A stretch of 64,000 bases of DNA, taken from the NCBI RefSeq assembly GCF_009741265.1, contig NZ_WOWL01000001.1:4030001-4094000 (forward strand), written 5' to 3'. Source of the DNA: Pseudarthrobacter sp. GA104. Its GTDB lineage: Bacteria; Actinomycetota; Actinomycetes; Actinomycetales; Micrococcaceae. The notes under the pieces are model-generated. The model did not search any database, was not told where the DNA came from, and saw only the letters and a list, made by a program, of their open reading frames with translations. Both the position numbers and the translations under genes were made by a program. This document shows positions 1 to 64,000 of the stretch, one piece after another; the first letter of the stretch is position 1, and each line of letters opens with the position of its first letter.

Positions 1-106
1 CCATGTGCTTGAGTCTAGGCATCGGGCCGCACTTGCGCAGCGGGGAAGTGCACCGGCCCAAGGTGCCGGAATGGCGATGGACCGGCGGCGATAGTAGACT
101 CAGAGA

Positions 107-386
107 TGGCTATGACCCGGCAATCACCGGTGAGCTTCCGGAAGAACACGCATCCTGCCGTTACGGGGTACGCGCCAGTAGAACCGGACGGGTAAGCCCG
201 TCACAGCAGTCAATGAGCGGCCGTCGCGGCGCCAGTTCCCTTCGGGGAACACGCAGCGACGGTAAGTGAGGTGGTACCGCGGTGAGCGTGGGGTCCGGCG
301 GACAACACGGCAAGCCGTCCTCGCATCCTGAACGGAACAGCACGGCGCAGGCCGGCAGTTCGCCAAGCTCAACCCAGGATGTCGAC
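107..386 (+). promoter_or_regulatory. ileS T-box riboswitch (translational, actinobacterial type)
   Basis: Leader RNA that senses uncharged tRNA-Ile. The T-box core GGTGGTACCGCGG lies at 270-282, with its tRNA-acceptor-binding TGGT at 272-275. A very short stem I around 115-132 carries an ATC (Ile) specifier at 123-125, followed by the GAGCTTCCGGAAGAAC stem II element typical of actinobacterial ileS leaders. There is no terminator. Instead CATCCTG (324-330) is the exact complement of CAGGATG (375-381), which contains the ileS Shine-Dalgarno, so control should be by ribosome-site sequestration. A -10-like TAGACT (95-100) puts the transcript start near 107. Confidence 0.9.
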
Positions 387-3300
387 ATGACGTATTACCC
401 CAAGGCCTCAGCCTCCACTTCTGCCAGCGCGTCGTCCAGCGGCGGTGCCGCTGTTTCCGCCTCCGTGAAGTTTCCGGAGATCGAAGAGCGCATCCTGAAG
501 TACTGGGACCAGGACGGCACCTTCCAGGCCAGCATCGACCAGCGCAGCGCGGACGCTCCCGGCGGCGAGCCCGGCAGCAACGAGTTCGTCTTCTACGACG
601 GCCCGCCCTTCGCCAACGGCCTGCCGCACTACGGGCACCTGCTGACCGGCTACGCCAAAGACCTGGTGGGCCGCTACCAGACCCAGCGCGGCAAGCGCGT
701 GGAGCGCCGTTTCGGCTGGGACACCCACGGCCTGCCCGCCGAGCTTGAGGCCATGAAGCAGTTGGGCATGACGGACAAGACCCAGATCGAAGCTATGGGC
801 ATCGACAAGTTCAATGACGCCTGCCGCGCCTCCGTGATGAAGTACGCCGACGAGTGGCGCAATTACGTCACCCGCCAGGCTCGCTGGGTGGACTTCGACA
901 ACGACTACAAGACCCTCAACGTGGAGTACATGGAGTCCGTCCTCTGGGCCTTCAAGCAGCTGCACGAAAAGGGCCTGACCTACAACGGCTACCGGGTTCT
1001 TCCCTACTGCTGGAAGGACGAGACACCGCTGTCCAACCATGAGCTGCGAATGGACGACGACGTCTACAAGAACCGTCAGGACCAGACGGTCACGGTGACC
1101 TTCCCCATCACCGCGGGGGACTCGGAGCTGTCCCGGCAGCTTGCCGGCGTCCAGGCCCTCGCCTGGACCACCACGCCCTGGACGCTGCCCACCAACGCGG
1201 CGCTCGCCGTCGGCCCTTCCATCACTTACGCTGTGCTGCCTGCCGGCCCGAACGGCATCAAGGCTGCCTCCGCGGAGGCGCCCGTCACGGGAAGCTTCCT
1301 GTTGGCGGCCGACCTGGTGGGCAACTACGCCAAGGACCTGGGCTATGAGGATTTCGAGGCTGCCCAGGCCGCAGTGGTTTCCACCCACACCGGCACGGAA
1401 CTCGAAGGGCTTGCGTACCAGCCGCTGTGGCACGACTTCGCAGACAACGAAAAGTACGGCATGGAGAACGCCTGGCGGATCCTGGTTGCCGACTACGTCA
1501 CCACCAGTGACGGCACCGGCATCGTCCACCAGTCGCCTGCCTACGGCGAGGATGACCAGAAGGTGTGCGAGGAAGCCGGCATTCCGGTGATCCTTTCCGT
1601 GGACGAAGGCGCCAGGTTCCTGCCGCTGTTCAAGCACGGGGACCTGCACGACATCGCGGGCCTGCAGGTGTTCGAGGCCAACAAGCCCATCACGCAGGTG
1701 CTGCGTGCCCAGGGGCGGCTGGTCAAGCAGGCCAGCTACGAGCACAGCTACCCGCACTGCTGGCGCTGCCGCAACCCGCTGATCTACCGTGCGGTGTCCT
1801 CCTGGTACGTGGAAGTCACCAAGTTCAAGGACCGCATGTCCGAGCTGAACCAGGAGATCAACTGGATCCCGGGCAACGTCAAGGACGGCCAGTTCGGCAA
1901 GTGGCTGGAGAACGCCCGCGACTGGTCCATCAGCCGCAACCGCTACTGGGGCAGCCCCATCCCCGTGTGGCAGTCCAGCGATCCCGAATACCCCCGCACG
2001 GACGTTTACGGCTCGCTCGCCGAGATCGAGGCGGACTTCGGCCGCCTGCCGCTGAACAAAGACGGCCAGGTGGACCTGCACCGCCCGTTCATCGACGAAC
2101 TGACCAGGCCCAACCCGGACGATCCCCGAACTCCCGAAGAGGGCCAGTCCGTCATGCGCCGCGTGGAGGACGTCCTGGACGTCTGGTTCGACTCCGGCTC
2201 CATGCCCTACGGCCAGGTGCACTACCCGTTCCAGAACGAGGCCTGGTTCGACACCCACAACCCCGCCGACTTCATCGTGGAGTACATCGGCCAGACCCGC
2301 GGCTGGTTCTACATGCTGCACATCCTCTCCACGGCACTGTTCGACCGGCCGGCCTTCCGCAACGTCATCAGCCACGGCATCGTGCTGGGCTCTGACGGGC
2401 AGAAGATGTCCAAGAGCCTGCGCAACTACCCGGACGTGTCGGAGGTCCTGGACCGCGACGGCTCGGACGCCATGCGCTGGTTCCTGATGTCCAGCCCCAT
2501 CCTCCGCGGCGGCAACCTCGTGGTCACCGAGCAGGGAATCCGCGACGGCGTCCGCCAGGTCATCCTGCCGCTGTGGAACGTGTACAGCTTCTTCACGCTC
2601 TACACCAACGCGGCCAATGGCGGGGCGGGCTACGACGCGAAGCTGCGCTATGACGGCTACGCCGACACCCTGGACCAGTACCTGCTCGCCAACACCGGCG
2701 AGCTGGTCCGCAATATGACCGCCCAGCTGGACAGCTATGACATCTCCGGCGCCTGCGACGAACTGCGCAGTTACCTGGACATGCTCACCAACTGGTACGT
2801 CCGCCGGAGCCGGCAGCGGTTCTTCGACGAGAGCGTCGACGCCTTCGACGCGCTCTACACCGCGCTGGAAACCGTCGCCCGCGTAGCCGCATCCCTGCTG
2901 CCGCTGGTTTCCGAGGAGATCTGGCGCGGGCTCACGGGCGGGCGCTCCGTGCACCTGGCCGACTGGCCGGACGCCGGGCTGTTCCCGGCCAACCCGGGGC
3001 TGGTCGAGGCGATGGACCGCGTACAGCAGATCTGCTCCACCGGGTCCTCCCTGCGCAAGGCCGCGAACCTGCGCGTGCGCCTCCCGCTGCAGGAACTTAC
3101 GGTCGTGGCACCCGGTGCAGGCGCGCTGGGAGGCTTTGCCGTCGTCGTCGCCGATGAACTGAACCTGCGCTCGGTCCGCCTGCTCGACGCCGAGGCCGCC
3201 TCCCCGGAGGAGTTCGGCATCGAGCAGAAGCTCGTGGTCAACGCACGGGCTGCCGGCCCGCGCCTGGGCAAGAACGTCCAGCAGGCCATCAAGGGCTCCA

Positions 3301-3719
3301 AGTCCGGTGACTGGTCCGTCAGCGACGCCGGGGTGGTCACCGCCGGCGGCCTCGAGCTCGAGCCTCAGGAATACGTCCTGGAAACCGTCGTGGCTGAAGC
3401 CGCAGAGGGTGCCGGGTCACGTGCAGCCGCTGTCCTTCCCGGGGGCGGCTTTGTGGTCCTGAACACCGAGGTCACCCCGGAACTGGAAGCAGAGGGACTG
3501 GCCCGGGACATGATCCGCGCCATCCAGCAGGCCCGCAAGGACGCCGGGCTGAACGTCAGCGACCGGATCCGGACCACTGTGGCTGCCCGGCAGAACGTCG
3601 TGGACGCCCTGCTCGCCAACGCCGACCTGGTCAAGGGTGAGACCCTCACCGTTGACCTGGCGGCAGAACCTTCGGACGCCGCCGAGCCGGCCGTCGCCGT
3701 CGAAAAAGTAGAGGCCTGA
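387..3719 (+). CDS. ileS: isoleucyl-tRNA synthetase
   Basis: Charges tRNA-Ile in the cytoplasm. At 1,110 residues it is the long class I IleRS common in actinobacteria. The HIGH-type motif HYGH is at residues 81-84 and KMSKS at 673-677; the editing domain lies between them, and the anticodon-binding and C-terminal domains follow. I start at ATG 387 because AGGA (376-379) sits 7 bases upstream and belongs to the sequestered ribosome site of the T-box. An in-frame GTG at 282 lies inside the T-box core and is not a credible start. The stop is three bases before folC, so the two are probably co-transcribed. Confidence 0.96.
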
Positions 3720-3722
3720 TCC

Positions 3723-5081
3723 ATGACTGACGAATTTTCCGTAGAGAGCGTCTACGCCGAACTGCTGGGCAGGGCGCCGGAAAACAAGATGGAGCCGCGC
3801 CTCGCGCCCCTGTTCCGCGCCATGGACGTGCTGGGGGAGCCCAACAAGGCGTTCCCGATCATCCACGTGACCGGCACCAACGGCAAGACCTCCACCGCCC
3901 GCATGATCGAATCGGTGCTGAGGGCCCATGGCCTCAGCACCGGACGGTACACCAGCCCGCACCTGTCCAAGGTCACTGAGCGGATCAGCATCGACGGCCA
4001 CCCGGTTTCCGACGAGACGTTCGTCCGGATCTGGGACGAAATCCGTCCCTACCTGGAGATCGTGGACTCCGAGCTTGAAGCCGAGGGCCAGCCCCGGCTC
4101 ACCTACTTCGAATGCCTCACCATCCTTGGCTTCGCAATCTTCGCGGACCAGCCGGTCAACGTGGCCGTCATCGAGGTGGGCCTGGGCGGGATCACCGATG
4201 CCACCAACGTGGGCGACGGGCAGGTCTCCGTCATCACGCCCATTTCCCTTGACCACACGGACCTCCTGGGCGACACCACGGAGGACATCGCCCATGAGAA
4301 GGCGGGAATCATCAAGCCGGGCGGCTACCTCATCAGCGCCGCCCAGCCCCTGGACGCGGCGCAGGTCCTGCTGGAGAAGGCAAAGGACGTGGGCGTGCCG
4401 TTCCGCTTCGAAGGCGTGGAATTCGGCGTTGAGTCCCGGACCGTGGCTGTGGGCGGGCAGATGGTGAGCATCCAGGGCATCGCCGGCCGGTACCCGGAAC
4501 TCCTGGTCCCGCTGCACGGCGCACACCAGGCGCAGAACGCCGCGGTGGCCGTGGCCGCGATCGAGGCATTCTTCGGGGGCGAAAAGGAACTCGACTTCGA
4601 CGTGCTGCAGGAAGGCTTCGCCAACGTGACGTCGCCGGGCCGGCTTGAAGTGGTCCGGACCGCGCCCACCATCATTGTGGATGCAGCCCATAACCCGGAT
4701 GGCATCAAGGCGTCGGCTGCCGCCCTGCAGGAAGCCTTCAACTTCACCAGGCTGGTTCCGGTAGTGGGGGTGCTGAAGGAAAAGGACGCCGAGGAGATCC
4801 TCCGGCAGCTCAAGGAGTCGCTGGGCGGGATCGCGGAGGAATTCTGCTTCACCCAGTCGAACTCCCCGCGGGCAGTCCCTGCCGCGGAACTGGCCGAACT
4901 CGCGGTTGAGCTTGGCTTCGGCGAGGACAACGTGCACATCGCGGAGAAGCTCGACGACGCCCTTGAGTGGGCAGTGGAACGCGCCGAAGCCAACGACGAC
5001 CTGTCCGGGGGAGTCCTGGTGACAGGCTCCATCACCCTTGTTGCCGAGGCCCGGATCCTGCTCGGAAAGACGGAGGCCTGA
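3723..5081 (+). CDS. folC: folylpolyglutamate synthase / dihydrofolate synthase
   Basis: Adds glutamate to dihydropteroate and to reduced folates, trapping them in the cell. The protein has 452 residues, normal for the Mur-ligase-like FolC family. The ATP-binding loop GTNGKT is at residues 51-56, the folate-binding stretch with SPHLSKVTERI follows soon after, and the C-terminal ligase domain carries DAAHNPDG. It begins three bases after ileS and abuts the next gene (TGA followed directly by GTG), so it sits in an ileS-folC-DUF4233 operon under the T-box promoter. Confidence 0.95.
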   Translation: MTDEFSVESVYAELLGRAPENKMEPRLAPLFRAMDVLGEPNKAFPIIHVTGTNGKTSTARMIESVLRAHGLSTGRYTSPHLSKVTERISIDGHPVSDETFVRIWDEIRPYLEIVDSELEAEGQPRLTYFECLTILGFAIFADQPVNVAVIEVGLGGITDATNVGDGQVSVITPISLDHTDLLGDTTEDIAHEKAGIIKPGGYLISAAQPLDAAQVLLEKAKDVGVPFRFEGVEFGVESRTVAVGGQMVSIQGIAGRYPELLVPLHGAHQAQNAAVAVAAIEAFFGGEKELDFDVLQEGFANVTSPGRLEVVRTAPTIIVDAAHNPDGIKASAAALQEAFNFTRLVPVVGVLKEKDAEEILRQLKESLGGIAEEFCFTQSNSPRAVPAAELAELAVELGFGEDNVHIAEKLDDALEWAVERAEANDDLSGGVLVTGSITLVAEARILLGKTEA

Positions 5082-5549
5082 GTGCCCAAGCTGACCAAAG
5101 CCCAGCGTGAGTGGCGCCCGGGCATGCCCAGGAAGCGCCGCTCCACCAAGGTGATGTTCGCGTCCACCGTGCTGCTGCTGGAAGCCTTCGTCATGTTCTT
5201 CGCCACCCTGGCAGTGTTCGGACTTCGCCGCGGGGAGTTCCCGCCGGCCCTCATCCTCGGTGTGGGGATCGGGCTCAGTGTCGTGATGATCGTGGCCTGC
5301 GCGTTCCTCACCAGGCCCTGGGGCATCGGGCTGGGCTGGATCCTGCAGCTCGTCCTGGTCCTGACCGGCATCTTCGAGCCCGCCATGTTCCTGGTCGGCG
5401 CCCTGTTCGCAGCGGCCTGGTGGTACGGCATCCGCACCGGAATCCGGCTGGACCGCGAGGCCGGGGAGCGCGCCCGCGAGCAGGCGGAGTGGGAGGCGGC
5501 GCACCCGGACCAGGCGGCTGGGCCGGGGCAGCAGCCGCAGTCCCCGTAG
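5082..5549 (+). CDS. DUF4233 membrane protein
   Basis: Small integral membrane protein of unknown function. It has a basic N-terminus (residues 1-24), about four hydrophobic segments between residues 25 and 120, and a charged Glu/Ala-rich cytoplasmic tail. Position and topology match the DUF4233 family, which in actinobacteria habitually sits between folC and ndk. The GTG start directly follows the folC stop, implying translational coupling. No catalytic motif is visible. Confidence 0.85.
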   Translation: MPKLTKAQREWRPGMPRKRRSTKVMFASTVLLLEAFVMFFATLAVFGLRRGEFPPALILGVGIGLSVVMIVACAFLTRPWGIGLGWILQLVLVLTGIFEPAMFLVGALFAAAWWYGIRTGIRLDREAGERAREQAEWEAAHPDQAAGPGQQPQSP

Positions 5550-5603
5550 GCAAAGTCCCCGTAGACTTGTCCCCGAAACCCATCCCAACGCATTGGAGCA
5601 GTC

Positions 5604-6023
5604 GTGACCACTGAGCGCACCCTCGTCCTGATCAAGCCCGACGGCGTCGCCCGCAACCTCACCGGCGCCATCCTGGCCCGGATCGAAGCCAAGGGCTACA
5701 CCCTGGCCGAACTCAAGAAGGTCGACGCCTCGCGCGAACTCCTGGAGCAGCACTATGAGGAGCACGTCGGCAAGCCCTTCTACGAGCCCCTCGTGGAATT
5801 CATGCTCAGCGGCCCCGTTGTTGCGGCGATCTTCGAGGGCCACCGGGTCATCGAGGGATTCCGTTCCCTTGCCGGCACCACCGATCCCACCACGGCGGCC
5901 CCGGGCACCATCCGCGGCGACTTTGGCCGTGACTGGGGCCTGAAGGTCCAGCAGAACCTGGTGCACGGCTCCGACTCCACCGATTCCGCGGAGCGCGAGA
6001 TCAAGATCTGGTTCCAGGGCTGA
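5604..6023 (+). CDS. ndk: nucleoside diphosphate kinase
   Basis: Transfers the gamma phosphate between nucleoside tri- and diphosphates through a phosphohistidine. The 139-residue length is typical. The active-site histidine is H121 in NLVHGSDS, and the N-terminal [14 protein letters not shown] strand-loop is characteristic. The GTG start lies 54 bases after the DUF4233 gene. It is the last gene before a strong hairpin shared with the convergent VKOR gene. Confidence 0.97.
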
Positions 6024-6039
6024 CCGCCCGGGGACAGCA

Positions 6040-6073
6040 AAAAGCCCCTGGTTCTTCGGAACCAGGGGCTTTT
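6040..6073. terminator. bidirectional rho-independent terminator between ndk and VKOR gene
   Basis: A perfect 15-bp stem (6040-6054 with 6059-6073) is closed by a TTCG tetraloop. The outer part is AAAA on the left and TTTT on the right, so a U-run exists on both strands. It lies exactly between two convergent stop codons. Confidence 0.93.
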
Positions 6074-6086
6074 CCCGTCCGCAGGC

Positions 6087-6758
6087 CTAGAAGCCTGACG
6101 TCCCGGCGAAAACCTGGATAAAGGCGAAGAAGATGGTGGCGATAACTGCCACATAGAGCAGGGCCGTGATGATCCAGCCGGAGTCGCCCAGGATGCGGGC
6201 GGCCTTGGCAGGTACCGGGATCACGCCGGCGCTGATGTTCCGGATGGTCACCCACACGAAGAGCGGAATCATTGCCGCCCACACAATCATGCAGAACGGG
6301 CACAGGATGTGGATGACGTACAGCGCCTGCGACCATAGCCACACCACAAACGCGAAGCCCAGCGTGACGCCGGCCTGCAGGCCAAGCCAGTACCACCGGG
6401 CGAAGTTGGCGCCGGCCAGCAGCGCCATTCCCACCGTGATGGTGATGGCGAACGCCACGATGCCGATGAACATGTTGGGGAAGCCGAACAGCGAGCTTTG
6501 CCACGTCTGCATCACCTGGCCGCAGGAGATCCAAGGGTTCACATCGCACACCGTGGTGTGGTTAGGGTCCTTGAGGACCTCCAGCTTCTCCAGGACCAGT
6601 GCTCCGGACGCGAGCCAGCCAACCACCCCGGTGACCACCAGCAGCCAGCCGAGGGGCCGGTCGCGGGTCATGGGCGGGCGGGCTCCAGCCGCACTGGTGT
6701 CCGGGTCAAGAGTCCGTTCCGGCGCGTGGGTGCCGCTGACGGGGGAAATGCTGGGCAT
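6087..6758 (-). CDS. vitamin K epoxide reductase (VKOR) family membrane protein
   Basis: Quinone-linked oxidoreductase that in actinobacteria reoxidises DsbA-like proteins for disulfide formation in the cell envelope. The 223-residue protein has four to five membrane segments. The loop pair C71/C79 (in CDVNPWISCG) and the active-site CPFC (C153/C156) are present; no fused thioredoxin domain follows. I start at ATG 6758 because AAGGA sits about 10 bases upstream. A TTG six bases further up would leave too little spacing. It diverges from rne. Confidence 0.9.
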   Translation of the reverse strand: MPSISPVSGTHAPERTLDPDTSAAGARPPMTRDRPLGWLLVVTGVVGWLASGALVLEKLEVLKDPNHTTVCDVNPWISCGQVMQTWQSSLFGFPNMFIGIVAFAITITVGMALLAGANFARWYWLGLQAGVTLGFAFVVWLWSQALYVIHILCPFCMIVWAAMIPLFVWVTIRNISAGVIPVPAKAARILGDSGWIITALLYVAVIATIFFAFIQVFAGTSGF

Positions 6759-7197
6759 TGGCAAGGCGTCCTTTTCATCGGGTGCTCCTTGCCCGATTGT
6801 AACGCCGGCGGCTGGAAAGACCCTTCAGGGAGGGAATATGCAGCGCCTCTTCCGCCGTGGAATAGTCCGGGTATGAGAGAATGAACGTGGCTGGAACCCG
6901 ATCCACATTCGGATTCCGGTCCGGTGGCTTGTTCGCAAGACCGCCAATGATGAGCAGCGCAGGCTTTGGATTTGTCAATCCGGCCTCCCGCAACTCCATT
7001 GGGCGGCACCTGGTTGTGACACGTGGAACAACGGGTTTTTGAACATCCTGCCGGCCCCCACGGGCTGCCGCACCCCACTGCCGGTGCGAACCTGGGGGTA
7101 TCCACTTGACTTCTGTCAACGCCTGCGGGTTTTGACAATATGTGCCCCAATGGGTGCCGGATGTGGCGGTACGTCAGGGGCAGGAGTGTTGCCACAT
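6759..7197. other. divergent intergenic region (VKOR gene / rne)
   Basis: About 440 bases with no gene I can support. It must hold the promoters of the VKOR gene and of rne. TTGACT (7106) and TTGACA (7133) resemble -35 boxes, but no well-spaced -10 is convincing. The rne 5' UTR may be long. No riboswitch class is recognised. Confidence 0.5.
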
Positions 7198-10100
7198 ATG
7201 GATAATGAACAAGTTTCAGCCGTTAATGATGAAGCCGCCGCCACGGGTGCCGAGGCCGAGCCGAAGAAGGCCACGAGGACCAGGCGGAAAGCCGCTCCCA
7301 AGGCCAGTGACGCCCTGATCGCCGAAACAGACGTTGCGGCAGGCACCGCGGGCGCAGATTCCGTGCAGGCAGGGGCCAGCGCCGCCGAATCCGGCGCGAA
7401 CGCAGTAAACACAGTGCCGGTTACCGACGCCGCTGAGGCGAAGGCACCCGTCCGCCGGAGCCGCTCCAGGAAGAAGGTTGACCCGGCTGAGCCGCTTCCG
7501 GCCTTCGCCGAGGAGGCAGCCGCCCCTGCCGCTGCCGGCGACGACGCCGGCGCGCAGGCTGCGTCGGCCGGCGCGCCTTCTGAAGCCGCCGCGGAGGACG
7601 CAAAACCCGTCCGACGCCGGCGGGTTGCCACCCGCAAGACCTCCGCCCCGGTGGCGGAGGCTGCGGCTGCGCAGGCAGAGAGTGCGGCGGCGGGAGCTGC
7701 GCCCGCCGAAGCCGCACCTGCCGCGGAAGCTCCAGCCGTCGCTGACCCGGCAGTCGCCGCAGCTGAAGCCGAAGCGGCCGCACCGGAACCTGCGGTCCTG
7801 CCTTCCGCAGCCGGGCAGGACAACGGCACTCCCGTGCAGGGCCCGCCCGCCGCCGAGGCAGCCGCCCAGGGCGATGCTGCCGCGGAACCCGTAGCCGCCC
7901 CTGCCGCTTCCACCGCCCCGGCAAGCCCTTTCGGCTCCCTCTTTTTGGAGCCAGGTTCCGCCACTTCCGTCCTGTTCCAGGCCCCGGATCTCAGCGCTGT
8001 TGTCCGGCCCGCGCCGGCCGCCACGGAAGAAGCTGAAGAAGAGGACACCGAGGACGACTCGGACGATGCCGGTAACCGCAGGAGGCGCCGTGGCCGCGGC
8101 CGCCGCGGCCGCAGCAGGACTGGCGAGCGTGACGGCGAAGACGCCGAGGGCTCAGATGCCGAGACCGATGCTGCCGATGACGCCGACGAGGAAGCCGCCG
8201 GGCAGGCCGACGAAGGCGTGACGTCCCGCCGTCGGCGCCGCCGCCGCCGTGGCGACCAGGACCTTGAACTGACGGGCGGGGGAGACGACGATCCCCCCAA
8301 CACGGTGACCCGCGTCCGCGCACCGCGCCCCGTGGGAGAACCCGCGGTCAGCAACCGGGTCACCAGCGTCAAGGGCTCCACCCGCCTGGAGGCCAAGAAG
8401 CAGCGCCGCCGCGAATCGCGCGACACGGGCCGCCGCCGCACCGTCATCACCGAAGCCGAGTTCCTGGCCCGCCGGGAGTCCGTGGACCGCCAAATGATCG
8501 TGCGCCAGCGCGATGACAGAATCCAGATTGCCGTCCTGGAAGACGGCGTCCTGGCCGAGCACTTTGTCTCCAAGACCCAGCAGGATTCCCTGATCGGCAA
8601 CGTCTACCTGGGCAAGGTCCAGAACGTGCTGCCGTCCATGGAAGCAGCCTTCGTGGACATCGGACGCGGGCGCAACGCCGTCCTGTACGCTGGCGAAGTC
8701 AACTGGGAGGCCGTTAACCTCGAGGGCAAGCAGCGCCGCATTGAAAACGCGCTCAAGTCCGGCGACACCGTCCTGGTCCAGGTCACCAAGGACCCCGTGG
8801 GCCATAAGGGCGCGCGCCTGACCAGTCAGATCTCACTGCCGGGCCGCTACCTGGTCTTCGTTCCCGGCGGTTCCATGACCGGCATCTCCCGCAAGCTGCC
8901 CGACGTCGAACGCAACCGCCTCAAGCGGATCCTCAAGGACCGCCTCCCCGAGCAGGCCGGCGTTATTGTCCGGACCGCTGCGGAAGGCGCCTCCGAGGAA
9001 GAGCTGACCCACGACATCAACCGGCTGCGGGCCCAGTGGGAAGGCATCGAAAGCCAGTCGAAGTCCACCAAGATCCTTGCTCCGGAACTGCTGTACGGCG
9101 AACCGGACCTGACCATCAAGGTGGTCCGCGACGTCTTCAACGAGGACTTCTCCAAGCTGATCGTCTCCGGCGAGGAAGCCTGGGACACCATCGAGGCCTA
9201 CGTCACCTACGTCGCTCCCGATCTGGTGGGGCGCCTCGAGAAGTGGACCAAGGACCAGGACATCTTCAGCGCATGGCGGATCGACGAACAGATCCACAAG
9301 GCACTGGAACGGAAGGTCTTCCTGCCCTCCGGCGGCTCGCTGGTGATCGACCGCACCGAGGCCATGACTGTTGTGGATGTCAACACCGGCAAATTCACCG
9401 GCAGCGGCGGCAACCTTGAAGAGACGGTCACCAAGAACAACCTGGAAGCTGCGGAGGAAGTGGTACGCCAGCTCCGCCTGCGCGATATCGGCGGCATTAT
9501 CGTCATCGACTTCATCGACATGGTCCTGGAATCGAACCGCGACCTCGTCCTCCGTCGGATGGTGGAGTGCCTGGGACGCGACCGCACCAAGCACCAGGTT
9601 GCCGAAGTCACGTCCCTTGGCCTGGTGCAGATGACCCGCAAGCGGATGGGCACCGGGCTGCTTGAAGTGTTTGGCGAGCAGTGCGAGGCCTGCGCCGGCC
9701 GCGGCGTGGTGACCCACGATGACCCCGTGGAGCACCGCCGGGCCAATATCGTGGCGGCCGAACACCACGTTCAGCGCTCGGACGCCCGCCCGGACGTCCG
9801 GAATGAAAGCCACCGCGCTGAGGCCCAGCGCGGGGACAGCAGCCAGCCCGGCGTCCGTCCAGACCGGAAGCGCCGCCGCGGCCGCGGCGGCCAGCAGGTG
9901 GACGCTGCTCCTGCAGCCGCCCTCCACGTGCACACGGTCCACCCCGACCCCACGGACGCCGAGCGGCACGCAAAGGCCGAAGCCACCAGGCTTGCCCTTG
10001 CCAATATTGCTGCGGCAGCACACGCCGCCCACCTGCACGACGATGAGGTAGCCGCGGCCCGGCAGGCTCCGCAGGTCCAGCCGGCGGAACCTGAGAAGCA

Positions 10101-10674
10101 CGACGGCGACGCCTCCCGGCCTGCCGCCGTCCTCACCTTTGGCGGGGAGAAAGTTGCCCTGCCGTTCGTGGAGCACGCGGAGGAGCAGCAGCCGAAGCCG
10201 GCCCTGACGCTGGACCGGCTCGCCGAAGCCTTCGCCCACCTCGGTGAGCCTGCCCCTGCCGCGGAAGCCACAGCCGGGCAGCCCGAACGGCGGGCACCGG
10301 AAAAGGAGCAGCGGGAACCGGAGCAGGTCCGGGCACCGCAGCACGTCCAGGCACCGCAGGCGGAGTCTCCGCAGGTCCGGCCTGAGCCGCTGCAGGCTGC
10401 CCATGCGCTGCGCGAAAAGGACTATTCCGACCACACCCTGGAACAGTCCCGCCCGCGCCGGGCGCGCCGCAACCGCAGCGCCAGCCGTGCCCAGGGTGCG
10501 GCCAACGAGACCTCCGTCGAGCAGCACGAGAATGTCCCCGCCGCGGCGGCAGGGCATTCACACTCTGCAAAGGCGCCGGAAGCTGACCAGGCAGGTGCCC
10601 CTGCGCCAGGCAACGCCAAGCCTGCCGCGGAGCCCATCATCCTGGGTGTCGGGGTTCCCGCTTCGGAACTCTAG
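7198..10674 (+). CDS. rne: ribonuclease E/G
   Basis: Main endoribonuclease for mRNA decay and rRNA/tRNA maturation. It has 1,158 residues from ATG 7198 (AGGAG 11 bases upstream). The order is a long Ala/Glu-rich disordered N-terminal arm with several Arg-rich blocks (about 1-420), the S1 domain from about 433, the RNase H-like and DNase I-like catalytic parts, the Zn-link CEAC at 829-832, then a His/Ala/Pro/Arg-rich disordered tail. The catalytic core in mid-protein with two unstructured arms is the actinobacterial arrangement. A hairpin follows the gene. Confidence 0.95.
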   Translation: MDNEQVSAVNDEAAATGAEAEPKKATRTRRKAAPKASDALIAETDVAAGTAGADSVQAGASAAESGANAVNTVPVTDAAEAKAPVRRSRSRKKVDPAEPLPAFAEEAAAPAAAGDDAGAQAASAGAPSEAAAEDAKPVRRRRVATRKTSAPVAEAAAAQAESAAAGAAPAEAAPAAEAPAVADPAVAAAEAEAAAPEPAVLPSAAGQDNGTPVQGPPAAEAAAQGDAAAEPVAAPAASTAPASPFGSLFLEPGSATSVLFQAPDLSAVVRPAPAATEEAEEEDTEDDSDDAGNRRRRRGRGRRGRSRTGERDGEDAEGSDAETDAADDADEEAAGQADEGVTSRRRRRRRRGDQDLELTGGGDDDPPNTVTRVRAPRPVGEPAVSNRVTSVKGSTRLEAKKQRRRESRDTGRRRTVITEAEFLARRESVDRQMIVRQRDDRIQIAVLEDGVLAEHFVSKTQQDSLIGNVYLGKVQNVLPSMEAAFVDIGRGRNAVLYAGEVNWEAVNLEGKQRRIENALKSGDTVLVQVTKDPVGHKGARLTSQISLPGRYLVFVPGGSMTGISRKLPDVERNRLKRILKDRLPEQAGVIVRTAAEGASEEELTHDINRLRAQWEGIESQSKSTKILAPELLYGEPDLTIKVVRDVFNEDFSKLIVSGEEAWDTIEAYVTYVAPDLVGRLEKWTKDQDIFSAWRIDEQIHKALERKVFLPSGGSLVIDRTEAMTVVDVNTGKFTGSGGNLEETVTKNNLEAAEEVVRQLRLRDIGGIIVIDFIDMVLESNRDLVLRRMVECLGRDRTKHQVAEVTSLGLVQMTRKRMGTGLLEVFGEQCEACAGRGVVTHDDPVEHRRANIVAAEHHVQRSDARPDVRNESHRAEAQRGDSSQPGVRPDRKRRRGRGGQQVDAAPAAALHVHTVHPDPTDAERHAKAEATRLALANIAAAAHAAHLHDDEVAAARQAPQVQPAEPEKHDGDASRPAAVLTFGGEKVALPFVEHAEEQQPKPALTLDRLAEAFAHLGEPAPAAEATAGQPERRAPEKEQREPEQVRAPQHVQAPQAESPQVRPEPLQAAHALREKDYSDHTLEQSRPRRARRNRSASRAQGAANETSVEQHENVPAAAAGHSHSAKAPEADQAGAPAPGNAKPAAEPIILGVGVPASEL

Positions 10675-10694
10675 GCCACGGCACGCGACACGCT

Positions 10695-10735
10695 GGATGC
10701 CCGGCCGCCCACCACGTGTGGACGGCCGGGCATCC
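10695..10735 (+). terminator. rne terminator hairpin
   Basis: A 13-bp GC-rich stem (10695-10707 with 10723-10735) lies 20 bases after the rne stop. Only a short T-stretch follows, so this is an L-shaped or intrinsic-like terminator rather than a classical one. Confidence 0.7.
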
Positions 10736-10810
10736 GGCATTTAAGGCCGCACCAGTCGCACTGCGTCACCTTCGCCCTGCGTACCGCAAAAAAGCTAGGC
10801 TGGTGAACCG

Positions 10811-10887
10811 ACACGGGGTGCCGCGCACAGAGCCGGCTGAGATCCACACCCGTTGAACCTGTCCGGCTAGCACCGGCGAAGGGATGT
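10811..10887 (+). promoter_or_regulatory. TPP (THI) riboswitch
   Basis: Thiamine pyrophosphate aptamer. It shows the conserved CGGGGTGCC, the GGCTGAGAT loop (10834-10842), the ACCCGTTGAACCTG segment and the 3' GCGAAGGGA. That last segment ends seven bases before the TTG start, so its GAAGGGA is also the Shine-Dalgarno and ligand binding should hide it directly. A -10-like TAGGCT (10796-10801) gives a transcript starting just before the aptamer. Confidence 0.93.
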
Positions 10888-10890
10888 CTC

Positions 10891-12438
10891 TTGTCTTCAA
10901 CTCTCGAATTGCCCTCTGCCACCCCTCAGGGCGCCCCTGCCCCTGCAGCACAGTCCGGCCAGCGGCCGGACGTGCCCCGGGTCCTCTCGATCGCGGGCTC
11001 GGATCCGTCCGGCGGAGCCGGCGTCCAGGCGGACCTGAAAAGCATCGCGGCCCACGGCGGCTACGGAATGGCCGCCATCACTGCCCTCACCGCACAGAAC
11101 ACCCGCGGCGTACGCGGGGTCCACGTTCCGCCTGCTGACTTCCTCACCCGGCAACTTGACGCGCTCAGTGAGGACATCAGCATCGACGCCGTGAAAATCG
11201 GGATGCTGGGTGATGTCGCGGTGATCGAAGCTGTCCGGGCGTGGCTCGAAAAAGTCCGTCCCGGCGTCGTGGTTTTGGACCCTGTCATGGTGGCCACCAG
11301 CGGTGACCGGCTCCTGCAGGAATCCGCCGAAGCCGCACTTCGCGAGCTGCTGCCGCTGGCGCACCTCATCACGCCCAACCTGGCTGAACTTGCCATGCTG
11401 GTGGGCGGGAACGTGCAGGAGAGCTGGGAAGGCGCCCTGGAACAGGGCCGCGAGCTCTCTTCCGCCACCGGGGCGACGGTGCTTGTGAAGGGCGGACACC
11501 TGGCCGGGGACGAATGCCCCGACGCCCTTGTCAACACTGCAGGCACGCTTGGCCAGGACGTGGTGGTGGTCCCGGGCAGGCGGGTGGCAACGCTGAACAG
11601 CCACGGCACCGGTTGTTCACTGTCATCAGCCATGGCCACAGTCCAGGTGCGGCTGGGGGACTGGGAGGCAGCCCTCCGGGAGGTCAAGCCCTGGCTGTCC
11701 GGCGCGCTGGAGGCCTCGGAGTCGCTGGAGGTGGGTACGGGCAACGGACCAGTCCACCACTTCCACCACCTTCAGCCGGAGCCTGCTGAAGGCAGCTTCG
11801 CGGCGCGGCTGTGGGCTGAAGCGGAGGAGCACCTGGAAGCCATCTATTCCCTGGCGTTTATCCGGGACCTGGCCTCCGGCGACCTGGCCGAGAAACAGTT
11901 TGGCTACTACCTGGCCCAGGACGCCATCTACCTCAACGGTTATTCACGGGTGCTCGCGCGGACAAGTGCCCTGGCCCCCACCGAGGCAGAGCAACTCTTC
12001 TGGGCACGTTCCGCCGCGCAATGCCTGGAGGTCGAGTCTGAACTGCACCGCTCCTGGCTCAGTACCCGGACCGTTGAGCCGCAGCTGGGACCCGTAACCA
12101 AGTCCTACGTGGACCACCTGGTGGCGGCATCGGCGTCGGGCAGTTATGCCGTGCTGGCGGCAGCCGTCCTGCCCTGCTTCTGGCTGTACGCGGAGGTGGG
12201 CAAAACGCTCCACGCACAGTTCGTGGCTGCCGGGGAGCCGGCGGGCCATCCCTACGCGGAGTGGCTGCGCACATACGCGGATGAGGACTTCGCCGCGGCC
12301 ACCCGCAGGGCGGTTGCCATTGTGGACAGTGCGGGGCGCACCGCTCCGGCGCATGAGAAGGATGCCATGGCCACGGCATTCAGGCAGTCCTGCCGCCTGG
12401 AAGTTGAATTTTTCGACGCGCCGCGCCTTCATTCCTGA
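10891..12438 (+). CDS. thiD: fused HMP/HMP-P kinase (ThiD) and thiaminase II (TenA)
   Basis: Bifunctional thiamine biosynthesis and salvage enzyme of 515 residues. The ThiD half (about 30-285) phosphorylates hydroxymethylpyrimidine. It carries GSDPSGGAG at 36-44 and the ribokinase-type NSHGTGCS at 236-243. The TenA half (about 300-515) should release HMP from damaged thiamine. Its catalytic Cys is C429 in LPCFWLY, and the late acidic residue lies in RLEVEF. The TTG start is supported by GAAGGGA six bases upstream, within the TPP riboswitch. It stands alone between rne and the ribosomal genes. Confidence 0.94.
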   Translation: MSSTLELPSATPQGAPAPAAQSGQRPDVPRVLSIAGSDPSGGAGVQADLKSIAAHGGYGMAAITALTAQNTRGVRGVHVPPADFLTRQLDALSEDISIDAVKIGMLGDVAVIEAVRAWLEKVRPGVVVLDPVMVATSGDRLLQESAEAALRELLPLAHLITPNLAELAMLVGGNVQESWEGALEQGRELSSATGATVLVKGGHLAGDECPDALVNTAGTLGQDVVVVPGRRVATLNSHGTGCSLSSAMATVQVRLGDWEAALREVKPWLSGALEASESLEVGTGNGPVHHFHHLQPEPAEGSFAARLWAEAEEHLEAIYSLAFIRDLASGDLAEKQFGYYLAQDAIYLNGYSRVLARTSALAPTEAEQLFWARSAAQCLEVESELHRSWLSTRTVEPQLGPVTKSYVDHLVAASASGSYAVLAAAVLPCFWLYAEVGKTLHAQFVAAGEPAGHPYAEWLRTYADEDFAAATRRAVAIVDSAGRTAPAHEKDAMATAFRQSCRLEVEFFDAPRLHS

Positions 12439-12539
12439 CGTCCGGACGGCCGCCGCGCCGGTACTATGGTGGGGCACCCCCCGGCCAAGGAAATGTGTTG
12501 TGGTACCTATCACAGACAACCCGCCGGAACCAGCCTCAT

Positions 12540-12569
12540 TTGCGGCCGAAGCCAAAACTAGCGTATTCT
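12540..12569 (+). promoter_or_regulatory. promoter of rplU-rpmA
   Basis: TTGCGG (12540-12545), an 18-base spacer and TATTCT (12564-12569) form a good housekeeping-sigma promoter. It would give an untranslated leader of roughly 125 bases before rplU. Confidence 0.6.
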
Positions 12570-12701
12570 AGATCTTCGGTGCTTACGCCAACACTTGGGT
12601 TATGACCCCACGGCGTTGAGGCACAGCGAGAGCCCAACCAATTATGGAACCGGGTTCCGCACGCAAATTTGTAATAAACGTCGAGAGAAGTGAGTTCCCA
12701 A

Positions 12702-13010
12702 GTGGTGTACGCGATTGTCCGCGCAGGCGGCCGCCAAGAGAAGGTTTCCGTTGGAGACTTCGTTACCCTGAACCGCGTCGCCGGTGGAGCTGGCAGCACC
12801 ATTCAGCTGCCCGCACTGCTCCTGGTTGATGGTGACAAGGTCACCTCCGCCGCTGCTGACCTGGCCAAGGTAACTGTTACGGCTGAGATCCTCCAGGACC
12901 TCCGTGGTCCTAAGATTGTGATCCAGAAGTTCAAGAACAAGACCGGTTACAAGAAGCGCCAGGGTCACCGCCAGGAACTGACCAAGGTCAAGATCACTGG
13001 TATCAAGTAA
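12702..13010 (+). CDS. rplU: 50S ribosomal protein L21
   Basis: Large-subunit protein that binds 23S rRNA near L20. The 102-residue form from GTG 12702 begins [11 protein letters not shown], the usual L21 N-terminus, and ends with the basic KKRQGHRQ tail. An earlier in-frame GTG at 12690 would add four non-conserved residues and lies inside the AAGTGAG ribosome site. It pairs with rpmA 61 bases downstream. Confidence 0.97.
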
Positions 13011-13071
13011 CCTTCCGTTACTGTTCAGGTTTTTCAGCAGATTCCCCAGAATTTAGAGGCAGGCATTTCAG

Positions 13072-13335
13072 ATGGCACATAAAAAGGGCGCGAGCTCCAC
13101 TCGCAACGGTCGTGACTCCAACGCACAGTACCTCGGCGTCAAGCGCTTCGGCGGTCAGGTAGTTTCCGCAGGCGAGATCATCGTCCGCCAGCGCGGCACC
13201 CACTTCCACCCGGGCGCCGGCGTTGGCCGCGGCGGCGACGACACCCTGTTCGCCCTGACCCCGGGCGCCGTTGAATTCGGCACCCGCCGCGGTCGTCGCG
13301 TCGTCAACATCGTTGCTGCTGCAGCTGCAGAGTAA
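13072..13335 (+). CDS. rpmA: 50S ribosomal protein L27
   Basis: Large-subunit protein whose N-terminal tail reaches the peptidyl-transferase centre. It has 87 residues. The mature-type start [15 protein letters not shown] directly follows Met, so no N-terminal cleavage is needed, unlike in Firmicutes. The [17 protein letters not shown] block is characteristic. It is followed by a terminator, so obg is not simply the third gene of this operon. Confidence 0.97.
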
Positions 13336-13352
13336 CAACCAGTTCTGAAGCG

Positions 13353-13389
13353 GTGGAGCGGGCCATGTGGTCCGCTCCACTGTTCTTTT
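13353..13389 (+). terminator. rpmA terminator
   Basis: A 9-bp stem (13353-13361 with 13372-13380) with a 10-base loop is followed by a T-rich run (13381-13389). It sits 17 bases after the rpmA stop. Confidence 0.75.
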
Positions 13390-13391
13390 AA

Positions 13392-16182
<2,791 letters not shown>

Positions 16183-16196
16183 GCTTCCCGCTCGCC

Positions 16197-16202
16197 TAAA
16201 CT
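16197..16202 (+). promoter_or_regulatory. -10 element of a probable leaderless proA promoter
   Basis: TAAACT ends six bases before the proA ATG, so a transcript starting at the normal distance would begin at or next to the start codon. No Shine-Dalgarno is present in between. No clear -35 is visible. Confidence 0.45.
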
Positions 16203-16208
16203 TGGAAC

Positions 16209-17588
16209 ATGACTGAGGCCCTGATCCACAACACGACTGCTGAAAATCCCGGAGATACTGCCGCCACCGAGGCGCAGCCGGCTAATTCATCCGTGGCGCA
16301 GGTGCCGGCTGACTCCCCGCTGTCTTCGGGCGATATTGAGGCAGCAGTCCATGCCATTGCGGACCGCTCCCGTGACGCCGCGCGCCGTATGGCCATGGCA
16401 AACCGGGCCTGGAAGGACCGCGCCCTCCGTACCGTCGGCGCAGCCTTGGAGGAGAACACCGGGGCCATTCTTACGGCCAACGCCATGGACGTGGCGGCAG
16501 GAAAAGCCAATGGCACCTCCGCCGCCATGCTGGACCGCCTTACCCTGACGGAAACCCGCATCTCGGGACTCGTGGCAGCTTTGGAAAACCTGGCCAACCT
16601 TCCCGATCCCGTGGGTAACGTGGTCCGCGGGCAGACGCTTCCCAACGGCCTGCGCCTCCGGCAGGTGAACGTGCCCATGGGTGTGGTGGCGGCAATCTAC
16701 GAAGCACGGCCGAACGTCACCGTGGACATTGCGGGGCTGGCACTCAAGAGCGGCAACGCCGTGATCCTGCGCGGCGGCACTGCCGCCCAAGCTACCAACG
16801 AGGTGCTGGTGCGGGTACTGCGTGAAGCGCTGGAGTCCGTAGGCCTGCCTGCCGACGCCGTCCAGACAGTCGACCAGTACGGCCGCGCAGGTGCCAACGT
16901 CCTCATGAAGGCGCGCGGCAGGGTGGACGTGCTGATTCCCCGCGGCGGCCGGGAGCTCATCCAGACCGTTGTCGTCAACTCGGCCGTGCCTGTGATCGAG
17001 ACCGGTGAAGGGAACGTGCACATCTTCATCGATGAATCGGCCAGCGAGGATATGGCAGTCGAGATCCTCCTCAACGCCAAGACCCAGCGGCCCAGCGTCT
17101 GCAACACGGTGGAGACGCTCCTGGTCCACTCGGGATCCCCCGTTCTTCCTGCCGTGGCAGCCGCGCTCCGCCAGGCAGGGGTCCGGCTGCATGCCGACGA
17201 GCGGGTCCGCGCGGCCCTGCCCGCCTCCATCGAGTCCGAACCTGCCACTGAGGAGGACTGGGGCACGGAGTACATGGACCTGGACCTCGCGGTGGCCATG
17301 GTGGACAGCCTGGACGAGGCCGTGCAGCACATCCGTACGTGGTCCACGGGCCACACGGAGGCGATCCTCACCAACGATCTCCGTAACGCAGAACGGTTCA
17401 TCGCCGAGGTTGATTCTGCTGCCGTCATCGTGAATGCCTCCACCCGGTTCACCGACGGCGGGGAGCTTGGCCTCGGCGCCGAGGTGGGCATTTCCACCCA
17501 AAAGCTGCACGCGCGGGGCCCCATGGGGCTGACCGAGCTCACTACCACGAAGTGGATCGTGCAGGGCGAGGGCCAGGTGCGCGGGTAG
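16209..17588 (+). CDS. proA: glutamate-5-semialdehyde dehydrogenase (gamma-glutamyl phosphate reductase)
   Basis: Reduces glutamyl-5-phosphate with NADPH, the second step of proline synthesis. At 459 residues it is slightly longer than usual because of a low-complexity N-terminal extension of about 40 residues. Family features include VPMGVVAAIYEARPNVT, the Rossmann region and the catalytic Cys in PSVCNTVE. It lies 26 bases after proB. Translation may be leaderless because only a -10-like box and no ribosome site precede the ATG. Confidence 0.95.
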   Translation: MTEALIHNTTAENPGDTAATEAQPANSSVAQVPADSPLSSGDIEAAVHAIADRSRDAARRMAMANRAWKDRALRTVGAALEENTGAILTANAMDVAAGKANGTSAAMLDRLTLTETRISGLVAALENLANLPDPVGNVVRGQTLPNGLRLRQVNVPMGVVAAIYEARPNVTVDIAGLALKSGNAVILRGGTAAQATNEVLVRVLREALESVGLPADAVQTVDQYGRAGANVLMKARGRVDVLIPRGGRELIQTVVVNSAVPVIETGEGNVHIFIDESASEDMAVEILLNAKTQRPSVCNTVETLLVHSGSPVLPAVAAALRQAGVRLHADERVRAALPASIESEPATEEDWGTEYMDLDLAVAMVDSLDEAVQHIRTWSTGHTEAILTNDLRNAERFIAEVDSAAVIVNASTRFTDGGELGLGAEVGISTQKLHARGPMGLTELTTTKWIVQGEGQVRG

Positions 17589-17665
17589 CGCACGGTAACA
17601 TAGACCAGAAGTCAGAAACGGCGGAGCTTTCCGCTGCCACAATAGTTTGAGCCCAAGGGGAGAAA

Positions 17666-17896
17666 ATGCTGTTCCAGCAGATTGCCACGTCCGTCGCCGA
17701 AGGCGGAGAACACGAACTCGCGCCGCTGTGGGCTGAGCCGTGGGTCTTCGGGGTGGTTATTTTCGCCCTCCTGCTGGTGCTGATGTTCATCACCTTGTCC
17801 TACTCCAACCTGGGCAACCGCCACGCAGCAACCGAGGAGCACGCGGACCCGCACCGCCAGCACCCCAACAAGCACGATCACGGGCAGGGCCGCTAA
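17666..17896 (+). CDS. small single-pass membrane protein
   Basis: A 76-residue protein with one membrane segment (about 26-46) and a His/Asp-rich hydrophilic C-terminus that could bind metal. The ATG has a strong ribosome site (GGGGAG five bases upstream), so I consider it real. It sits between proA and nadD; I recall such short genes at this place in Arthrobacter relatives but do not know a function. Confidence 0.75.
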
Positions 17897-17948
17897 CATT
17901 TCCCGCGCCCTGCACCGCTCGGGTGCCACCGGCAGGCTGCGGCTTGGC

Positions 17949-18566
17949 GTGATGGGCGGGACGTTCGATCCCATCCATCACGGCCACTTGGTCGCAGCCA
18001 GCGAAGTGGCGGCGGAATTCGACCTGGACGAGGTGGTTTTCGTCCCCACCGGCCAGCCGTGGCAGAAGTCCCACCAGCACGTCAGCGAGCCCGAGCACCG
18101 CTACCTCATGACAGTCATCGCGACGGCCTCCAATCCGCGCTTCACTGTGAGCAGGGTAGACATTGAGCGGCCAGGTCCCACCTACACCATCGACACCCTC
18201 CGGGACCTCCGCGCCCAGCGTCCCGACGCTGACCTGTTCTTCATCACCGGAGCGGACGCACTGGCACAAATCCTTTCCTGGAAGGACATCGACGAACTGT
18301 GGTCGCTCGCCCACTTTGTGGGAGTCACCAGGCCGGGCCATGTCCTCGACGGGATGGGACGCGCTGACGTGAGCCTCCTTGAGGTTCCGGCCATGGCCAT
18401 CTCCTCCACGGACTGCCGCACGCGCGTGGCGGCGAACAACCCGGTCTGGTACCTGGTGCCGGACGGCGTTGTCCAGTACATCGCCAAGTACGGCCTGTAC
18501 GCCGACGCCGTGGAAGCCGGCGATGTCCCAACTTCCCAAGCACGTGAACCAGCCAGTACTGAATGA
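17949..18566 (+). CDS. nadD: nicotinate-nucleotide adenylyltransferase
   Basis: Makes nicotinic acid adenine dinucleotide from NaMN and ATP in NAD synthesis. The nucleotidyltransferase signature [12 protein letters not shown] is almost at the N-terminus, and SSTDCR (the ISSTxxR motif) is near the end. From GTG 17949 the first beta strand would be cut. The same frame is open upstream and reads [10 protein letters not shown] back to an ATT codon at 17898 with AGGG eight bases before it, so the true start may be that ATT. The listed GTG is the conservative choice. Confidence 0.9.
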
Positions 18567-18573
18567 GTTCTCA

Positions 18574-19809
18574 ATGAGTCAGGAACAGCCCCCCATCCGC
18601 AGCCGCCGGGAACTCCGGAAGGCCAGGGATGCCCAACAGCCCGTGCCCGCCGGCACGGAGCAGCTTTCCCCTGCCGCGAACCCGCCTGCTGCCACCCCTT
18701 CGGCCCCCGGGCCCGCTGCTGCTGTGTCCGAGCAAACCTCCACTCAACGGTCGTCCCAGATCCGGGCGCGCGACCGCGCAGCCCTGCGCACCCTTAAGGA
18801 GCTGGAGGAAAAAGAGGGCCAGCTCTCTGCCGGAGGGCCACCCACCCGGCGCCAGCTCCGCCTGCAGCAGCTCAAGGAACAGGCGCTGACCGCGGCCAAC
18901 CCCGTTGTGCCGCCGTCGTCCGTCCAGACCGATGCCGCCGCTCAGGTGCAGGAGGGCCGGGGCGCGGGGGAGCGGGCTGCCCAGGACGGCAAGAAACCCT
19001 CCGGTGCGGAGCCGAGTCCTGCAGCCCCTGCGGGCATGACGGTTGAACAGGCCCTGGCGGCACGGGCACTGCTCGCCGAGCAGGCCAAGAACCAGATCGC
19101 CAAGATGGAGCACATCGCCTCCCTGGACCCGGAAGCGGTTGACCCGGAGATCCTGGCGGAGCAGATCGCCCTGGCCGAACGTGCGGCCATCCTGAACCGC
19201 CGCGCCATTGCCAAGCAGAAGCTGGCCGAGCAGGCCGGAGCCCCGGTTGCGCCGTCGAGGGATCCTGCCAAGAGCCCGGCGCGGGAACCCGGCGCCGGGG
19301 ACCAGGCCGGCCCGGCAAGCCAGCGCCCGGCGCCATCGACGGCCAGCAACCTTGCCATGGTCACCCCGCTGGAGTTCGTGCAGGTTCCCGGCATCGACCG
19401 GCCGGTCATGAAGCCGCCCGCAACCTCACATGTCCCGGTCACCACCCGTCCGGGGTCGAAGGTTACGGCGCCCGGAACCAAGAAACGGCGCCCTGCGGGC
19501 CCTCAGCGTCCGGCCGCACCCGATGCCGGTTCGGGCCGCTCCCACGTCATTGCCAGGGCGGAAGCCGCAGCCCGGGCGGCTGCCCGTCCGCGGCCCGTGA
19601 TGACCGACGCGAACCAGGCGGAGGACCTCTTTGAGGACCTCCCGCGGATCCCCGCCAGGTCGGCCTACGGCCTGGAGCCCCTGGACGCTGCCACGGCCGG
19701 ACTGGCCCGGGCGCAGCGGAACAGGGTCCTGCAGTTCTGCATCCTGGCATTCGGAATCGTGGCCCTGGTCTCGGGCATCATCCTCATCATCAGCGGCATG
19801 TCCCGCTGA
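18574..19809 (+). CDS. Ala/Pro-rich protein with C-terminal membrane anchor
   Basis: Unrecognised 411-residue protein. The N-terminal 350 residues are low-complexity (Ala, Pro, Glu, Arg) with charged helical stretches that could form coiled coils around 150-230. One membrane helix lies at about 385-407 and nothing follows it, so the protein is probably tail-anchored with its bulk in the cytoplasm. It starts seven bases after nadD and precedes rsfS, an order I recall in related actinobacteria. No enzyme motif is visible. Confidence 0.75.
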   Translation: MSQEQPPIRSRRELRKARDAQQPVPAGTEQLSPAANPPAATPSAPGPAAAVSEQTSTQRSSQIRARDRAALRTLKELEEKEGQLSAGGPPTRRQLRLQQLKEQALTAANPVVPPSSVQTDAAAQVQEGRGAGERAAQDGKKPSGAEPSPAAPAGMTVEQALAARALLAEQAKNQIAKMEHIASLDPEAVDPEILAEQIALAERAAILNRRAIAKQKLAEQAGAPVAPSRDPAKSPAREPGAGDQAGPASQRPAPSTASNLAMVTPLEFVQVPGIDRPVMKPPATSHVPVTTRPGSKVTAPGTKKRRPAGPQRPAAPDAGSGRSHVIARAEAAARAAARPRPVMTDANQAEDLFEDLPRIPARSAYGLEPLDAATAGLARAQRNRVLQFCILAFGIVALVSGIILIISGMSR

Positions 19810-19852
19810 GCCGCGTTCCGCCACTTAGAGTTTCCACCCAACAAGGAGTCAC

Positions 19853-20254
19853 GTGACTGCATCAGAATCATCCATCACCATAGCCCGCGCCGCCGCCAAG
19901 GCAGCCGCGGACAAGATCGCGCAGGATATCGTTGCCCTGGACGTCAGCGAGCGGCTCGCCCTGGCCGACGTCTTCCTCATTGCCTCCGCACCCAGCGAGC
20001 GGCAGGTCAACGCAATCGTGGACGGGATCGAGGAAGAGCTCGCCAAGCAGGATCTGCGGCCTGTCCGCCGTGAAGGCCGTTCCGGCGGCCGCTGGGTACT
20101 GCTGGACTACTCGGACGTTGTGATCCATGTCCAGCATGAGGAAGACCGCGTTTTCTACGCCCTGGAGCGCCTCTGGAAGGACTGCCCCGTCGTTGACCTG
20201 CAGCTCGGTGACGACACCTCCGTAAAGGCTGTTGCTGCGTCCGAGAGCGAGTAA
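19853..20254 (+). CDS. rsfS: ribosomal silencing factor RsfS
   Basis: Binds ribosomal protein L14 and blocks subunit joining in poor growth conditions. The 133-residue length and the conserved VLLDYSDVVIHVQHEEDRVFY block identify the family. The GTG start has AAGGAG six bases upstream. It follows nadD and the membrane protein, the usual nadD-rsfS association. Confidence 0.94.
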   Translation: MTASESSITIARAAAKAAADKIAQDIVALDVSERLALADVFLIASAPSERQVNAIVDGIEEELAKQDLRPVRREGRSGGRWVLLDYSDVVIHVQHEEDRVFYALERLWKDCPVVDLQLGDDTSVKAVAASESE

Positions 20255-20366
20255 ATCCGCGGAACCACGCGGAATATGCCCGATTTGGAATTTTCGGAAT
20301 TGCTGTTCTAAGATATTTGAGTTGCTTCGGGGAAAGCCGAAAAGCTTGAAGGAGCGGCAATAGTTC

Positions 20367-20439
20367 GGGGCTGTGGCGCAGCTGGTAGCGCACCTGCATG
20401 GCATGCAGGGGGTCAGGGGTTCGAGTCCCCTCAGCTCCA
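20367..20439 (+). tRNA. tRNA-Ala (anticodon GGC), copy 1
   Basis: 73-base cloverleaf with no sequence deviation from copy 2. Acceptor stem GGGGCTG/CAGCTCC, anticodon stem CCTGC/GCAGG with loop ATGGCAT (anticodon GGC) and T-loop TTCGAGT. The terminal CCA is not fully encoded (ACCG follows). A possible promoter is TTGGAA (20285-20290), 18 bases, TAAGAT (20309-20314). Confidence 0.97.
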
Positions 20440-20447
20440 CCGGACGG

Positions 20448-20483
20448 TCCGCCGGAATCACTGCGATTCCGGCGGATTTTTTT
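20448..20483 (+). terminator. terminator of tRNA-Ala copy 1
   Basis: A 12-bp stem (20448-20459 with 20465-20476) and five-base loop are followed by seven T (20477-20483): a classical intrinsic terminator. Confidence 0.93.
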
Positions 20484-20615
20484 GTGTGCTTTTACCTGCC
20501 CCGGCTGGGAGCCGATGCGGCCGCCAAGGCGGACCAGGCCGATTGGCGTGAGCGGCGAAAGTGCATTAAGCTGAACAGGTTGCTTCGAGGTGGTAAACCG
20601 GGGGCGGCAAAGTCC

Positions 20616-20688
20616 GGGGCTGTGGCGCAGCTGGTAGCGCACCTGCATGGCATGCAGGGGGTCAGGGGTTCGAGTCCCCTCAGCTCCA
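20616..20688 (+). tRNA. tRNA-Ala (anticodon GGC), copy 2
   Basis: Identical to the copy 249 bases upstream. It has its own promoter-like pair TTGGCG (20543-20548), 18 bases, TAAGCT (20567-20572). The leader shares GTTGCTTCG and CGGCAA blocks with the first copy, so the whole transcription unit was probably duplicated. Confidence 0.97.
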
Positions 20689-20695
20689 CCGGCAC

Positions 20696-20730
20696 AAAAG
20701 GGACGATCCCCACGGGATCGTTCCTTTTGC
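20696..20730 (+). terminator. terminator of tRNA-Ala copy 2
   Basis: A stem with left arm AAAAGGGACGATCCC, loop CAC and a right arm starting at 20714 ends in CCTTTTGC. It is unrelated in sequence to the terminator of copy 1. Confidence 0.85.
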
Positions 20731-20783
20731 TTAAGGGCCCGGTTCCGGGGGCACGACCCTGTGTCGCCCCACGGCCCAGGCAG

Positions 20784-22106
20784 TCAAAGCCACGCTGTAC
20801 GCCGCAGCGGCGGTTCGTCGCCGCCGGGCCGCTGTACCAGGACCTGGTTGACGCCTGTCAGGCCGCTTTCGAAACCCAGTGCGCTTGCAGCCATGTAAAG
20901 CCGCCAGACCCGGGCCCTTCCGAGGCCGCTGAGTTTCGCAGCCTGGTCCCAGTTTGCCTCCAGCCTGTGGACCCACGCGCGCAGGGTCAACGCGTAGTGG
21001 CGCCGCAGTGCCTCCACATCCAGGATCTCGAAGCCTGCTGCCTCCAGGGCGGAAACCATCTCGCCGAGGCTGATCATCTCCCCGTCCGGAAACACGTAAC
21101 GGGGGATGAAGGAATTCGGATCGGGTTTGGTGGGACCGGCATTCCAGGAGATCGCGTGGTTTAGCAGCCGCCCGCCCGGCCGGAGCAGGCCGAACAAGGC
21201 AGCGGCGTAACCGGGGGTCTGCTCCCGCCCAACGTGCTCGGACATTCCGATCGAACTGATGGCATCGAACGGACCGTCCCCGATGTCCCGGTAATCCTGG
21301 ACCCGGATGTCCACCCGTTCGGTCAGTCCGGCGTCTGCGGCCCGTTTCCGGGCCAGGATGGCCTGTTCCTTGGACAGCGTCACGCCCACAACGGTTGCGC
21401 CGTACTTCCCGGCCGCATGCAGGGAAAAACTGCCCCAGCCGCAGCCGACATCCAGCACGCGCATGCCCGGCCGGAGGCCAAGCTTGCGGCATACCAGGTC
21501 CAGCTTGGCCTCCTGCGCGGCGTCCAGGCCGTCGGCGAGCCGGCTCCCGGCATCCGGTTGCTCCGGGTGGTCGCTGTCTTCGGGCCACACGGCGCAGGAG
21601 TAGACCATGGACTGTCCCAGCACCAAGGCGTAGAAGTCGTTGCCCACGTCATAGTGATGCGAGATGGCTGCGGAGTCACGGCGGCGCGAGTGCAGGGGAC
21701 CTCTCCGGGCCACCCTTGCCTCCTCCGGCGGTGGTGCAGGGTTGGGGCCCAGGGCGCCCAGCCGGACCGCGGTGCGCAGCAGCGTCCAGACTTCACCGGC
21801 GGTGAGCGGCCGGAACGGACCCGGCTCCGCGAACTTGCCCGCCGAGCTCAGGGCCGCGAACGCTGCGAAAATGTCCCCGGGAGAGTCGATCTCGCCAGCC
21901 ACATAGGCACGGCTCAGGCCGAGCTGGCCCGGGGACCACAGGATCCGGCGCAGGGCGCGGCGGGATCGGAATTCAAGGACAGGCGCTCCCGCCGGCCCTG
22001 CCTCGGAACCGTCCCAAGCGCGGAGGCGCAGGGGTATTTCTTCAGTGCCAAGCACTACTGCCAGGGCCCTGGCGAGCCGCGATGCATTCCCGGTAGCTGT
22101 GGTCAT
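20784..22106 (-). CDS. cyclopropane-fatty-acyl-phospholipid synthase family methyltransferase
   Basis: SAM-dependent enzyme predicted to methylate or cyclopropanate unsaturated acyl chains of membrane lipids. 440 residues. HYDVGNDFY at 151-159 and the SAM loop GCGWGS at 221-226 are family hallmarks; SSIGMSEHVG follows. I start at ATG 22106 because GGGAGGAG lies five bases upstream. It is one of two such genes in the window (the other is at 41,505), here without the oxidoreductase and DUF1365 partners. The exact lipid product cannot be read from the sequence. Confidence 0.9.
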   Translation of the reverse strand: MTTATGNASRLARALAVVLGTEEIPLRLRAWDGSEAGPAGAPVLEFRSRRALRRILWSPGQLGLSRAYVAGEIDSPGDIFAAFAALSSAGKFAEPGPFRPLTAGEVWTLLRTAVRLGALGPNPAPPPEEARVARRGPLHSRRRDSAAISHHYDVGNDFYALVLGQSMVYSCAVWPEDSDHPEQPDAGSRLADGLDAAQEAKLDLVCRKLGLRPGMRVLDVGCGWGSFSLHAAGKYGATVVGVTLSKEQAILARKRAADAGLTERVDIRVQDYRDIGDGPFDAISSIGMSEHVGREQTPGYAAALFGLLRPGGRLLNHAISWNAGPTKPDPNSFIPRYVFPDGEMISLGEMVSALEAAGFEILDVEALRRHYALTLRAWVHRLEANWDQAAKLSGLGRARVWRLYMAASALGFESGLTGVNQVLVQRPGGDEPPLRRTAWL

Positions 22107-22173
22107 GGTGCTCCTCCCGTCTCCATGGGCCAACACTAAGGCCGGAATACCTCGCGCGACTATCATTGGGGAG

Positions 22174-22343
22174 GTGAATTCTGCCCGAACCGACGTCATC
22201 GTCATTGGTGCGGGCCGGCCGGGTTCTCCGCTGCCTGTCACCTTCAGCGCCGTGGCTCCGGCTATGTAATGCTCGACGCCGGGGACGGCCCGGGTGGCGC
22301 CCGGCGGGACCGCCGGGAAAGCCTGCGGACGGCTTTGGAATGA
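22174..22343 (+). pseudogene. relic of a flavin-dependent monooxygenase gene (N-terminus only)
   Basis: Starting at GTG 22174, the frame reads VNSARTDVIVIGAG, a typical FAD-binding start. After a one-base shift near 22212 the next frame reads GFSAACHLQRRGSGYVMLD and then a GDGPGGA segment, the usual continuation in NAD(P)/FAD-dependent monooxygenases. It ends at TGA 22341. Only about 55 residues of a roughly 350-residue family remain. It diverges from the methyltransferase gene upstream. Confidence 0.75.
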
Positions 22344-22403
22344 GCGGCAGCAGTTCCGGGCAGCGGCACGTGCAACCAGAACAACGGAAAGCAGCGGGAA
22401 CAG

Positions 22404-23594
22404 TTGGCATCAAACAGTCTTGGGGATCTCTTTGCAGCACTCCGGCGCAGGCCGGATGTGGAAGCACCCAACCTGCAGGCGTGGGACGCCACGGACCGGC
22501 TCCTGCTTGAGGCAGCCGGGGGACTGGTGGCTTCCGGAAGCGCAGTGGCCGTCATCGGGGACCGGTACGGTGCGCTGACGCTCGGGGCCCTCGCCGCGCT
22601 CAACCCGGGCTCCGTACGGGTCCACCAGGACCTGATCACCGGGGAGCGCGCCCTGCAGCTCAACGCGGCCGGGCTCCGTAGCGCCGGCCTGCTCCCGGCC
22701 GCCCCGGCGGGGATGCCCGCCGGTTCCACGGACGGGGAGCCGGGGTTCACCCAGCTGCCGCTTGGCCCGGAACTCCTGGCCGGGGCGCAGGCAGTACTGC
22801 TTCAGTTGCCCAAGACGCTGGCTGAGCTGGACGAGATCGCCGCCGCGGTGGCCCGCTACGCGGCACCGGGCGTTACGCTCCTGGCCGGCGGGCGGGTCAA
22901 GCACATGTCACTCGGCATGAACGCCGTGCTGGAACGCCACTTCTCTTCCGTCCAGCCGCAGCTCGCCAGGCAGAAGTCGCGCGTGGTCCTGGCGTGCGGT
23001 CCGCAAGGGGGCGGGAAGGGAAACTATCCCGTCGTCGAACACCTCGCCGAGCTCGACCTCGACGTCGCCGCCCATGGGGCAGTGTTCGCCGGCACCAAAC
23101 TGGACATCGGTACCAGGTTCCTGCTGACGTTCCTCCCGGCCATGAAGGCGGCCCGGCACGCCGTCGACCTGGGCTGCGGCACGGGAATCCTTGCCGCCAT
23201 GTACGCCCGGCAGCACCCTGGGGCAGCAGTGACCGCCACGGACCAGTCCGCCGCAGCAGTGGCCTCCGCGCAGGCAACGGCACAAGCCAACGGGCTGGAA
23301 GGCCGAATCACCGTCCTGCAGGATGACGCCCTCGGCAGCCTGGCGGCAGGCAGCGTGGACCTGGTCCTGCTCAACCCGCCGTTCCACGTCGGCGCCGGGG
23401 TCCATGCTGGAGCAGGCCTAAAGATGATTGAGGCAGCGGGACGGGTCCTCGCGCCCGGGGGCGAGCTGTGGACGGTCTTCAACCGCCACCTGCCCTACCT
23501 GCCCGCGCTGGAGCGGCACGTTGGGCCTACCGCCGTGAAAGGCAGGAACCCCAAGTTCACGGTGACGTTGAGCACCCGCCGCGGCGATGGATGA
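22404..23594 (+). CDS. RlmG/RsmC-like rRNA guanine-N2 methyltransferase
   Basis: 396 residues with the two-lobed layout of RlmG/RsmC. A degenerate N-terminal methyltransferase-like half is followed by an active half with SAM loop DLGCGTG (255-261) and base-flipping NPPFH (324-328). This family methylates guanine N2 in 16S or 23S rRNA; which position is not deducible here. The TTG start has GGGAA five bases upstream. It follows the monooxygenase relic and may have come under a new promoter because of that decay. Confidence 0.85.
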   Translation: MASNSLGDLFAALRRRPDVEAPNLQAWDATDRLLLEAAGGLVASGSAVAVIGDRYGALTLGALAALNPGSVRVHQDLITGERALQLNAAGLRSAGLLPAAPAGMPAGSTDGEPGFTQLPLGPELLAGAQAVLLQLPKTLAELDEIAAAVARYAAPGVTLLAGGRVKHMSLGMNAVLERHFSSVQPQLARQKSRVVLACGPQGGGKGNYPVVEHLAELDLDVAAHGAVFAGTKLDIGTRFLLTFLPAMKAARHAVDLGCGTGILAAMYARQHPGAAVTATDQSAAAVASAQATAQANGLEGRITVLQDDALGSLAAGSVDLVLLNPPFHVGAGVHAGAGLKMIEAAGRVLAPGGELWTVFNRHLPYLPALERHVGPTAVKGRNPKFTVTLSTRRGDG

Positions 23595-23706
23595 GCGGAA
23601 CAGGCCGGCCCCGCTCCGCCCAGGGGGAGGACCGCCCTTGCCGCGCCGCGCCGTCGTGCCTGCCCTATGGGTCTGTGACCACGCGTAACGTACGATTCAA
23701 GCATCA

Positions 23707-23720
23707 CCACAAGTATGTGG
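23707..23720 (+). promoter_or_regulatory. candidate ROK operator
   Basis: Perfect inverted repeat CCACA-AGTA-TGTGG between a -10-like TACGAT (23691-23696) and the GTG start of the ROK regulator. Its position suggests autoregulation; no second copy was found before the ABC operon. Confidence 0.3.
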
Positions 23721-23742
23721 CCAAAGACGTTTAGGGGACGCC

Positions 23743-24996
23743 GTGACTGAGATCCGCCAATCCTCACCGAGGCGCGGAACCAACCTGCCCAAAATGGGGG
23801 ACTTCAACCTCACGGTGATCCTGGACGCCATCCGAAGGGCTTCCGCCGGGCTGAGCCGGGTGGAGCTGGCCCAGATTGTGGGCCTCTCACCGCAGACCAT
23901 CTCCAACATCTCCCGGCGCCTCCTTGACCAGAACCTCATCGTGGAGGCGGGCAAGGAAGGCAGCGGACCCGGCAAGCCGCGCACCATCCTGCGGCTCAAC
24001 CCCGGCGGTGTGTTCGCGCTGGGTGTCCACCTGGATCCCGCTGTCACCACCTTCGTGGTCCTGGATCTGGTGGGCGCAGTGGTGCGGCACTCGAGGATCA
24101 AAACCCCCGGCGGCAACGATCCGTCGGCCGTTATTTCCACCATCGCTGAGGAGATCGCCCAGTTGGTGGAGGACTCCGGCGTGGACCGGGAGAGGATCGC
24201 CGGACTCGGCGTCGCTGCTCCCGGCCCCATCGACCTTGATAGCGGATCCGTGGTGGATCCGCCCCTGCTCCCCGGCTGGGACCGGGTGGAACTGCGCAGC
24301 GCCCTTTCCGAAGCCACGGGCTATTCCGTCCTGATGGACAAGGACGTCACCAGCGCCGCCGTCGCGGAAACGTGGGCCGGCGGCCCCAGCGGCTCCGGCA
24401 GCTTCGTCTTCATGTACATGGGCACCGGCATCGGCTGCGGCATTGTCCTCAATGACGAGGTTGTCCGGGGAACTTCCGGAAACGCCGGCGAGATCGGCCA
24501 TATCGTGGTGGACCCGGACGGACCCCCTTGCGACTGCGGCCTGCGCGGCTGCGTGAAGTCCACCTGCATCCCGCAGGTGTTGGTGGCCGAAGCGGAGGCC
24601 GCCGGGATTTTGGACGGCACGCGGTCCGGGAACAGCGGCGCGGAGATCCAGCAAAGCTTTTCCCGGCTGTGCGACCTTGCGGACGAGGGAAACGAACAGG
24701 CCCTTGCCATCATCGACAAGTCCGCAGCGCGGGTAGCGCGTGCCGCCTCGGTGGTCACCAACACGCTGGACGTTGAGCGCGTGGTGTTCGGAGGGCCCTT
24801 CTGGAGCCGGCTGGCCGGTCGTTACCTCGAGAAGATTCCGGCGCTGCTCGAGGCCAACAGCGACACCCGGCTCATCCATCCCATCGAGGTAGTGGGCACC
24901 GGGGTAGGAGAGGACGTCGGAGCCATCGGAGCGGCCTCCCTGGTCCTGGAATATACGCTGGCGCCCCGGGCCCAGCGGCTCCTCCTGGAAAGTTGA
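23743..24996 (+). CDS. ROK family transcriptional regulator
   Basis: Sugar-responsive repressor. 417 residues: a winged HTH at about 20-75 (SRVELAQIVGLSPQTISNI) and a C-terminal ROK sugar-kinase-like domain with GTGIGCGIV, the GNAGEIGHI motif, and the zinc site CDCGLRGC (263-270). It lies just upstream and on the same strand as a sugar ABC importer, which it probably controls. Whether it still has kinase activity cannot be judged; HTH-bearing ROK proteins usually do not. Confidence 0.92.
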   Translation: MTEIRQSSPRRGTNLPKMGDFNLTVILDAIRRASAGLSRVELAQIVGLSPQTISNISRRLLDQNLIVEAGKEGSGPGKPRTILRLNPGGVFALGVHLDPAVTTFVVLDLVGAVVRHSRIKTPGGNDPSAVISTIAEEIAQLVEDSGVDRERIAGLGVAAPGPIDLDSGSVVDPPLLPGWDRVELRSALSEATGYSVLMDKDVTSAAVAETWAGGPSGSGSFVFMYMGTGIGCGIVLNDEVVRGTSGNAGEIGHIVVDPDGPPCDCGLRGCVKSTCIPQVLVAEAEAAGILDGTRSGNSGAEIQQSFSRLCDLADEGNEQALAIIDKSAARVARAASVVTNTLDVERVVFGGPFWSRLAGRYLEKIPALLEANSDTRLIHPIEVVGTGVGEDVGAIGAASLVLEYTLAPRAQRLLLES

Positions 24997-25018
24997 CCGG
25001 TGCGCCGCCGGCGGTGCC

Positions 25019-25047
25019 TTGCCTGGGTCAGGGCGTCCATCTAGCAT
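25019..25047 (+). promoter_or_regulatory. promoter of the sugar ABC operon
   Basis: TTGCCT (25019-25024), exactly 17 bases, TAGCAT (25042-25047). It lies 68 bases before the start of the binding-protein gene. Confidence 0.65.
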
Positions 25048-25114
25048 TTGCTTATTGCCGCGGCTGGGGGCCCGCTGACAACGGGGACCGCAGCCATTGA
25101 CCGAATGGAGCACC

Positions 25115-26467
25115 ATGCGTCGCCAGTCGCTGAAGACCATGTCCCTCATCGCTTCGGCAATGATTGTCCTGACGGCGTGCAACCCGGCTGATCCGGCGGG
25201 TGCTTCCAAGACCCTGAAGGTGGCTTACCAGAAGACGGACTCCTTCACCGCCCTGGATACCATGCTCCAGGCCGCCAAGCAGGAGTTCGAGGCGGCGAAC
25301 CAGGGTGTCAAGGTCGAGCTGCAGCCCATCCAGGCGAACGACGACGACTACGGCACCAAACTGGCGCTTGCCCTCCGGTCGCCGTCCACGGCACCGGACG
25401 TGTTTTACGAGGACACCTTCAAGGTCCGCTCCGACGTGGACGCCGGTTACCTCCTCAAGCTGGACAGCCACCTTGAGGGCTGGGCGGACTGGGATACGTT
25501 CGACGACGGCGCCAAGGCGGCAGGGCGCGCGGACGACGGCGGGACGTACGCGGTGCCGCTGGGCACGGACACCCGCGCCATTTGGTACAACCGGAAGGTC
25601 CTGGAAAATGCCGGGATCAGCCTTCCCTGGCAGCCGCGGAGCTGGCAGGACATCCTGGACACCGCCCGGAAGATCAAGGCCAACGACCCCACGGTGATCC
25701 CGTTCAACATGTACGCGGGCAAGGGCACCGGCGAGGGCTCTGTGATGCAAAGCTTCTACGAGCTGCTGTACGGGACGGGGTCTGCCCTGTATGACGAAGA
25801 TGCCGGCAAATGGGTGGTTGGGTCCGCCGGTTTCCGGGACTCGCTGGGATTCCTTGAAACGCTGTATGAAGAGCAACTGGCGGTTTCGCCGGCTGAAGCG
25901 CTGGACGCGAATGTCTGGAAAAAGGTCTTTGGTGAATGGTTCCCGAACGCCAAAATGGGGGCCACGGTGGAAGGCTCCTACGCGCCGTCGTTCTGGCAGG
26001 ATGGCGGTTCCTACGAGTGGCCCGGCTACGAGCAGGAGATCGGCGTGGCCCCTTTCCCCACCCAAAACGGCCAGGCGCCCGGTGCCGTGAGCATGTCGGG
26101 CGGCTGGACCCTGGCGCTCGGGGCGGGGACGAAGGAACCGGAACTGGCTTTCAACTTCCTCTCAACGGCGCTCAACAAGAAGAATTCGTTGGCCTTCACC
26201 GTGGAGAGCTCGCAGATTGCCGTCCGAAAGGACGTGGCTGCCGAGAAGGAGTACCTGGATGCCAACCCGTTCGTCAGGGATGTATCCGAGCTTGTCTCGG
26301 TGACCCGGTACCGGCCGGCAACTGCTGACTACCCCCGGATTTCAGCGGCCGTCCAGGAGGCCACGGAAGCCGTCATCACCGGCAACAAATCCCCCCAGGA
26401 GGCAGCGGCGGAGTACGACGCCGCCGTGGCCGGGATCGTGGGCGGCGACAACACCGTCCGGCAGTAG
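25115..26467 (+). CDS. ABC sugar transporter substrate-binding lipoprotein
   Basis: Extracellular solute-binding protein of family 1 (450 residues) that captures a sugar or oligosaccharide for import. It has a lipoprotein signal with lipobox LTAC (C22 lipidated). Aromatic residues throughout the mature part (WADWDTF, SFWQDGGSYEWPGY) fit a carbohydrate site. Start ATG 25115 has GGAG four bases upstream; an in-frame TTG at 25097 has none. First gene of an operon with two permeases; the substrate is unknown. Confidence 0.93.
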   Translation: MRRQSLKTMSLIASAMIVLTACNPADPAGASKTLKVAYQKTDSFTALDTMLQAAKQEFEAANQGVKVELQPIQANDDDYGTKLALALRSPSTAPDVFYEDTFKVRSDVDAGYLLKLDSHLEGWADWDTFDDGAKAAGRADDGGTYAVPLGTDTRAIWYNRKVLENAGISLPWQPRSWQDILDTARKIKANDPTVIPFNMYAGKGTGEGSVMQSFYELLYGTGSALYDEDAGKWVVGSAGFRDSLGFLETLYEEQLAVSPAEALDANVWKKVFGEWFPNAKMGATVEGSYAPSFWQDGGSYEWPGYEQEIGVAPFPTQNGQAPGAVSMSGGWTLALGAGTKEPELAFNFLSTALNKKNSLAFTVESSQIAVRKDVAAEKEYLDANPFVRDVSELVSVTRYRPATADYPRISAAVQEATEAVITGNKSPQEAAAEYDAAVAGIVGGDNTVRQ

Positions 26468-26471
26468 CCCG

Positions 26472-27353
26472 TTGCAGCTACCCGCCACGGCACGGCAACT
26501 GTTTCGGTACCTGCCGGTCCTTCCTGCTGTGCTGCTCCTCCTCGTCTTTCTTGCCGGACCCGTGCTCTGGGCCTTCCACGCGTCCCTCACCAACGCCGGC
26601 CTGACCGGGCGCAGCGCCCGCAACCCCTTATGGGTGGGGCTGGACAACTACGGCCGGCTGCTGGCGGACCCGGTGTTCCCGCTCTCGCTTTTCCTCACGG
26701 TGGTGTTTGTCGGTGGTTCGGCGGTACTGGGCCAGAACCTGCTGGGGCTCGCCCTGGCGGTGTTGATGCGCCGGGCCCGGCCGGTGGTGTCCACGGTCGT
26801 TGGCACCACGGTGGTAGCTGCCTGGGTCCTTCCCGAGATCGTTGCTGCCTTTGCCGCCTATGCCTTTTTCAGCGGCGACGGGACGCTGAACCAGCTCCTG
26901 GGGAGCCTGGGGCTTGGCCGGCCGGACTGGCTCTACGCCTTTCCCATGGTGGCCGTAACGCTCGCCAACGTGTGGCGGGGAACCGCGTTTTCCATGCTGG
27001 TGTACCGTGCGGCACTGAACGATGTTCCGGCCGAGGTGACAGAGGCGGCCCAGATGGACGGCGCGCATGGCTGGCAGCGGCTCGCCTTCATCACGCTGCC
27101 GATGATCCGCGGAAGCATCACCACGAACCTGATGCTGATCACGCTGCAGACACTGGCGGTGTTCACGCTGGTGTGGGTGATGACTGCCGGTGGACCGGCC
27201 AACGCTAGCACCACGCTTCCTGTCCTGGCCTACCAGGAGGCCTTCAAATTCGGGGACATTGGCTACGGGACAGCGGTCGCCTCGGTGCTTATCCTCATTG
27301 GCGCGGTCTTCGGCCTGGTGTACGTCCGGCTGCTCCGGGAACGGAATCCATGA
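26472..27353 (+). CDS. ABC sugar transporter permease (MalF-like)
   Basis: 293-residue inner-membrane subunit with six predicted helices. The EAA loop that contacts the ATPase reads EAAQMDGAHGWQRLAFITLP. The TTG start four bases after the previous stop has no good ribosome site, so it may depend on coupling. It overlaps the next permease gene by four bases (ATGA). Confidence 0.9.
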   Translation: MQLPATARQLFRYLPVLPAVLLLLVFLAGPVLWAFHASLTNAGLTGRSARNPLWVGLDNYGRLLADPVFPLSLFLTVVFVGGSAVLGQNLLGLALAVLMRRARPVVSTVVGTTVVAAWVLPEIVAAFAAYAFFSGDGTLNQLLGSLGLGRPDWLYAFPMVAVTLANVWRGTAFSMLVYRAALNDVPAEVTEAAQMDGAHGWQRLAFITLPMIRGSITTNLMLITLQTLAVFTLVWVMTAGGPANASTTLPVLAYQEAFKFGDIGYGTAVASVLILIGAVFGLVYVRLLRERNP

Positions 27354-28225
27354 GCGCTCCCGCCAGGACAGCCCGCACGCGTCCGGCCACCACTGGAAGC
27401 CGGCAGCGGCGCCGGGCCGGCAGCACTCCGGCTGACGTGGTGCTGCTCCTGATCGGAGCCGGCTTCCTGTTGCCGCTGCTCTGGCTCATCCTGGCGTCCC
27501 TCGATGCCGAAGCCGGACATGAACTAAGGATTCCTGCCGAAGCCGGCGCGGACAATTTCGCCGCCGTCCTGACCCCGGAACTGCTGTTCCGGCCACTGTG
27601 GAACAGCGTGGTGTTGTCCGGGGGTACGGCCGCCGTGACCCTGGTTGCAGCCGTCCTGGCTGCCTATCCGCTCTCCCGCTACCAGTCCCGGTTCAACCGG
27701 CCGTTCATGTACACCGTCCTCTTCGGAACATGCCTGCCCATCACTGCCATCATGGTCCCGGTGTACGGCCTCTTCGTCCAGTTCGAGCTGCTCGACTCGA
27801 TGCCCGCCACCATCTTCTTCATGGCCACCACCACCCTGCCCATGGCCATCTGGATGACCAAGAACTTCATGGACGGCGTGCCGGCATCGCTGGAGGAAGC
27901 CGCCTGGGTGGACGGTGCAACGCGGATGGCTGCGCTCCGAACCATTGTGCTGCCGCTGATGAGGCAGGGGCTGGGCGTGGTGTTCATCTTTGTGTTCATC
28001 CAGGCGTGGGGCAACTTCTTTGTGCCGTTCGTGCTGCTCCTGTCCGAGGCACGGCAGCCCGCCGCGGTATCCATCTTCAGTTTCTTCGGACAGCACGGGG
28101 CTGTTGCGTACGGCCAGCTGGCCGCGTTCTCCGTCCTGTATTCCCTGCCGGTGCTGGTGCTCTACGTCATTGTGGCCAGGGGCGCCGACGGTTCCTTTGC
28201 CTTGTCCGGAGCCGTCAGGGGGTAG
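27350..28225 (+). CDS. ABC sugar transporter permease (MalG-like)
   Basis: 291-residue partner permease with six predicted helices. Its EAA loop reads EEAAWVDGATRMAALRTIVLP without interruption, so contact with an ATPase should be intact. It overlaps the preceding gene by four bases. No ATPase or sugar hydrolase gene follows, so a shared MsiK/MsmX-type ATPase encoded elsewhere is likely. Confidence 0.9.
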   Translation: MSAPARTARTRPATTGSRQRRRAGSTPADVVLLLIGAGFLLPLLWLILASLDAEAGHELRIPAEAGADNFAAVLTPELLFRPLWNSVVLSGGTAAVTLVAAVLAAYPLSRYQSRFNRPFMYTVLFGTCLPITAIMVPVYGLFVQFELLDSMPATIFFMATTTLPMAIWMTKNFMDGVPASLEEAAWVDGATRMAALRTIVLPLMRQGLGVVFIFVFIQAWGNFFVPFVLLLSEARQPAAVSIFSFFGQHGAVAYGQLAAFSVLYSLPVLVLYVIVARGADGSFALSGAVRG

Positions 28226-28322
28226 CCGGGCAGCGCGGGTTTCGCATCACCGCCGGCAACGGCTGCAGCCCGGCACGGACCATGGCGGCCCCTGCCAAGC
28301 GACTTTCCCGGGGCAGGAGGAG

Positions 28323-28526
28323 TCAGTCGATGTCCTCGATGACCACTCCGTACGGCAGGCTTTCGTCCAAGTGCGCCTGGTGGCCTGTGGCTCCGGGATT
28401 GTAGATGACCCGGACCCCGTGCAGCTTGTCCGCCGCGGACTGCAGCAGGACAGGCCTGACAGTGCTGATGAACATCTCGCTTTTGTCGGCGAGAAACTCC
28501 TTGTAACTGGCTGGAAGCTCGCTCAT
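28323..28526 (-). CDS. small conserved hypothetical protein
   Basis: 67-residue cytoplasmic protein with no motif I recognise. Mixed charged and aliphatic composition (LPASYKEFLADKSEMF at the N-terminus, acidic C-terminus) fits a real folded protein. No Shine-Dalgarno precedes ATG 28526, but TATCCT six bases upstream (minus strand) could give a leaderless transcript. It is convergent with the ABC operon and divergent from moxR. Confidence 0.6.
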   Translation of the reverse strand: MSELPASYKEFLADKSEMFISTVRPVLLQSAADKLHGVRVIYNPGATGHQAHLDESLPYGVVIEDID

Positions 28527-28665
28527 GTCAAAAGGATAGACCCGGGCGCCCTTGATGGGGAGGGCTCCCCATTGCCGAAAGTGCAGCCCCGTTCTTGGAT
28601 AGGATGGCGGCGGAGTGCAGCCGGTCCGGCAGCAAAGCCCAGTTCAGCCACCAGGGGGAGTCCGA

Positions 28666-29673
<1,008 letters not shown>

Positions 29674-29679
29674 GCCGGC

Positions 29680-30582
29680 GTGACCAGCCTCCTGCAGCGG
29701 GTGAAGTCCAACATGGCCATCTTCGCGCACCGCAAGGCCCGCGGCATGCTCGACGGCGAATACGGCTCGGTGTTCCGCGGGCGCAGCCTGGACTTCGATG
29801 ACCTCCGTGCCTACGTTCCCGGCGACGAAGTCCGCGACATCGACTGGAAGGCGTCGGCCCGGCACGGCTCGCCGCTGATCAAACGGTACGTGGCGGTCCG
29901 CCGGCAGAGCGTCATCCTGGTCACGGACTCGGGCCGCAACATGGCCGCGGCAGCCTACAGTGGGGAAACCAAGAAGGACATCGCTGTGATGGCGCTGGGG
30001 GTCATGGGGTACCTTGCCCACCGGCACGGTGACGTGGTGGGACTGGTGTGCGGCGATTCCGGGGGCACAACGTCACTGCCCGCCAAAGCCGGTGAGGCCC
30101 ATCTGGAACGCCTCCTGCGGCAGGTGCACTCGGCGGCGACGCTGGACGCTGCGCCCAGCAGGATCGAGGACCAGCTCCACCATGTAGCGCGCAAGGTGAA
30201 GGGGCGCAACCTGCTGTTCGTCGTTGCCGACGAACTTGCGGCCAGCCCGGCCTTGGGGCAGTTGCTGCGCCGGCTTCGGGCCCAGCACGAGGTCCTCTGG
30301 CTCACGGTCCGGGACGCAGGACTGGCCCCTGGGGACCCGCTCCTTCAGCCGGAGCAGGGCCTGCCTGATTCCTACAGCGTCAGCGGTTCCCGCCCCCTTC
30401 TTGCGCACCTTGCCCGGGACCCGGCAGTCGCCGCGGCCTATGCCAACGCCGTGGCAGAACGGGACGCCGGGCGTAGGGCCATGCTGCGCCAGGCCGGGAT
30501 CACGGAAGGCGAAGTGGCCGGAACCGGGGGCGTGATGACGGCCCTGTTCGCCCTCCTGGAAAGGCACCGACGTGCAGGCTGA
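29680..30582 (+). CDS. DUF58 domain protein
   Basis: 300-residue protein. The N-terminal DUF58 signature YVPGDEVRDIDWKASAR is clear and precedes a VWA-like fold. DUF58 proteins almost always follow MoxR ATPases and are thought to be part of the same envelope machine. It has no N-terminal membrane segments, unlike many DUF58 proteins. The GTG start is six bases after moxR, and it overlaps the next gene. Confidence 0.9.
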   Translation: MTSLLQRVKSNMAIFAHRKARGMLDGEYGSVFRGRSLDFDDLRAYVPGDEVRDIDWKASARHGSPLIKRYVAVRRQSVILVTDSGRNMAAAAYSGETKKDIAVMALGVMGYLAHRHGDVVGLVCGDSGGTTSLPAKAGEAHLERLLRQVHSAATLDAAPSRIEDQLHHVARKVKGRNLLFVVADELAASPALGQLLRRLRAQHEVLWLTVRDAGLAPGDPLLQPEQGLPDSYSVSGSRPLLAHLARDPAVAAAYANAVAERDAGRRAMLRQAGITEGEVAGTGGVMTALFALLERHRRAG

Positions 30583-31042
30583 ACCGGAGTTCTACGGACC
30601 GCTGGAGTATGCCCCCGTCTGGGGCTGGGCCGGTGCAGGACTGCTGGTGATGGTTGCCGCCTGGTACGCGTTCGTGTTTGCCGCCACCCGCAAGCCACTG
30701 GGCGTGCAGGCCCGCCACCGACCTGCACGCCTGACCGAGCTGGCAGGACTCAAGGCGGCGTACCTGCAGAGGATCGATGACGTGGAACGTGACGCCGCCG
30801 CCGGAAAGCGGAGCGCCCGGGACTCCCACCAGGAAATCAGCCTCCTGCTGAGGAAATTCATCCGCGACGCCACCGGAGTGGATGCGCCCCGCATGACCCG
30901 GACGGACCTCGCGGAACATCCGCTGCCGGCCGCCGCATCCGCCGTCGGGCAGCTGTATCCGGCCGAGTTCGGCCCCGAGCCCCTTCCCTCCGTCGCAGGC
31001 TCCGCGGCCGCGGCACGCAAGGCGGTGCAGGCATGGAACTGA
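30572..31042 (+). CDS. single-pass membrane protein of the MoxR/VWA operon
   Basis: 156 residues with one membrane helix at about 19-38 and a cytoplasmic helical region containing LLLRKFIRDATG. Size, topology and place resemble the DUF4381-like component of Bat operons, but the sequence is too divergent to be sure. It overlaps the genes on both sides by about ten bases, so its dosage is tied to theirs. Confidence 0.75.
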   Translation: MQAEPEFYGPLEYAPVWGWAGAGLLVMVAAWYAFVFAATRKPLGVQARHRPARLTELAGLKAAYLQRIDDVERDAAAGKRSARDSHQEISLLLRKFIRDATGVDAPRMTRTDLAEHPLPAAASAVGQLYPAEFGPEPLPSVAGSAAAARKAVQAWN

Positions 31043-32064
31043 TGTGGTGGTGGCTGCTGCCGCTGGCCGCCGTGGCAGCCGGCGCTGCCCTATGGGCTGC
31101 CCTGCGGCCGGACAGGAATGCCAACGCACGACGCCGGCCGGTGGCCCATGCGGACCGGCTCACCGTGCTGCCGGAGTACCAGTTAGCCGTGCGGCGGTAC
31201 TGCCGCTGGCTCGCAGTGGCCGCGCTCGCCTGCGCGTCCCTGCTGGTTTCCACGGCTGTGGCGGCGGCACGACCCGCCGAGGTGGCCACCATCCGGCCGG
31301 AACAGCACAACCGCGACATCATGCTGTGCCTCGACGTTTCGGGCTCCATGAGCAGTGCCGACGCCGCCGTGGTGGACGTCTTCTCGGAACTGGCCGCCGA
31401 ATTCGACGGCGAACGCATCGGCCTGACCGTTTTTGACAGCACGGCCATCCAGGTTTTTCCGCTGACCGACGACTACGGCTACGCCCGGGAGCAGCTGCAG
31501 CTCGCACGGGACGCCTTCAACGGGAAACCCGGCAGTTCCGGATTCCTCGACGGGACGTGGAGCGGCCGGGGCTCCTCCCTGATCGGCGACGGCCTGGCGT
31601 CCTGCCTCACCAGCTTCCCCCGCGGGACGGAACAGGCCGGAAACCGGGACACTGGCATCAACCGCCCATCCGGCCAACCGGCGCGCTCGCGGTCAGTGGT
31701 CCTGGCAACGGACAATTTCCTCTCCGGAGACCCCATCATGACCCTCGGGGAAGCGGCCGCCCTTGCCAGGGACAGGGCTGTGCGCGTGTATGCACTGAAC
31801 CCGGGTGACCTTGACTACGGCCCAGGCCAGGATCAGCCAGGGGAGCAGTTGCGGGCTGCGGCGGAATCCACGGGCGGTGCCTATTACGCCCTGGACAACC
31901 CCGAAGCTGTGCCGGGCGTCGTGCGGGGCGTCGAGGAAACGGAAAAGTCGGCTCTTCAGGGCGCGCCGCGGGCGGTCGTCTCGGACGAGCCGGGACTGCC
32001 GCTCACCGCGGCCCTCCTCTCCGGGCTGGTCCTCGCCGTCGCCGGCTGGCGGTTGCGGCCATGA
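31033..32064 (+). CDS. membrane-anchored VWA domain protein (BatA-like)
   Basis: 343 residues with two N-terminal helices, an extracytoplasmic von Willebrand A domain whose metal site DVSGSM is at 101-106, and a C-terminal helix. The complete MIDAS predicts Mg-dependent protein binding. It likely works with the MoxR ATPase and the following VWA protein in the envelope. It overlaps the next gene by four bases. Confidence 0.88.
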   Translation: MELMWWWLLPLAAVAAGAALWAALRPDRNANARRRPVAHADRLTVLPEYQLAVRRYCRWLAVAALACASLLVSTAVAAARPAEVATIRPEQHNRDIMLCLDVSGSMSSADAAVVDVFSELAAEFDGERIGLTVFDSTAIQVFPLTDDYGYAREQLQLARDAFNGKPGSSGFLDGTWSGRGSSLIGDGLASCLTSFPRGTEQAGNRDTGINRPSGQPARSRSVVLATDNFLSGDPIMTLGEAAALARDRAVRVYALNPGDLDYGPGQDQPGEQLRAAAESTGGAYYALDNPEAVPGVVRGVEETEKSALQGAPRAVVSDEPGLPLTAALLSGLVLAVAGWRLRP

Positions 32065-33206
32065 CCCTGCAACCGATCCTTCCCTGGTGGCTGCTGCTTC
32101 CCGTCATGGTGGCGGCCCTCGGGTTCCTGGGATGGCGGCTTTACCGGGGAGCGGGGACTGCTGTGCGGACGGCTGCGGAGCGAAGTGCGGGAGCCAACGT
32201 CCGCGCCTGGATGCCCCGAAGCGCACTGGTACTGCTCCTCCTCGGCGCGGCGCTGCGGCCCGGACTGCCGGGCGGCACGGCCCAGGCAGCCACCGCCGAC
32301 CTCAACGTGTTTTTTGTGGTGGACACCACCACCAGCATGGTCGCGGAGGACTACGGCAACGCCGGACCCAGGATGGAGGGAGTGCGGCAGGACATCGCGG
32401 CCATCGCCGAGGAACTGCCCGGCGCCCGCTTTTCCGTCATCACCTTCGACACCAAAGCCCATGTCCGGATGCCGCTGACCACCGATACCCTGGCGCTGGA
32501 AACCATCATCTCTGTGCTGGAGCCGCAGGTCACGGCCTATGCCAAAGGAAGCACCATCACCGCAGCCCGGAAGGTGCTGGCCGAACGCCTCACCGCAGCC
32601 CGGCAGAGCCACCCTGAGCGGCCCCGGCTCGTCTACTACCTTGGCGATGGCGAGCACACCAGCCCGAAGGAACCGGAAGCCCTGGACCTGGCGGATGGCC
32701 TGGTGGCCGGGGGAGCAGTGCTGGGCTACGGCACACCAGGCGGCGGAAGGATGCGCGAAAACACCGGGCGGGAAAGCGCCGGGCAGGAGCACCACGGAGG
32801 TTCCACGGAAGGCGAGGACGCCCCCTATGTCCAGGACAGCACCGCCGGTGCCGGCGGGGAGGCGCAGCCTCGGGATGCACTGTCCAGGATTGATGAGCCC
32901 CGGCTGCGGGAGCTCGCAGGGCAGCTGGGCGTTCCCTATGTCCACCGGTCGTCCGGCGACCCCGTTGCGCCGATGATGCAGGATGCCCGCCCTGCGGTGC
33001 CCGAATCCGGGGGCACGCTCGAACGCCCGGGCAGTGACGGATCCCTGGCGGGGCGGACCGAGCTGTACTGGATCCTCGCGGCCGGTGCCTTCGTGCTGGG
33101 GTTGGCGGAGGCCATCGTGATTATTCGCCGGCTCCGTGAAGTGCGGGCCCTTGTCCCGGCCTCGGCCGGCCGGCGATCCCAGGATGGAAAGGCGGAGGAC
33201 GGGTGA
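32061..33206 (+). CDS. membrane-anchored VWA domain protein (BatB-like)
   Basis: 381 residues: N-terminal helices, a VWA domain (about 83-300) and a C-terminal helix at about 335-355. Its MIDAS reads DTTTSM at 88-93, a conservative Ser-to-Thr variant of DxSxS. A Gly/Glu/Ser-rich insertion (about 225-270) splits the VWA fold. It overlaps both neighbours by four bases. Confidence 0.87.
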   Translation: MTLQPILPWWLLLPVMVAALGFLGWRLYRGAGTAVRTAAERSAGANVRAWMPRSALVLLLLGAALRPGLPGGTAQAATADLNVFFVVDTTTSMVAEDYGNAGPRMEGVRQDIAAIAEELPGARFSVITFDTKAHVRMPLTTDTLALETIISVLEPQVTAYAKGSTITAARKVLAERLTAARQSHPERPRLVYYLGDGEHTSPKEPEALDLADGLVAGGAVLGYGTPGGGRMRENTGRESAGQEHHGGSTEGEDAPYVQDSTAGAGGEAQPRDALSRIDEPRLRELAGQLGVPYVHRSSGDPVAPMMQDARPAVPESGGTLERPGSDGSLAGRTELYWILAAGAFVLGLAEAIVIIRRLREVRALVPASAGRRSQDGKAEDG

Positions 33207-33958
33207 CGTCCCTCGAGCGCGACGCGGGCAGCCGGCCGGCACGGCGCCGCCGCCTCCTCGCGTGGTCCGCCTTGCCGGTGGTCCTGGCCGTGTGCATCGC
33301 CGTCAAACTGCTCAGCCTTGGATTGCTGGGAGGCCGGGCAGCGGACGCCTTCGACGCCGCCGACGCGGCATCCGTCCGGGCCGCCGCGGACGCCCTGCAG
33401 CCGGCAAACCTCATCGAACCCCACAAGGCGCCCTTCGCCGCCGGGGATGCCGATGTCCTTGACGGCAATTTCGCCGCGGCGCGCCTCCGCTTCGAGGAAG
33501 CGCTGGACCTTGTTCCCCCGGCCCGGTCCGAGTCGGCCGAAGCCTGCGTCATCAGGGTGAACCTGGTCCTGGCCATCGAGCGCCTCGGCGACGAAAAACT
33601 GCAGGCAGGTGAACCCGCGCCGGCGGCCGGCCTGTTCAGGGAGGCACTCGCAGCCGCGGAAGCAGCACCCGACGGATGCTTTTCCGAGGGACAGCCCGGC
33701 GGGACGGGGGACCGGCTGGCGGGAGCTGACGCACGCCTGCAGGAAAAACTCTCGGCCGCCGGCAACAAGCCGGCGCCGGACGTAGGACCGGCGGAGGACA
33801 CACCCGGTGAGGACGGCCAGGCTTCGCCGCTGCAGAGCCAGCTCCAGCAGTTGGAGGACAGCGCCCGGCAGGGCCAGCGCGAACGCAACAGCGGCCGCGA
33901 ACGGGAGGAATACCTGGGGGACACTGAATATGCGCCCGGCCCGGAGCGCCCCTGGTAG
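33203..33958 (+). CDS. TPR-like membrane protein (BatC-like position)
   Basis: 251 residues: one N-terminal helix (about 20-43), then helical repeats around 75-165 (DGNFAAARLRFEEALDLVP is TPR-like), then a disordered Gln/Glu/Arg-rich tail. In Bat operons the last gene usually encodes a TPR protein, which supports the assignment by context. Sequence similarity alone would not settle it. Confidence 0.75.
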   Translation: MTSLERDAGSRPARRRRLLAWSALPVVLAVCIAVKLLSLGLLGGRAADAFDAADAASVRAAADALQPANLIEPHKAPFAAGDADVLDGNFAAARLRFEEALDLVPPARSESAEACVIRVNLVLAIERLGDEKLQAGEPAPAAGLFREALAAAEAAPDGCFSEGQPGGTGDRLAGADARLQEKLSAAGNKPAPDVGPAEDTPGEDGQASPLQSQLQQLEDSARQGQRERNSGREREEYLGDTEYAPGPERPW

Positions 33959-34033
33959 CGCCGGGCGCAACGAACAAAATTCCGAAAAGATCCAAAAGAG
34001 GGCGTAAAACTGAGTCTTAATTCGGAGGCCAAC

Positions 34034-34062
34034 TTGAATACGTGCCCGGCCGCTCATAGAGT
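34034..34062 (+). promoter_or_regulatory. promoter of metF
   Basis: TTGAAT (34034-34039), a 17-base spacer and TAGAGT (34057-34062). Transcription would begin near 34069, leaving a leader of about 218 bases before the metF start codon. Confidence 0.6.
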
Positions 34063-34068
34063 CTTATA

Positions 34069-34286
34069 CAAGTTACCCCGGTAACGTGTCAGCGATCCTC
34101 CGTGTGGAGGGTGTGGGTGCCCCCATGTGGGCCTGACATTTGCTCACGGACAACTTCATTTCAGGGCGTACCAGCCGCGGCTGCGTCCTCGTGGAGTCCT
34201 TCCGTGTTCCCCAAACTCAATTCATTGCCGGCCCGCCGTCGCATTTGCCGACAGCAGCCGTCAATGGCCCAAAGCCAAGGACGCAA
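34069..34286 (+). promoter_or_regulatory. structured metF leader, candidate translational regulator
   Basis: No known riboswitch class is recognised. A compact three-way junction can form: P1 34087-34092 with 34133-34138, P2 34095-34101 with 34106-34112 (GTGT loop), P3 34119-34122 with 34129-34132. Downstream, TGCGTCCT (34182-34189) is perfectly complementary over eight bases to AGGACGCA (34278-34285), the metF ribosome site. TGCGTCCT also touches a competing hairpin (34172-34183), so a two-state switch is conceivable. Confidence 0.45.
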
Positions 34287-35246
34287 ATGTCGCCACCAAG
34301 CCTTATTGAAACGCACCCGAATCTCTCCGACGCCGCTCCGGTGGCGCTTTCCTACGAGCTGTTCCCGCCACGTTCGCCGGCAGCCGCGGAAACGCTCTGG
34401 ACCACCATCAGGGAACTGGAAACCACCGCACCGGACTACGTTTCCGTCACCTACGGTGCCAGCGGCTCCAACCGGGATACCGCCGTCGAGCTCATCAACC
34501 GCCTCCTCCTGGAAACCACGCTCCGGCCCCTGGCCCACCTGACCTGCGTGGGCAACACGCCCCAGGAACTTGCGGGAATCATCGGCGAGCTGCTGGATAC
34601 CGGCGTGCGCGGCATCCTTGCCCTCCGCGGCGACCTGCCCAGGGACGGCGGCGAACCGGCCGAAGGGTCGCTGCGCTATGCGCAGGACCTGATCGAACTG
34701 ATCCGCCGGGTTGAACAGCGCCGGTCCGCCCTGCTCTGCGCCGGGAAGATCGCCGTGGGCGTCGCTGCCTACCCCACCCGGCACCCGGAGTCACCGAGCG
34801 AAGCGCACGACGTCGAGGTGCTGCTCGCGAAGCAGCGGTCCGGCGCGGACTTCGCCATCACGCAGGTCTTCTTCCACACGGAGCAGTATGCCGACCTCCT
34901 GACGAGGGCACGCCGGGCCGGGGTCACCATCCCGATCATCCCCGGTGTCATGCCGCTCACCAGCCTCCGGCGACTGAAGCGGCTCGGCGAGCTGACAGGC
35001 GTGGAGCCGGCTCCCGAACTGCTGGAACGCATGGCCGCGGCGGACAGCGACGCGGAACGCATGCGGATCGGCGTCAGCGCCACCGTGGACCTTGCCAACG
35101 CAGCACTGGAAGCCGGAGCGCCGGGCATCCACCTCTACACCTTCAACGAACACCAAAGCGCCCTGGACGTGCTGGACAAGCTGGCCCTCCCGCGGCGCAC
35201 CCGCTCCAGCCGCCGCGAAGCCGTGGCCGGCCAGCTCGCCAGCTGA
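34287..35246 (+). CDS. metF: methylenetetrahydrofolate reductase
   Basis: Reduces methylene-THF to methyl-THF, the methyl donor for methionine. The protein has 319 residues and a TIM-barrel fold: SYELFPPRS at the start, HLTCVGNT, the FAD-binding region, and FHTEQYADL. Start ATG 34287 has AAGGA five bases upstream. A longer frame to 34140 would run through the structured leader without conserved residues. It is followed by metE, its direct pathway partner. Confidence 0.93.
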   Translation: MSPPSLIETHPNLSDAAPVALSYELFPPRSPAAAETLWTTIRELETTAPDYVSVTYGASGSNRDTAVELINRLLLETTLRPLAHLTCVGNTPQELAGIIGELLDTGVRGILALRGDLPRDGGEPAEGSLRYAQDLIELIRRVEQRRSALLCAGKIAVGVAAYPTRHPESPSEAHDVEVLLAKQRSGADFAITQVFFHTEQYADLLTRARRAGVTIPIIPGVMPLTSLRRLKRLGELTGVEPAPELLERMAAADSDAERMRIGVSATVDLANAALEAGAPGIHLYTFNEHQSALDVLDKLALPRRTRSSRREAVAGQLAS

Positions 35247-35265
35247 GCCCGCCAAAGCCCAACGT

Positions 35266-35293
35266 CTTTTAGCTGAACGCTTTTTAGCTGAAC
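35266..35293 (+). repeat. direct repeat in the metF-metE gap
   Basis: TTTTAGCTGAAC occurs twice (35267-35278 and 35282-35293), followed by a degenerate third CTTCAGCTG. The 111-base gap shows no terminator or B12 box. The repeats could be a regulator site or a slipped duplication. Confidence 0.6.
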
Positions 35294-35357
35294 ACCCTTC
35301 AGCTGTGCGCCCTCCAACGGGCCTTCCGCACACATTCCAACTCCCCAGGAGATTCCC

Positions 35358-37697
35358 ATGACTGACATCAACAACGCCACCACGCCCTTTCCCGCCGCTT
35401 CCCTGCTGGGATACCCCCGCATCGGCCGCCGCCGCGAACTCAAGAAAGCCGTCGAGGCCTACTGGGGCGGCAAGATCGACGCCGCCGCCCTGGACACCGC
35501 CGCCAAGGACATCCAGCTGTCCATCGCCAGGCGCCTGCAGGAACTCGGCCTCACGGAAGCCGCAGCCGTACCGGGCACCTTCTCCTACTACGACCAGGTC
35601 CTGGACACCACTGCCCACCTCGGCGCCGTGCCTGCCCGCTTCGGCAAGCTGCTCAACGCCGAGGGACAGCTGGACATCGACGGCTACTTCACCCTTGCCC
35701 GCGGCAACAAGGAACAGCAGCCGCTGGAAATGACCAAGTGGTTCGACACCAACTACCACTACCTGGTGCCGGAAATCGGGCCGGAGACCGGGTTCAGCCT
35801 GGCCACCACCGCGAAGGTTGACGAGTTCGCCTTCGCCCTGGCCAACGGCATCGAAACCCGCCCGTACATCGTTGGCCCGGTCACGTACCTGCTGCTGTCC
35901 AAGGCTTCCGACGGCGCCCCGGCCGGTTTCGCGCCGCTGTCCCGCCTCGAGGACATCCTGCCCGTCTACGTCCAGCTGCTTGAGAAGCTCGCCGCCGCCG
36001 GCGCCAGCTGGGTCCAGCTGGACGAACCCGCACTCGTAGTTGACCAGGACACCCCGGCCGTCGAAATCGAAGCAGCCGTGGCCCGCGCCTACGAGGTCCT
36101 CACCGCTGCAGCGAACCGCCCGCAGATCCTCGTCTCCACCCCGTACGGTTCGCTCGACGGCCAGCTCGGCACCCTCGCAGCCACCAACATCGACGCCCTG
36201 CACATTGACGTCTTCAAGGGCGCCGTTCCTTCCGCCGCGGCACTCGCCGGGCTGGGCAGCAAGACCCTGGTTGCCGGCGTCGTTGACGGCCACAACATCT
36301 GGCGCAACGACCTCGCCGCTTCGGCTGCCAAGCTGGACGCCCTGAAGGCAGCTGCAGGCAAGGTCACCGTCTCCACCTCCACTTCCACGCAGCACGTGCC
36401 GCATGACGTTGCCGAGGAGACGCAGCTCTCCGAACAGCTGCGCAGCTGGCTGGCGTTCTCCGACCAGAAGGCGGTTGAGGTCAGGACCCTCGCGTCATAC
36501 CTGGCCGACCCCGCTTCCGCGAAGGCCGCCATTGACGAGGCAACAGCAGTGATTGCTTCCCGCGCCACCGCCGCAGGGGTCCGCCGCACGGACGTCCGTG
36601 CCCGCACCGAGGCGCTCACCGCCGCTGACTTCAGCCGCTCGGAGTACCCGGTCCGCGAGGCCGCCCAGGAACAGGCGCTGCACCTGCCGCCGCTGCCCAC
36701 CACCACCATCGGCTCCTTCCCGCAGACCTCGGAGATCCGTTCGGCCCGTGCCCGCAACAACAAGGGCGACCTCACCAACGAGCAGTACGAACAGCTCATG
36801 AAGGATGAGATCAAACGCGTCGTTGAACTCCAGGAAGAGCTGGGCTACGACGTCCTGGTGCACGGCGAGCCCGAGCGCAACGACATGGTGCAGTACTTCG
36901 CCGAGAACCTTGAGGGCTTCGACGTCACGGTCCACGGCTGGGTCCAGTCCTACGGCTCCCGCTGCACCCGGCCGTCCATCCTCTGGGGCGACGTCACCCG
37001 CAGCGCCCCCATCACGGTGGAGTGGGCCAAGTACGCACAGTCCCTGACCAGTAAGCCGATGAAGGGCATGCTCACCGGCCCGGTCACGATCCTCGCCTGG
37101 TCCTTCGTCCGCGACGACCAGCCGCTGCGCGAAACCGCCAACCAGGTTGGCCTGGCCCTGCGCGACGAAATCGCCGACCTCGAAGCTGCCGGCATCAAGG
37201 TCATCCAGGTGGACGAGCCCGCGCTGCGCGAGCTCCTGCCGCTGCGCAAGGCTGACCACGAGGACTACCTGAAGTGGTCCGTGGATTCCTTCCGCCTGGC
37301 AACGGCCGGTGCAGCCGACGCCACCCAGATCCACACCCACCTCTGCTACTCGGAGTTCGGCGTGATCATCGACGCGATCGACGGCCTCGACGCGGACGTG
37401 ACCTCCATCGAGGCAGCCCGCTCACGCATGGAGGTTGTCCACGACCTCGAGTCCCACGGCTTCGGCCGCGGCGTTGGCCCGGGCGTCTATGACATCCACT
37501 CGCCGCGCGTGCCGGGTGAGGGTGAAGTCACCGAACTGCTGGCCACCGCCGTCAAGCACGTTCCGTCCCGCCAGCTCTGGGTCAACCCGGACTGCGGCCT
37601 GAAGACCCGGGGCTACGCCGAGACCGAAGAGTCCCTGCGCAACCTGGTCAAGGCAACCCAGGCAGTCCGCGCCGGCTTGCTGGAGTCAGCGAAGTAA
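35358..37697 (+). CDS. metE: cobalamin-independent methionine synthase
   Basis: Transfers the methyl group from methyl-THF-triglutamate to homocysteine. 779 residues in two TIM barrels, the usual length. The catalytic zinc ligands are visible: H661 and C663 in HTHLCYSE and C746 in NPDCG. ATG 35358 has AGGAG seven bases upstream. It sits 111 bases after metF and ends at a strong terminator, so both enzymes are likely made from one transcript. Confidence 0.97.
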   Translation: MTDINNATTPFPAASLLGYPRIGRRRELKKAVEAYWGGKIDAAALDTAAKDIQLSIARRLQELGLTEAAAVPGTFSYYDQVLDTTAHLGAVPARFGKLLNAEGQLDIDGYFTLARGNKEQQPLEMTKWFDTNYHYLVPEIGPETGFSLATTAKVDEFAFALANGIETRPYIVGPVTYLLLSKASDGAPAGFAPLSRLEDILPVYVQLLEKLAAAGASWVQLDEPALVVDQDTPAVEIEAAVARAYEVLTAAANRPQILVSTPYGSLDGQLGTLAATNIDALHIDVFKGAVPSAAALAGLGSKTLVAGVVDGHNIWRNDLAASAAKLDALKAAAGKVTVSTSTSTQHVPHDVAEETQLSEQLRSWLAFSDQKAVEVRTLASYLADPASAKAAIDEATAVIASRATAAGVRRTDVRARTEALTAADFSRSEYPVREAAQEQALHLPPLPTTTIGSFPQTSEIRSARARNNKGDLTNEQYEQLMKDEIKRVVELQEELGYDVLVHGEPERNDMVQYFAENLEGFDVTVHGWVQSYGSRCTRPSILWGDVTRSAPITVEWAKYAQSLTSKPMKGMLTGPVTILAWSFVRDDQPLRETANQVGLALRDEIADLEAAGIKVIQVDEPALRELLPLRKADHEDYLKWSVDSFRLATAGAADATQIHTHLCYSEFGVIIDAIDGLDADVTSIEAARSRMEVVHDLESHGFGRGVGPGVYDIHSPRVPGEGEVTELLATAVKHVPSRQLWVNPDCGLKTRGYAETEESLRNLVKATQAVRAGLLESAK

Positions 37698-37703
37698 GTA
37701 CAT

Positions 37704-37755
37704 AAAGAACGACGTCGGCTGGTCACTTCAGGTGACCTGCCGACGTCGTTCTTTT
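37704..37755. terminator. metE terminator
   Basis: Long hairpin: outer stem 37704-37719 with 37739-37755, and a nested inner stem GGTCAC/GTGACC. The outer ends are AAA and TTTT, so it can serve the convergent gene as well. Confidence 0.9.
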
Positions 37756-37780
37756 GTTTGATGGTCGAGCCCGTCGAAAC

Positions 37781-38287
37781 CTAGGACTCCCACACAATTT
37801 CGTCGTCCACCACGCCGTCTTCGTCGGCGGAGGCCACCAGCACCTCGTCGGTGAAATGCTCACCCAGGGTGAAGTCCAGGACGAAGTAGCGTTCGGGCTG
37901 TCCGGGGTAGATGCCCACGTGGCCGAGTTTCAGGGCCTTCAGGAACACCTCGTTGGTGAGCTGGCTGCGGTCTGATATCCCGAAGACCTTCTGCAGGTGC
38001 TCATCCTTGAGGGCGTTGCAGTGGAAGTGCAGGTACTCCTGCGGGCTGGTGCCTTCCTGCTCCAGTTCTTCCGCGATCATGTCCCGGACCTCGTCCACGA
38101 GCTCGGGCAGGAACCGCAGGCGGTAGTCCACCTTGTGCAGCGCGGCCTCGTCGAAGTGGTCGTGGGCGGTCACGTTCAGGTCGAGTTCCAGCGGGTGGCC
38201 GCGCAGTTCATGCTTCGCGGCGATCAAGTGATCCCTGCCGTGGTTGAGCTCAATCTCTCCAAAGTGCCGGCTCGCTACCTTGCTCAT
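37781..38287 (-). CDS. conserved hypothetical cytosolic protein
   Basis: 168-residue acidic protein with no membrane segment. It begins with a short beta-rich block (HFGEIELNHG) and has a helical middle (LVDEVRDMIAEELEQE). It resembles DUF2004-type proteins in shape, but I cannot confirm this. It is convergent with metE and sits next to a LysR gene on the same strand. Confidence 0.7.
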   Translation of the reverse strand: MSKVASRHFGEIELNHGRDHLIAAKHELRGHPLELDLNVTAHDHFDEAALHKVDYRLRFLPELVDEVRDMIAEELEQEGTSPQEYLHFHCNALKDEHLQKVFGISDRSQLTNEVFLKALKLGHVGIYPGQPERYFVLDFTLGEHFTDEVLVASADEDGVVDDEIVWES

Positions 38288-38332
38288 AGTTTCAACATAG
38301 ACCCGAACAGCGGTGCATTCCAGCGTTCGGGC

Positions 38333-39250
38333 CTAATTCACCGCGGTGCGCATCCCGGCGAGCGTCTCGGCCAGGAGGTCGACGAACAGCTGGACCCGGG
38401 CGGTCTTCCGCTCATTGATCAGGAGCGCAAAGACGTTCCGGGCCATCCGGATTTCGGGAACGTCCAGCACCACCACGCCCGCCGGCTTGTTCCGCAGCGC
38501 GAGTTCCGGCACCAAAGCCGCGCCCAGCCCCGCGGCGGCCATCTCCAGGCTCGCGTGGAAATCGTCACTGTGCGCCACCACCCGCGGATGCAGGTTGCAG
38601 CCGGCGAACAGTCGCTCAATCACCATGGCGTCGCTGGTGCCCGGGTGGTGCATGATCCACGGCATCTCGGAGAGATGGTCAGCCGCCACCTTGGCATCGG
38701 AGCGGAAGCCCCATCCGGCGGGCAGCACCACCCGGAAGTCGTCGTCGCCGATCCATTGCCGGTTGATGGTGTTCGGCCACGCAAAACCGGTCTGGCCAAC
38801 CTGAAAGACCACGGCGAGGTCCAGGTCACCGCCGGTGCGCAGCCCCTGGATGGTCTGCCCGGGTTCAGCCACGGACACCTTCAGGTCGATGCCCAGGTTC
38901 TTCCACGACGGGTTCTTCAGGATCCGTGGCAGGACATAGGTGGCCAGGCTGGGAAAGATCCCCAGCCTTAGTTCCTGGCTGGCTGAATCCTGCGTCCTGG
39001 AAGCAGCGGCCATCAGGGCTTCAATGTCCGTGAGGACCTTGGCAGCGTGGCGGGTCATGACGACGGCGGCTTCCGTGGGCACCACGCGGCGCGCCGAGCG
39101 CTGGAACAGGACGACGCCGGTGTCGCGTTCCAGGGCGGACATCTGCTGGGAGACGGCCGAGGCCGTGTAGCCCAGGGTTGCCGCTGCGGCTGCGAATGAA
39201 CCGAGCCGGGTGACCTCCAGGAGGGTCTTCAGGTGTACCGGGTTTACCAC
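38333..39250 (-). CDS. LysR family transcriptional regulator
   Basis: 305-residue regulator with an N-terminal winged HTH (HLKTLLEVTRLGSFAAAAATLGYTASAVSQQ; about 4-62) and a periplasmic-binding-like effector domain. I start at GTG 39250 because the conserved HTH begins right after it and the length is then typical. It diverges from the FAD oxidoreductase/DUF1365/cyclopropane-synthase operon, the usual arrangement for a LysR protein and its target, so that operon is the likely regulon. Confidence 0.9.
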   Translation of the reverse strand: MVNPVHLKTLLEVTRLGSFAAAAATLGYTASAVSQQMSALERDTGVVLFQRSARRVVPTEAAVVMTRHAAKVLTDIEALMAAASRTQDSASQELRLGIFPSLATYVLPRILKNPSWKNLGIDLKVSVAEPGQTIQGLRTGGDLDLAVVFQVGQTGFAWPNTINRQWIGDDDFRVVLPAGWGFRSDAKVAADHLSEMPWIMHHPGTSDAMVIERLFAGCNLHPRVVAHSDDFHASLEMAAAGLGAALVPELALRNKPAGVVVLDVPEIRMARNVFALLINERKTARVQLFVDLLAETLAGMRTAVN

Positions 39251-39379
39251 CCGCCCACAGTACTCCGCCGCGGCCGCCGAAAAAACTGCCGCCCATCCCA
39301 CCCATCCGCGGGGCACCTGGTGCCGAATTGCCCTCTGCATACCCAGCCCAGCGGCAAATGTTCAGCAGAGGAGCATACA

Positions 39380-40780
39380 TTGTCACCTAACCCAGCAGTA
39401 AGCGGAGGCGGGCGACGGCGGGTGGCCGTCATTGGCAGCGGCGTGGCCGGCCTGACTGCCGCCTACGTCCTCAACCGGCAGGACGACGTCACGCTGTTCG
39501 AAGCGGATTCCCGGCTGGGAGGGCACGCGGACACGCATGACCTGCCGCAGCCGGACGGGTCCTCCCTGGGCGTCGATACCGGCTTCATCGTGCACAATGA
39601 ACGGACGTACCCCACTCTGCTGCGGCTGTTCGCCGAACTGGGGGTAGAGACGCAGGATTCTGAAATGAGCATGTCCATCCGGTGCGACGGCTGCGGCCTG
39701 GAGTACGCCGGGGCCCGCGGGGGCGGACGCGGCATCATCGCCCGCCCCTCCAGCCTCCTGCGGGGCCGTTACCTGCTGATGCTGCTCGAGGTCACCCGCT
39801 TCTACCGGAAGGCCCGGGCCCTCCTGGAGACCACACCCGTTTCCGCGGTCAACCCGGAACTGGCCGCACCTGAGCAGACCCTTGGCGAGTTCCTGGAACG
39901 CGAAAAATTCAGCTCCTACTTCATCTCGCACTTCATGACCCCGGTGGTCAGCGCCGTGTGGTCCTGCGACCCAACCACCGCGCTGGCGTACCCCGCCCGC
40001 TACCTCTTCACGTTCCTGGGCCACCACGGCATGCTGGGCGTCAAAGGCTCGCCGCAGTGGCGGACGGTCAGCGGCGGCTCGGCCAAGTACGTCGAGAAGC
40101 TCGCGGCCACGCTGGCAGATGTCCGGCTCAACACGCCGGTGACCGCCGTCCGGCGCCACGAGCTTGGCGTCGAGCTGGTGACGGAACATGGCGTGGAGGA
40201 TTTCGAGGCGGTTGTCATCGCCACCCATCCTGCGCAGGCCCTCGGGTTCCTGGCCGATGCCACGCCTGCCGAAAAGGAAGCGCTTGGCGGGATGCCGTAC
40301 TCCGTAAACCACACTGTCTTCCATCGGGACCCGGCCGTCCTGCCCGCCTCGGACAATGCCAAGGCCTCCTGGAACTACCGCCTGCCGTCCTGCGAAGCCC
40401 GGCCGGACAAGGTCCTGGTGAGCTACGACCTGACCCGGCTGCAGCGGCTCAGCCCGGCTGACGGCATGCCCTACCTGGTGAGCCTGGGGGAGTCGGAGCT
40501 GATTGCGGATGACCGGGTCCTCAAGCGGATGGTGTACGAGCACCCGCAGTACACCCCCGAGTCGCTGCAGGCCCAGCAGGCAATCGCGGGCCTCAGTGAC
40601 AACCGCATCGCGTACGCCGGTGCCTACCTCGGCTGGGGCTTCCATGAGGACGGCGCGCTTTCCGGCGTGCGGGCCGCCGAGGCGCTGGGCCGTTCCTGGC
40701 CCGTTGCCCAGGCTGCCGATCTGCCCGGCTCCCGCGACGGCGGGGAACGGGAGCTGCTGTCCGCGGCGGAACCCGCATGA
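39380..40780 (+). CDS. NAD(P)/FAD-dependent oxidoreductase (COG2907 type)
   Basis: 466 residues. The FAD-binding VAVIGSGVAGLTAAYVL near the N-terminus and GGHADTH and TGFIVHNERTYPTL blocks match the amine-oxidase-like family found beside cyclopropane fatty acid synthases. The TTG start has GAGGAG seven bases upstream. It overlaps DUF1365 by four bases. A role in oxidising or isomerising acyl chains around the methyl transfer step is inferred from the cluster only. Confidence 0.88.
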   Translation: MSPNPAVSGGGRRRVAVIGSGVAGLTAAYVLNRQDDVTLFEADSRLGGHADTHDLPQPDGSSLGVDTGFIVHNERTYPTLLRLFAELGVETQDSEMSMSIRCDGCGLEYAGARGGGRGIIARPSSLLRGRYLLMLLEVTRFYRKARALLETTPVSAVNPELAAPEQTLGEFLEREKFSSYFISHFMTPVVSAVWSCDPTTALAYPARYLFTFLGHHGMLGVKGSPQWRTVSGGSAKYVEKLAATLADVRLNTPVTAVRRHELGVELVTEHGVEDFEAVVIATHPAQALGFLADATPAEKEALGGMPYSVNHTVFHRDPAVLPASDNAKASWNYRLPSCEARPDKVLVSYDLTRLQRLSPADGMPYLVSLGESELIADDRVLKRMVYEHPQYTPESLQAQQAIAGLSDNRIAYAGAYLGWGFHEDGALSGVRAAEALGRSWPVAQAADLPGSRDGGERELLSAAEPA

Positions 40781-41508
40781 CCACTGCCCCAGCCCTCTAC
40801 CGCACGTCCATATCGCACGTGCGGCGCACACCGCTGAAGAACGCGTTCACGTACCGCAACTACAGCTGGTTCGTGGATGTGGACCAGCTCCCGCGGCTAC
40901 CGTTCCTGCTCCGGCCGCTGGCCGTGTTCAAGGCCGGTGACCATCTCGGGGATCCGCATGCCAGCATCCGCAGCAACGTGGAGCGCTACCTGCGCACCCA
41001 GGGCATAGAGCCCGACGGCGGCGCTATCCACATGCTGACCAGCGCCAGGGTTTTCGGTTACGTCTTCAACCCCCTGACGCTGTTCTGGTGCTATCGCACC
41101 AGCGGTGAGCTCGAGTGCGTGGTGGCCGAGGTCCACAACACGTACGGGGAGCGCCACTGCTACCTGCTCCGGACGGATGCGGCCGGCCGGGCTTCGGTGC
41201 CCAAGGCGTTCTATGTCTCACCCTTCAACGACGTAAGCGGGCAGTACCGGATGAAGCTGCCTGCGCCGGGGGAGCGGCTGGCGGTGTCCATCGTGCTGGA
41301 GCGCGAAGGCCACCGGCCCTTCGTGGCCAGCATGGACGGCATCCGCCGGCCCGCCACCCTCCGGAACATCCTTGCGGCCGCCCTTGCGGTGCCGGCCGCG
41401 CCGCTGCTGGTTTCCGCACTCATCAGGGTGCAGGGCATTACACTCTGGGCAAGACGCCTTCCGGTCGTCGCCCGGCCACACCACCCCTCACAGGAGGCAG
41501 TTCAATGA
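40777..41508 (+). CDS. DUF1365 protein
   Basis: 243 residues. The block RVFGYVFNPLTLFWCYR and later EVHNTYGERHCYLL are DUF1365 hallmarks. The family is nearly always found between an FAD oxidoreductase and a cyclopropane-type methyltransferase, as here, and is assumed to act on the same lipid. It overlaps both neighbours by four bases, so the three proteins are translationally coupled. Confidence 0.9.
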   Translation: MTTAPALYRTSISHVRRTPLKNAFTYRNYSWFVDVDQLPRLPFLLRPLAVFKAGDHLGDPHASIRSNVERYLRTQGIEPDGGAIHMLTSARVFGYVFNPLTLFWCYRTSGELECVVAEVHNTYGERHCYLLRTDAAGRASVPKAFYVSPFNDVSGQYRMKLPAPGERLAVSIVLEREGHRPFVASMDGIRRPATLRNILAAALAVPAAPLLVSALIRVQGITLWARRLPVVARPHHPSQEAVQ

Positions 41509-42929
41509 CAATGACGGACGACAACCAAGCAACTGCGGCCTATGTCGGAGGCAAGGCAACAGGCACAGCCGCCGATAGGGCTGGACTCATGGCAGCAGGC
41601 GACGCTGCCGGCAAGGCCCCCGCGCACTCTCCCGCAGCCTGGACCGCGGCCGGCGTGCCGGCGTCGCCCGCCACCATCGATCCGGACCTGTGGCCGGAAG
41701 TGGCCCAGCCGCCGTCGGGCGCCAAGGCTGCCGTGGCCGGCAAAGCCGCCGGCCTCCTGTTCAAAGGAGCCGTGAAGCGGCTGCCGCTGCGGGTGGAGTA
41801 CCCGGATGGCACCGTGCTGGGCACCGGCGGTCCGGACGCGCCGGTCATGACCATGATGCGGCCGGAGGCGTTCGAAGCCAGGATCGGCGACAACGGCCTG
41901 ATCGGGCTGGGCGAGTCGTTTATGGCCGGAGACTGGGAAGCCAGCGACCTGGCTGGCGTCCTTGAGGTGTTCGCGGCGTCGGTGGACACGCTCATCCCCA
42001 CTCCTTTGCAGAAGCTGCGCTCGCTGTACCTGCCGCGCACGCCCCGCCAGGAACGGAACGCAGAACAGAATACGCGCAGCAACATTTCGCGGCACTACGA
42101 CCTGTCCAACGACCTGTTCTCCAACTTCCTGGACACCACCATGAGCTACTCGGCGGCACTGTTTCCGTCCGACGCCGGGCCGCTCGCCTCGGTTGGCTGG
42201 GAGGCGCTGGCCGAAGCCCAGCAGGCAAAGATCGACAGGCTGCTGGACAAGGCCGGCGTCGGAGCCGGGACCAGGCTCCTGGAAATCGGCACCGGCTGGG
42301 GTGAATTGGCGCTTCGGGCAGCAGCCCGTGGCGCCACCGTCTACTCCGTGACCCTGTCCAGCGAACAGCAGGCGCTGGCGCAGGAGCGGATCGCGGCGGC
42401 CGGCTACGCGGACAGTGTGACCGTGGCCCTCCAGGACTACCGTGCGGTGGAGGGCGAGTACGACGCCGTCGTGTCCGTAGAGATGATCGAGGCGGTGGGC
42501 TACGAGTACTGGCCCATCTACTTCCAGACCATCGACCGGGTGCTGGCCCCCGGCGGCAAGGTGGCCATCCAGGCGATCACCATGCCGCACGGCCGCATGC
42601 TCGCAACCCGCAACGCGTACACGTGGGTGCACAAGTACATCTTCCCGGGCGGGTTCCTGCCGTCCGTCCGCGCCATCGAGGGCGTGACGCAGCAGCACAC
42701 CTCGCTGCGCGTGCGGGAGCGGATGGGCATGGGGGACCACTACGCCGCCACCCTGCGGTTGTGGGAGGAACGGTTCCTGGAGCGGTCCCGCGAGGTGGGG
42801 GAGCTGGGCTTCGACGCCGTGTTCCAGCGGATGTGGCTGTTCTACCTCTGCTACTCGCGGGCGGGATTCCAGTCCGGCTACCTGGACGTGCAGCAGATCG
42901 TGCTGGACCGCCGGGAGGCGCTGCTCTAG
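41505..42929 (+). CDS. cyclopropane-fatty-acyl-phospholipid synthase family methyltransferase
   Basis: 474 residues. A disordered N-terminal 60 residues is followed by the catalytic domain with SRHYDLSNDLF and SAM loop IGTGWGE (G262). The EMIEAVGYEYW segment is characteristic of the clustered class II type. CAGGAGG precedes the ATG by seven bases. Together with the FAD protein and DUF1365 it should produce a methylated or otherwise modified membrane fatty acid; the product could be cyclopropane, branched or furan-type. Confidence 0.9.
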   Translation: MTMTDDNQATAAYVGGKATGTAADRAGLMAAGDAAGKAPAHSPAAWTAAGVPASPATIDPDLWPEVAQPPSGAKAAVAGKAAGLLFKGAVKRLPLRVEYPDGTVLGTGGPDAPVMTMMRPEAFEARIGDNGLIGLGESFMAGDWEASDLAGVLEVFAASVDTLIPTPLQKLRSLYLPRTPRQERNAEQNTRSNISRHYDLSNDLFSNFLDTTMSYSAALFPSDAGPLASVGWEALAEAQQAKIDRLLDKAGVGAGTRLLEIGTGWGELALRAAARGATVYSVTLSSEQQALAQERIAAAGYADSVTVALQDYRAVEGEYDAVVSVEMIEAVGYEYWPIYFQTIDRVLAPGGKVAIQAITMPHGRMLATRNAYTWVHKYIFPGGFLPSVRAIEGVTQQHTSLRVRERMGMGDHYAATLRLWEERFLERSREVGELGFDAVFQRMWLFYLCYSRAGFQSGYLDVQQIVLDRREALL

Positions 42930-42977
42930 CGCTTCATAGATAAGGCGGCGGCCGTCGTCGTGCGTTTCATCACCAGG

Positions 42978-43009
42978 AGGGGTTCCGAAGGTCACTTCGG
43001 GGCCCCTTT
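42978..43009 (+). terminator. terminator of the lipid-modification operon
   Basis: A 12-bp stem with two G-U pairs (42978-42989 with 42996-43007) is followed by a short T-run. It lies 48 bases after the methyltransferase stop. Confidence 0.65.
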
Positions 43010-43110
43010 CCTGTGCCACGGACCCCTCCAGCACCCCTCGGCAGGGGCCGCGACACGCCGTCTTTCCAGCGACACGCTGGGCGTTAAATGTGGCTAAGTA
43101 CTCCACAGGG

Positions 43111-43246
43111 TGTGGATTCAGTCCACGAATTTGGCGGGATTCCGGACATTTTGAGGGACCTTGCCTGTGGATTAACGGTGCATTAAATGACATACTTGTA
43201 ATACATCATCTTGGGGTTCCGAAGAGGCGTCTGCACTAGATGTAGT
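43111..43246 (+). promoter_or_regulatory. nrd operon control region (NrdR box and DnaA-box-like sites)
   Basis: ACTAGATGTAGT (43235-43246) matches 10 of 12 positions of the NrdR core ACTATATATAGT and overlaps a -10-like TAGTAT. Further up, TGTGGATTC (43111-43119) and TGTGGATTA (43166-43174) are 7/9 and 8/9 matches to a DnaA box in reverse orientation. The rest of the roughly 300-base gap after the methyltransferase is AT-richer than its surroundings but shows no other element. Confidence 0.5.
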
Positions 43247-43311
43247 ATCTACATACAGCTTGGGCGGGAACACCGGACGAGCAAGTTTTTCCAGAAAAGG
43301 GGACAGGAATC

Positions 43312-43557
43312 ATGACCGTAACGGTTTACACCAAGCCTGCTTGTGTTCAGTGCAACGCCACCTACCGGGCTCTCGACAAAAAGGGCATCACGTACCAGAG
43401 CGTTGACATCTCCCAGGACGCCGAAGCCCTCGAGCGACTGAAGGCACTGGGCTACATGCAGGCACCCGTTGTGGTCACGGACCAGGACCACTGGTCGGGT
43501 TTCCGCCCGGACAAGATCGAGGAACTGGCCCTCTCCGCCGTTTCCTCCGTGGCTTAA
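43312..43557 (+). CDS. nrdH: glutaredoxin-like protein NrdH
   Basis: Thioredoxin-fold electron donor for class Ib ribonucleotide reductase. 81 residues with the redox motif CVQC at 11-14 and the NrdH-type WSGFRPDKI near the C-terminus. First gene of nrdHIEF, expected to be repressed by NrdR when dNTPs are abundant. Confidence 0.96.
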
Positions 43558-43592
43558 GGCCTTTCCCTGCCGACAAACAACAACCAGCCGAG

Positions 43593-44096
43593 GTGACTCT
43601 TACGGCAGCACCAGCAGTCCAGGATTTCCACGTGGCTCAGCGCGTGGCATCTTCAGGGCCGGTCCCGGCGGTTGTTACGGAGAGCCAGCTTATCTATTTC
43701 TCCTCGGCGTCCGAGAACACCAGCCGCTTTGTCTCCAAGCTTGGCCGCGACGCGGCCCGGATTCCGCTCCTGGCCAAGGACGCACCCCTGCTCGCCACCC
43801 GGCCGTTCGTGCTGGTGGTGCCCACCTACGGCGGCACCGGGGGAGAGGGCTCCGTTCCCAAGCAGGTCATCCGGTTCCTGAACAACCCGCAGAACAGGCA
43901 ACTGCTGCGCGGGGTCATCGGTGCCGGCAACACAAACTTCGGGGACAACTACTGCATGGCGGGGGACATCATCGCCGCCAAATGCCAGGTACCCCACCTC
44001 TATAGATTCGAACTTATGGGAACGCCGGAAGACGTCACCCGGGTCAACCAAGGATTGGATACGTTTTGGACACGACTGTCGCAGACACAGAAGTAA
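43593..44096 (+). CDS. nrdI: flavodoxin-like protein NrdI
   Basis: Activates the dimanganese-tyrosyl cofactor of NrdF. 167 residues; [12 protein letters not shown] binds the FMN phosphate and [15 protein letters not shown] and [10 protein letters not shown] complete the flavin site. GTG 43593 adds about 35 residues before the conserved part; a GTG at 43632 is an alternative. It follows nrdH by 35 bases. Confidence 0.93.
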
Positions 44097-46237
44097 CCAG
44101 GGCCCAGAAGCCCGAGATGCCCGCCGCCTACAAGGGCCTGGGCTACCACGAGCTGAACGCCATGCTGAACCTGTACGGTCCCAGCGGCGAGATCCAGTTC
44201 GAGGCCGACCGCGAGGCCGCCCACCAGTACTTCCTGCAGCACGTAAACAACAACACCGTGTTCTTCCACGACCTGGAAGAGAAGCTCGACTACCTGGTGA
44301 AGAACCAGTACTACGAGCGCGAGACGCTGGACCAGTACACGATGAACTTCATCCGTGAACTGTTCAACCGTGCCTACAAGAAGAAGTTCCGCTTCGAGAC
44401 GTTCCTGGGCGCGTTCAAGTTCTACACGTCCTACACACTCAAGACGTTCGACGGCAAGCGCTTCCTGGAGCGCTACGAGGACCGCGTCTGCATGGTTGCC
44501 CTGCACCTGGCCCGCGGCAACGAGCAGCTTGCCCTCCAGATGGTGGACGAGATCATCGAGGGCCGCTTCCAGCCGGCCACCCCCACGTTCCTGAACGCGG
44601 GCAAGAAGCAGCGCGGCGAGCTGGTCTCCTGCTTCCTGCTCCGCATCGAAGACAACATGGAGTCGATCGGCCGGTCCATCAACTCCGCGCTGCAGCTCTC
44701 CAAGCGCGGCGGCGGCGTGGCATTTGCGCTGACCAACATCCGCGAAGTCGGCGCCCCGATCAAGCAGATCGAGAACCAGTCCTCCGGCGTCATCCCCGTG
44801 ATGAAGCTCCTCGAAGACAGCTTCTCCTACGCCAACCAGCTCGGTGCCCGCCAGGGTGCGGGAGCCGTGTACCTGCACGCGCACCACCCGGACATCTACC
44901 GCTTCCTGGACACCAAGCGCGAGAACGCGGACGAGAAGATCCGCATCAAGACCCTCTCCCTCGGCGTCGTCATCCCGGACATTACGTTCGAGCTGGCCAA
45001 GCGGGACGAGGACATGTACCTGTTCTCGCCGTACGACGTGGAGCGCGTCTACGGCATGCCGTTCTCCGACGTCTCGGTCACCGAGAAGTACTACGAGATG
45101 GTGGACGACTCCCGGATCAAGAAGACCAAGATCAAGGCCCGCGAGTTCTTCCAGACCCTCGCCGAGATCCAGTTCGAGTCCGGCTACCCGTACATCATGT
45201 TCGAGGACACCGTGAACCGGGAGAACCCGATCGACGGCAAGATCATCATGTCCAACCTGTGCTCTGAGATCCTCCAGGTTTCCCAGCCCACCACGTACAA
45301 CGATGACCTGTCCTACGCGGACACCGGCAAGGACATTTCCTGCAACCTGGGCTCGCTGAACATCGCCAAGACCATGGACTCGCCGGACTTCGGCCTGACC
45401 ATCGAGACGGCCATCCGCTCGCTCTCGGCCGTGTCCGACATGTCCAACATCACCTCGGTGCCGTCCATCGCCAAGGGCAACGACCAGAGCCACGCCATCG
45501 GCCTGGGCCAGATGAACCTGCACGGCTACCTGGCGCGTGAGCGGGTCCACTACGGTTCCGAAGAGGGCCTGGACTTCACGAACATCTACTTCTACTCGGT
45601 GGTGTACCACGCCATCCGCGCCTCCAACCTGCTGGCCATCGAGACCGGCCAGACGTTCGGCGGCTTTGAAAAGTCCAAGTACGCCTCCGGCGAGTTCTTC
45701 GACAAGTACACGGAGCAGGAATGGGTGCCGCAGACCGAGAAGGTCCGTGAGCTCTTCAAGAACGTGCACATCCCCACGCAGGAAGACTGGCGCGCGCTCA
45801 AGGCTTCGGTCATGGAGCACGGCATCTACAACCAGAACCTGCAGGCCGTGCCGCCTACCGGCTCGATCTCCTACATCAACAACTCCACCTCCTCGATCCA
45901 CCCGGTGGCGTCCAAGATCGAGATCCGCAAGGAAGGCAAGCTGGGCCGCGTCTACTACCCGGCGCCGTACCTGACGAACGACAACCTGGAGTACTACCAG
46001 GACGCGTACGAGATCGGCTACGAGAAGGTCATCGACACCTACGCCGCCGCCACCCAGCACGTGGACCAGGGCCTGTCGCTGACGCTGTTCTTCAAGGACA
46101 CCGCCACCACGCGCGATATCAACAAGGCCCAGATCTACGCCTGGAAAAAGGGCATCAAGACCATTTACTACATCCGTCTCCGCCAGCTCGCGCTGGAAGG
46201 GACTGAGGTTGAGGGCTGCGTTTCCTGCATGCTTTAA
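44066..46237 (+). CDS. nrdE: class Ib ribonucleotide reductase alpha subunit
   Basis: Catalytic subunit that makes deoxyribonucleotides for replication. 723 residues, close to other actinobacterial NrdE proteins. The active-site region [18 protein letters not shown] and the C-terminal redox pair in EGCVSCML are present. The TTG at 44066 overlaps nrdI by 31 bases and has AAGGA 11 bases upstream. An ATG at 44118 is the alternative and would cost 17 non-conserved residues. Confidence 0.95.
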
Positions 46238-46248
46238 TCTTCAACTAA

Positions 46249-47304
<1,056 letters not shown>

Positions 47305-47324
47305 GACCCCTGTGAGATCGGAAG

Positions 47325-47495
47325 CTAGTTGGCGGTATGAACTCTAGTTGGCGAAACAGGACTGGAACACTGGCGAAGACTGGTTTTGATGGCGGTAGCC
47401 CGACGACGCCGGGTTAGGGACAAAAATCTTGATCGGCTGGGAGTTGACAAGTTAGTTGGCGCCGTAACAAACAGGATGGCGCGGTGCCAACTAAC
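47325..47495 (+). repeat. left-end repeat cluster of the island
   Basis: TGGCG-containing repeats in one orientation begin at 47330 (TGGCGGTA), 47349 (TGGCGAA), 47371 (TGGCGAA), 47390 (TGGCGGTA) and 47457, with the first four spaced 19, 22 and 19 bases. GTTAGTTGGCGCC (47451-47463) faces GGTGCCAACTAAC (47483-47495), a 12/13 inverted repeat. The remaining bases up to 47801 show no gene. Confidence 0.65.
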
Positions 47496-47801
47496 ATGTT
47501 CAGCGCTGGATCTTGCATGCTTCAAATACTCAGCAAGGTGTGTCCTCTGCTCGGTGTGGCTGGTCAATTCGACGGAATTTCTTGGCACTCAACCCGGAGG
47601 TGCGAGATCGCACACAACGTGGGAGCTCCTTCCGGGCCGAAATCACCAAGGAGCAAGTCTGAGTGTCGGCAGATGAATGGGCGCAAGAACCGAACTTGCG
47701 GCTGCCACGCAGAGACTGTCCCGCCGTCCAGCACACAGGGGGGACCTCCCCGAGTTATATTGCTATTTCAAGTAAAGCGCGCGGCTGCGCGGCGCACTCG
47801 T

Positions 47802-49436
47802 TTAGAGCGCTAAATCGACCAAGTTCACAAGCGGGCTCTGTCTGAGTTCGTCGCGCAGTTGCGTACCGCTCAAACGCTGCTTGGACTGGGCCTGGCCAGT
47901 GAGTCGTAGCGTCCAATGTCCGTCTTCCAAGTCCAAAACGTGGAGCCCACGCTTGAGTCGAATGTCCGTAAACTCGCTTAGGTCCAAGACATAAGCTTCG
48001 TACCTAACGCCGCTCTTGTGCTGATCTGAGAGAGACGACTGGACCAAGTGAGCGAATCGCAGGTCCACCAAGAGCGCCAGAAGCTCGTATCCTGGGGAAT
48101 TCTTCTGCGAAACGTCTATGCGGAAGTATGCGTAGCCCGCACCCTTCACGATCGAGGACAGCTCTTCGAGCGCACCCAGCAATACATCCGCATTCCCCGC
48201 AACGTCTTGTTCAAGGTCTCGCTTCTTGCCACGGGCTAGCCGACCGGCCGCCACGGCTACGTCTTCGCGCCCCAGCTCCTTCGCGAGTGTGCGCTTCTCG
48301 CGAGCAACCACGAGGGAAGATGCAAAGAGATTTAGATAATCTCGTGGAACCCCGCCAGATGCCAGAACCAAGCGGCCCAGAGCCTCGGACTTGGCGATTG
48401 ATGACGGGGATTTGATGCCAGCGGTTGTCGTGTACTTGACCAACACTGCCTCCAGGAAGTGTTGCGTGGCCTGAGGATCTTCGAGGGTCATGTCCAAATC
48501 GATCTTTGTGGCGTCGTGCGGGATTTCGAGCCCGACACGCGCTGACGGCTCGTACGGCCGTGTCAATCGTTCAATGCTGGCAACTTTTACCCATCCATCG
48601 CAGTCGCGAAGCATTCCGGCGACGTAGTCCAGGAACGCAGGCTGGGCATTCAAAGGCAGCAAGTAGAAATCATCGATAAATACATAGAATCGCACCAGCC
48701 CAGGGCGCAGGACTGCCCTAAGGACCTGGTTAATTTCCGGCAACCGACGTGCGATGGCACTCTCCACGTTCTGATTATTGTCGACCAGGTCTGCCAGCTC
48801 ATCCCGAATCGTCCGAAGTCGGGAGAATGCCGTCCCGCCTGAGCTTCCACCCTGCTCTGCCAGGGTGGAAAGGATCATTCCGGCCAGAACTGCAGCTGCG
48901 TTGCCCACGGTGTGGTGCCTGAGGACATGAGCGTTCAGCCAGAGGGTTACGTGACCTTCACGCTCCGCGACCCTCTTTGCTTCCAGCAGTAGGGCGGTTT
49001 TCCCTACACCTCTTCGTCCGTACACGAGCTGATGACGCGACGCACCCACGGCCGCGAGGCTGGTGCGCGGGTCTTCCACATAGTGGAGACTTGGGAGGGC
49101 GTCGGAAGTGCGCGACCGAGCCTCCATTAGTTGAACAAGCTGGTCGACGTCGCGCTCCGCCAAGCGGCCGCGTCTTACGGGCGGGGCCACAGGAGCGTCT
49201 GCAACTACTGCGGGGCGGACCACAACTACGAATGAGCTGGAATCTCCATCGACCTGCTTGTTGAGTGTCTGCTCCAACGATCCAGCCAAGCTTTGCGCCG
49301 CTACTAAGCTCTCCCCGGCCACGTAGGTAATCAGCCATCGCTCACCAGGGAAACTGCGTTCTTGCACGTCACTGACAGAAATTCCGGCCGTGGCGAGTGT
49401 GCTGATGAGCAATTCGACGTGTTCAATGCTGGACAT
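47802..49436 (-). CDS. AAA/STAND-like ATPase partnered with a HEPN protein
   Basis: 544-residue ATPase of unknown specific function. An N-terminal domain of about 110 residues has no recognisable match. Walker A GRRGVGKT is at 140-147 and Walker B FIDDF at 253-257; GGVPRDYLNLF further on resembles the sensor/winged region of ORC- and STAND-type ATPases. The ATG overlaps the stop of the HEPN gene as TAATG, so both are translationally coupled. Context suggests a sensor or activator for the HEPN nuclease in a defence or abortive-infection system. Confidence 0.8.
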   Translation of the reverse strand: MSSIEHVELLISTLATAGISVSDVQERSFPGERWLITYVAGESLVAAQSLAGSLEQTLNKQVDGDSSSFVVVVRPAVVADAPVAPPVRRGRLAERDVDQLVQLMEARSRTSDALPSLHYVEDPRTSLAAVGASRHQLVYGRRGVGKTALLLEAKRVAEREGHVTLWLNAHVLRHHTVGNAAAVLAGMILSTLAEQGGSSGGTAFSRLRTIRDELADLVDNNQNVESAIARRLPEINQVLRAVLRPGLVRFYVFIDDFYLLPLNAQPAFLDYVAGMLRDCDGWVKVASIERLTRPYEPSARVGLEIPHDATKIDLDMTLEDPQATQHFLEAVLVKYTTTAGIKSPSSIAKSEALGRLVLASGGVPRDYLNLFASSLVVAREKRTLAKELGREDVAVAAGRLARGKKRDLEQDVAGNADVLLGALEELSSIVKGAGYAYFRIDVSQKNSPGYELLALLVDLRFAHLVQSSLSDQHKSGVRYEAYVLDLSEFTDIRLKRGLHVLDLEDGHWTLRLTGQAQSKQRLSGTQLRDELRQSPLVNLVDLAL

Positions 49437-49942
49437 TAGATGTATCCGTTCTGCAGTGCGAAATCCTCGCACGCTTGGCAAAATTCAGATGCTACGACTG
49501 ACAGCGCCCGAGCGTCCGCTTCCCAGTCCGACTGCTGCGTCGGGTATGGATCGTAATCCGCGAGATTTCTCAGGAGCCTCGCGTCCGTGAGCTCGATTTC
49601 GCGCTTTCCTACGTCGACCATCGAGTGGGGAAGGTTTCGCGGGAGCGTGGAATGAGCTTGGTGGTCATCCCCGCCGTGGAAAGCAAAGCTGATGGCTCGC
49701 GCTGCGTGATACATGGCGTAGTAATGACGGCTTATAGAGGCCCGATACTGCAGGTCAAAAACTAGTCTGTCTCCGGTCGCCAGTTGTGAGCCGGAAAGAA
49801 CAAATCGGTCTGAGACGATCTGACTAACCATCTGAGTGAGCGGTAGGGGATACCGCCGACCAGCCGGAAGGTTCAATATATCCACTTTTTTCAAAGTGGC
49901 AATGAACAGCAAGAAACTGTCCGCGGTGTTTAGCTGTGGCAA
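49436..49942 (-). CDS. HEPN-domain protein, probable RNase
   Basis: 168 residues. SRHYYAMYHAAR contains R72-x6-H79, the RNase signature of HEPN nucleases, in the helix where it is expected. The later RNLADYDP and following acidic helix also fit the HEPN fold. It starts at TTG 49942 with AAGGGG nine bases upstream. It is coupled to the downstream ATPase. HEPN/ATPase pairs are common in toxin-antitoxin and phage-defence loci; the target RNA here is unknown. Confidence 0.7.
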   Translation of the reverse strand: MPQLNTADSFLLFIATLKKVDILNLPAGRRYPLPLTQMVSQIVSDRFVLSGSQLATGDRLVFDLQYRASISRHYYAMYHAARAISFAFHGGDDHQAHSTLPRNLPHSMVDVGKREIELTDARLLRNLADYDPYPTQQSDWEADARALSVVASEFCQACEDFALQNGYI

Positions 49943-50008
49943 GCCTTCGTACCCCTTCTACCCCCGGACAAGCCAACTCACAGGCAGCCCCAATTTGAGT
50001 TGAGTCTT

Positions 50009-50454
50009 TCACACGCACAGCGAGTATCGGAAGATCGCCATACCCACCTTCCGCGGCGGAAACGGTGAGAGCGTTACGTCTTCGCTTGGAATGAAGCCTG
50101 ACCCGTGCACTTCGATGAGCTGATGTGGCGGCCGGTGCCGCGCTCGCAGCATCGCGCTGGAGCGTGAGGCTTCATCCGCAGACCGCTCGCGTCTGGTCGC
50201 ATGGACGATGTTAGTGAAGACAGAGCCATCGTGCTCGTGAACTTCGACCCGAACGGAGTGGCTGCGATGGGCCGACAAGGCATCGAGCAGGTCACCGAAT
50301 CGAGCACGAGTCCACTCGGTTGTCGATCCTGTGGCGGGAACTCATGCCCGTCGTAGACGACATGCATGACACCGTTCGCGTCGACGCTGATGCTGGCAAA
50401 CGGAAGGGTGACTGGCAGTTCTGGTGGGGTTTCTCTGGCGTTGCGATTGCTCAT
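50009..50454 (-). pseudogene. frameshifted hypothetical gene
   Basis: From ATG 50454 the frame reads MSNRNARETPPELP, then SISVDANGVMHVVYDGHEF up to about residue 45. After a one-base shift near 50315 an adjacent frame continues TEWTRARFGDLLDAL, then SVRVEVHEHDGSVFTNIV, to the stop at 50009. Together they give one protein of about 148 residues without internal repeats. It may be a relic of an ICE accessory gene; I do not know the family. A sequencing error cannot be excluded. Confidence 0.55.
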
Positions 50455-50490
50455 GCAAGGTGAGTGCGCGATGCTTCGCAGACTTTCTCG

Positions 50491-50521
50491 TTGCATCGCC
50501 TGTAGATACGACACATATGTT
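50491..50521 (+). promoter_or_regulatory. promoter/operator of the PIN-kinase operon
   Basis: TTGCAT (50491-50496) and TATGTT (50516-50521) are spaced 19 bases, and the -10 overlaps a perfect ACATATGT palindrome (50513-50520). GTTACAGTTACAGCAGTTA repeats follow. This is a good position for autoregulation by the HTH protein encoded next. Confidence 0.4.
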
Positions 50522-50563
50522 ACAGTTACAGCAGTTAAGGGCAGTTGTGGCAATGGAGGCGGC

Positions 50564-50992
50564 ATGGACGGGCAAGAAGAAGACTCGATCGACGTGCTAC
50601 GCCGCGCGCTCCGAGAAGCTAGCGGTCACGTGCAAGTAACGCTCACGCTCTCGCGCAGAAGCGCAGAGAACATTCTGCGACTCCTTGAAGCGGAGCATGG
50701 ATCAGGTGCCGTCGTCGTTCCCGTTAAGGAGCAATACACGACCACGGAAGCTTCGAACTTGCTCGGCGTCTCTCGGGCAACGCTCATGAAGCTCATCGAA
50801 TCAGGCAGCATCGAAGCTGTGAAAGTTGGGACGCACCACCGCATCCCTGCCGACGAATTGGTTGCGTTCCAGCGTGCCCGCCAGGTGAGCCAGGAAAGGG
50901 CCGCAGAACTGCTCACAGAGTTCTCTTCTCGTTCGGCCGCCGGCTTCCACAGCAACGTTACGTTCCGCGCTAGCGTTCAAGGGGAGGAGTGA
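50564..50992 (+). CDS. excisionase-type HTH protein, candidate antitoxin/regulator
   Basis: 142 residues. An N-terminal helical part (1-50) is followed by a MerR/excisionase-type winged HTH at about 58-108 (TTTEASNLLGVSRATLMKLIE, then a GTHHRIPADEL wing). Proteins of this layout often act as antitoxins of PIN-domain toxins in actinobacteria. ATG 50564 has TGGAGG upstream. It ends one base before the PIN-kinase gene, so the two are co-expressed; that pairing is the main evidence for an antitoxin role. Confidence 0.8.
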   Translation: MDGQEEDSIDVLRRALREASGHVQVTLTLSRRSAENILRLLEAEHGSGAVVVPVKEQYTTTEASNLLGVSRATLMKLIESGSIEAVKVGTHHRIPADELVAFQRARQVSQERAAELLTEFSSRSAAGFHSNVTFRASVQGEE

Positions 50993-50993
50993 G

Positions 50994-53474
50994 GTGACGA
51001 ATCAACGGCCACTGATGCCTGCGACAGGACCTATGCCAACACCACGCCCGCCAATTGGTGAAACCCCGACTCGACGCTCTGCGGAACACCTCGTTGCGTC
51101 CGTTCTTGCGCCTGAGGATTTCGTCGAGACCGGCCGCCGACTCTTCATCGATACGAACGTCTTCATGGACACAGACACTGCACGCTCAGCAGGTCTGAAG
51201 AGACTCTTCGAGCGTTGCAAGGATGTCGCCATCCGCAATGGCAACGGCATCGTGGTCCCGTCCAAGGTCATCGATGAGCTCTCCAAGCAGAGCGGCCTGG
51301 ATGTCTCGCTGTTCACTGAGGAGCGCGCGGCCGCAGTGCGTCGTGCTGGCCAGTGGCTCACGGCGTTGGAGTCCGCGGCAGCACACGGACTCGTTCGCAA
51401 GGACCTTGGTGACGGATCGAACCCTTATGCAGACGACCTGTTCGTCGATCTCTTCACGCACTTCAGCGACCGGTACGACATGAGCCTGCTGACCAACGAC
51501 ATCACATTGCGGCTGCGCATCCGACTGCTCGCGGCCGAGGCGAAGTGTCAGCTCGTGGCAGGCACAGTAAATGTGGATGGTCGGATTGCAGTAGATTCCG
51601 ACCAGGACTTGTACCAGCGTGGCGCTGGAAAGCTCGCCCGCATGACGCGGCACGCCGATGAGGGGCTTGCGAAGGCCAAAGACTATGCCGAAGTGGAGAC
51701 GCTGGCCCCTCTGCTGGACAAGTTCAAGCGCAGGTTTGGCGTCGCCGAAGTCGACGCGAGGCCTGGAGGCAGGCGCGACACCAGTGCGGCAAAGAGGCCT
51801 GCTCCGCAACGAGCGGACGGAGCTTTCAAGCGTGTGACAACGCTCAAGCCGAAGGATCAGCTGCTTGAAGATGCAGCCATCCCCATCTCCGGTGACCAGG
51901 TGATCGCAGTGTCACTACATTCGCGTCACGCGCTCATCTTGGGCGAACGGGTTGGCGAGGGCGGTGAGGGTTCCGTCTATGCCGTGCGAGACAATCCCAG
52001 CAAGGTAGTCAAGATCTTCGACAGGGACCATCGAACCGAACATCGCAAGGCAAAGCTCGAGCTCCTTCTATCGCACGAACTTGAAACGCCAGGCATTGGT
52101 TTTCCCTCGCACATCATCACAAATGGTGACGGTGACTTCGTTGGCTACGCCATGCCGCGAGCAACTGGGAAGGAGCTCCAGGCGACGATCATGCGTCCTG
52201 CTCGGTTCAAAAGGATGTATCCGACTTGGACCAAAGCAGACCTCGTAGATGTTTGCGTCTCATTCCTGAAAAAGGTTGCCTACCTGCATTCGCTGAACAT
52301 CCTCCTCGGTGATATAAATCCGAAGAATCTTATGGTTGACGAGCATAAGAACGTTTGGATCATCGATGCCGACTCATGGCAGGTAGAAGGGTACCCCTGC
52401 CCCGTGGGGACGGCGATGTTCACCGCGTCTACGATCACGGGCGACTACGCTGACGCGCTGCGCACCGTCGAGGAGGAACGTTTTGCGATCGCAACGATGC
52501 TCTTCATGATTCTCATCACGGGTCAGTTCCCCTATGCGCGCGCCGGAGCTGATGGTGGCGACTTTGCAGCCCTAATCAAGGAAGGCAAGTTCGCTTTCCA
52601 GTTCCAGGGAGCGTCCGACCAGGACCAGCCCGAGGGGAACTGGAAGTTCATGTGGAGCCACCTCCCTTTTCAAATCAAGCGCCTGTTCTGGCACGCATTT
52701 CAGCGCCAGGGCGGCTCACGCTATGATCGTCGCCCGACAGCGAACGAGTGGCTCGCGGCATTCCGCGAATACCGCGACTTCTTCGGTGGCAACGACGATT
52801 TCGACCCTATGTCGAACGATGTCTACCCTTTTCGATTCCGTGCATTCCGGCCTGACACACCTATCCGCGACTGTCCGCAGTGTAAGCGGCCGAGCGCAAT
52901 CGTCGGCAGGTGGGACGAAGAGAACCAGTCCTACTACGAACCCAGCCTTTGCTACGACTGCAATCAGAGCAAATCGAGATGCGCGGACTGCGGCAAACCA
53001 AGGCCTGCTGACGCGCTGAACGAAAGTCGTTGCTGGGACTGCAACCGCAAGCGCAACTACGCGACCTGCGAGAACTGCAACAGGGAAGTTGCCCAGACGT
53101 ACCTGGTCGATGGTCGATGCTCAAACTGTCAACCGGTTCCGTGCAAGGACTGTAAGACGTTGACTGCGAAGACCGAACTCTCTTACGGGCGCTGCGCTGC
53201 GTGCGTCAAGAAGGCAGCGGAACTCAACCCGGCGCGGCTTTGTGCCGAGTGTCGCCAGCCCTTCATCACTTTCGATCATGAGCGGTGGTTCCGATCCAAG
53301 GGGCTCGATATTCCAAAGTCTCATCAGACCGCGACAAAGCAACCTTGTCCACCGCGCTCGACTGCTTCGCGCCCGCCGCGCACAGCCCCGAGGTCGTCGC
53401 CCTCCTCCGCTAACTCAGCCGTGCCGCCGAAGAAGAGCTTCTGGCAGCGTCTCGTCACGTGGCTGAGCTCCTGA
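50994..53474 (+). CDS. PIN nuclease - protein kinase - zinc-ribbon fusion protein
   Basis: 826 residues. PIN domain at about 45-200 with a complete acidic set (D53 in FIDTN, E95 in VIDELS, D148, D169 in LLTND). Kinase domain at about 300-600: glycine loop GEGGEGSV at 321-328, VVKIFD lysine, catalytic GDINPKN (D440, N445) instead of HRD, and DADSW (D458/D460) instead of DFG, as in TerY-associated kinases. Nine CxxC motifs from C627 to C753 form several zinc ribbons; the last resembles zf-trcl but has lost its second Cys pair. GGGGAGGAG precedes the GTG. Confidence 0.85.
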   Translation: MTNQRPLMPATGPMPTPRPPIGETPTRRSAEHLVASVLAPEDFVETGRRLFIDTNVFMDTDTARSAGLKRLFERCKDVAIRNGNGIVVPSKVIDELSKQSGLDVSLFTEERAAAVRRAGQWLTALESAAAHGLVRKDLGDGSNPYADDLFVDLFTHFSDRYDMSLLTNDITLRLRIRLLAAEAKCQLVAGTVNVDGRIAVDSDQDLYQRGAGKLARMTRHADEGLAKAKDYAEVETLAPLLDKFKRRFGVAEVDARPGGRRDTSAAKRPAPQRADGAFKRVTTLKPKDQLLEDAAIPISGDQVIAVSLHSRHALILGERVGEGGEGSVYAVRDNPSKVVKIFDRDHRTEHRKAKLELLLSHELETPGIGFPSHIITNGDGDFVGYAMPRATGKELQATIMRPARFKRMYPTWTKADLVDVCVSFLKKVAYLHSLNILLGDINPKNLMVDEHKNVWIIDADSWQVEGYPCPVGTAMFTASTITGDYADALRTVEEERFAIATMLFMILITGQFPYARAGADGGDFAALIKEGKFAFQFQGASDQDQPEGNWKFMWSHLPFQIKRLFWHAFQRQGGSRYDRRPTANEWLAAFREYRDFFGGNDDFDPMSNDVYPFRFRAFRPDTPIRDCPQCKRPSAIVGRWDEENQSYYEPSLCYDCNQSKSRCADCGKPRPADALNESRCWDCNRKRNYATCENCNREVAQTYLVDGRCSNCQPVPCKDCKTLTAKTELSYGRCAACVKKAAELNPARLCAECRQPFITFDHERWFRSKGLDIPKSHQTATKQPCPPRSTASRPPRTAPRSSPSSANSAVPPKKSFWQRLVTWLSS

Positions 53475-53513
53475 TCCACTACTAAGCGATCAGATCAAAT
53501 GAAAGGTAATCCC

Positions 53514-54194
53514 ATGGCACTCAACATCGGCGCCGACGACCTCGTCGAGAACCCGACTCCGCGCGTACCCGTCGCGCTTTGCCTCGACACGAGCGGATCG
53601 ATGATGGGAGACAACATCCGCGAGCTTGTCAAGGGCGTCAACCTGTTCTACGACGCGATTGACGAAGATGACGACGCCCACGACGCCGCCGAAGTGAGCA
53701 TCGTCGAGTTCAACTCTGCTGTGAGCCTGATTCAGGACTTCGCTAGTATTGAGCGGCTAAACCGAATCGATGCCATCGATGCGACGGGCGGCACGGCCCT
53801 CGGCGAGGGAGTTAACCTCGCCCTCGACACGCTCGAGAAGCGAAAGTCCACTTATTCCAACGCTGGCGTCCTGTACTACCAGCCCTGGCTCGTTCTGATG
53901 ACCGACGGTAAGCCTAACGGGCGTCCTGACGAACTCGAACGCGCAGTCCACCGCGTGACGGAACTTGTCGCCCAGAAGAAGCTCACAGTATTCCCGATCG
54001 GGATCGGGGCTGATGCCGACATGAATGTGCTGGCCCGATTCAGCCCGAACCGTCCGCCGCTTCGGCTCCAAGGCCTGAGCTTTAAGGAGTTCTTCGAGTG
54101 GCTGTCGAAGTCTGTTTCCCGTGTCTCCCGGTCCACCCCTGGAGACACGGTCAAGCTTGATCTTGAGGGCTTGGCTGGCTGGGCGGAGTTGTAA
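53514..54194 (+). CDS. TerY-like VWA domain protein
   Basis: 226-residue cytoplasmic VWA protein. The MIDAS motif DTSGSM is at 25-30, with GGTALGEG and MTDGKP supplying the other metal contacts. No membrane segment is present. It resembles TerY, which in TerY-P triads binds between a kinase and a PP2C phosphatase. I start at ATG 53514 (AAAGG eight bases upstream) rather than ATG 53499. It directly precedes the phosphatase gene without a gap. Confidence 0.88.
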   Translation: MALNIGADDLVENPTPRVPVALCLDTSGSMMGDNIRELVKGVNLFYDAIDEDDDAHDAAEVSIVEFNSAVSLIQDFASIERLNRIDAIDATGGTALGEGVNLALDTLEKRKSTYSNAGVLYYQPWLVLMTDGKPNGRPDELERAVHRVTELVAQKKLTVFPIGIGADADMNVLARFSPNRPPLRLQGLSFKEFFEWLSKSVSRVSRSTPGDTVKLDLEGLAGWAEL

Positions 54195-54983
54195 GTGTTC
54201 AATGAGTTCCATCATCAGGTGCGTGGCCGAGGGCACGAGCTTGACGGAACGCGCGGTCAGGATCGGACTCAGTACCTTTCACGCGGCGGCGTTCAAGCGA
54301 TCTGTCTAGCTGACGGCGCTGGGTCCGCTTCGCATTCCGAATTTGGCGCGCAAGCGGTGGCAGACGAAGGATGCGCCGCGCTGGTCGAGCAGTTCGAACA
54401 GCTTGTCGCGAGCGTCGACGGCGGCCAGATCAAGATCGAGCTCCTAGAGCGACTTCTCGCCAAGGTCAACATGCTCGCCGAACGACACGGTCGTGACGTT
54501 CACGATTTTTCCTCGACCTTCCTCGGCGTTGCGGTTTCTGGCGACAAGTTTCTTGGTGCACATGTTGGCGACGGCGTAATTGGATACCTCAAGGACGGTG
54601 ACCTGCGTGTCATCTCCGCTCCGGATAACAGCGAGTTCGCCAATCAGACCACCTTCGTGACTTCTCACGGTGCCGCCGGGTCGATGCGACTCTTTCGGGG
54701 CTCGCTGCAGGGGGTGACCGGATTCATTCTCATGAGTGATGGCGCTGGGGACAGCCTCTTCAACGCTCGCACGCGTCAGCTGGCGGCGGCCTGCGAGAAG
54801 CTTATTGTGGCTGTCGGGGCTGCGCCCGCCAGACTGAGTCAGAACTCAAAACACAAGAATCAGTGGCGGAAGTTCATAGACGTCAGAGTGCGCAACGCGA
54901 CGAAGGATGACTGTTCCATCGGCGTCTTTGGTCGGCCGGTGGCGTCCCAACGCGAACGATCAGGGTCCGCGAAAACGTCATGA
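54195..54983 (+). CDS. PP2C-type protein phosphatase
   Basis: 262 residues. Metal-binding motifs are in order: LADGAGSA (D40), VGDG (125-127), MSDGAGD (D182) and DDCS (D239). The short family form with GAGSA is typical of phosphatases in TerY-P operons. The GTG start follows the VWA stop without spacing. It should reverse phosphorylation by the kinase two genes upstream. Its 3' end overlaps the convergent conjugation ATPase stump by a few bases. Confidence 0.88.
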   Translation: MFNEFHHQVRGRGHELDGTRGQDRTQYLSRGGVQAICLADGAGSASHSEFGAQAVADEGCAALVEQFEQLVASVDGGQIKIELLERLLAKVNMLAERHGRDVHDFSSTFLGVAVSGDKFLGAHVGDGVIGYLKDGDLRVISAPDNSEFANQTTFVTSHGAAGSMRLFRGSLQGVTGFILMSDGAGDSLFNARTRQLAAACEKLIVAVGAAPARLSQNSKHKNQWRKFIDVRVRNATKDDCSIGVFGRPVASQRERSGSAKTS

Positions 54984-55592
54984 ATCGTCGAGGGCATGGC
55001 GGCTGCCCACCATCCGTCTAGTAGTGTCGAAGAGCTCCAGTTCGCCGGGGTGCAGCTGGTGCTGGCACACGAACGAGCGATCCTTGATGCGCCACAGGCA
55101 CTGGCCCACGCCAAGCCCGGGGAGTGGCTTCTGTTCGGTTCCGGTGAGTCCCAGCGCTCCGGCTGTGACTCCGAGCTGGTCAGCCTCCTGTCGGTAGATG
55201 ATCCGGGTTTCGGTGTTAGCCAAGAGGCTGTTTGCCAGCGCACGCATTGCTGAGCCTTGAGCCCCGACATTCTCGAGGTCCGTTAGCTTGTGAAAGATCA
55301 GCATGCATGCAATCCCGTAGTGCCGAGCGAGCCGCCAATGCGCATCTATCCGTCGCAGAAGCGCCAGGTGTGACATAAGCCGCCAGGCTTCGTCGTAGAT
55401 GCACCAGCGTGTTCCAAAGGCGTGAGCGGCCGAGTCAGCACGGTATCCCTCTCGTTCGCCAACTAGGTCTGGGCTGATGTCAGTTACGAGGATGTTCCCA
55501 ACCGCGGATACTTGGCGTTTCGCATGTGGCGGAAGCCGCCAACTAGGCCTCGGTCTCACAACCCCTGCCGCGATACCTTTCGGATCTGACAC
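54978..55592 (-). pseudogene. C-terminal stump of an ICE conjugation ATPase
   Basis: About 170 residues match from memory the end of actinobacterial TraG/VirB4-like transfer ATPases: RWCIYDEAWRLM (Walker B region), ARHYGIACMLIFHKLTDLENVG, LLANTETRIIYRQ, ALGLTGTEQ and a C-terminal FDTTRRM. The P-loop half is missing. The open frame continues upstream through the right-end repeat with about 30 unrelated residues. The truncation point sits at the island edge. Confidence 0.7.
55455..55546 (-). repeat. right-end inverted repeats of the island
   Basis: On the minus strand CTAGTTGGCGG (55546-55536) and CTAGTTGGCGAA (55466-55455) repeat the two outermost left-end repeats in the same order. Extra TGGCG copies in the other orientation lie between them (55512 and 55527). 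Confidence 0.65.
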
Positions 55593-55627
55593 AAGGGACT
55601 CCGCACGATTTGTGCGTGGTCCCTTGT
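55591..55627. terminator. hairpin after the HNH gene
   Basis: Outer stem ACAAGGGAC/GTCCCTTGT (55591-55599 with 55619-55627) and inner stem CGCAC/GTGCG. It may end the minus-strand HNH transcript or be the original nrdF terminator displaced by the island. Confidence 0.6.
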
Positions 55628-55640
55628 GCTTTGCCGGCAG

Positions 55641-57178
55641 TTAGTTGGCACTGAGGTAGGCGCGCAGGAACTGTTCTGCGGCAGATGGCGGTACCTTAAG
55701 GTAGTCCACGGTCCCGCCCACGGTGGTGGGCATAGGCGGGTAAAGCCGTTGTGGTTTCCATTCGCCGGCTTCCGGCGCGATCGAACGCGGCCAGTGGGGC
55801 GGCTCCCAGTCCTGGTGTTCGCTTTTGTAGTTCCGTCCTGATGGTGAGACCCAGCCGGGCGGCTCATTTTTTGTTGCCGGCGTCGGTCTCCAGCCGCTGG
55901 CGTGTTTGAGTCTGTGGTGCCGTGGACAGGGCTGTCCCAGGTTGCTGATCCCGGTGGTTCCGCCGTGATGCCAGGCCAAGAGGTGGTCGGCTTCGTTGTC
56001 CAGGGAATGGTTGCTGCACCCGGGGAACGGGCATTTGCCGTCACGCATCCGTAGCCAGTTCCGCATGGCCTTTGTGACCCGGTAACTCGAGCGTCCGATC
56101 TCCAAGGGTGCCCCGTCCCGTGGATCCACGAGCACCCGGTGGAACGAGTCCGCTCCATTGGCCACCAGATTCCGTGCCATGGAGGCAGGAATGGGTCCAA
56201 ACCCGTCGAGCATGGCCGGCTCCTCCGTCGCCCCGAGCAGGGAGAAGACAGGAACGGTAACCAGGATTTCGGCCCGGGGCGTAGGTAGACCGGCAAGACC
56301 GCTGGCCCCTGCATCCGGCCCAGCCCCGGTCGCGCCGCTGACGCCGTTGCTGCAGCGGGTGCAGCCGTTGTCGCTGCGCAGGGCTGCCGTTGCGAATACG
56401 TCCGCCCGCAACTGGGTGAGCGTCCGGGCCTCGTTAGGCCCCTGCAGGCCCCGGGCGATGGCGGTAATGCGGTTCCAGATCGCAGCCCCCTGGTCCGCCG
56501 GCAGGTAGGCAGACACCCGCGCCATGCCGTCCTGCTCCGGGGTGTATTCCAGGCATCTGTCCTGCACTCCTTTGGCATGGCGTTTTTCGATACTGTCGGG
56601 GTGGTGCCGTTCGCGCCAGGTCCTGGCCTTCCGCCGGAACCTGAAGGCGGGCATCTCGCCGACAGGACAGCCGCGGGCAGGAGAGGCCGCATCATCCCCG
56701 AGGAAGTGGGCTTCAAGTGCCCCCGCTGCGTCGCGGTCGAGGGTGGCGGTTTCGTCCACCATGACCTTGGCGTGTTGCCACGAAACAGTTCCCGCCTGCA
56801 AGGCTGACAGGGTCCGGGGTAGGGACGTAGCTAGAGCATGGGATTGTTCCAGCAGCATGCCTGCGGCCCGATCGCCGATGGCCAGGACGCAGCCCACCTC
56901 GGCCGCTATTGCCATTTCCTGGGCTGGGCCGGCATGTCTACGGGCGCCGCCGACCGCGCCGAGTCCGCATAGGTAGCTGCTGCCTCCGCCTTCAATGCCG
57001 CGATCCGAGCTTCGGCCCGTGCGCTCCCGGCAAGGACGTCCAAGCACTCATCAGCCACGGCGGCCAGAGGGTCGGTGTCCGACGCCGGCCCGCGATGGGG
57101 CCGGGCGACTTCGGCGCGAATTATGGCAATCGCGTCGTCGATCGCCCCAAAAGCCTTTTCCACCGCTTCGCTTGCCAT
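55641..57178 (-). pseudogene. DUF222/HNH endonuclease gene with a frameshift
   Basis: Two frames together give one DUF222-HNH protein of about 510 residues (13E12-repeat type). The N-terminal part runs from ATG 57178 to a stop at about 56906. The rest begins in the next frame at AQEMAIAAEVGC and runs to 55641. The frames meet at about 56910-56925, in CAGCCCAG. The HNH nuclease core with CPFPGC, ADHLLAWHHGG and CPRHHRLKH is intact. The last codons (gtgccaactaa) repeat the island's end motif. It may be a pseudogene or a sequencing error. Confidence 0.75.
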
Positions 57179-57247
57179 GTACCCATTATTGAAGGAGGGT
57201 GTGACATTTTTTGTGCACCAGCTTGCGAAGCCCGTAGCGTGATTCCC

Positions 57248-58015
57248 TCAGAACAGCGGCCAGGGCACCGCCGACATCTCACCGCTCGGAGCCGGGAACC
57301 TACCCGCCGAGCGCAACCGGGCGCAGCGCGCGGCGAGCGAGGCGACTTCTTTGGCGCTGAGCAGGTCCGCCAGGTTTCGGCCCAGCTCACCGTCCAGTCC
57401 TTCGCCGACACGGTCGATGCCCTCAAGTTCCTCGACGGTCAGGGCATCTCCCAGCCACCCCCACAGCACCGTGCGCAGTTTGTGGTCACGGTGAAAGGTA
57501 AGCCCGTGGTCCACGCCGTGCCGGTGGCCGCCCGCCATGGCAAGGATGTGGTCGCCTTTGCGGTCGGCATTGTTTACGACGACGTCGAACACCGCCATGC
57601 GTCTGAGCGCCGGAGAGTCCTCATGGATGAGGGCGACCATCCGTCCGTTCTCATCCTGCCCCTCAAGGACGTGTTTCCAACCGACCTCCGGTACGTCGTC
57701 CGACGCAATGAGGTCCACGGCGTTCTGGCCGGGGTCTGTCTCCTGCCACAGCTGCACCATCCCTTCGCCGAACGGGCCATCGCGCAGCCAGGTGCGAGGC
57801 ACCACGTTCCAGCCGAGGACCTCCGAGACCAGGTAGGCGGCGACCTCCCGGTGGGCAAGGACGCCGTCGGGAAAATCCCACAGCGGTTTCTCCCCGGCTA
57901 TGGGCTTATAGACAACTGTCGTATCGCCGATGCTGCCCACGAAGGTGGCGTTCGACGCCGTCGTAATGCGCCCGGTGAGCGTCAGTTCGGCCGTCACCAG
58001 GTCAGGCGCCGGCAT
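57248..58015 (-). CDS. SCO1664/TIGR03843 family protein (kinase-like fold)
   Basis: 255 residues, largely restricted to actinobacteria. VVYKPIAGEKPLWDFP and the catalytic-like VVNNADRKGDHIL/GVDHGLTFH resemble the PI3/4-kinase or HipA-like kinase core, but activity is unproven. It starts at ATG 58015, overlapping the stop of the DUF3090 gene (TGATG). It always travels with DUF3090 and the MSMEG_4193 phosphomutase family, as here. Confidence 0.9.
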   Translation of the reverse strand: MPAPDLVTAELTLTGRITTASNATFVGSIGDTTVVYKPIAGEKPLWDFPDGVLAHREVAAYLVSEVLGWNVVPRTWLRDGPFGEGMVQLWQETDPGQNAVDLIASDDVPEVGWKHVLEGQDENGRMVALIHEDSPALRRMAVFDVVVNNADRKGDHILAMAGGHRHGVDHGLTFHRDHKLRTVLWGWLGDALTVEELEGIDRVGEGLDGELGRNLADLLSAKEVASLAARCARLRSAGRFPAPSGEMSAVPWPLF

Positions 58016-58569
58016 CAGGCCTCGGGCAAAGTGCAGACGTGCCCGTCCGCGTCTACGGGGTAACCGCAGAGCGGGCACGCAGGACGCCCGGCGCCCACAA
58101 CCTCCCGCGTGCGCTTGGCAAATGCGCGGGCGGTGCCAACCGGCATCCGCACCAGTAGCATTTCGGGCACTTCAGCGTCATCCTCATCAAGCAATTCGTC
58201 GTCGTTATCAGCGTCGACATCAGTGATCGGGTAGGCCTCTATCACGACCTGCGCTGTCGTCGGGTCCCAGCCCAAACTCATGGCGCCCGTCCGGAACTGC
58301 TCCTGAACGGCCTCGAGCTGGTCATTGTCAACCAGTTCAACGGGAGTACTGGTGGGAACGCTGTGGGGGTTGCCCTCGATGTTGAGAAGCTGGTCGAGGA
58401 TTTCGTCGATCTTCTCCGCAAGCAGGGCCGACTGCTGCTTCTCCATGGCGATACTTACGATCTGAGTCCCTGCCCGCACCTGCAGGTAGAACGTTCGTGC
58501 CCCCGGAAGGCCAATGGTGCCAACGACGACCCGATCAGGCCAGTCGAACTCATGAACACGTGTAGGCAT
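58015..58569 (-). CDS. DUF3090 (TIGR03847) family protein
   Basis: 184 residues. The N-terminal FYLQVRAGTQIVSIAMEKQQ block and the C-terminal zinc-binding-like CPLCGYPVDADGHVC are family features; a short acidic run (DADNDDELLDEDDAE) sits in the middle. Function unknown. It lies between the two other members of the trio and is coupled to SCO1664 by an overlap. Confidence 0.92.
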   Translation of the reverse strand: MPTRVHEFDWPDRVVVGTIGLPGARTFYLQVRAGTQIVSIAMEKQQSALLAEKIDEILDQLLNIEGNPHSVPTSTPVELVDNDQLEAVQEQFRTGAMSLGWDPTTAQVVIEAYPITDVDADNDDELLDEDDAEVPEMLLVRMPVGTARAFAKRTREVVGAGRPACPLCGYPVDADGHVCTLPEA

Positions 58570-58593
58570 AAGAGCATTCTAGGCACAGGCGCT

Positions 58594-59286
58594 TCATGGC
58601 GTCCGTTGCCCTGCACCGCCGCCCACCGGCGCGTCGACGGACTGGATGCCGTTCGACAGCCAGGACAGATCCCCGCCATCGGTGTTGGTCGCGTAGACGC
58701 TTGGTCGTGTGGCGCCATAGCGCACGATCGATACCGAGGCAGGGCCCACGTTAATGCGCTGGAACAGGTCGAGGTGCATGCCAAGCGCGTCGGCAACAAT
58801 TGATTTGATGACGTCACCGTGGCTCACCGCCACCCAAACGGCTCCCGGCCCGTACTCGGCTTCGAAGGCTGCATCGTGGCGCCGAATCGCTGCTACCGCC
58901 CGAGCCTGCATCCCGGCCATGGATTCACCGCCGGGAAAGACGACGGCGGACGGCTGCGACTGCACAGCGGACCACAGGTCTTCGGTTGCGAGATCACTGA
59001 GCATGCGGCCCTGCCACTGGCCGTAATCGCACTCGGTGAGATCGGGTTCCACCGGCGCGTACGGATTGCCGGCCTGGCGGTCGAGGATGAGCTGGGCAGT
59101 TTGCTGGCAACGCTCGAGAGGGCTCGACACCACCCCAACTACGGGCACTGCCGCGAGCCGTTCTCCGGTCAAGGCCGCCTGCTCGCGCCCGATCTGGTCC
59201 AGGCTGACACCGGCGGCCCGCCCGGCCAGCAGTCCAGTGGCATTGGCTGTGGTGCGGCCGTGCCGCACGAGAATAACTGTCGCCAT
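58594..59286 (-). CDS. MSMEG_4193 family histidine phosphatase/phosphomutase
   Basis: 230 residues of the histidine phosphatase superfamily (TIGR03848). The phospho-accepting H9 is in VRHGRTTAN, and the second catalytic His is in VSHGD. Substrate is unknown. First gene of the trio; 24 bases separate it from DUF3090. Confidence 0.92.
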   Translation of the reverse strand: MATVILVRHGRTTANATGLLAGRAAGVSLDQIGREQAALTGERLAAVPVVGVVSSPLERCQQTAQLILDRQAGNPYAPVEPDLTECDYGQWQGRMLSDLATEDLWSAVQSQPSAVVFPGGESMAGMQARAVAAIRRHDAAFEAEYGPGAVWVAVSHGDVIKSIVADALGMHLDLFQRINVGPASVSIVRYGATRPSVYATNTDGGDLSWLSNGIQSVDAPVGGGAGQRTP

Positions 59287-59647
59287 CCACCCAGCCTATC
59301 TACCCGCTCGACGGCGGTGTCCCCGGACCCATGAAGATTTTGTCCGGCGCTGGCATCGGCCCTTCGGAAGGGAGTAAGCGTGCCCGTCGAGGACCTGGGT
59401 AGGCAATAGCCCGCAGCATGACGGTGCGGGTGGAGTCGCTGGTGGATGGCACGCGCTGCCGCCGTCGGCCACCTTTTCATTTGGTCAAGACACAGCATCG
59501 CGGCCCGCCGAACTGCCACGGCACCATTTTTGTTGTCCCTTGGGACTTTGGCCGAAGTTTACGGTGTAGCCCCTGCTGCGTTGCCGCAGCGTCACCTGGC
59601 GCTGCTTGGCTCGTGCTGTTCCTTTCCCTATCACCCAGGAGCTCACG
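59287..59647. other. divergent intergenic region
   Basis: About 360 bases between the phosphomutase and phosphoesterase genes. No gene, convincing promoter pair or RNA element could be identified. The last 15 bases contain the ribosome site of the next gene. Confidence 0.5.
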
Positions 59648-60616
59648 ATGCCGATCCAGTTCCCCGCATCCCACATCAGCCATGGCCAGAGCCGCCGCAG
59701 CTTCCTGGGCATGAGTGCCGGTGCGGCCGCCGCTTTCGCCGTCGCCGGGGCCCCAGCAGCAGCCGCAACTACCCGCGGCGCCGAGCCGCCATTGCGGTTC
59801 GGAGTCATCGCCGACTGCCAGTACGCTGACAAGCCCGACCGCGGTGTCCGGCTCTACCGGCAGTCCATCAGCAAGCTGCAGGAGGCGGTGGCCACCCTCA
59901 ATGAGGAAGACCTCCGCTTCGCGCTGCACCTCGGCGACTTCGTCGACGAGTTTCCGGAGAGCTTCGATGCCGTGATGCCCATCTGGGAGCAGCTGCGGAT
60001 GTCGAAGTACCACGTACTCGGCAACCATGACTTCCAGATGCCCCGCGAGGAGGTGCTGCGCACCATGAACATGCCGGCGTCGTACCACCAGTTTCGCCGC
60101 AACGGCTGGCGATTCATCATCGTGGACACGAACGACGTCAGCACCTACGGCAACCCCGAAGGTTCCGCCAACTACGTACTGGCCGAAAAGATGCGGGCCG
60201 AACTGCAGGCGGCTGGCAAGCCGAACGGCCAGACCTGGAACGGCGGTGTTGGTCCGGAGCAGCTCGCCTGGATTGAGCAGACCCTTGAACTCGCTCGCCA
60301 CAACGGCGAAAAGGTTGTGCTCAACGCGCACCACCCTGTCTTCCCCCTTGACCAGCACAATGCCTACAACGACACCACACTGGTGGACCTGGTGACCTCG
60401 TACGACAATGTGGTCGCCTGGTTCAACGGCCACAACCATGCAGGCAACTACGGCTTCGCCGGTGGCACCCACTTCATGACTTTCAAGGGCATGCTCGACA
60501 CGACGGTGAATTCATATGCGACTGTCCAGGCTTACGACGACCGCCTGGTGGTTGAGGGCTTCGGACGCGAGCCGAACCGGATCGTCCCAATAGGCGCGCC
60601 TGCATACGAGGTCTGA
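59648..60616 (+). CDS. exported ADPRM-like metallophosphoesterase
   Basis: 322 residues. A Tat signal (RRSFLGMSAGA within the first 45 residues) is followed by a calcineurin-type domain: FGVIADCQYAD (metal Asp), LGDFVDE, LGNHDF, NAHHPVFP and GHNHAGNYG. The spacing matches the Mn-dependent ADP-ribose/CDP-alcohol diphosphatase family, which cleaves ADP-ribose or CDP-glycerol. Export suggests use outside the membrane, perhaps in phosphate scavenging. ATG 59648 has AGGAG seven bases upstream. Confidence 0.87.
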   Translation: MPIQFPASHISHGQSRRSFLGMSAGAAAAFAVAGAPAAAATTRGAEPPLRFGVIADCQYADKPDRGVRLYRQSISKLQEAVATLNEEDLRFALHLGDFVDEFPESFDAVMPIWEQLRMSKYHVLGNHDFQMPREEVLRTMNMPASYHQFRRNGWRFIIVDTNDVSTYGNPEGSANYVLAEKMRAELQAAGKPNGQTWNGGVGPEQLAWIEQTLELARHNGEKVVLNAHHPVFPLDQHNAYNDTTLVDLVTSYDNVVAWFNGHNHAGNYGFAGGTHFMTFKGMLDTTVNSYATVQAYDDRLVVEGFGREPNRIVPIGAPAYEV

Positions 60617-60778
60617 GCGCGGCGTCACCCACGACGGCGAGGTGCCCTAGACTCGTGCTTGCCGAAGGAAAGTCGAACTCGAGTGGGTGCGGACGAACAT
60701 GGTGCATCACCAACTGAACAAGCATGATTGTACTGTTCACGCCGCTGACGTGGTCCAGCGTCTGGGACTCCTCATGCC

Positions 60779-61597
60779 GTGCATCGCGGGGGAGATCTTG
60801 GGCCGGTTCGTGCGGCCGAGTTGGTGGACTGGATTGATGTCGCCTTCGAGGTGGAACCCGAGATTTCCGGCCATGGCTGGCAGGTGGGACTGGACGACGA
60901 AGTGGGTCTGCTTGTACGTCCCGACTATGACGACCTGGCAGAACTTATGGGAGAGCAGGCCGGTGTCCGCTCGGTTGTCCAGCTCGATCGGGAGGTGTTC
61001 GCCGTTGACGCACCCCGGTTGTGCGCCGATGGGTTGCGCGCAGCAGTGATGCAGGCTGTCGCAGCCGCCAACAGGAGAGCACATGACCCGCATTACGCCG
61101 GGCAGACTGATGCCCCGGACGTCGACGGCACCGGCCCGTCCAGCCCGTCCGCCACGGCTCAGAAATCTCAGGATGCGGTGGAAGCTCCGGAAAGCGACGA
61201 CCTATGCCGCCTGGTTTCCGGGGACGCGACCAGCGACGGCCGGCGGGTTCAGGTCTGGGTCAACATGAACGGAATCCTTATCCTGCCCGCCGGAACCATC
61301 CCGCACAATCCTCTGGACCACGGCGATAACCCCCGTTTTCAGCGCACCACTGTGACGCCAGTGCGGGCGGTAAGCCTTGCAAAGCAACATGCAGGGAACT
61401 GGATCCCGTATGCCTCCCTCGACAAACTCCGCCTGCGCCGGCCCGGGCTGGTGCGACGCCGGTGGGCGGCCATTGTCTTTGAGAAGAGCGGCGCTTCGGT
61501 CCCCTTGAACTGGCGAGGAACCCGTCCACACGCGTTGTTGCTCTGGGGGTACGTCGTTGCCCGGCGCGGCCTCGGCGCGGTGGTCGGGCTGCCCTAA
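60779..61597 (+). CDS. hypothetical protein
   Basis: 272-residue protein I do not recognise. The N-terminal 110 residues have a regular mixed fold (LVDWIDVAFEVEPE, VRSVVQLDREVFAVDAP); the middle is Pro/Ser-rich; the C-terminal part is basic and ends RRGLGAVVGLP. The GTG start lacks a strong ribosome site. A coding-like stretch continues after the stop in another frame (61,598-61,736), so the C-terminus may be frameshifted. Confidence 0.5.
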   Translation: MHRGGDLGPVRAAELVDWIDVAFEVEPEISGHGWQVGLDDEVGLLVRPDYDDLAELMGEQAGVRSVVQLDREVFAVDAPRLCADGLRAAVMQAVAAANRRAHDPHYAGQTDAPDVDGTGPSSPSATAQKSQDAVEAPESDDLCRLVSGDATSDGRRVQVWVNMNGILILPAGTIPHNPLDHGDNPRFQRTTVTPVRAVSLAKQHAGNWIPYASLDKLRLRRPGLVRRRWAAIVFEKSGASVPLNWRGTRPHALLLWGYVVARRGLGAVVGLP

Positions 61598-61736
61598 GAT
61601 CCGGCACCTCTCCAACGCAGCCTACGAAGCAGCCCTGGTTTCGAAGCTGCTCAGCGCGGCAGTGGGCACCGCCGTCGACGTCACTGGCATCGTGGAGGTG
61701 GTCAGGCTGCAGCAGGATTTCTCGTGGCGGGCGGCC

Positions 61737-63593
61737 CTAGAAACTGGTCACCAGTTCGCTGAGCACCTCTTCGAGCCTGTTTGGATCGGTGGCGTCATAG
61801 TAGTGGGCCCCGCTGGCCTTAGCGATCTCCCTAAGGGTGGGGACATCGGCGTCGGGACCGTAAGCGAGGGTAAAAACCAGGACCGGCGTGGAATGGTTCT
61901 GGCGGCTCAACTGTTCCGAGAGACCCTTCAGGTCCCCCGGATGGGTGGTGTCGTTTTTTCCGTCGCTCAAAAGCACGATGGTGTTGATGAAGCTGTCCTT
62001 GTATTCCTTCGCTTGTTCGCCCGCGAAGCGGCTCACCGCTTCAAAAAGAGGCGTAGCATCTACGGCCTTAAGTTCAGCGAGCTTGGCCTTGAGGTCGTCC
62101 TTGTTGGTTGCAAAGGGAGCTACGGGGCTTACGATGCCCGGTGTCAGGGGACCGTCGCCCACCTGGGAGAAGGCAGCAAGCCCAATCTCATCTTCCCCGA
62201 CGAAATGATCCAGCGCCTTGAGCACGGCGTCCTTGGCCCGTTGCAGCTTGGTCACTCCGGTTTCCTGCACCATGGACTCGGAGACGTCCAGCAGGAACAG
62301 GGCCCTGGCCCGCTTCCGGACATCGGCGAAGCTGTCCTTGATGTCGTTAAGCATCTTGCCCTTGGGAAGCGGCAGCGGCTGGAGCGTCTCAGCGTACCGT
62401 CCGGTCGCGGCCACGCCGGCATCCAGCTTCCCCTGGATGCTGCGATACCCGGATGCCTTCACAACGTGTTGGCCCTGTTCCGTTACTGCGAAGGCGAGAA
62501 AGTCCTCGGCCGCCATGCGCTGCTGGCGCCCCACCCAGTCACCGTTAAGGATTACTGCGGGGTTGTCCGCTACGTGCACGCCGTCGTCGGGATAAATGGC
62601 GCGAAGGGGTTCCTTCGGCGCGGGACCGGATTGCTTCGTTTTGCCGTCCTCGCTGACGACTCCCCGGTTGTAGTCCCAAACAGACTTTTCATCCACGATC
62701 ACCGCGGAAAGGAACTCCGAGACCCGCCCGGCGTCGTCAGCCTGCCTGGCGTGCCACAGGAAATGCTCGGGAGTGGCCATGTAGTGGCTGGTGCCGAGCT
62801 CCACGTCGCGCACCTTCTCCACCAGCGATGGTGCGTTCAGATCCATGCCCTCCAAACCTCCCACGCTGCCGCCGGCGGCACCGTAGGAAGCTGCGAGGGC
62901 CATCAAGCCCGACGTCGAGACGAGCGGGCTGGCCTTGCCGAACTTGAACTTTCCCCAGTCGCCATGGCCCTGGCGTTCCCACACATCCTGTTCCCCGGCC
63001 ATCCGGAAGACCTCAGACCACGACGGCGGGTTGCTGTCCCAGCCGAGCGCGGCGGTCATCGTCTCCGGCATAGCCACCACAATCGCACTCCGGGCGAGGC
63101 TGGTTCCTTCATCGGGGACAAGGCTCCCACCGGCACCTTCCCGTGCGATTCTTAACCACGCGGAGGAGTCCGGCAGCCAGATGGCGGGCCTGTCACCTGC
63201 CGGCGCACCGGAGAATTGTGCAGCAACCTTGCCGGCAGCGACTCCCGATTTTTCCTGCATCACTGCAGGAGCCACACATTTGCCGTCCACGCTCCGGGGT
63301 TTCGCCGTGTACCCGCCGGCCAGGGCACGGACCATGTCCGCGTTTTCCAGCGAAGTGAGGATATTCAAGGGGATGCAGGGAGCGCTCCCGGCGGCGGCGG
63401 CAGGGCTGTCCTGCGCCAGGGATTCACTTACCGGAGGCGTGCCTGATGCGCCGCCCCCTCCTGAATCGGCGGGAAAAATCACCGCCCGCAGCACGAATGC
63501 GGCGCCTACGATCAGGAGTGCCACGGCTGCCGCTGCGGCAGTCCAGATCCAGCGTGGATAAATCGGGTCAGTTGCTGCGCGTCGGCGGCCCAT
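61737..63593 (-). CDS. membrane-anchored solute-binding/VWA domain protein
   Basis: 618 residues. One N-terminal helix (about 16-38), then a substrate-binding-protein-like domain (about 75-390; NILTSLENADMVRALA, the IWLPDSSAWL block), then a C-terminal VWA domain with MIDAS DVSES in LFLLDVSESMVQ, DATPLFEA and LLSDGKND. The order matches the SBP_bac_11-VWA architecture common in actinobacteria, predicted to be extracytoplasmic. Ligand unknown. No operon partners are in view. Confidence 0.87.
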   Translation of the reverse strand: MGRRRAATDPIYPRWIWTAAAAAVALLIVGAAFVLRAVIFPADSGGGGASGTPPVSESLAQDSPAAAAGSAPCIPLNILTSLENADMVRALAGGYTAKPRSVDGKCVAPAVMQEKSGVAAGKVAAQFSGAPAGDRPAIWLPDSSAWLRIAREGAGGSLVPDEGTSLARSAIVVAMPETMTAALGWDSNPPSWSEVFRMAGEQDVWERQGHGDWGKFKFGKASPLVSTSGLMALAASYGAAGGSVGGLEGMDLNAPSLVEKVRDVELGTSHYMATPEHFLWHARQADDAGRVSEFLSAVIVDEKSVWDYNRGVVSEDGKTKQSGPAPKEPLRAIYPDDGVHVADNPAVILNGDWVGRQQRMAAEDFLAFAVTEQGQHVVKASGYRSIQGKLDAGVAATGRYAETLQPLPLPKGKMLNDIKDSFADVRKRARALFLLDVSESMVQETGVTKLQRAKDAVLKALDHFVGEDEIGLAAFSQVGDGPLTPGIVSPVAPFATNKDDLKAKLAELKAVDATPLFEAVSRFAGEQAKEYKDSFINTIVLLSDGKNDTTHPGDLKGLSEQLSRQNHSTPVLVFTLAYGPDADVPTLREIAKASGAHYYDATDPNRLEEVLSELVTSF

Positions 63594-63777
63594 GCACGTT
63601 TCCTTTGGCTTCCGCCGGGTTTCCCCGGTGTGAATACAAACATGAAACCGACCCGCGGTAGTGAAACCGCGATTGCGCCTAGCCCCCGCCCGAATGCCCC
63701 CGCAACCGGAGACGCACTTTGAGGATAAACCCGGCGGGCGCGAACTGAGCGTTGTGATTCACATTTTGCCAAGAAAA

Positions 63778-63807
63778 GGGCCCTGCACGGAATACCGTGC
63801 AGGGCCC
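63778..63807 (-). terminator. terminator of the glycerophosphodiesterase gene
   Basis: A perfect 13-bp stem (63778-63790 with 63795-63807) with loop AATA. On the minus strand it is followed by CCTTTTCTT. It lies 20 bases past the stop. Confidence 0.88.
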
Positions 63808-63827
63808 GCTTGGTGCCGGCACCGGCT

Positions 63828-64000
63828 TTACGGCCGGGCAGCTCCGGGTTCCAGCGAGAACTGCTTCGGAAGCTTCATGGAGTACTCGGCCATGACGTTG
63901 CGAAGGCGGTCCGGGTAGTCGGTGATGATGCCGTCCACTCCGGTGTCGATGAGTGCACGCATGGTGGGCTTGTCGTCCACCGTCCAGGGAATGACCTGCA
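63828..64000 (-). CDS. glycerophosphodiester phosphodiesterase, C-terminal part
   Basis: Only the last 56 or so residues are in the window; the gene continues beyond 64000. The visible [20 protein letters not shown] followed by [10 protein letters not shown] is the characteristic C-terminal end of the GDPD TIM barrel, which hydrolyses glycerophosphodiesters to glycerol-3-phosphate. A charged tail and terminator follow. Confidence 0.9.

Follow-up and report, generated by a model that had tools for sequence, protein, structure and literature searches.

A mobile TerY-P-type operon whose kinase carries an N-terminal PIN domain

The TerY-P triad consists of a TerY-like VWA protein, a PP2C phosphatase and a kinase with a zinc ribbon (Anantharaman 2012 as cited in PMC11090510). 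Phage protection was reported for TerY-P, and the passages cited do not state the target of the phosphorylation (PMC10889362, PMC7699616). This raises the question of what the phosphorylation controls, and an operon in the window, i.e., the whole analysed stretch of 64,000 nucleotides, allows this question to be tested directly in a single-operon system. The operon is made up as follows:

50564..50992, plus strand: HTH_17 (excisionase/MerR-like) protein of 142 aa, antitoxin-type by Pfam and family context
50994..53474, plus strand: PIN-kinase-zinc-ribbon protein of 826 aa (Pfam, alignment)
51099..51743, plus strand: PIN domain as modelled, residues 36-250 (AlphaFold, SMG6 match, acids)
51903..52796, plus strand: protein kinase domain, residues 304-601, with K340, D440, N445 and D458 kept
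52872..53264, plus strand: cysteine-rich zinc-ribbon array, residues 627-757, with nine CxxC motifs (read from the translation)
53499..54194, plus strand: TerY-like VWA protein with intact MIDAS (DTSGSM..T..MTDG) (Pfam, alignment)
54195..54983, plus strand: PP2C-type Ser/Thr phosphatase (PP2C_2), its GTG start right after the VWA stop

The first-pass annotation had described four packed plus-strand genes at 50564-54983 comprising a TerY-P-like triad. The ORFs are present at these coordinates, and the VWA protein with its MIDAS, the adjoining PP2C and the Ser/Thr kinase with a C-terminal zinc ribbon are all there. The HTH ORF and the GTG start of the PIN-kinase gene are separated by a gap of one base. 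The Pfam scores are 50.7 bits for HTH_17 (cut-off 27), 48.6 bits for VWA (cut-off 23.8) and 131.7 bits for PP2C_2 (cut-off 24), and the MIDAS residues DTS.S, T99 and D136 are invariant in an alignment of nine sequences. The VWA ORF itself stands; by reading, the gene probably starts at the ATG at 53514, behind an AAAGG box, rather than at 53499.

Altogether 20 PIN-kinase loci were assembled, including near-copies, one cut locus and one locus in which separate genes encode PIN and kinase; their hosts are Actinomycetota, a contig labelled Stenotrophomonas, Bacillota and Fusobacteriota. VWA and then PP2C lie downstream of PIN-kinase in all 19 uncut loci, which refutes the possibility, named beforehand as a refutation check, that the homologues are never neighbours. 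Since relatives with 42-93% whole-protein identity as well as more distant ones keep this linkage, it is not due to chance. In the locus G672, two neighbouring ORFs that overlap encode the PIN and the kinase ahead of VWA and PP2C; these two ORFs may alternatively be a frameshifted fusion. In the VWA tree 18 PIN-type rows fall on one side of a branch with a support of 100/98, and in the kinase tree the PIN-type set is split off with 93/98; according to these trees the PIN-kinase loci form a single clade, separate from 12 ordinary TerY-P triads.

The PIN domain was recognised by Pfam PIN_4 at residues 52-175 of the 826-aa protein with a marginal score of 22.7 bits (cut-off 21.9), and among ten members scanned PIN_4 lies above the cut-off in three (the window 22.7, L026 23.2 and L028 27.3 bits) and below it in five (14.4-19.2 bits), with PIN_12 alone, likewise below its cut-off, in L009 and L011. 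Two findings back the marginal score: residues 36-250, modelled with AlphaFold at a mean pLDDT of 91.3, match PIN domains, and the acids D53, E95, D147 and D169 are kept in 20/20 loci. Four acids at these positions form the metal-binding tetrad of PIN enzymes. The best solved matches of the model are PIN domains, led by SMG6 (Z 11.0, rmsd 2.9, 127 residues) and Utp24 (Z 9.7); VapC15 scores Z 7.4. Foldseek returned no PDB chain for the model at E <=0.001 (best 1.2e-3), and a sequence search with the PIN up to E 1 reached no solved chain. The claimed PIN fold with an intact acidic site is thus borne out, and the comparison of residues 45-200 with PIN domains, the other check named beforehand, gave a structural match. 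As modelled, the domain is nearer to SMG6 than to VapC chains, the latter being shorter and therefore yielding lower Z values, which limits this comparison; a VapC-type class was thought less likely. For one pair, the dN/dS of the PIN is 0.28.

The kinase was assigned by Pfam Pkinase at residues 317-516 (38.9 bits; cut-off 31.7), its catalytic K/D/N/D residues are kept in 19/19 loci, and its fold matches reach Z 15.3-16.6 among the 50 matches listed. Within the fused protein, constraint is strongest on the kinase, with a dN/dS of 0.09 (one pair); for the PP2C the single pair tested gave 0.53. When the full 826-aa protein was modelled with AlphaFold, the model was poor (mean pLDDT 68), therefore no domain arrangement was read from it, and its fold-search listings are filled by kinases. 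No phosphosite is evident, and the Ser/Thr residues of the PIN-kinase linker vary among the aligned sequences. All nine CxxC motifs fall within residues 627-753; ten CxxC cysteines are invariant in a 10-sequence alignment and six of those ten also occur in L027 and L028. A C-terminal CFI box is present in four of six members scanned (L008, L010, L027, L028). Moreover, relatives carry N-terminal extensions, namely two IF2_N in L003 (Pfam E 7e-16) and an S1 domain in L011 (Pfam E 4e-8). In L009 and L061 an S1 part is seemingly split between two frames, and Pfam found nothing in this split fragment. An IF2_N suspected by eye at the N-terminus of a Lysinibacillus protein was dropped, as Pfam had no match.

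The TerY-P triad is known; for a PIN-kinase TerY-P fusion no description was found in the open-licence PMC literature, and an earlier mention elsewhere is possible. Compared with the 12 ordinary TerY-P triads, identities are 36-46% for VWA, 24-37% for PP2C and 26-30% for the kinase domain. The ordinary triads likewise have C-terminal zinc ribbons on the kinase; however, they have no N-terminal PIN, their order is VWA-PP2C-kinase (12/12) instead of kinase-VWA-PP2C (19/19), and they differ from the PIN-type set in its frequent HTH_17 leader and the CFI box of some members. The anti-phage TerY-P or STK-OB module of Gao 2020, whose kinase is described in the passages cited as fused to an OB fold (PMC11090510, PMC7699616), is alike in joining VWA, phosphatase and kinase in one defence unit. 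The PADLOC STK_OB model matched the 826-aa kinase at E 0.029 only, and VWA and PP2C had no PADLOC match up to E 1. In yegL-pphC-yegI of E. coli, for which kinase and phosphatase activities were published (PMC13232886, as excerpted), VWA, PP2C and kinase are neighbours too, but in the order VWA-PP2C-kinase, and Pfam found no PIN there, the only match being HhH-like and below cut-off. In type II/III-A CoCoNuT systems TerY-P is, according to the part of PMC11090510 considered, coupled to predicted RNases; there, HEPN nucleases and McrBC-like NTPases occur as proteins of their own, whereas here the nuclease is a domain of the kinase chain, and positions 47311 to 55560 showed no McrBC-like gene. 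Membership in MADS was rejected, the PADLOC matches to mad1 (HTH), mad6 (kinase) and mad8 (conjugation-ATPase fragment) with E 3e-7 to 2e-4 looking generic; no methyltransferase was found among eight proteins scanned.

The HTH leader belongs to an antitoxin-type family, as had been proposed: of 12 other HTH homologues found in the genus, 11 are followed by a PIN-like ORF, which is truncated in one case, and of two such PINs scanned with Pfam one is above cut-off (PIN_3). We take these to be Actinobacterial HTH_17/PIN (PIN_3) toxin-antitoxin pairs, which have the same HTH family followed by a PIN gene; there the PIN stands alone, whereas the one in this operon resembles PIN_4/SMG6 and is joined to a kinase. 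The HTH gene precedes PIN-kinase in 13/20 loci (the window and 12/19 others), and the two genes abut or overlap in the window, L003, L004, L007, L011, L012, L026, L054 and L055. It was not found in L006, L008, L010, L027, L028, L049 (to 1.5 kb upstream) and L084. That the leader is of an antitoxin family is upheld, but not its place as a fixed part of the set: with 7/20 loci in which no HTH was found, the putative antitoxin is not seen wherever the putative toxin occurs, neutralisation by the HTH protein cannot be essential throughout, and the gene is an optional layer.

The operon is patchy and mobile. It occurs in 10/206 genomes of the genus, own included, and the same-species genome G155 has no copy. 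In the window the operon is carried by an 8.25-kb transposon inserted behind nrdF, at a site that is empty in a same-species genome; other copies lie on plasmids, one of them conjugative. Restriction or Abi genes are present in three loci (L006, L008, L012) among the minority of neighbourhoods scanned. A phage origin was rejected, since three scans found no relatives in viral contigs and 50,697 phage records gave one weak match, to the kinase only.

As best explanation, to which we would give an even chance, the operon encodes a phospho-switch of the TerY-P type that includes an RNase, has an optional antitoxin layer and probably acts against phages. The PIN domain would be the output, a metal-dependent endoribonuclease, whose state would be set jointly by the kinase on the same chain, the PP2C phosphatase and the VWA scaffold. 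Nucleic acid or ribosomes may be bound by the zinc ribbons and, in relatives, also by an N-terminal S1 or IF2_N domain, which would thereby sense the trigger or aim the cut. In the most likely resting state the PIN would be held off through phosphorylation by its own kinase, and in 13/20 loci the co-translated HTH protein would add to this by binding the PIN, and would repress the operon. Once the VWA/zinc-ribbon part senses a trigger, probably phage infection, PP2C would prevail, and the released PIN would cut RNA of the phage, the cell or both, stopping phage production. An analogue that works alike, without being related, is TakA-TglT, in which the kinase TakA neutralises the toxin TglT by phosphorylation (PMC7205606, in the part cited), a kinase thus holding a toxic enzyme off; it differs in its unrelated guanylyltransferase toxin, its atypical kinase, its two proteins and its lack of VWA and PP2C.

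Several observations argue for this phospho-switch: VWA and PP2C follow PIN-kinase in every uncut locus, the PIN acids (20/20) and the kinase K/D/N/D (19/19) are kept, both trees set the PIN-type rows apart (100/98 and 93/98), the PIN model is nearest to the RNA endonucleases SMG6 and Utp24, and the N-terminal extensions in L003 and L011 are RNA-linked. So do the HTH family leading PIN-like ORFs with its stop at the PIN-kinase start, the mobility and patchiness, the restriction/Abi genes nearby, the separate PIN ORF of G672 and the PIN dN/dS of 0.28. As a TerY-P kinase-nuclease fusion in three phyla keeps all catalytic residues, RNA cleavage is pointed to as one output. A TerY-P variant in Pseudomonas showed anti-phage activity when tested (PMC10889362, as excerpted), which also counts for it, as does the precedent of a kinase acting as antitoxin (PMC7205606, in the part cited). 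According to the same excerpt most cells with the tested Pseudomonas TerY-P survive infection (PMC10889362), so that a suicidal nuclease is not favoured in that relative. Counted against the phospho-switch are the 7/20 loci in which no HTH was found, the lack of an evident phosphosite and the PIN_4 cut-off passed in 3/10 members; further, the Foldseek best of 1.2e-3, the missing PADLOC match of VWA and PP2C, the lack of a viral-contig relative and the PP2C dN/dS of 0.53. A more specific version, in which RNase and restraining kinase in one protein form a self-contained immune switch, is tentative, and so is each of its details, namely that the PIN is neutralised in cis by phosphorylation and often by the HTH protein, is released by PP2C upon sensing by VWA/zinc ribbons, and is aimed at translation or ribosomes through S1, IF2_N or zinc-ribbon domains. 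If true, a DNA-binding antitoxin and reversible phosphorylation would be joined on one RNase.

It is also conceivable, if rather doubtful, that, as in other kinase-based defence, the kinase is the effector of an anti-phage phospho-signalling system, the role of PIN and zinc ribbons being confined to nucleic-acid binding or sensing that cues it. The strong constraint on the kinase with all its catalytic residues kept fits this, as do the zinc ribbons and S1/IF2_N, which suggest nucleic-acid binding, and the reported phage protection by TerY-P triads, for which the passages cited mention no PIN (PMC10889362, PMC7699616). However, all four PIN acids are kept in 20/20 loci and would be needless for a pure binding domain, and in G672 the PIN is a separate ORF. 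Unlikely, too, is a stabilisation (toxin-antitoxin) cassette of mobile DNA with HTH antitoxin and PIN toxin, tuned by kinase, PP2C and VWA and with no real defence role: the tie of the HTH family to stand-alone PIN genes, the abutting or overlapping HTH stop and PIN-kinase start and the copies on plasmids and a transposon are consistent with it, but HTH is the part not found in seven loci, yet VWA and PP2C are present in all 19 uncut ones, and the PIN model resembles SMG6 more than VapC. TerY-P was earlier interpreted as a stress or metal-response system and is described as a hypothetical metal-sensing switch (PMC11090510 citing Anantharaman 2012, as excerpted). Signalling of this kind, with the PIN taking part in rRNA quality control or the regulated turnover of RNA, would agree with a model close to the RNA-processing nucleases SMG6 and Utp24, but is very improbable for a patchy, mobile operon absent from G155.

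The carrier of the window copy and its other cargo were delimited as follows:

47311..55560, no strand: 8,250-bp transposon bearing the operon (TIRs, TAGTTGGC repeats, empty site)
47311..47335, plus strand: left terminal inverted repeat TGTGAG...TAGTTGGCGG
55536..55560, minus strand: right terminal inverted repeat CCGCCAACTAGG...CTCACA
47306..47310, no strand: left 5-bp target-site duplication ACCCC, starting two bases past the nrdF stop codon
55561..55565, no strand: right 5-bp target-site duplication ACCCC
49436..49942, minus strand: HEPN-like protein of 168 aa, co-cargo (HEPN 16.8 bits, PADLOC HEPN_IX E 2e-5)
47802..49481, minus strand: P-loop ATPase of 559 aa (longest ORF), co-cargo (AAA_16), overlapping the HEPN-like ORF
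54978..55560, minus strand: TraC/VirB4-like conjugation ATPase gene fragment (TraC E 4.5e-6, below cut-off)

The carrier ends in TG..CA with inverted repeats, repeated internal sites and the 5-bp target duplication, and we take it, by these traits, to be a Tn7/Tn5053-like transposon. No transposase gene was recognised within 47311..55560, and the window had no match to the TniR/TniA/TniB-type proteins of a Paenarthrobacter plasmid, a search that a distant transposase would escape. For the copy in G007 the right transposon end was sought and not found. The island beside a second nuclease module that the first-pass annotation had placed here is this transposon, the nuclease-like module being the HEPN-like/ATPase gene pair inside it; the DUF222-HNH gene (55641-57047) falls outside, and the HEPN match of 16.8 bits is below the Pfam cut-off of 22. 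The P-loop ATPase has AAA_16 at 32.8 bits (cut-off 32.6) and a match to the Sll1717-family ATPase at E 5e-7, below cut-off. Finally, the conjugation ATPase fragment shares 76% identity with a portion of a larger ORF that follows the Agromyces operon, and is probably left over from a former location of the operon.

The first-pass annotation had described a packed plus-strand operon of four genes encoding HTH, PIN-kinase-zinc-ribbon, VWA and PP2C proteins, and this was borne out by reading of the open reading frames and by Pfam. The genes lie inside 4.4 kb (50564-54983); the GTG start of the 826-aa gene follows one base after the HTH stop, and the PP2C gene has a GTG start directly behind the VWA stop. 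The genes and the element carrying them are:

Plus strand, HTH_17 protein, 142 aa, above the Pfam cut-off
Plus strand, PIN-kinase-zinc-ribbon protein, 826 aa, Pkinase above the Pfam cut-off and PIN_4 barely above
Plus strand, VWA protein, 231 aa, above the Pfam cut-off
Plus strand, PP2C phosphatase, 262 aa, PP2C_2 above the Pfam cut-off
47311-55560, carrier element, 8,250 bp, with the operon as cargo

The operon is a variant of the known TerY-P type, and its distribution is sparse. The PIN-kinase is encoded in 10/206 genomes of the genus (including the window's own, of 4.78 Mb), this search finding it absent from the same-species genome G155, and in 2/59 relatives and 1/120 of the family (own genome counted); the VWA protein was found at E 1e-60 in 3/198 of the order and 2/198 of the phylum (own genome counted). 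A search of genome contigs yielded 10 loci (L003-L012) from Agromyces, Arthrobacter, Cryobacterium, Microbacterium, Flavimobilis, a contig labelled Stenotrophomonas and a Propionibacterium MAG; the closest named locus by PIN-kinase is that of Arthrobacter sp. MAHUQ-56 (93%). Moreover, 44 plasmid records matched the query, mostly via the kinase part, and among the best 30 of these one match covered at least 80% of it. Fifteen of the 44 were examined: three contain PIN-kinase-VWA-PP2C, from Paenarthrobacter (L026), Lysinibacillus (L027) and Fusobacterium (L028), and the other 12 are ordinary TerY-P comparators. Removal of four genus genomes and of genome G414, which repeat scan loci, leaves 20 distinct loci, including near-copies (L052 and L053 about 95% to L009; L049 96% to L004 over 4.1 kb; L054 99% to L055 over 4.4 kb).

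In all 19 uncut loci VWA and then PP2C follow the PIN-kinase, a linkage wider than the first-pass annotation knew. In L084 (genome G672) a 215-aa PIN ORF shares 16 bases with a 592-aa kinase ORF that has a start codon of its own, and VWA and PP2C come next; this arrangement may represent a frameshifted fusion. Upstream of it lie ORFs resembling, by eye, a TIR protein and an AbiE pair. On the L011 contig, whose label is Stenotrophomonas maltophilia, a TrwC relaxase gene accompanies an operon closely similar to its actinobacterial counterparts, which may reflect contamination or transfer.

The comparators, 12 kinase matches in plasmid records (L029-L032 and L075-L082), all show the order VWA-PP2C-kinase, in contrast to kinase-VWA-PP2C in the PIN-type loci. 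The kinase domain stands at the gene start in the ten annotated comparators, in the two others the spacing behind PP2C is too short for a PIN domain, and Pfam found no PIN in three comparator kinases scanned. Trees of the VWA and of the kinase domain were calculated without L012 and L084 and drew a long-branch warning; in each, a single branch sets the 18 PIN-type rows apart (support 100/98 for VWA, 93/98 for the kinase domain), the closest comparator being that of Photobacterium. On two rhizobial plasmids (L030, L081) the ordinary triad lies directly behind the hxsB-hxsC-hxsA (His-Xaa-Ser peptide) genes.

The proposed PIN domain with an intact acidic site is supported by the structural model and by conservation. 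The AlphaFold model of residues 36-250 (11-sequence alignment) has a mean pLDDT of 91.3. Foldseek against solved chains gave no match at E 0.001, its best four chains all being SMG6/EST1A PIN domains (E 1.2e-3 to 1.8e-3), and VIA-align matched the model to SMG6 (Z 11.0, rmsd 2.9, 127 residues), Utp24 (Z 9.7) and VapC15 (Z 7.4). The acids D53, E95, D147 and D169 are kept in 20/20 loci. The kinase fold is matched with Z 15.3-16.6 among the best 50 matches listed, PknB included, and K340, D440, N445 and D458 are kept in 19/19 loci, the cut L012 being left out. By reading, nine CxxC motifs lie C-terminal of the kinase; of ten cysteines compared, L027 and L028 lack four and L084 two. Among six members scanned, a C-terminal CFI box was found in L008, L010, L027 and L028. 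For the single pair compared, the window and L005, which differ by few changes, dN/dS is 0.49 for the N-terminus, 0.28 for PIN, 0.62 for the linker, 0.09 for the kinase, 0.37 for the zinc part, 0.03 for VWA, 0.53 for PP2C and 0.17 for HTH. Furthermore, L003 has two additional N-terminal IF2_N domains and L011 an S1 domain. Since these are domains of IF-2 and ribosomal protein S1, RNA or translation is the likely field of action.

The HTH gene had been read as one of the kind that neutralizes PIN toxins, and its family link stands. Homologues at E 1e-7 or better gave 18 matches in 16 of 121 genus genomes searched, six of them PIN-kinase loci. By reading, a PIN-like ORF comes next in 11 of the other 12, which ties the gene's family to PIN genes; in L074 this ORF is truncated and the HTH match holds a stop, and in L064 no intact ORF follows. 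Pfam, applied to two of these PINs, placed PIN_3 above the cut-off in L066 and was below it in L069. Of the 20 PIN-kinase loci, 13 have the gene; the search did not find it in L006, L008, L010, L027, L028, L049 (to 1.5 kb upstream) and L084, and it is therefore an optional layer. Its distance from the PIN-kinase ORF is a few hundred bases in L009, L052 and L053. The gene at L028:6316-7221, directly upstream of the Fusobacterium PIN-kinase, encodes an XRE-type HTH together with a PIN-like region that is partly degenerate, seemingly minus one acid (PIN part by tblastn only).

Architecture, conservation and linkage are direct observations, and the outline of the first interpretation, a phosphorylation-gated RNase, is plausible. 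The PIN domain would cut RNA, the kinase would hold it off, PP2C would free it and phage would be the trigger. That the phosphorylated PIN is the off state, the weakest step, is slightly better than an even guess and is taken from the TakA-TglT precedent (PMC7205606). In the portions of the literature covered, the triad is defined and OB-fold versions are cited as anti-phage (PMC11090510, where a text search did not find "PIN domain"), actinobacterial kinase-zinc-ribbon genes are noted in the vicinity of GAP1-N2 genes together with PP2C and vWA (PMC7159879), a TerY-P variant protects Pseudomonas with most cells surviving (PMC10889362), and PIN is listed with other nucleases that occur in CARF fusions, a TerY-dependent system being mentioned as a separate matter (PMC3710099). 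A PIN-kinase fusion is undescribed in these portions of the four papers.

Finally, the operon is mobile cargo. The element is a transposon with inverted ends of 25 bp (80% complementary), TAGTTGGC repeats clustered toward both ends with one more just outside at 55642, and a target duplication ACCCC (47306-47310 and 55561-55565), the left copy starting two bases past the nrdF stop and the insertion lying six bases after it. The site is uninterrupted in G155, which about 37 bp further carries a different insertion with ends of the same kind, TGTGAG and CTCACA, some 58 kb apart, a duplication ACTCC and a TniA-like stretch between the ends (23% identity, E 1e-11). The operon lies behind nrdF at 3.4 kb in genome G007 and at some 21-25 kb in G115 and G117, and in L009, L052 and L053 it is about 2-5 kb from the DUF3090 gene and its neighbor, which flank the same interval in the window. 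On this pattern, the interval downstream of nrdF would be an insertion hotspot and seems to serve such elements as an attachment region. The Paenarthrobacter copy is on a conjugative plasmid, where genes for a recombinase, a Mu-type transposase and an AAA ATPase precede it. Among the neighborhoods scanned, those of three loci contain genes of restriction or Abi systems (L006 with Abi_2, HsdR and HsdS; L008 and L012 with N6-methylases), and those of L003 and L011 contain conjugation genes. Within the element, a minus-strand P-loop ATPase ORF overlapping a HEPN-like ORF (47802-49942; HEPN below the Pfam cut-off) is possibly a second conflict module. In G117 an Hsp70-like gene (L049:11742-13508, Pfam HSP70) lies upstream of the operon; E. 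coli yegI likewise adjoins a chaperone gene, yegD. Elsewhere in the window, two tRNA-Ala(GGC) genes stand in tandem at 20367-20690, 249 bases start to start.
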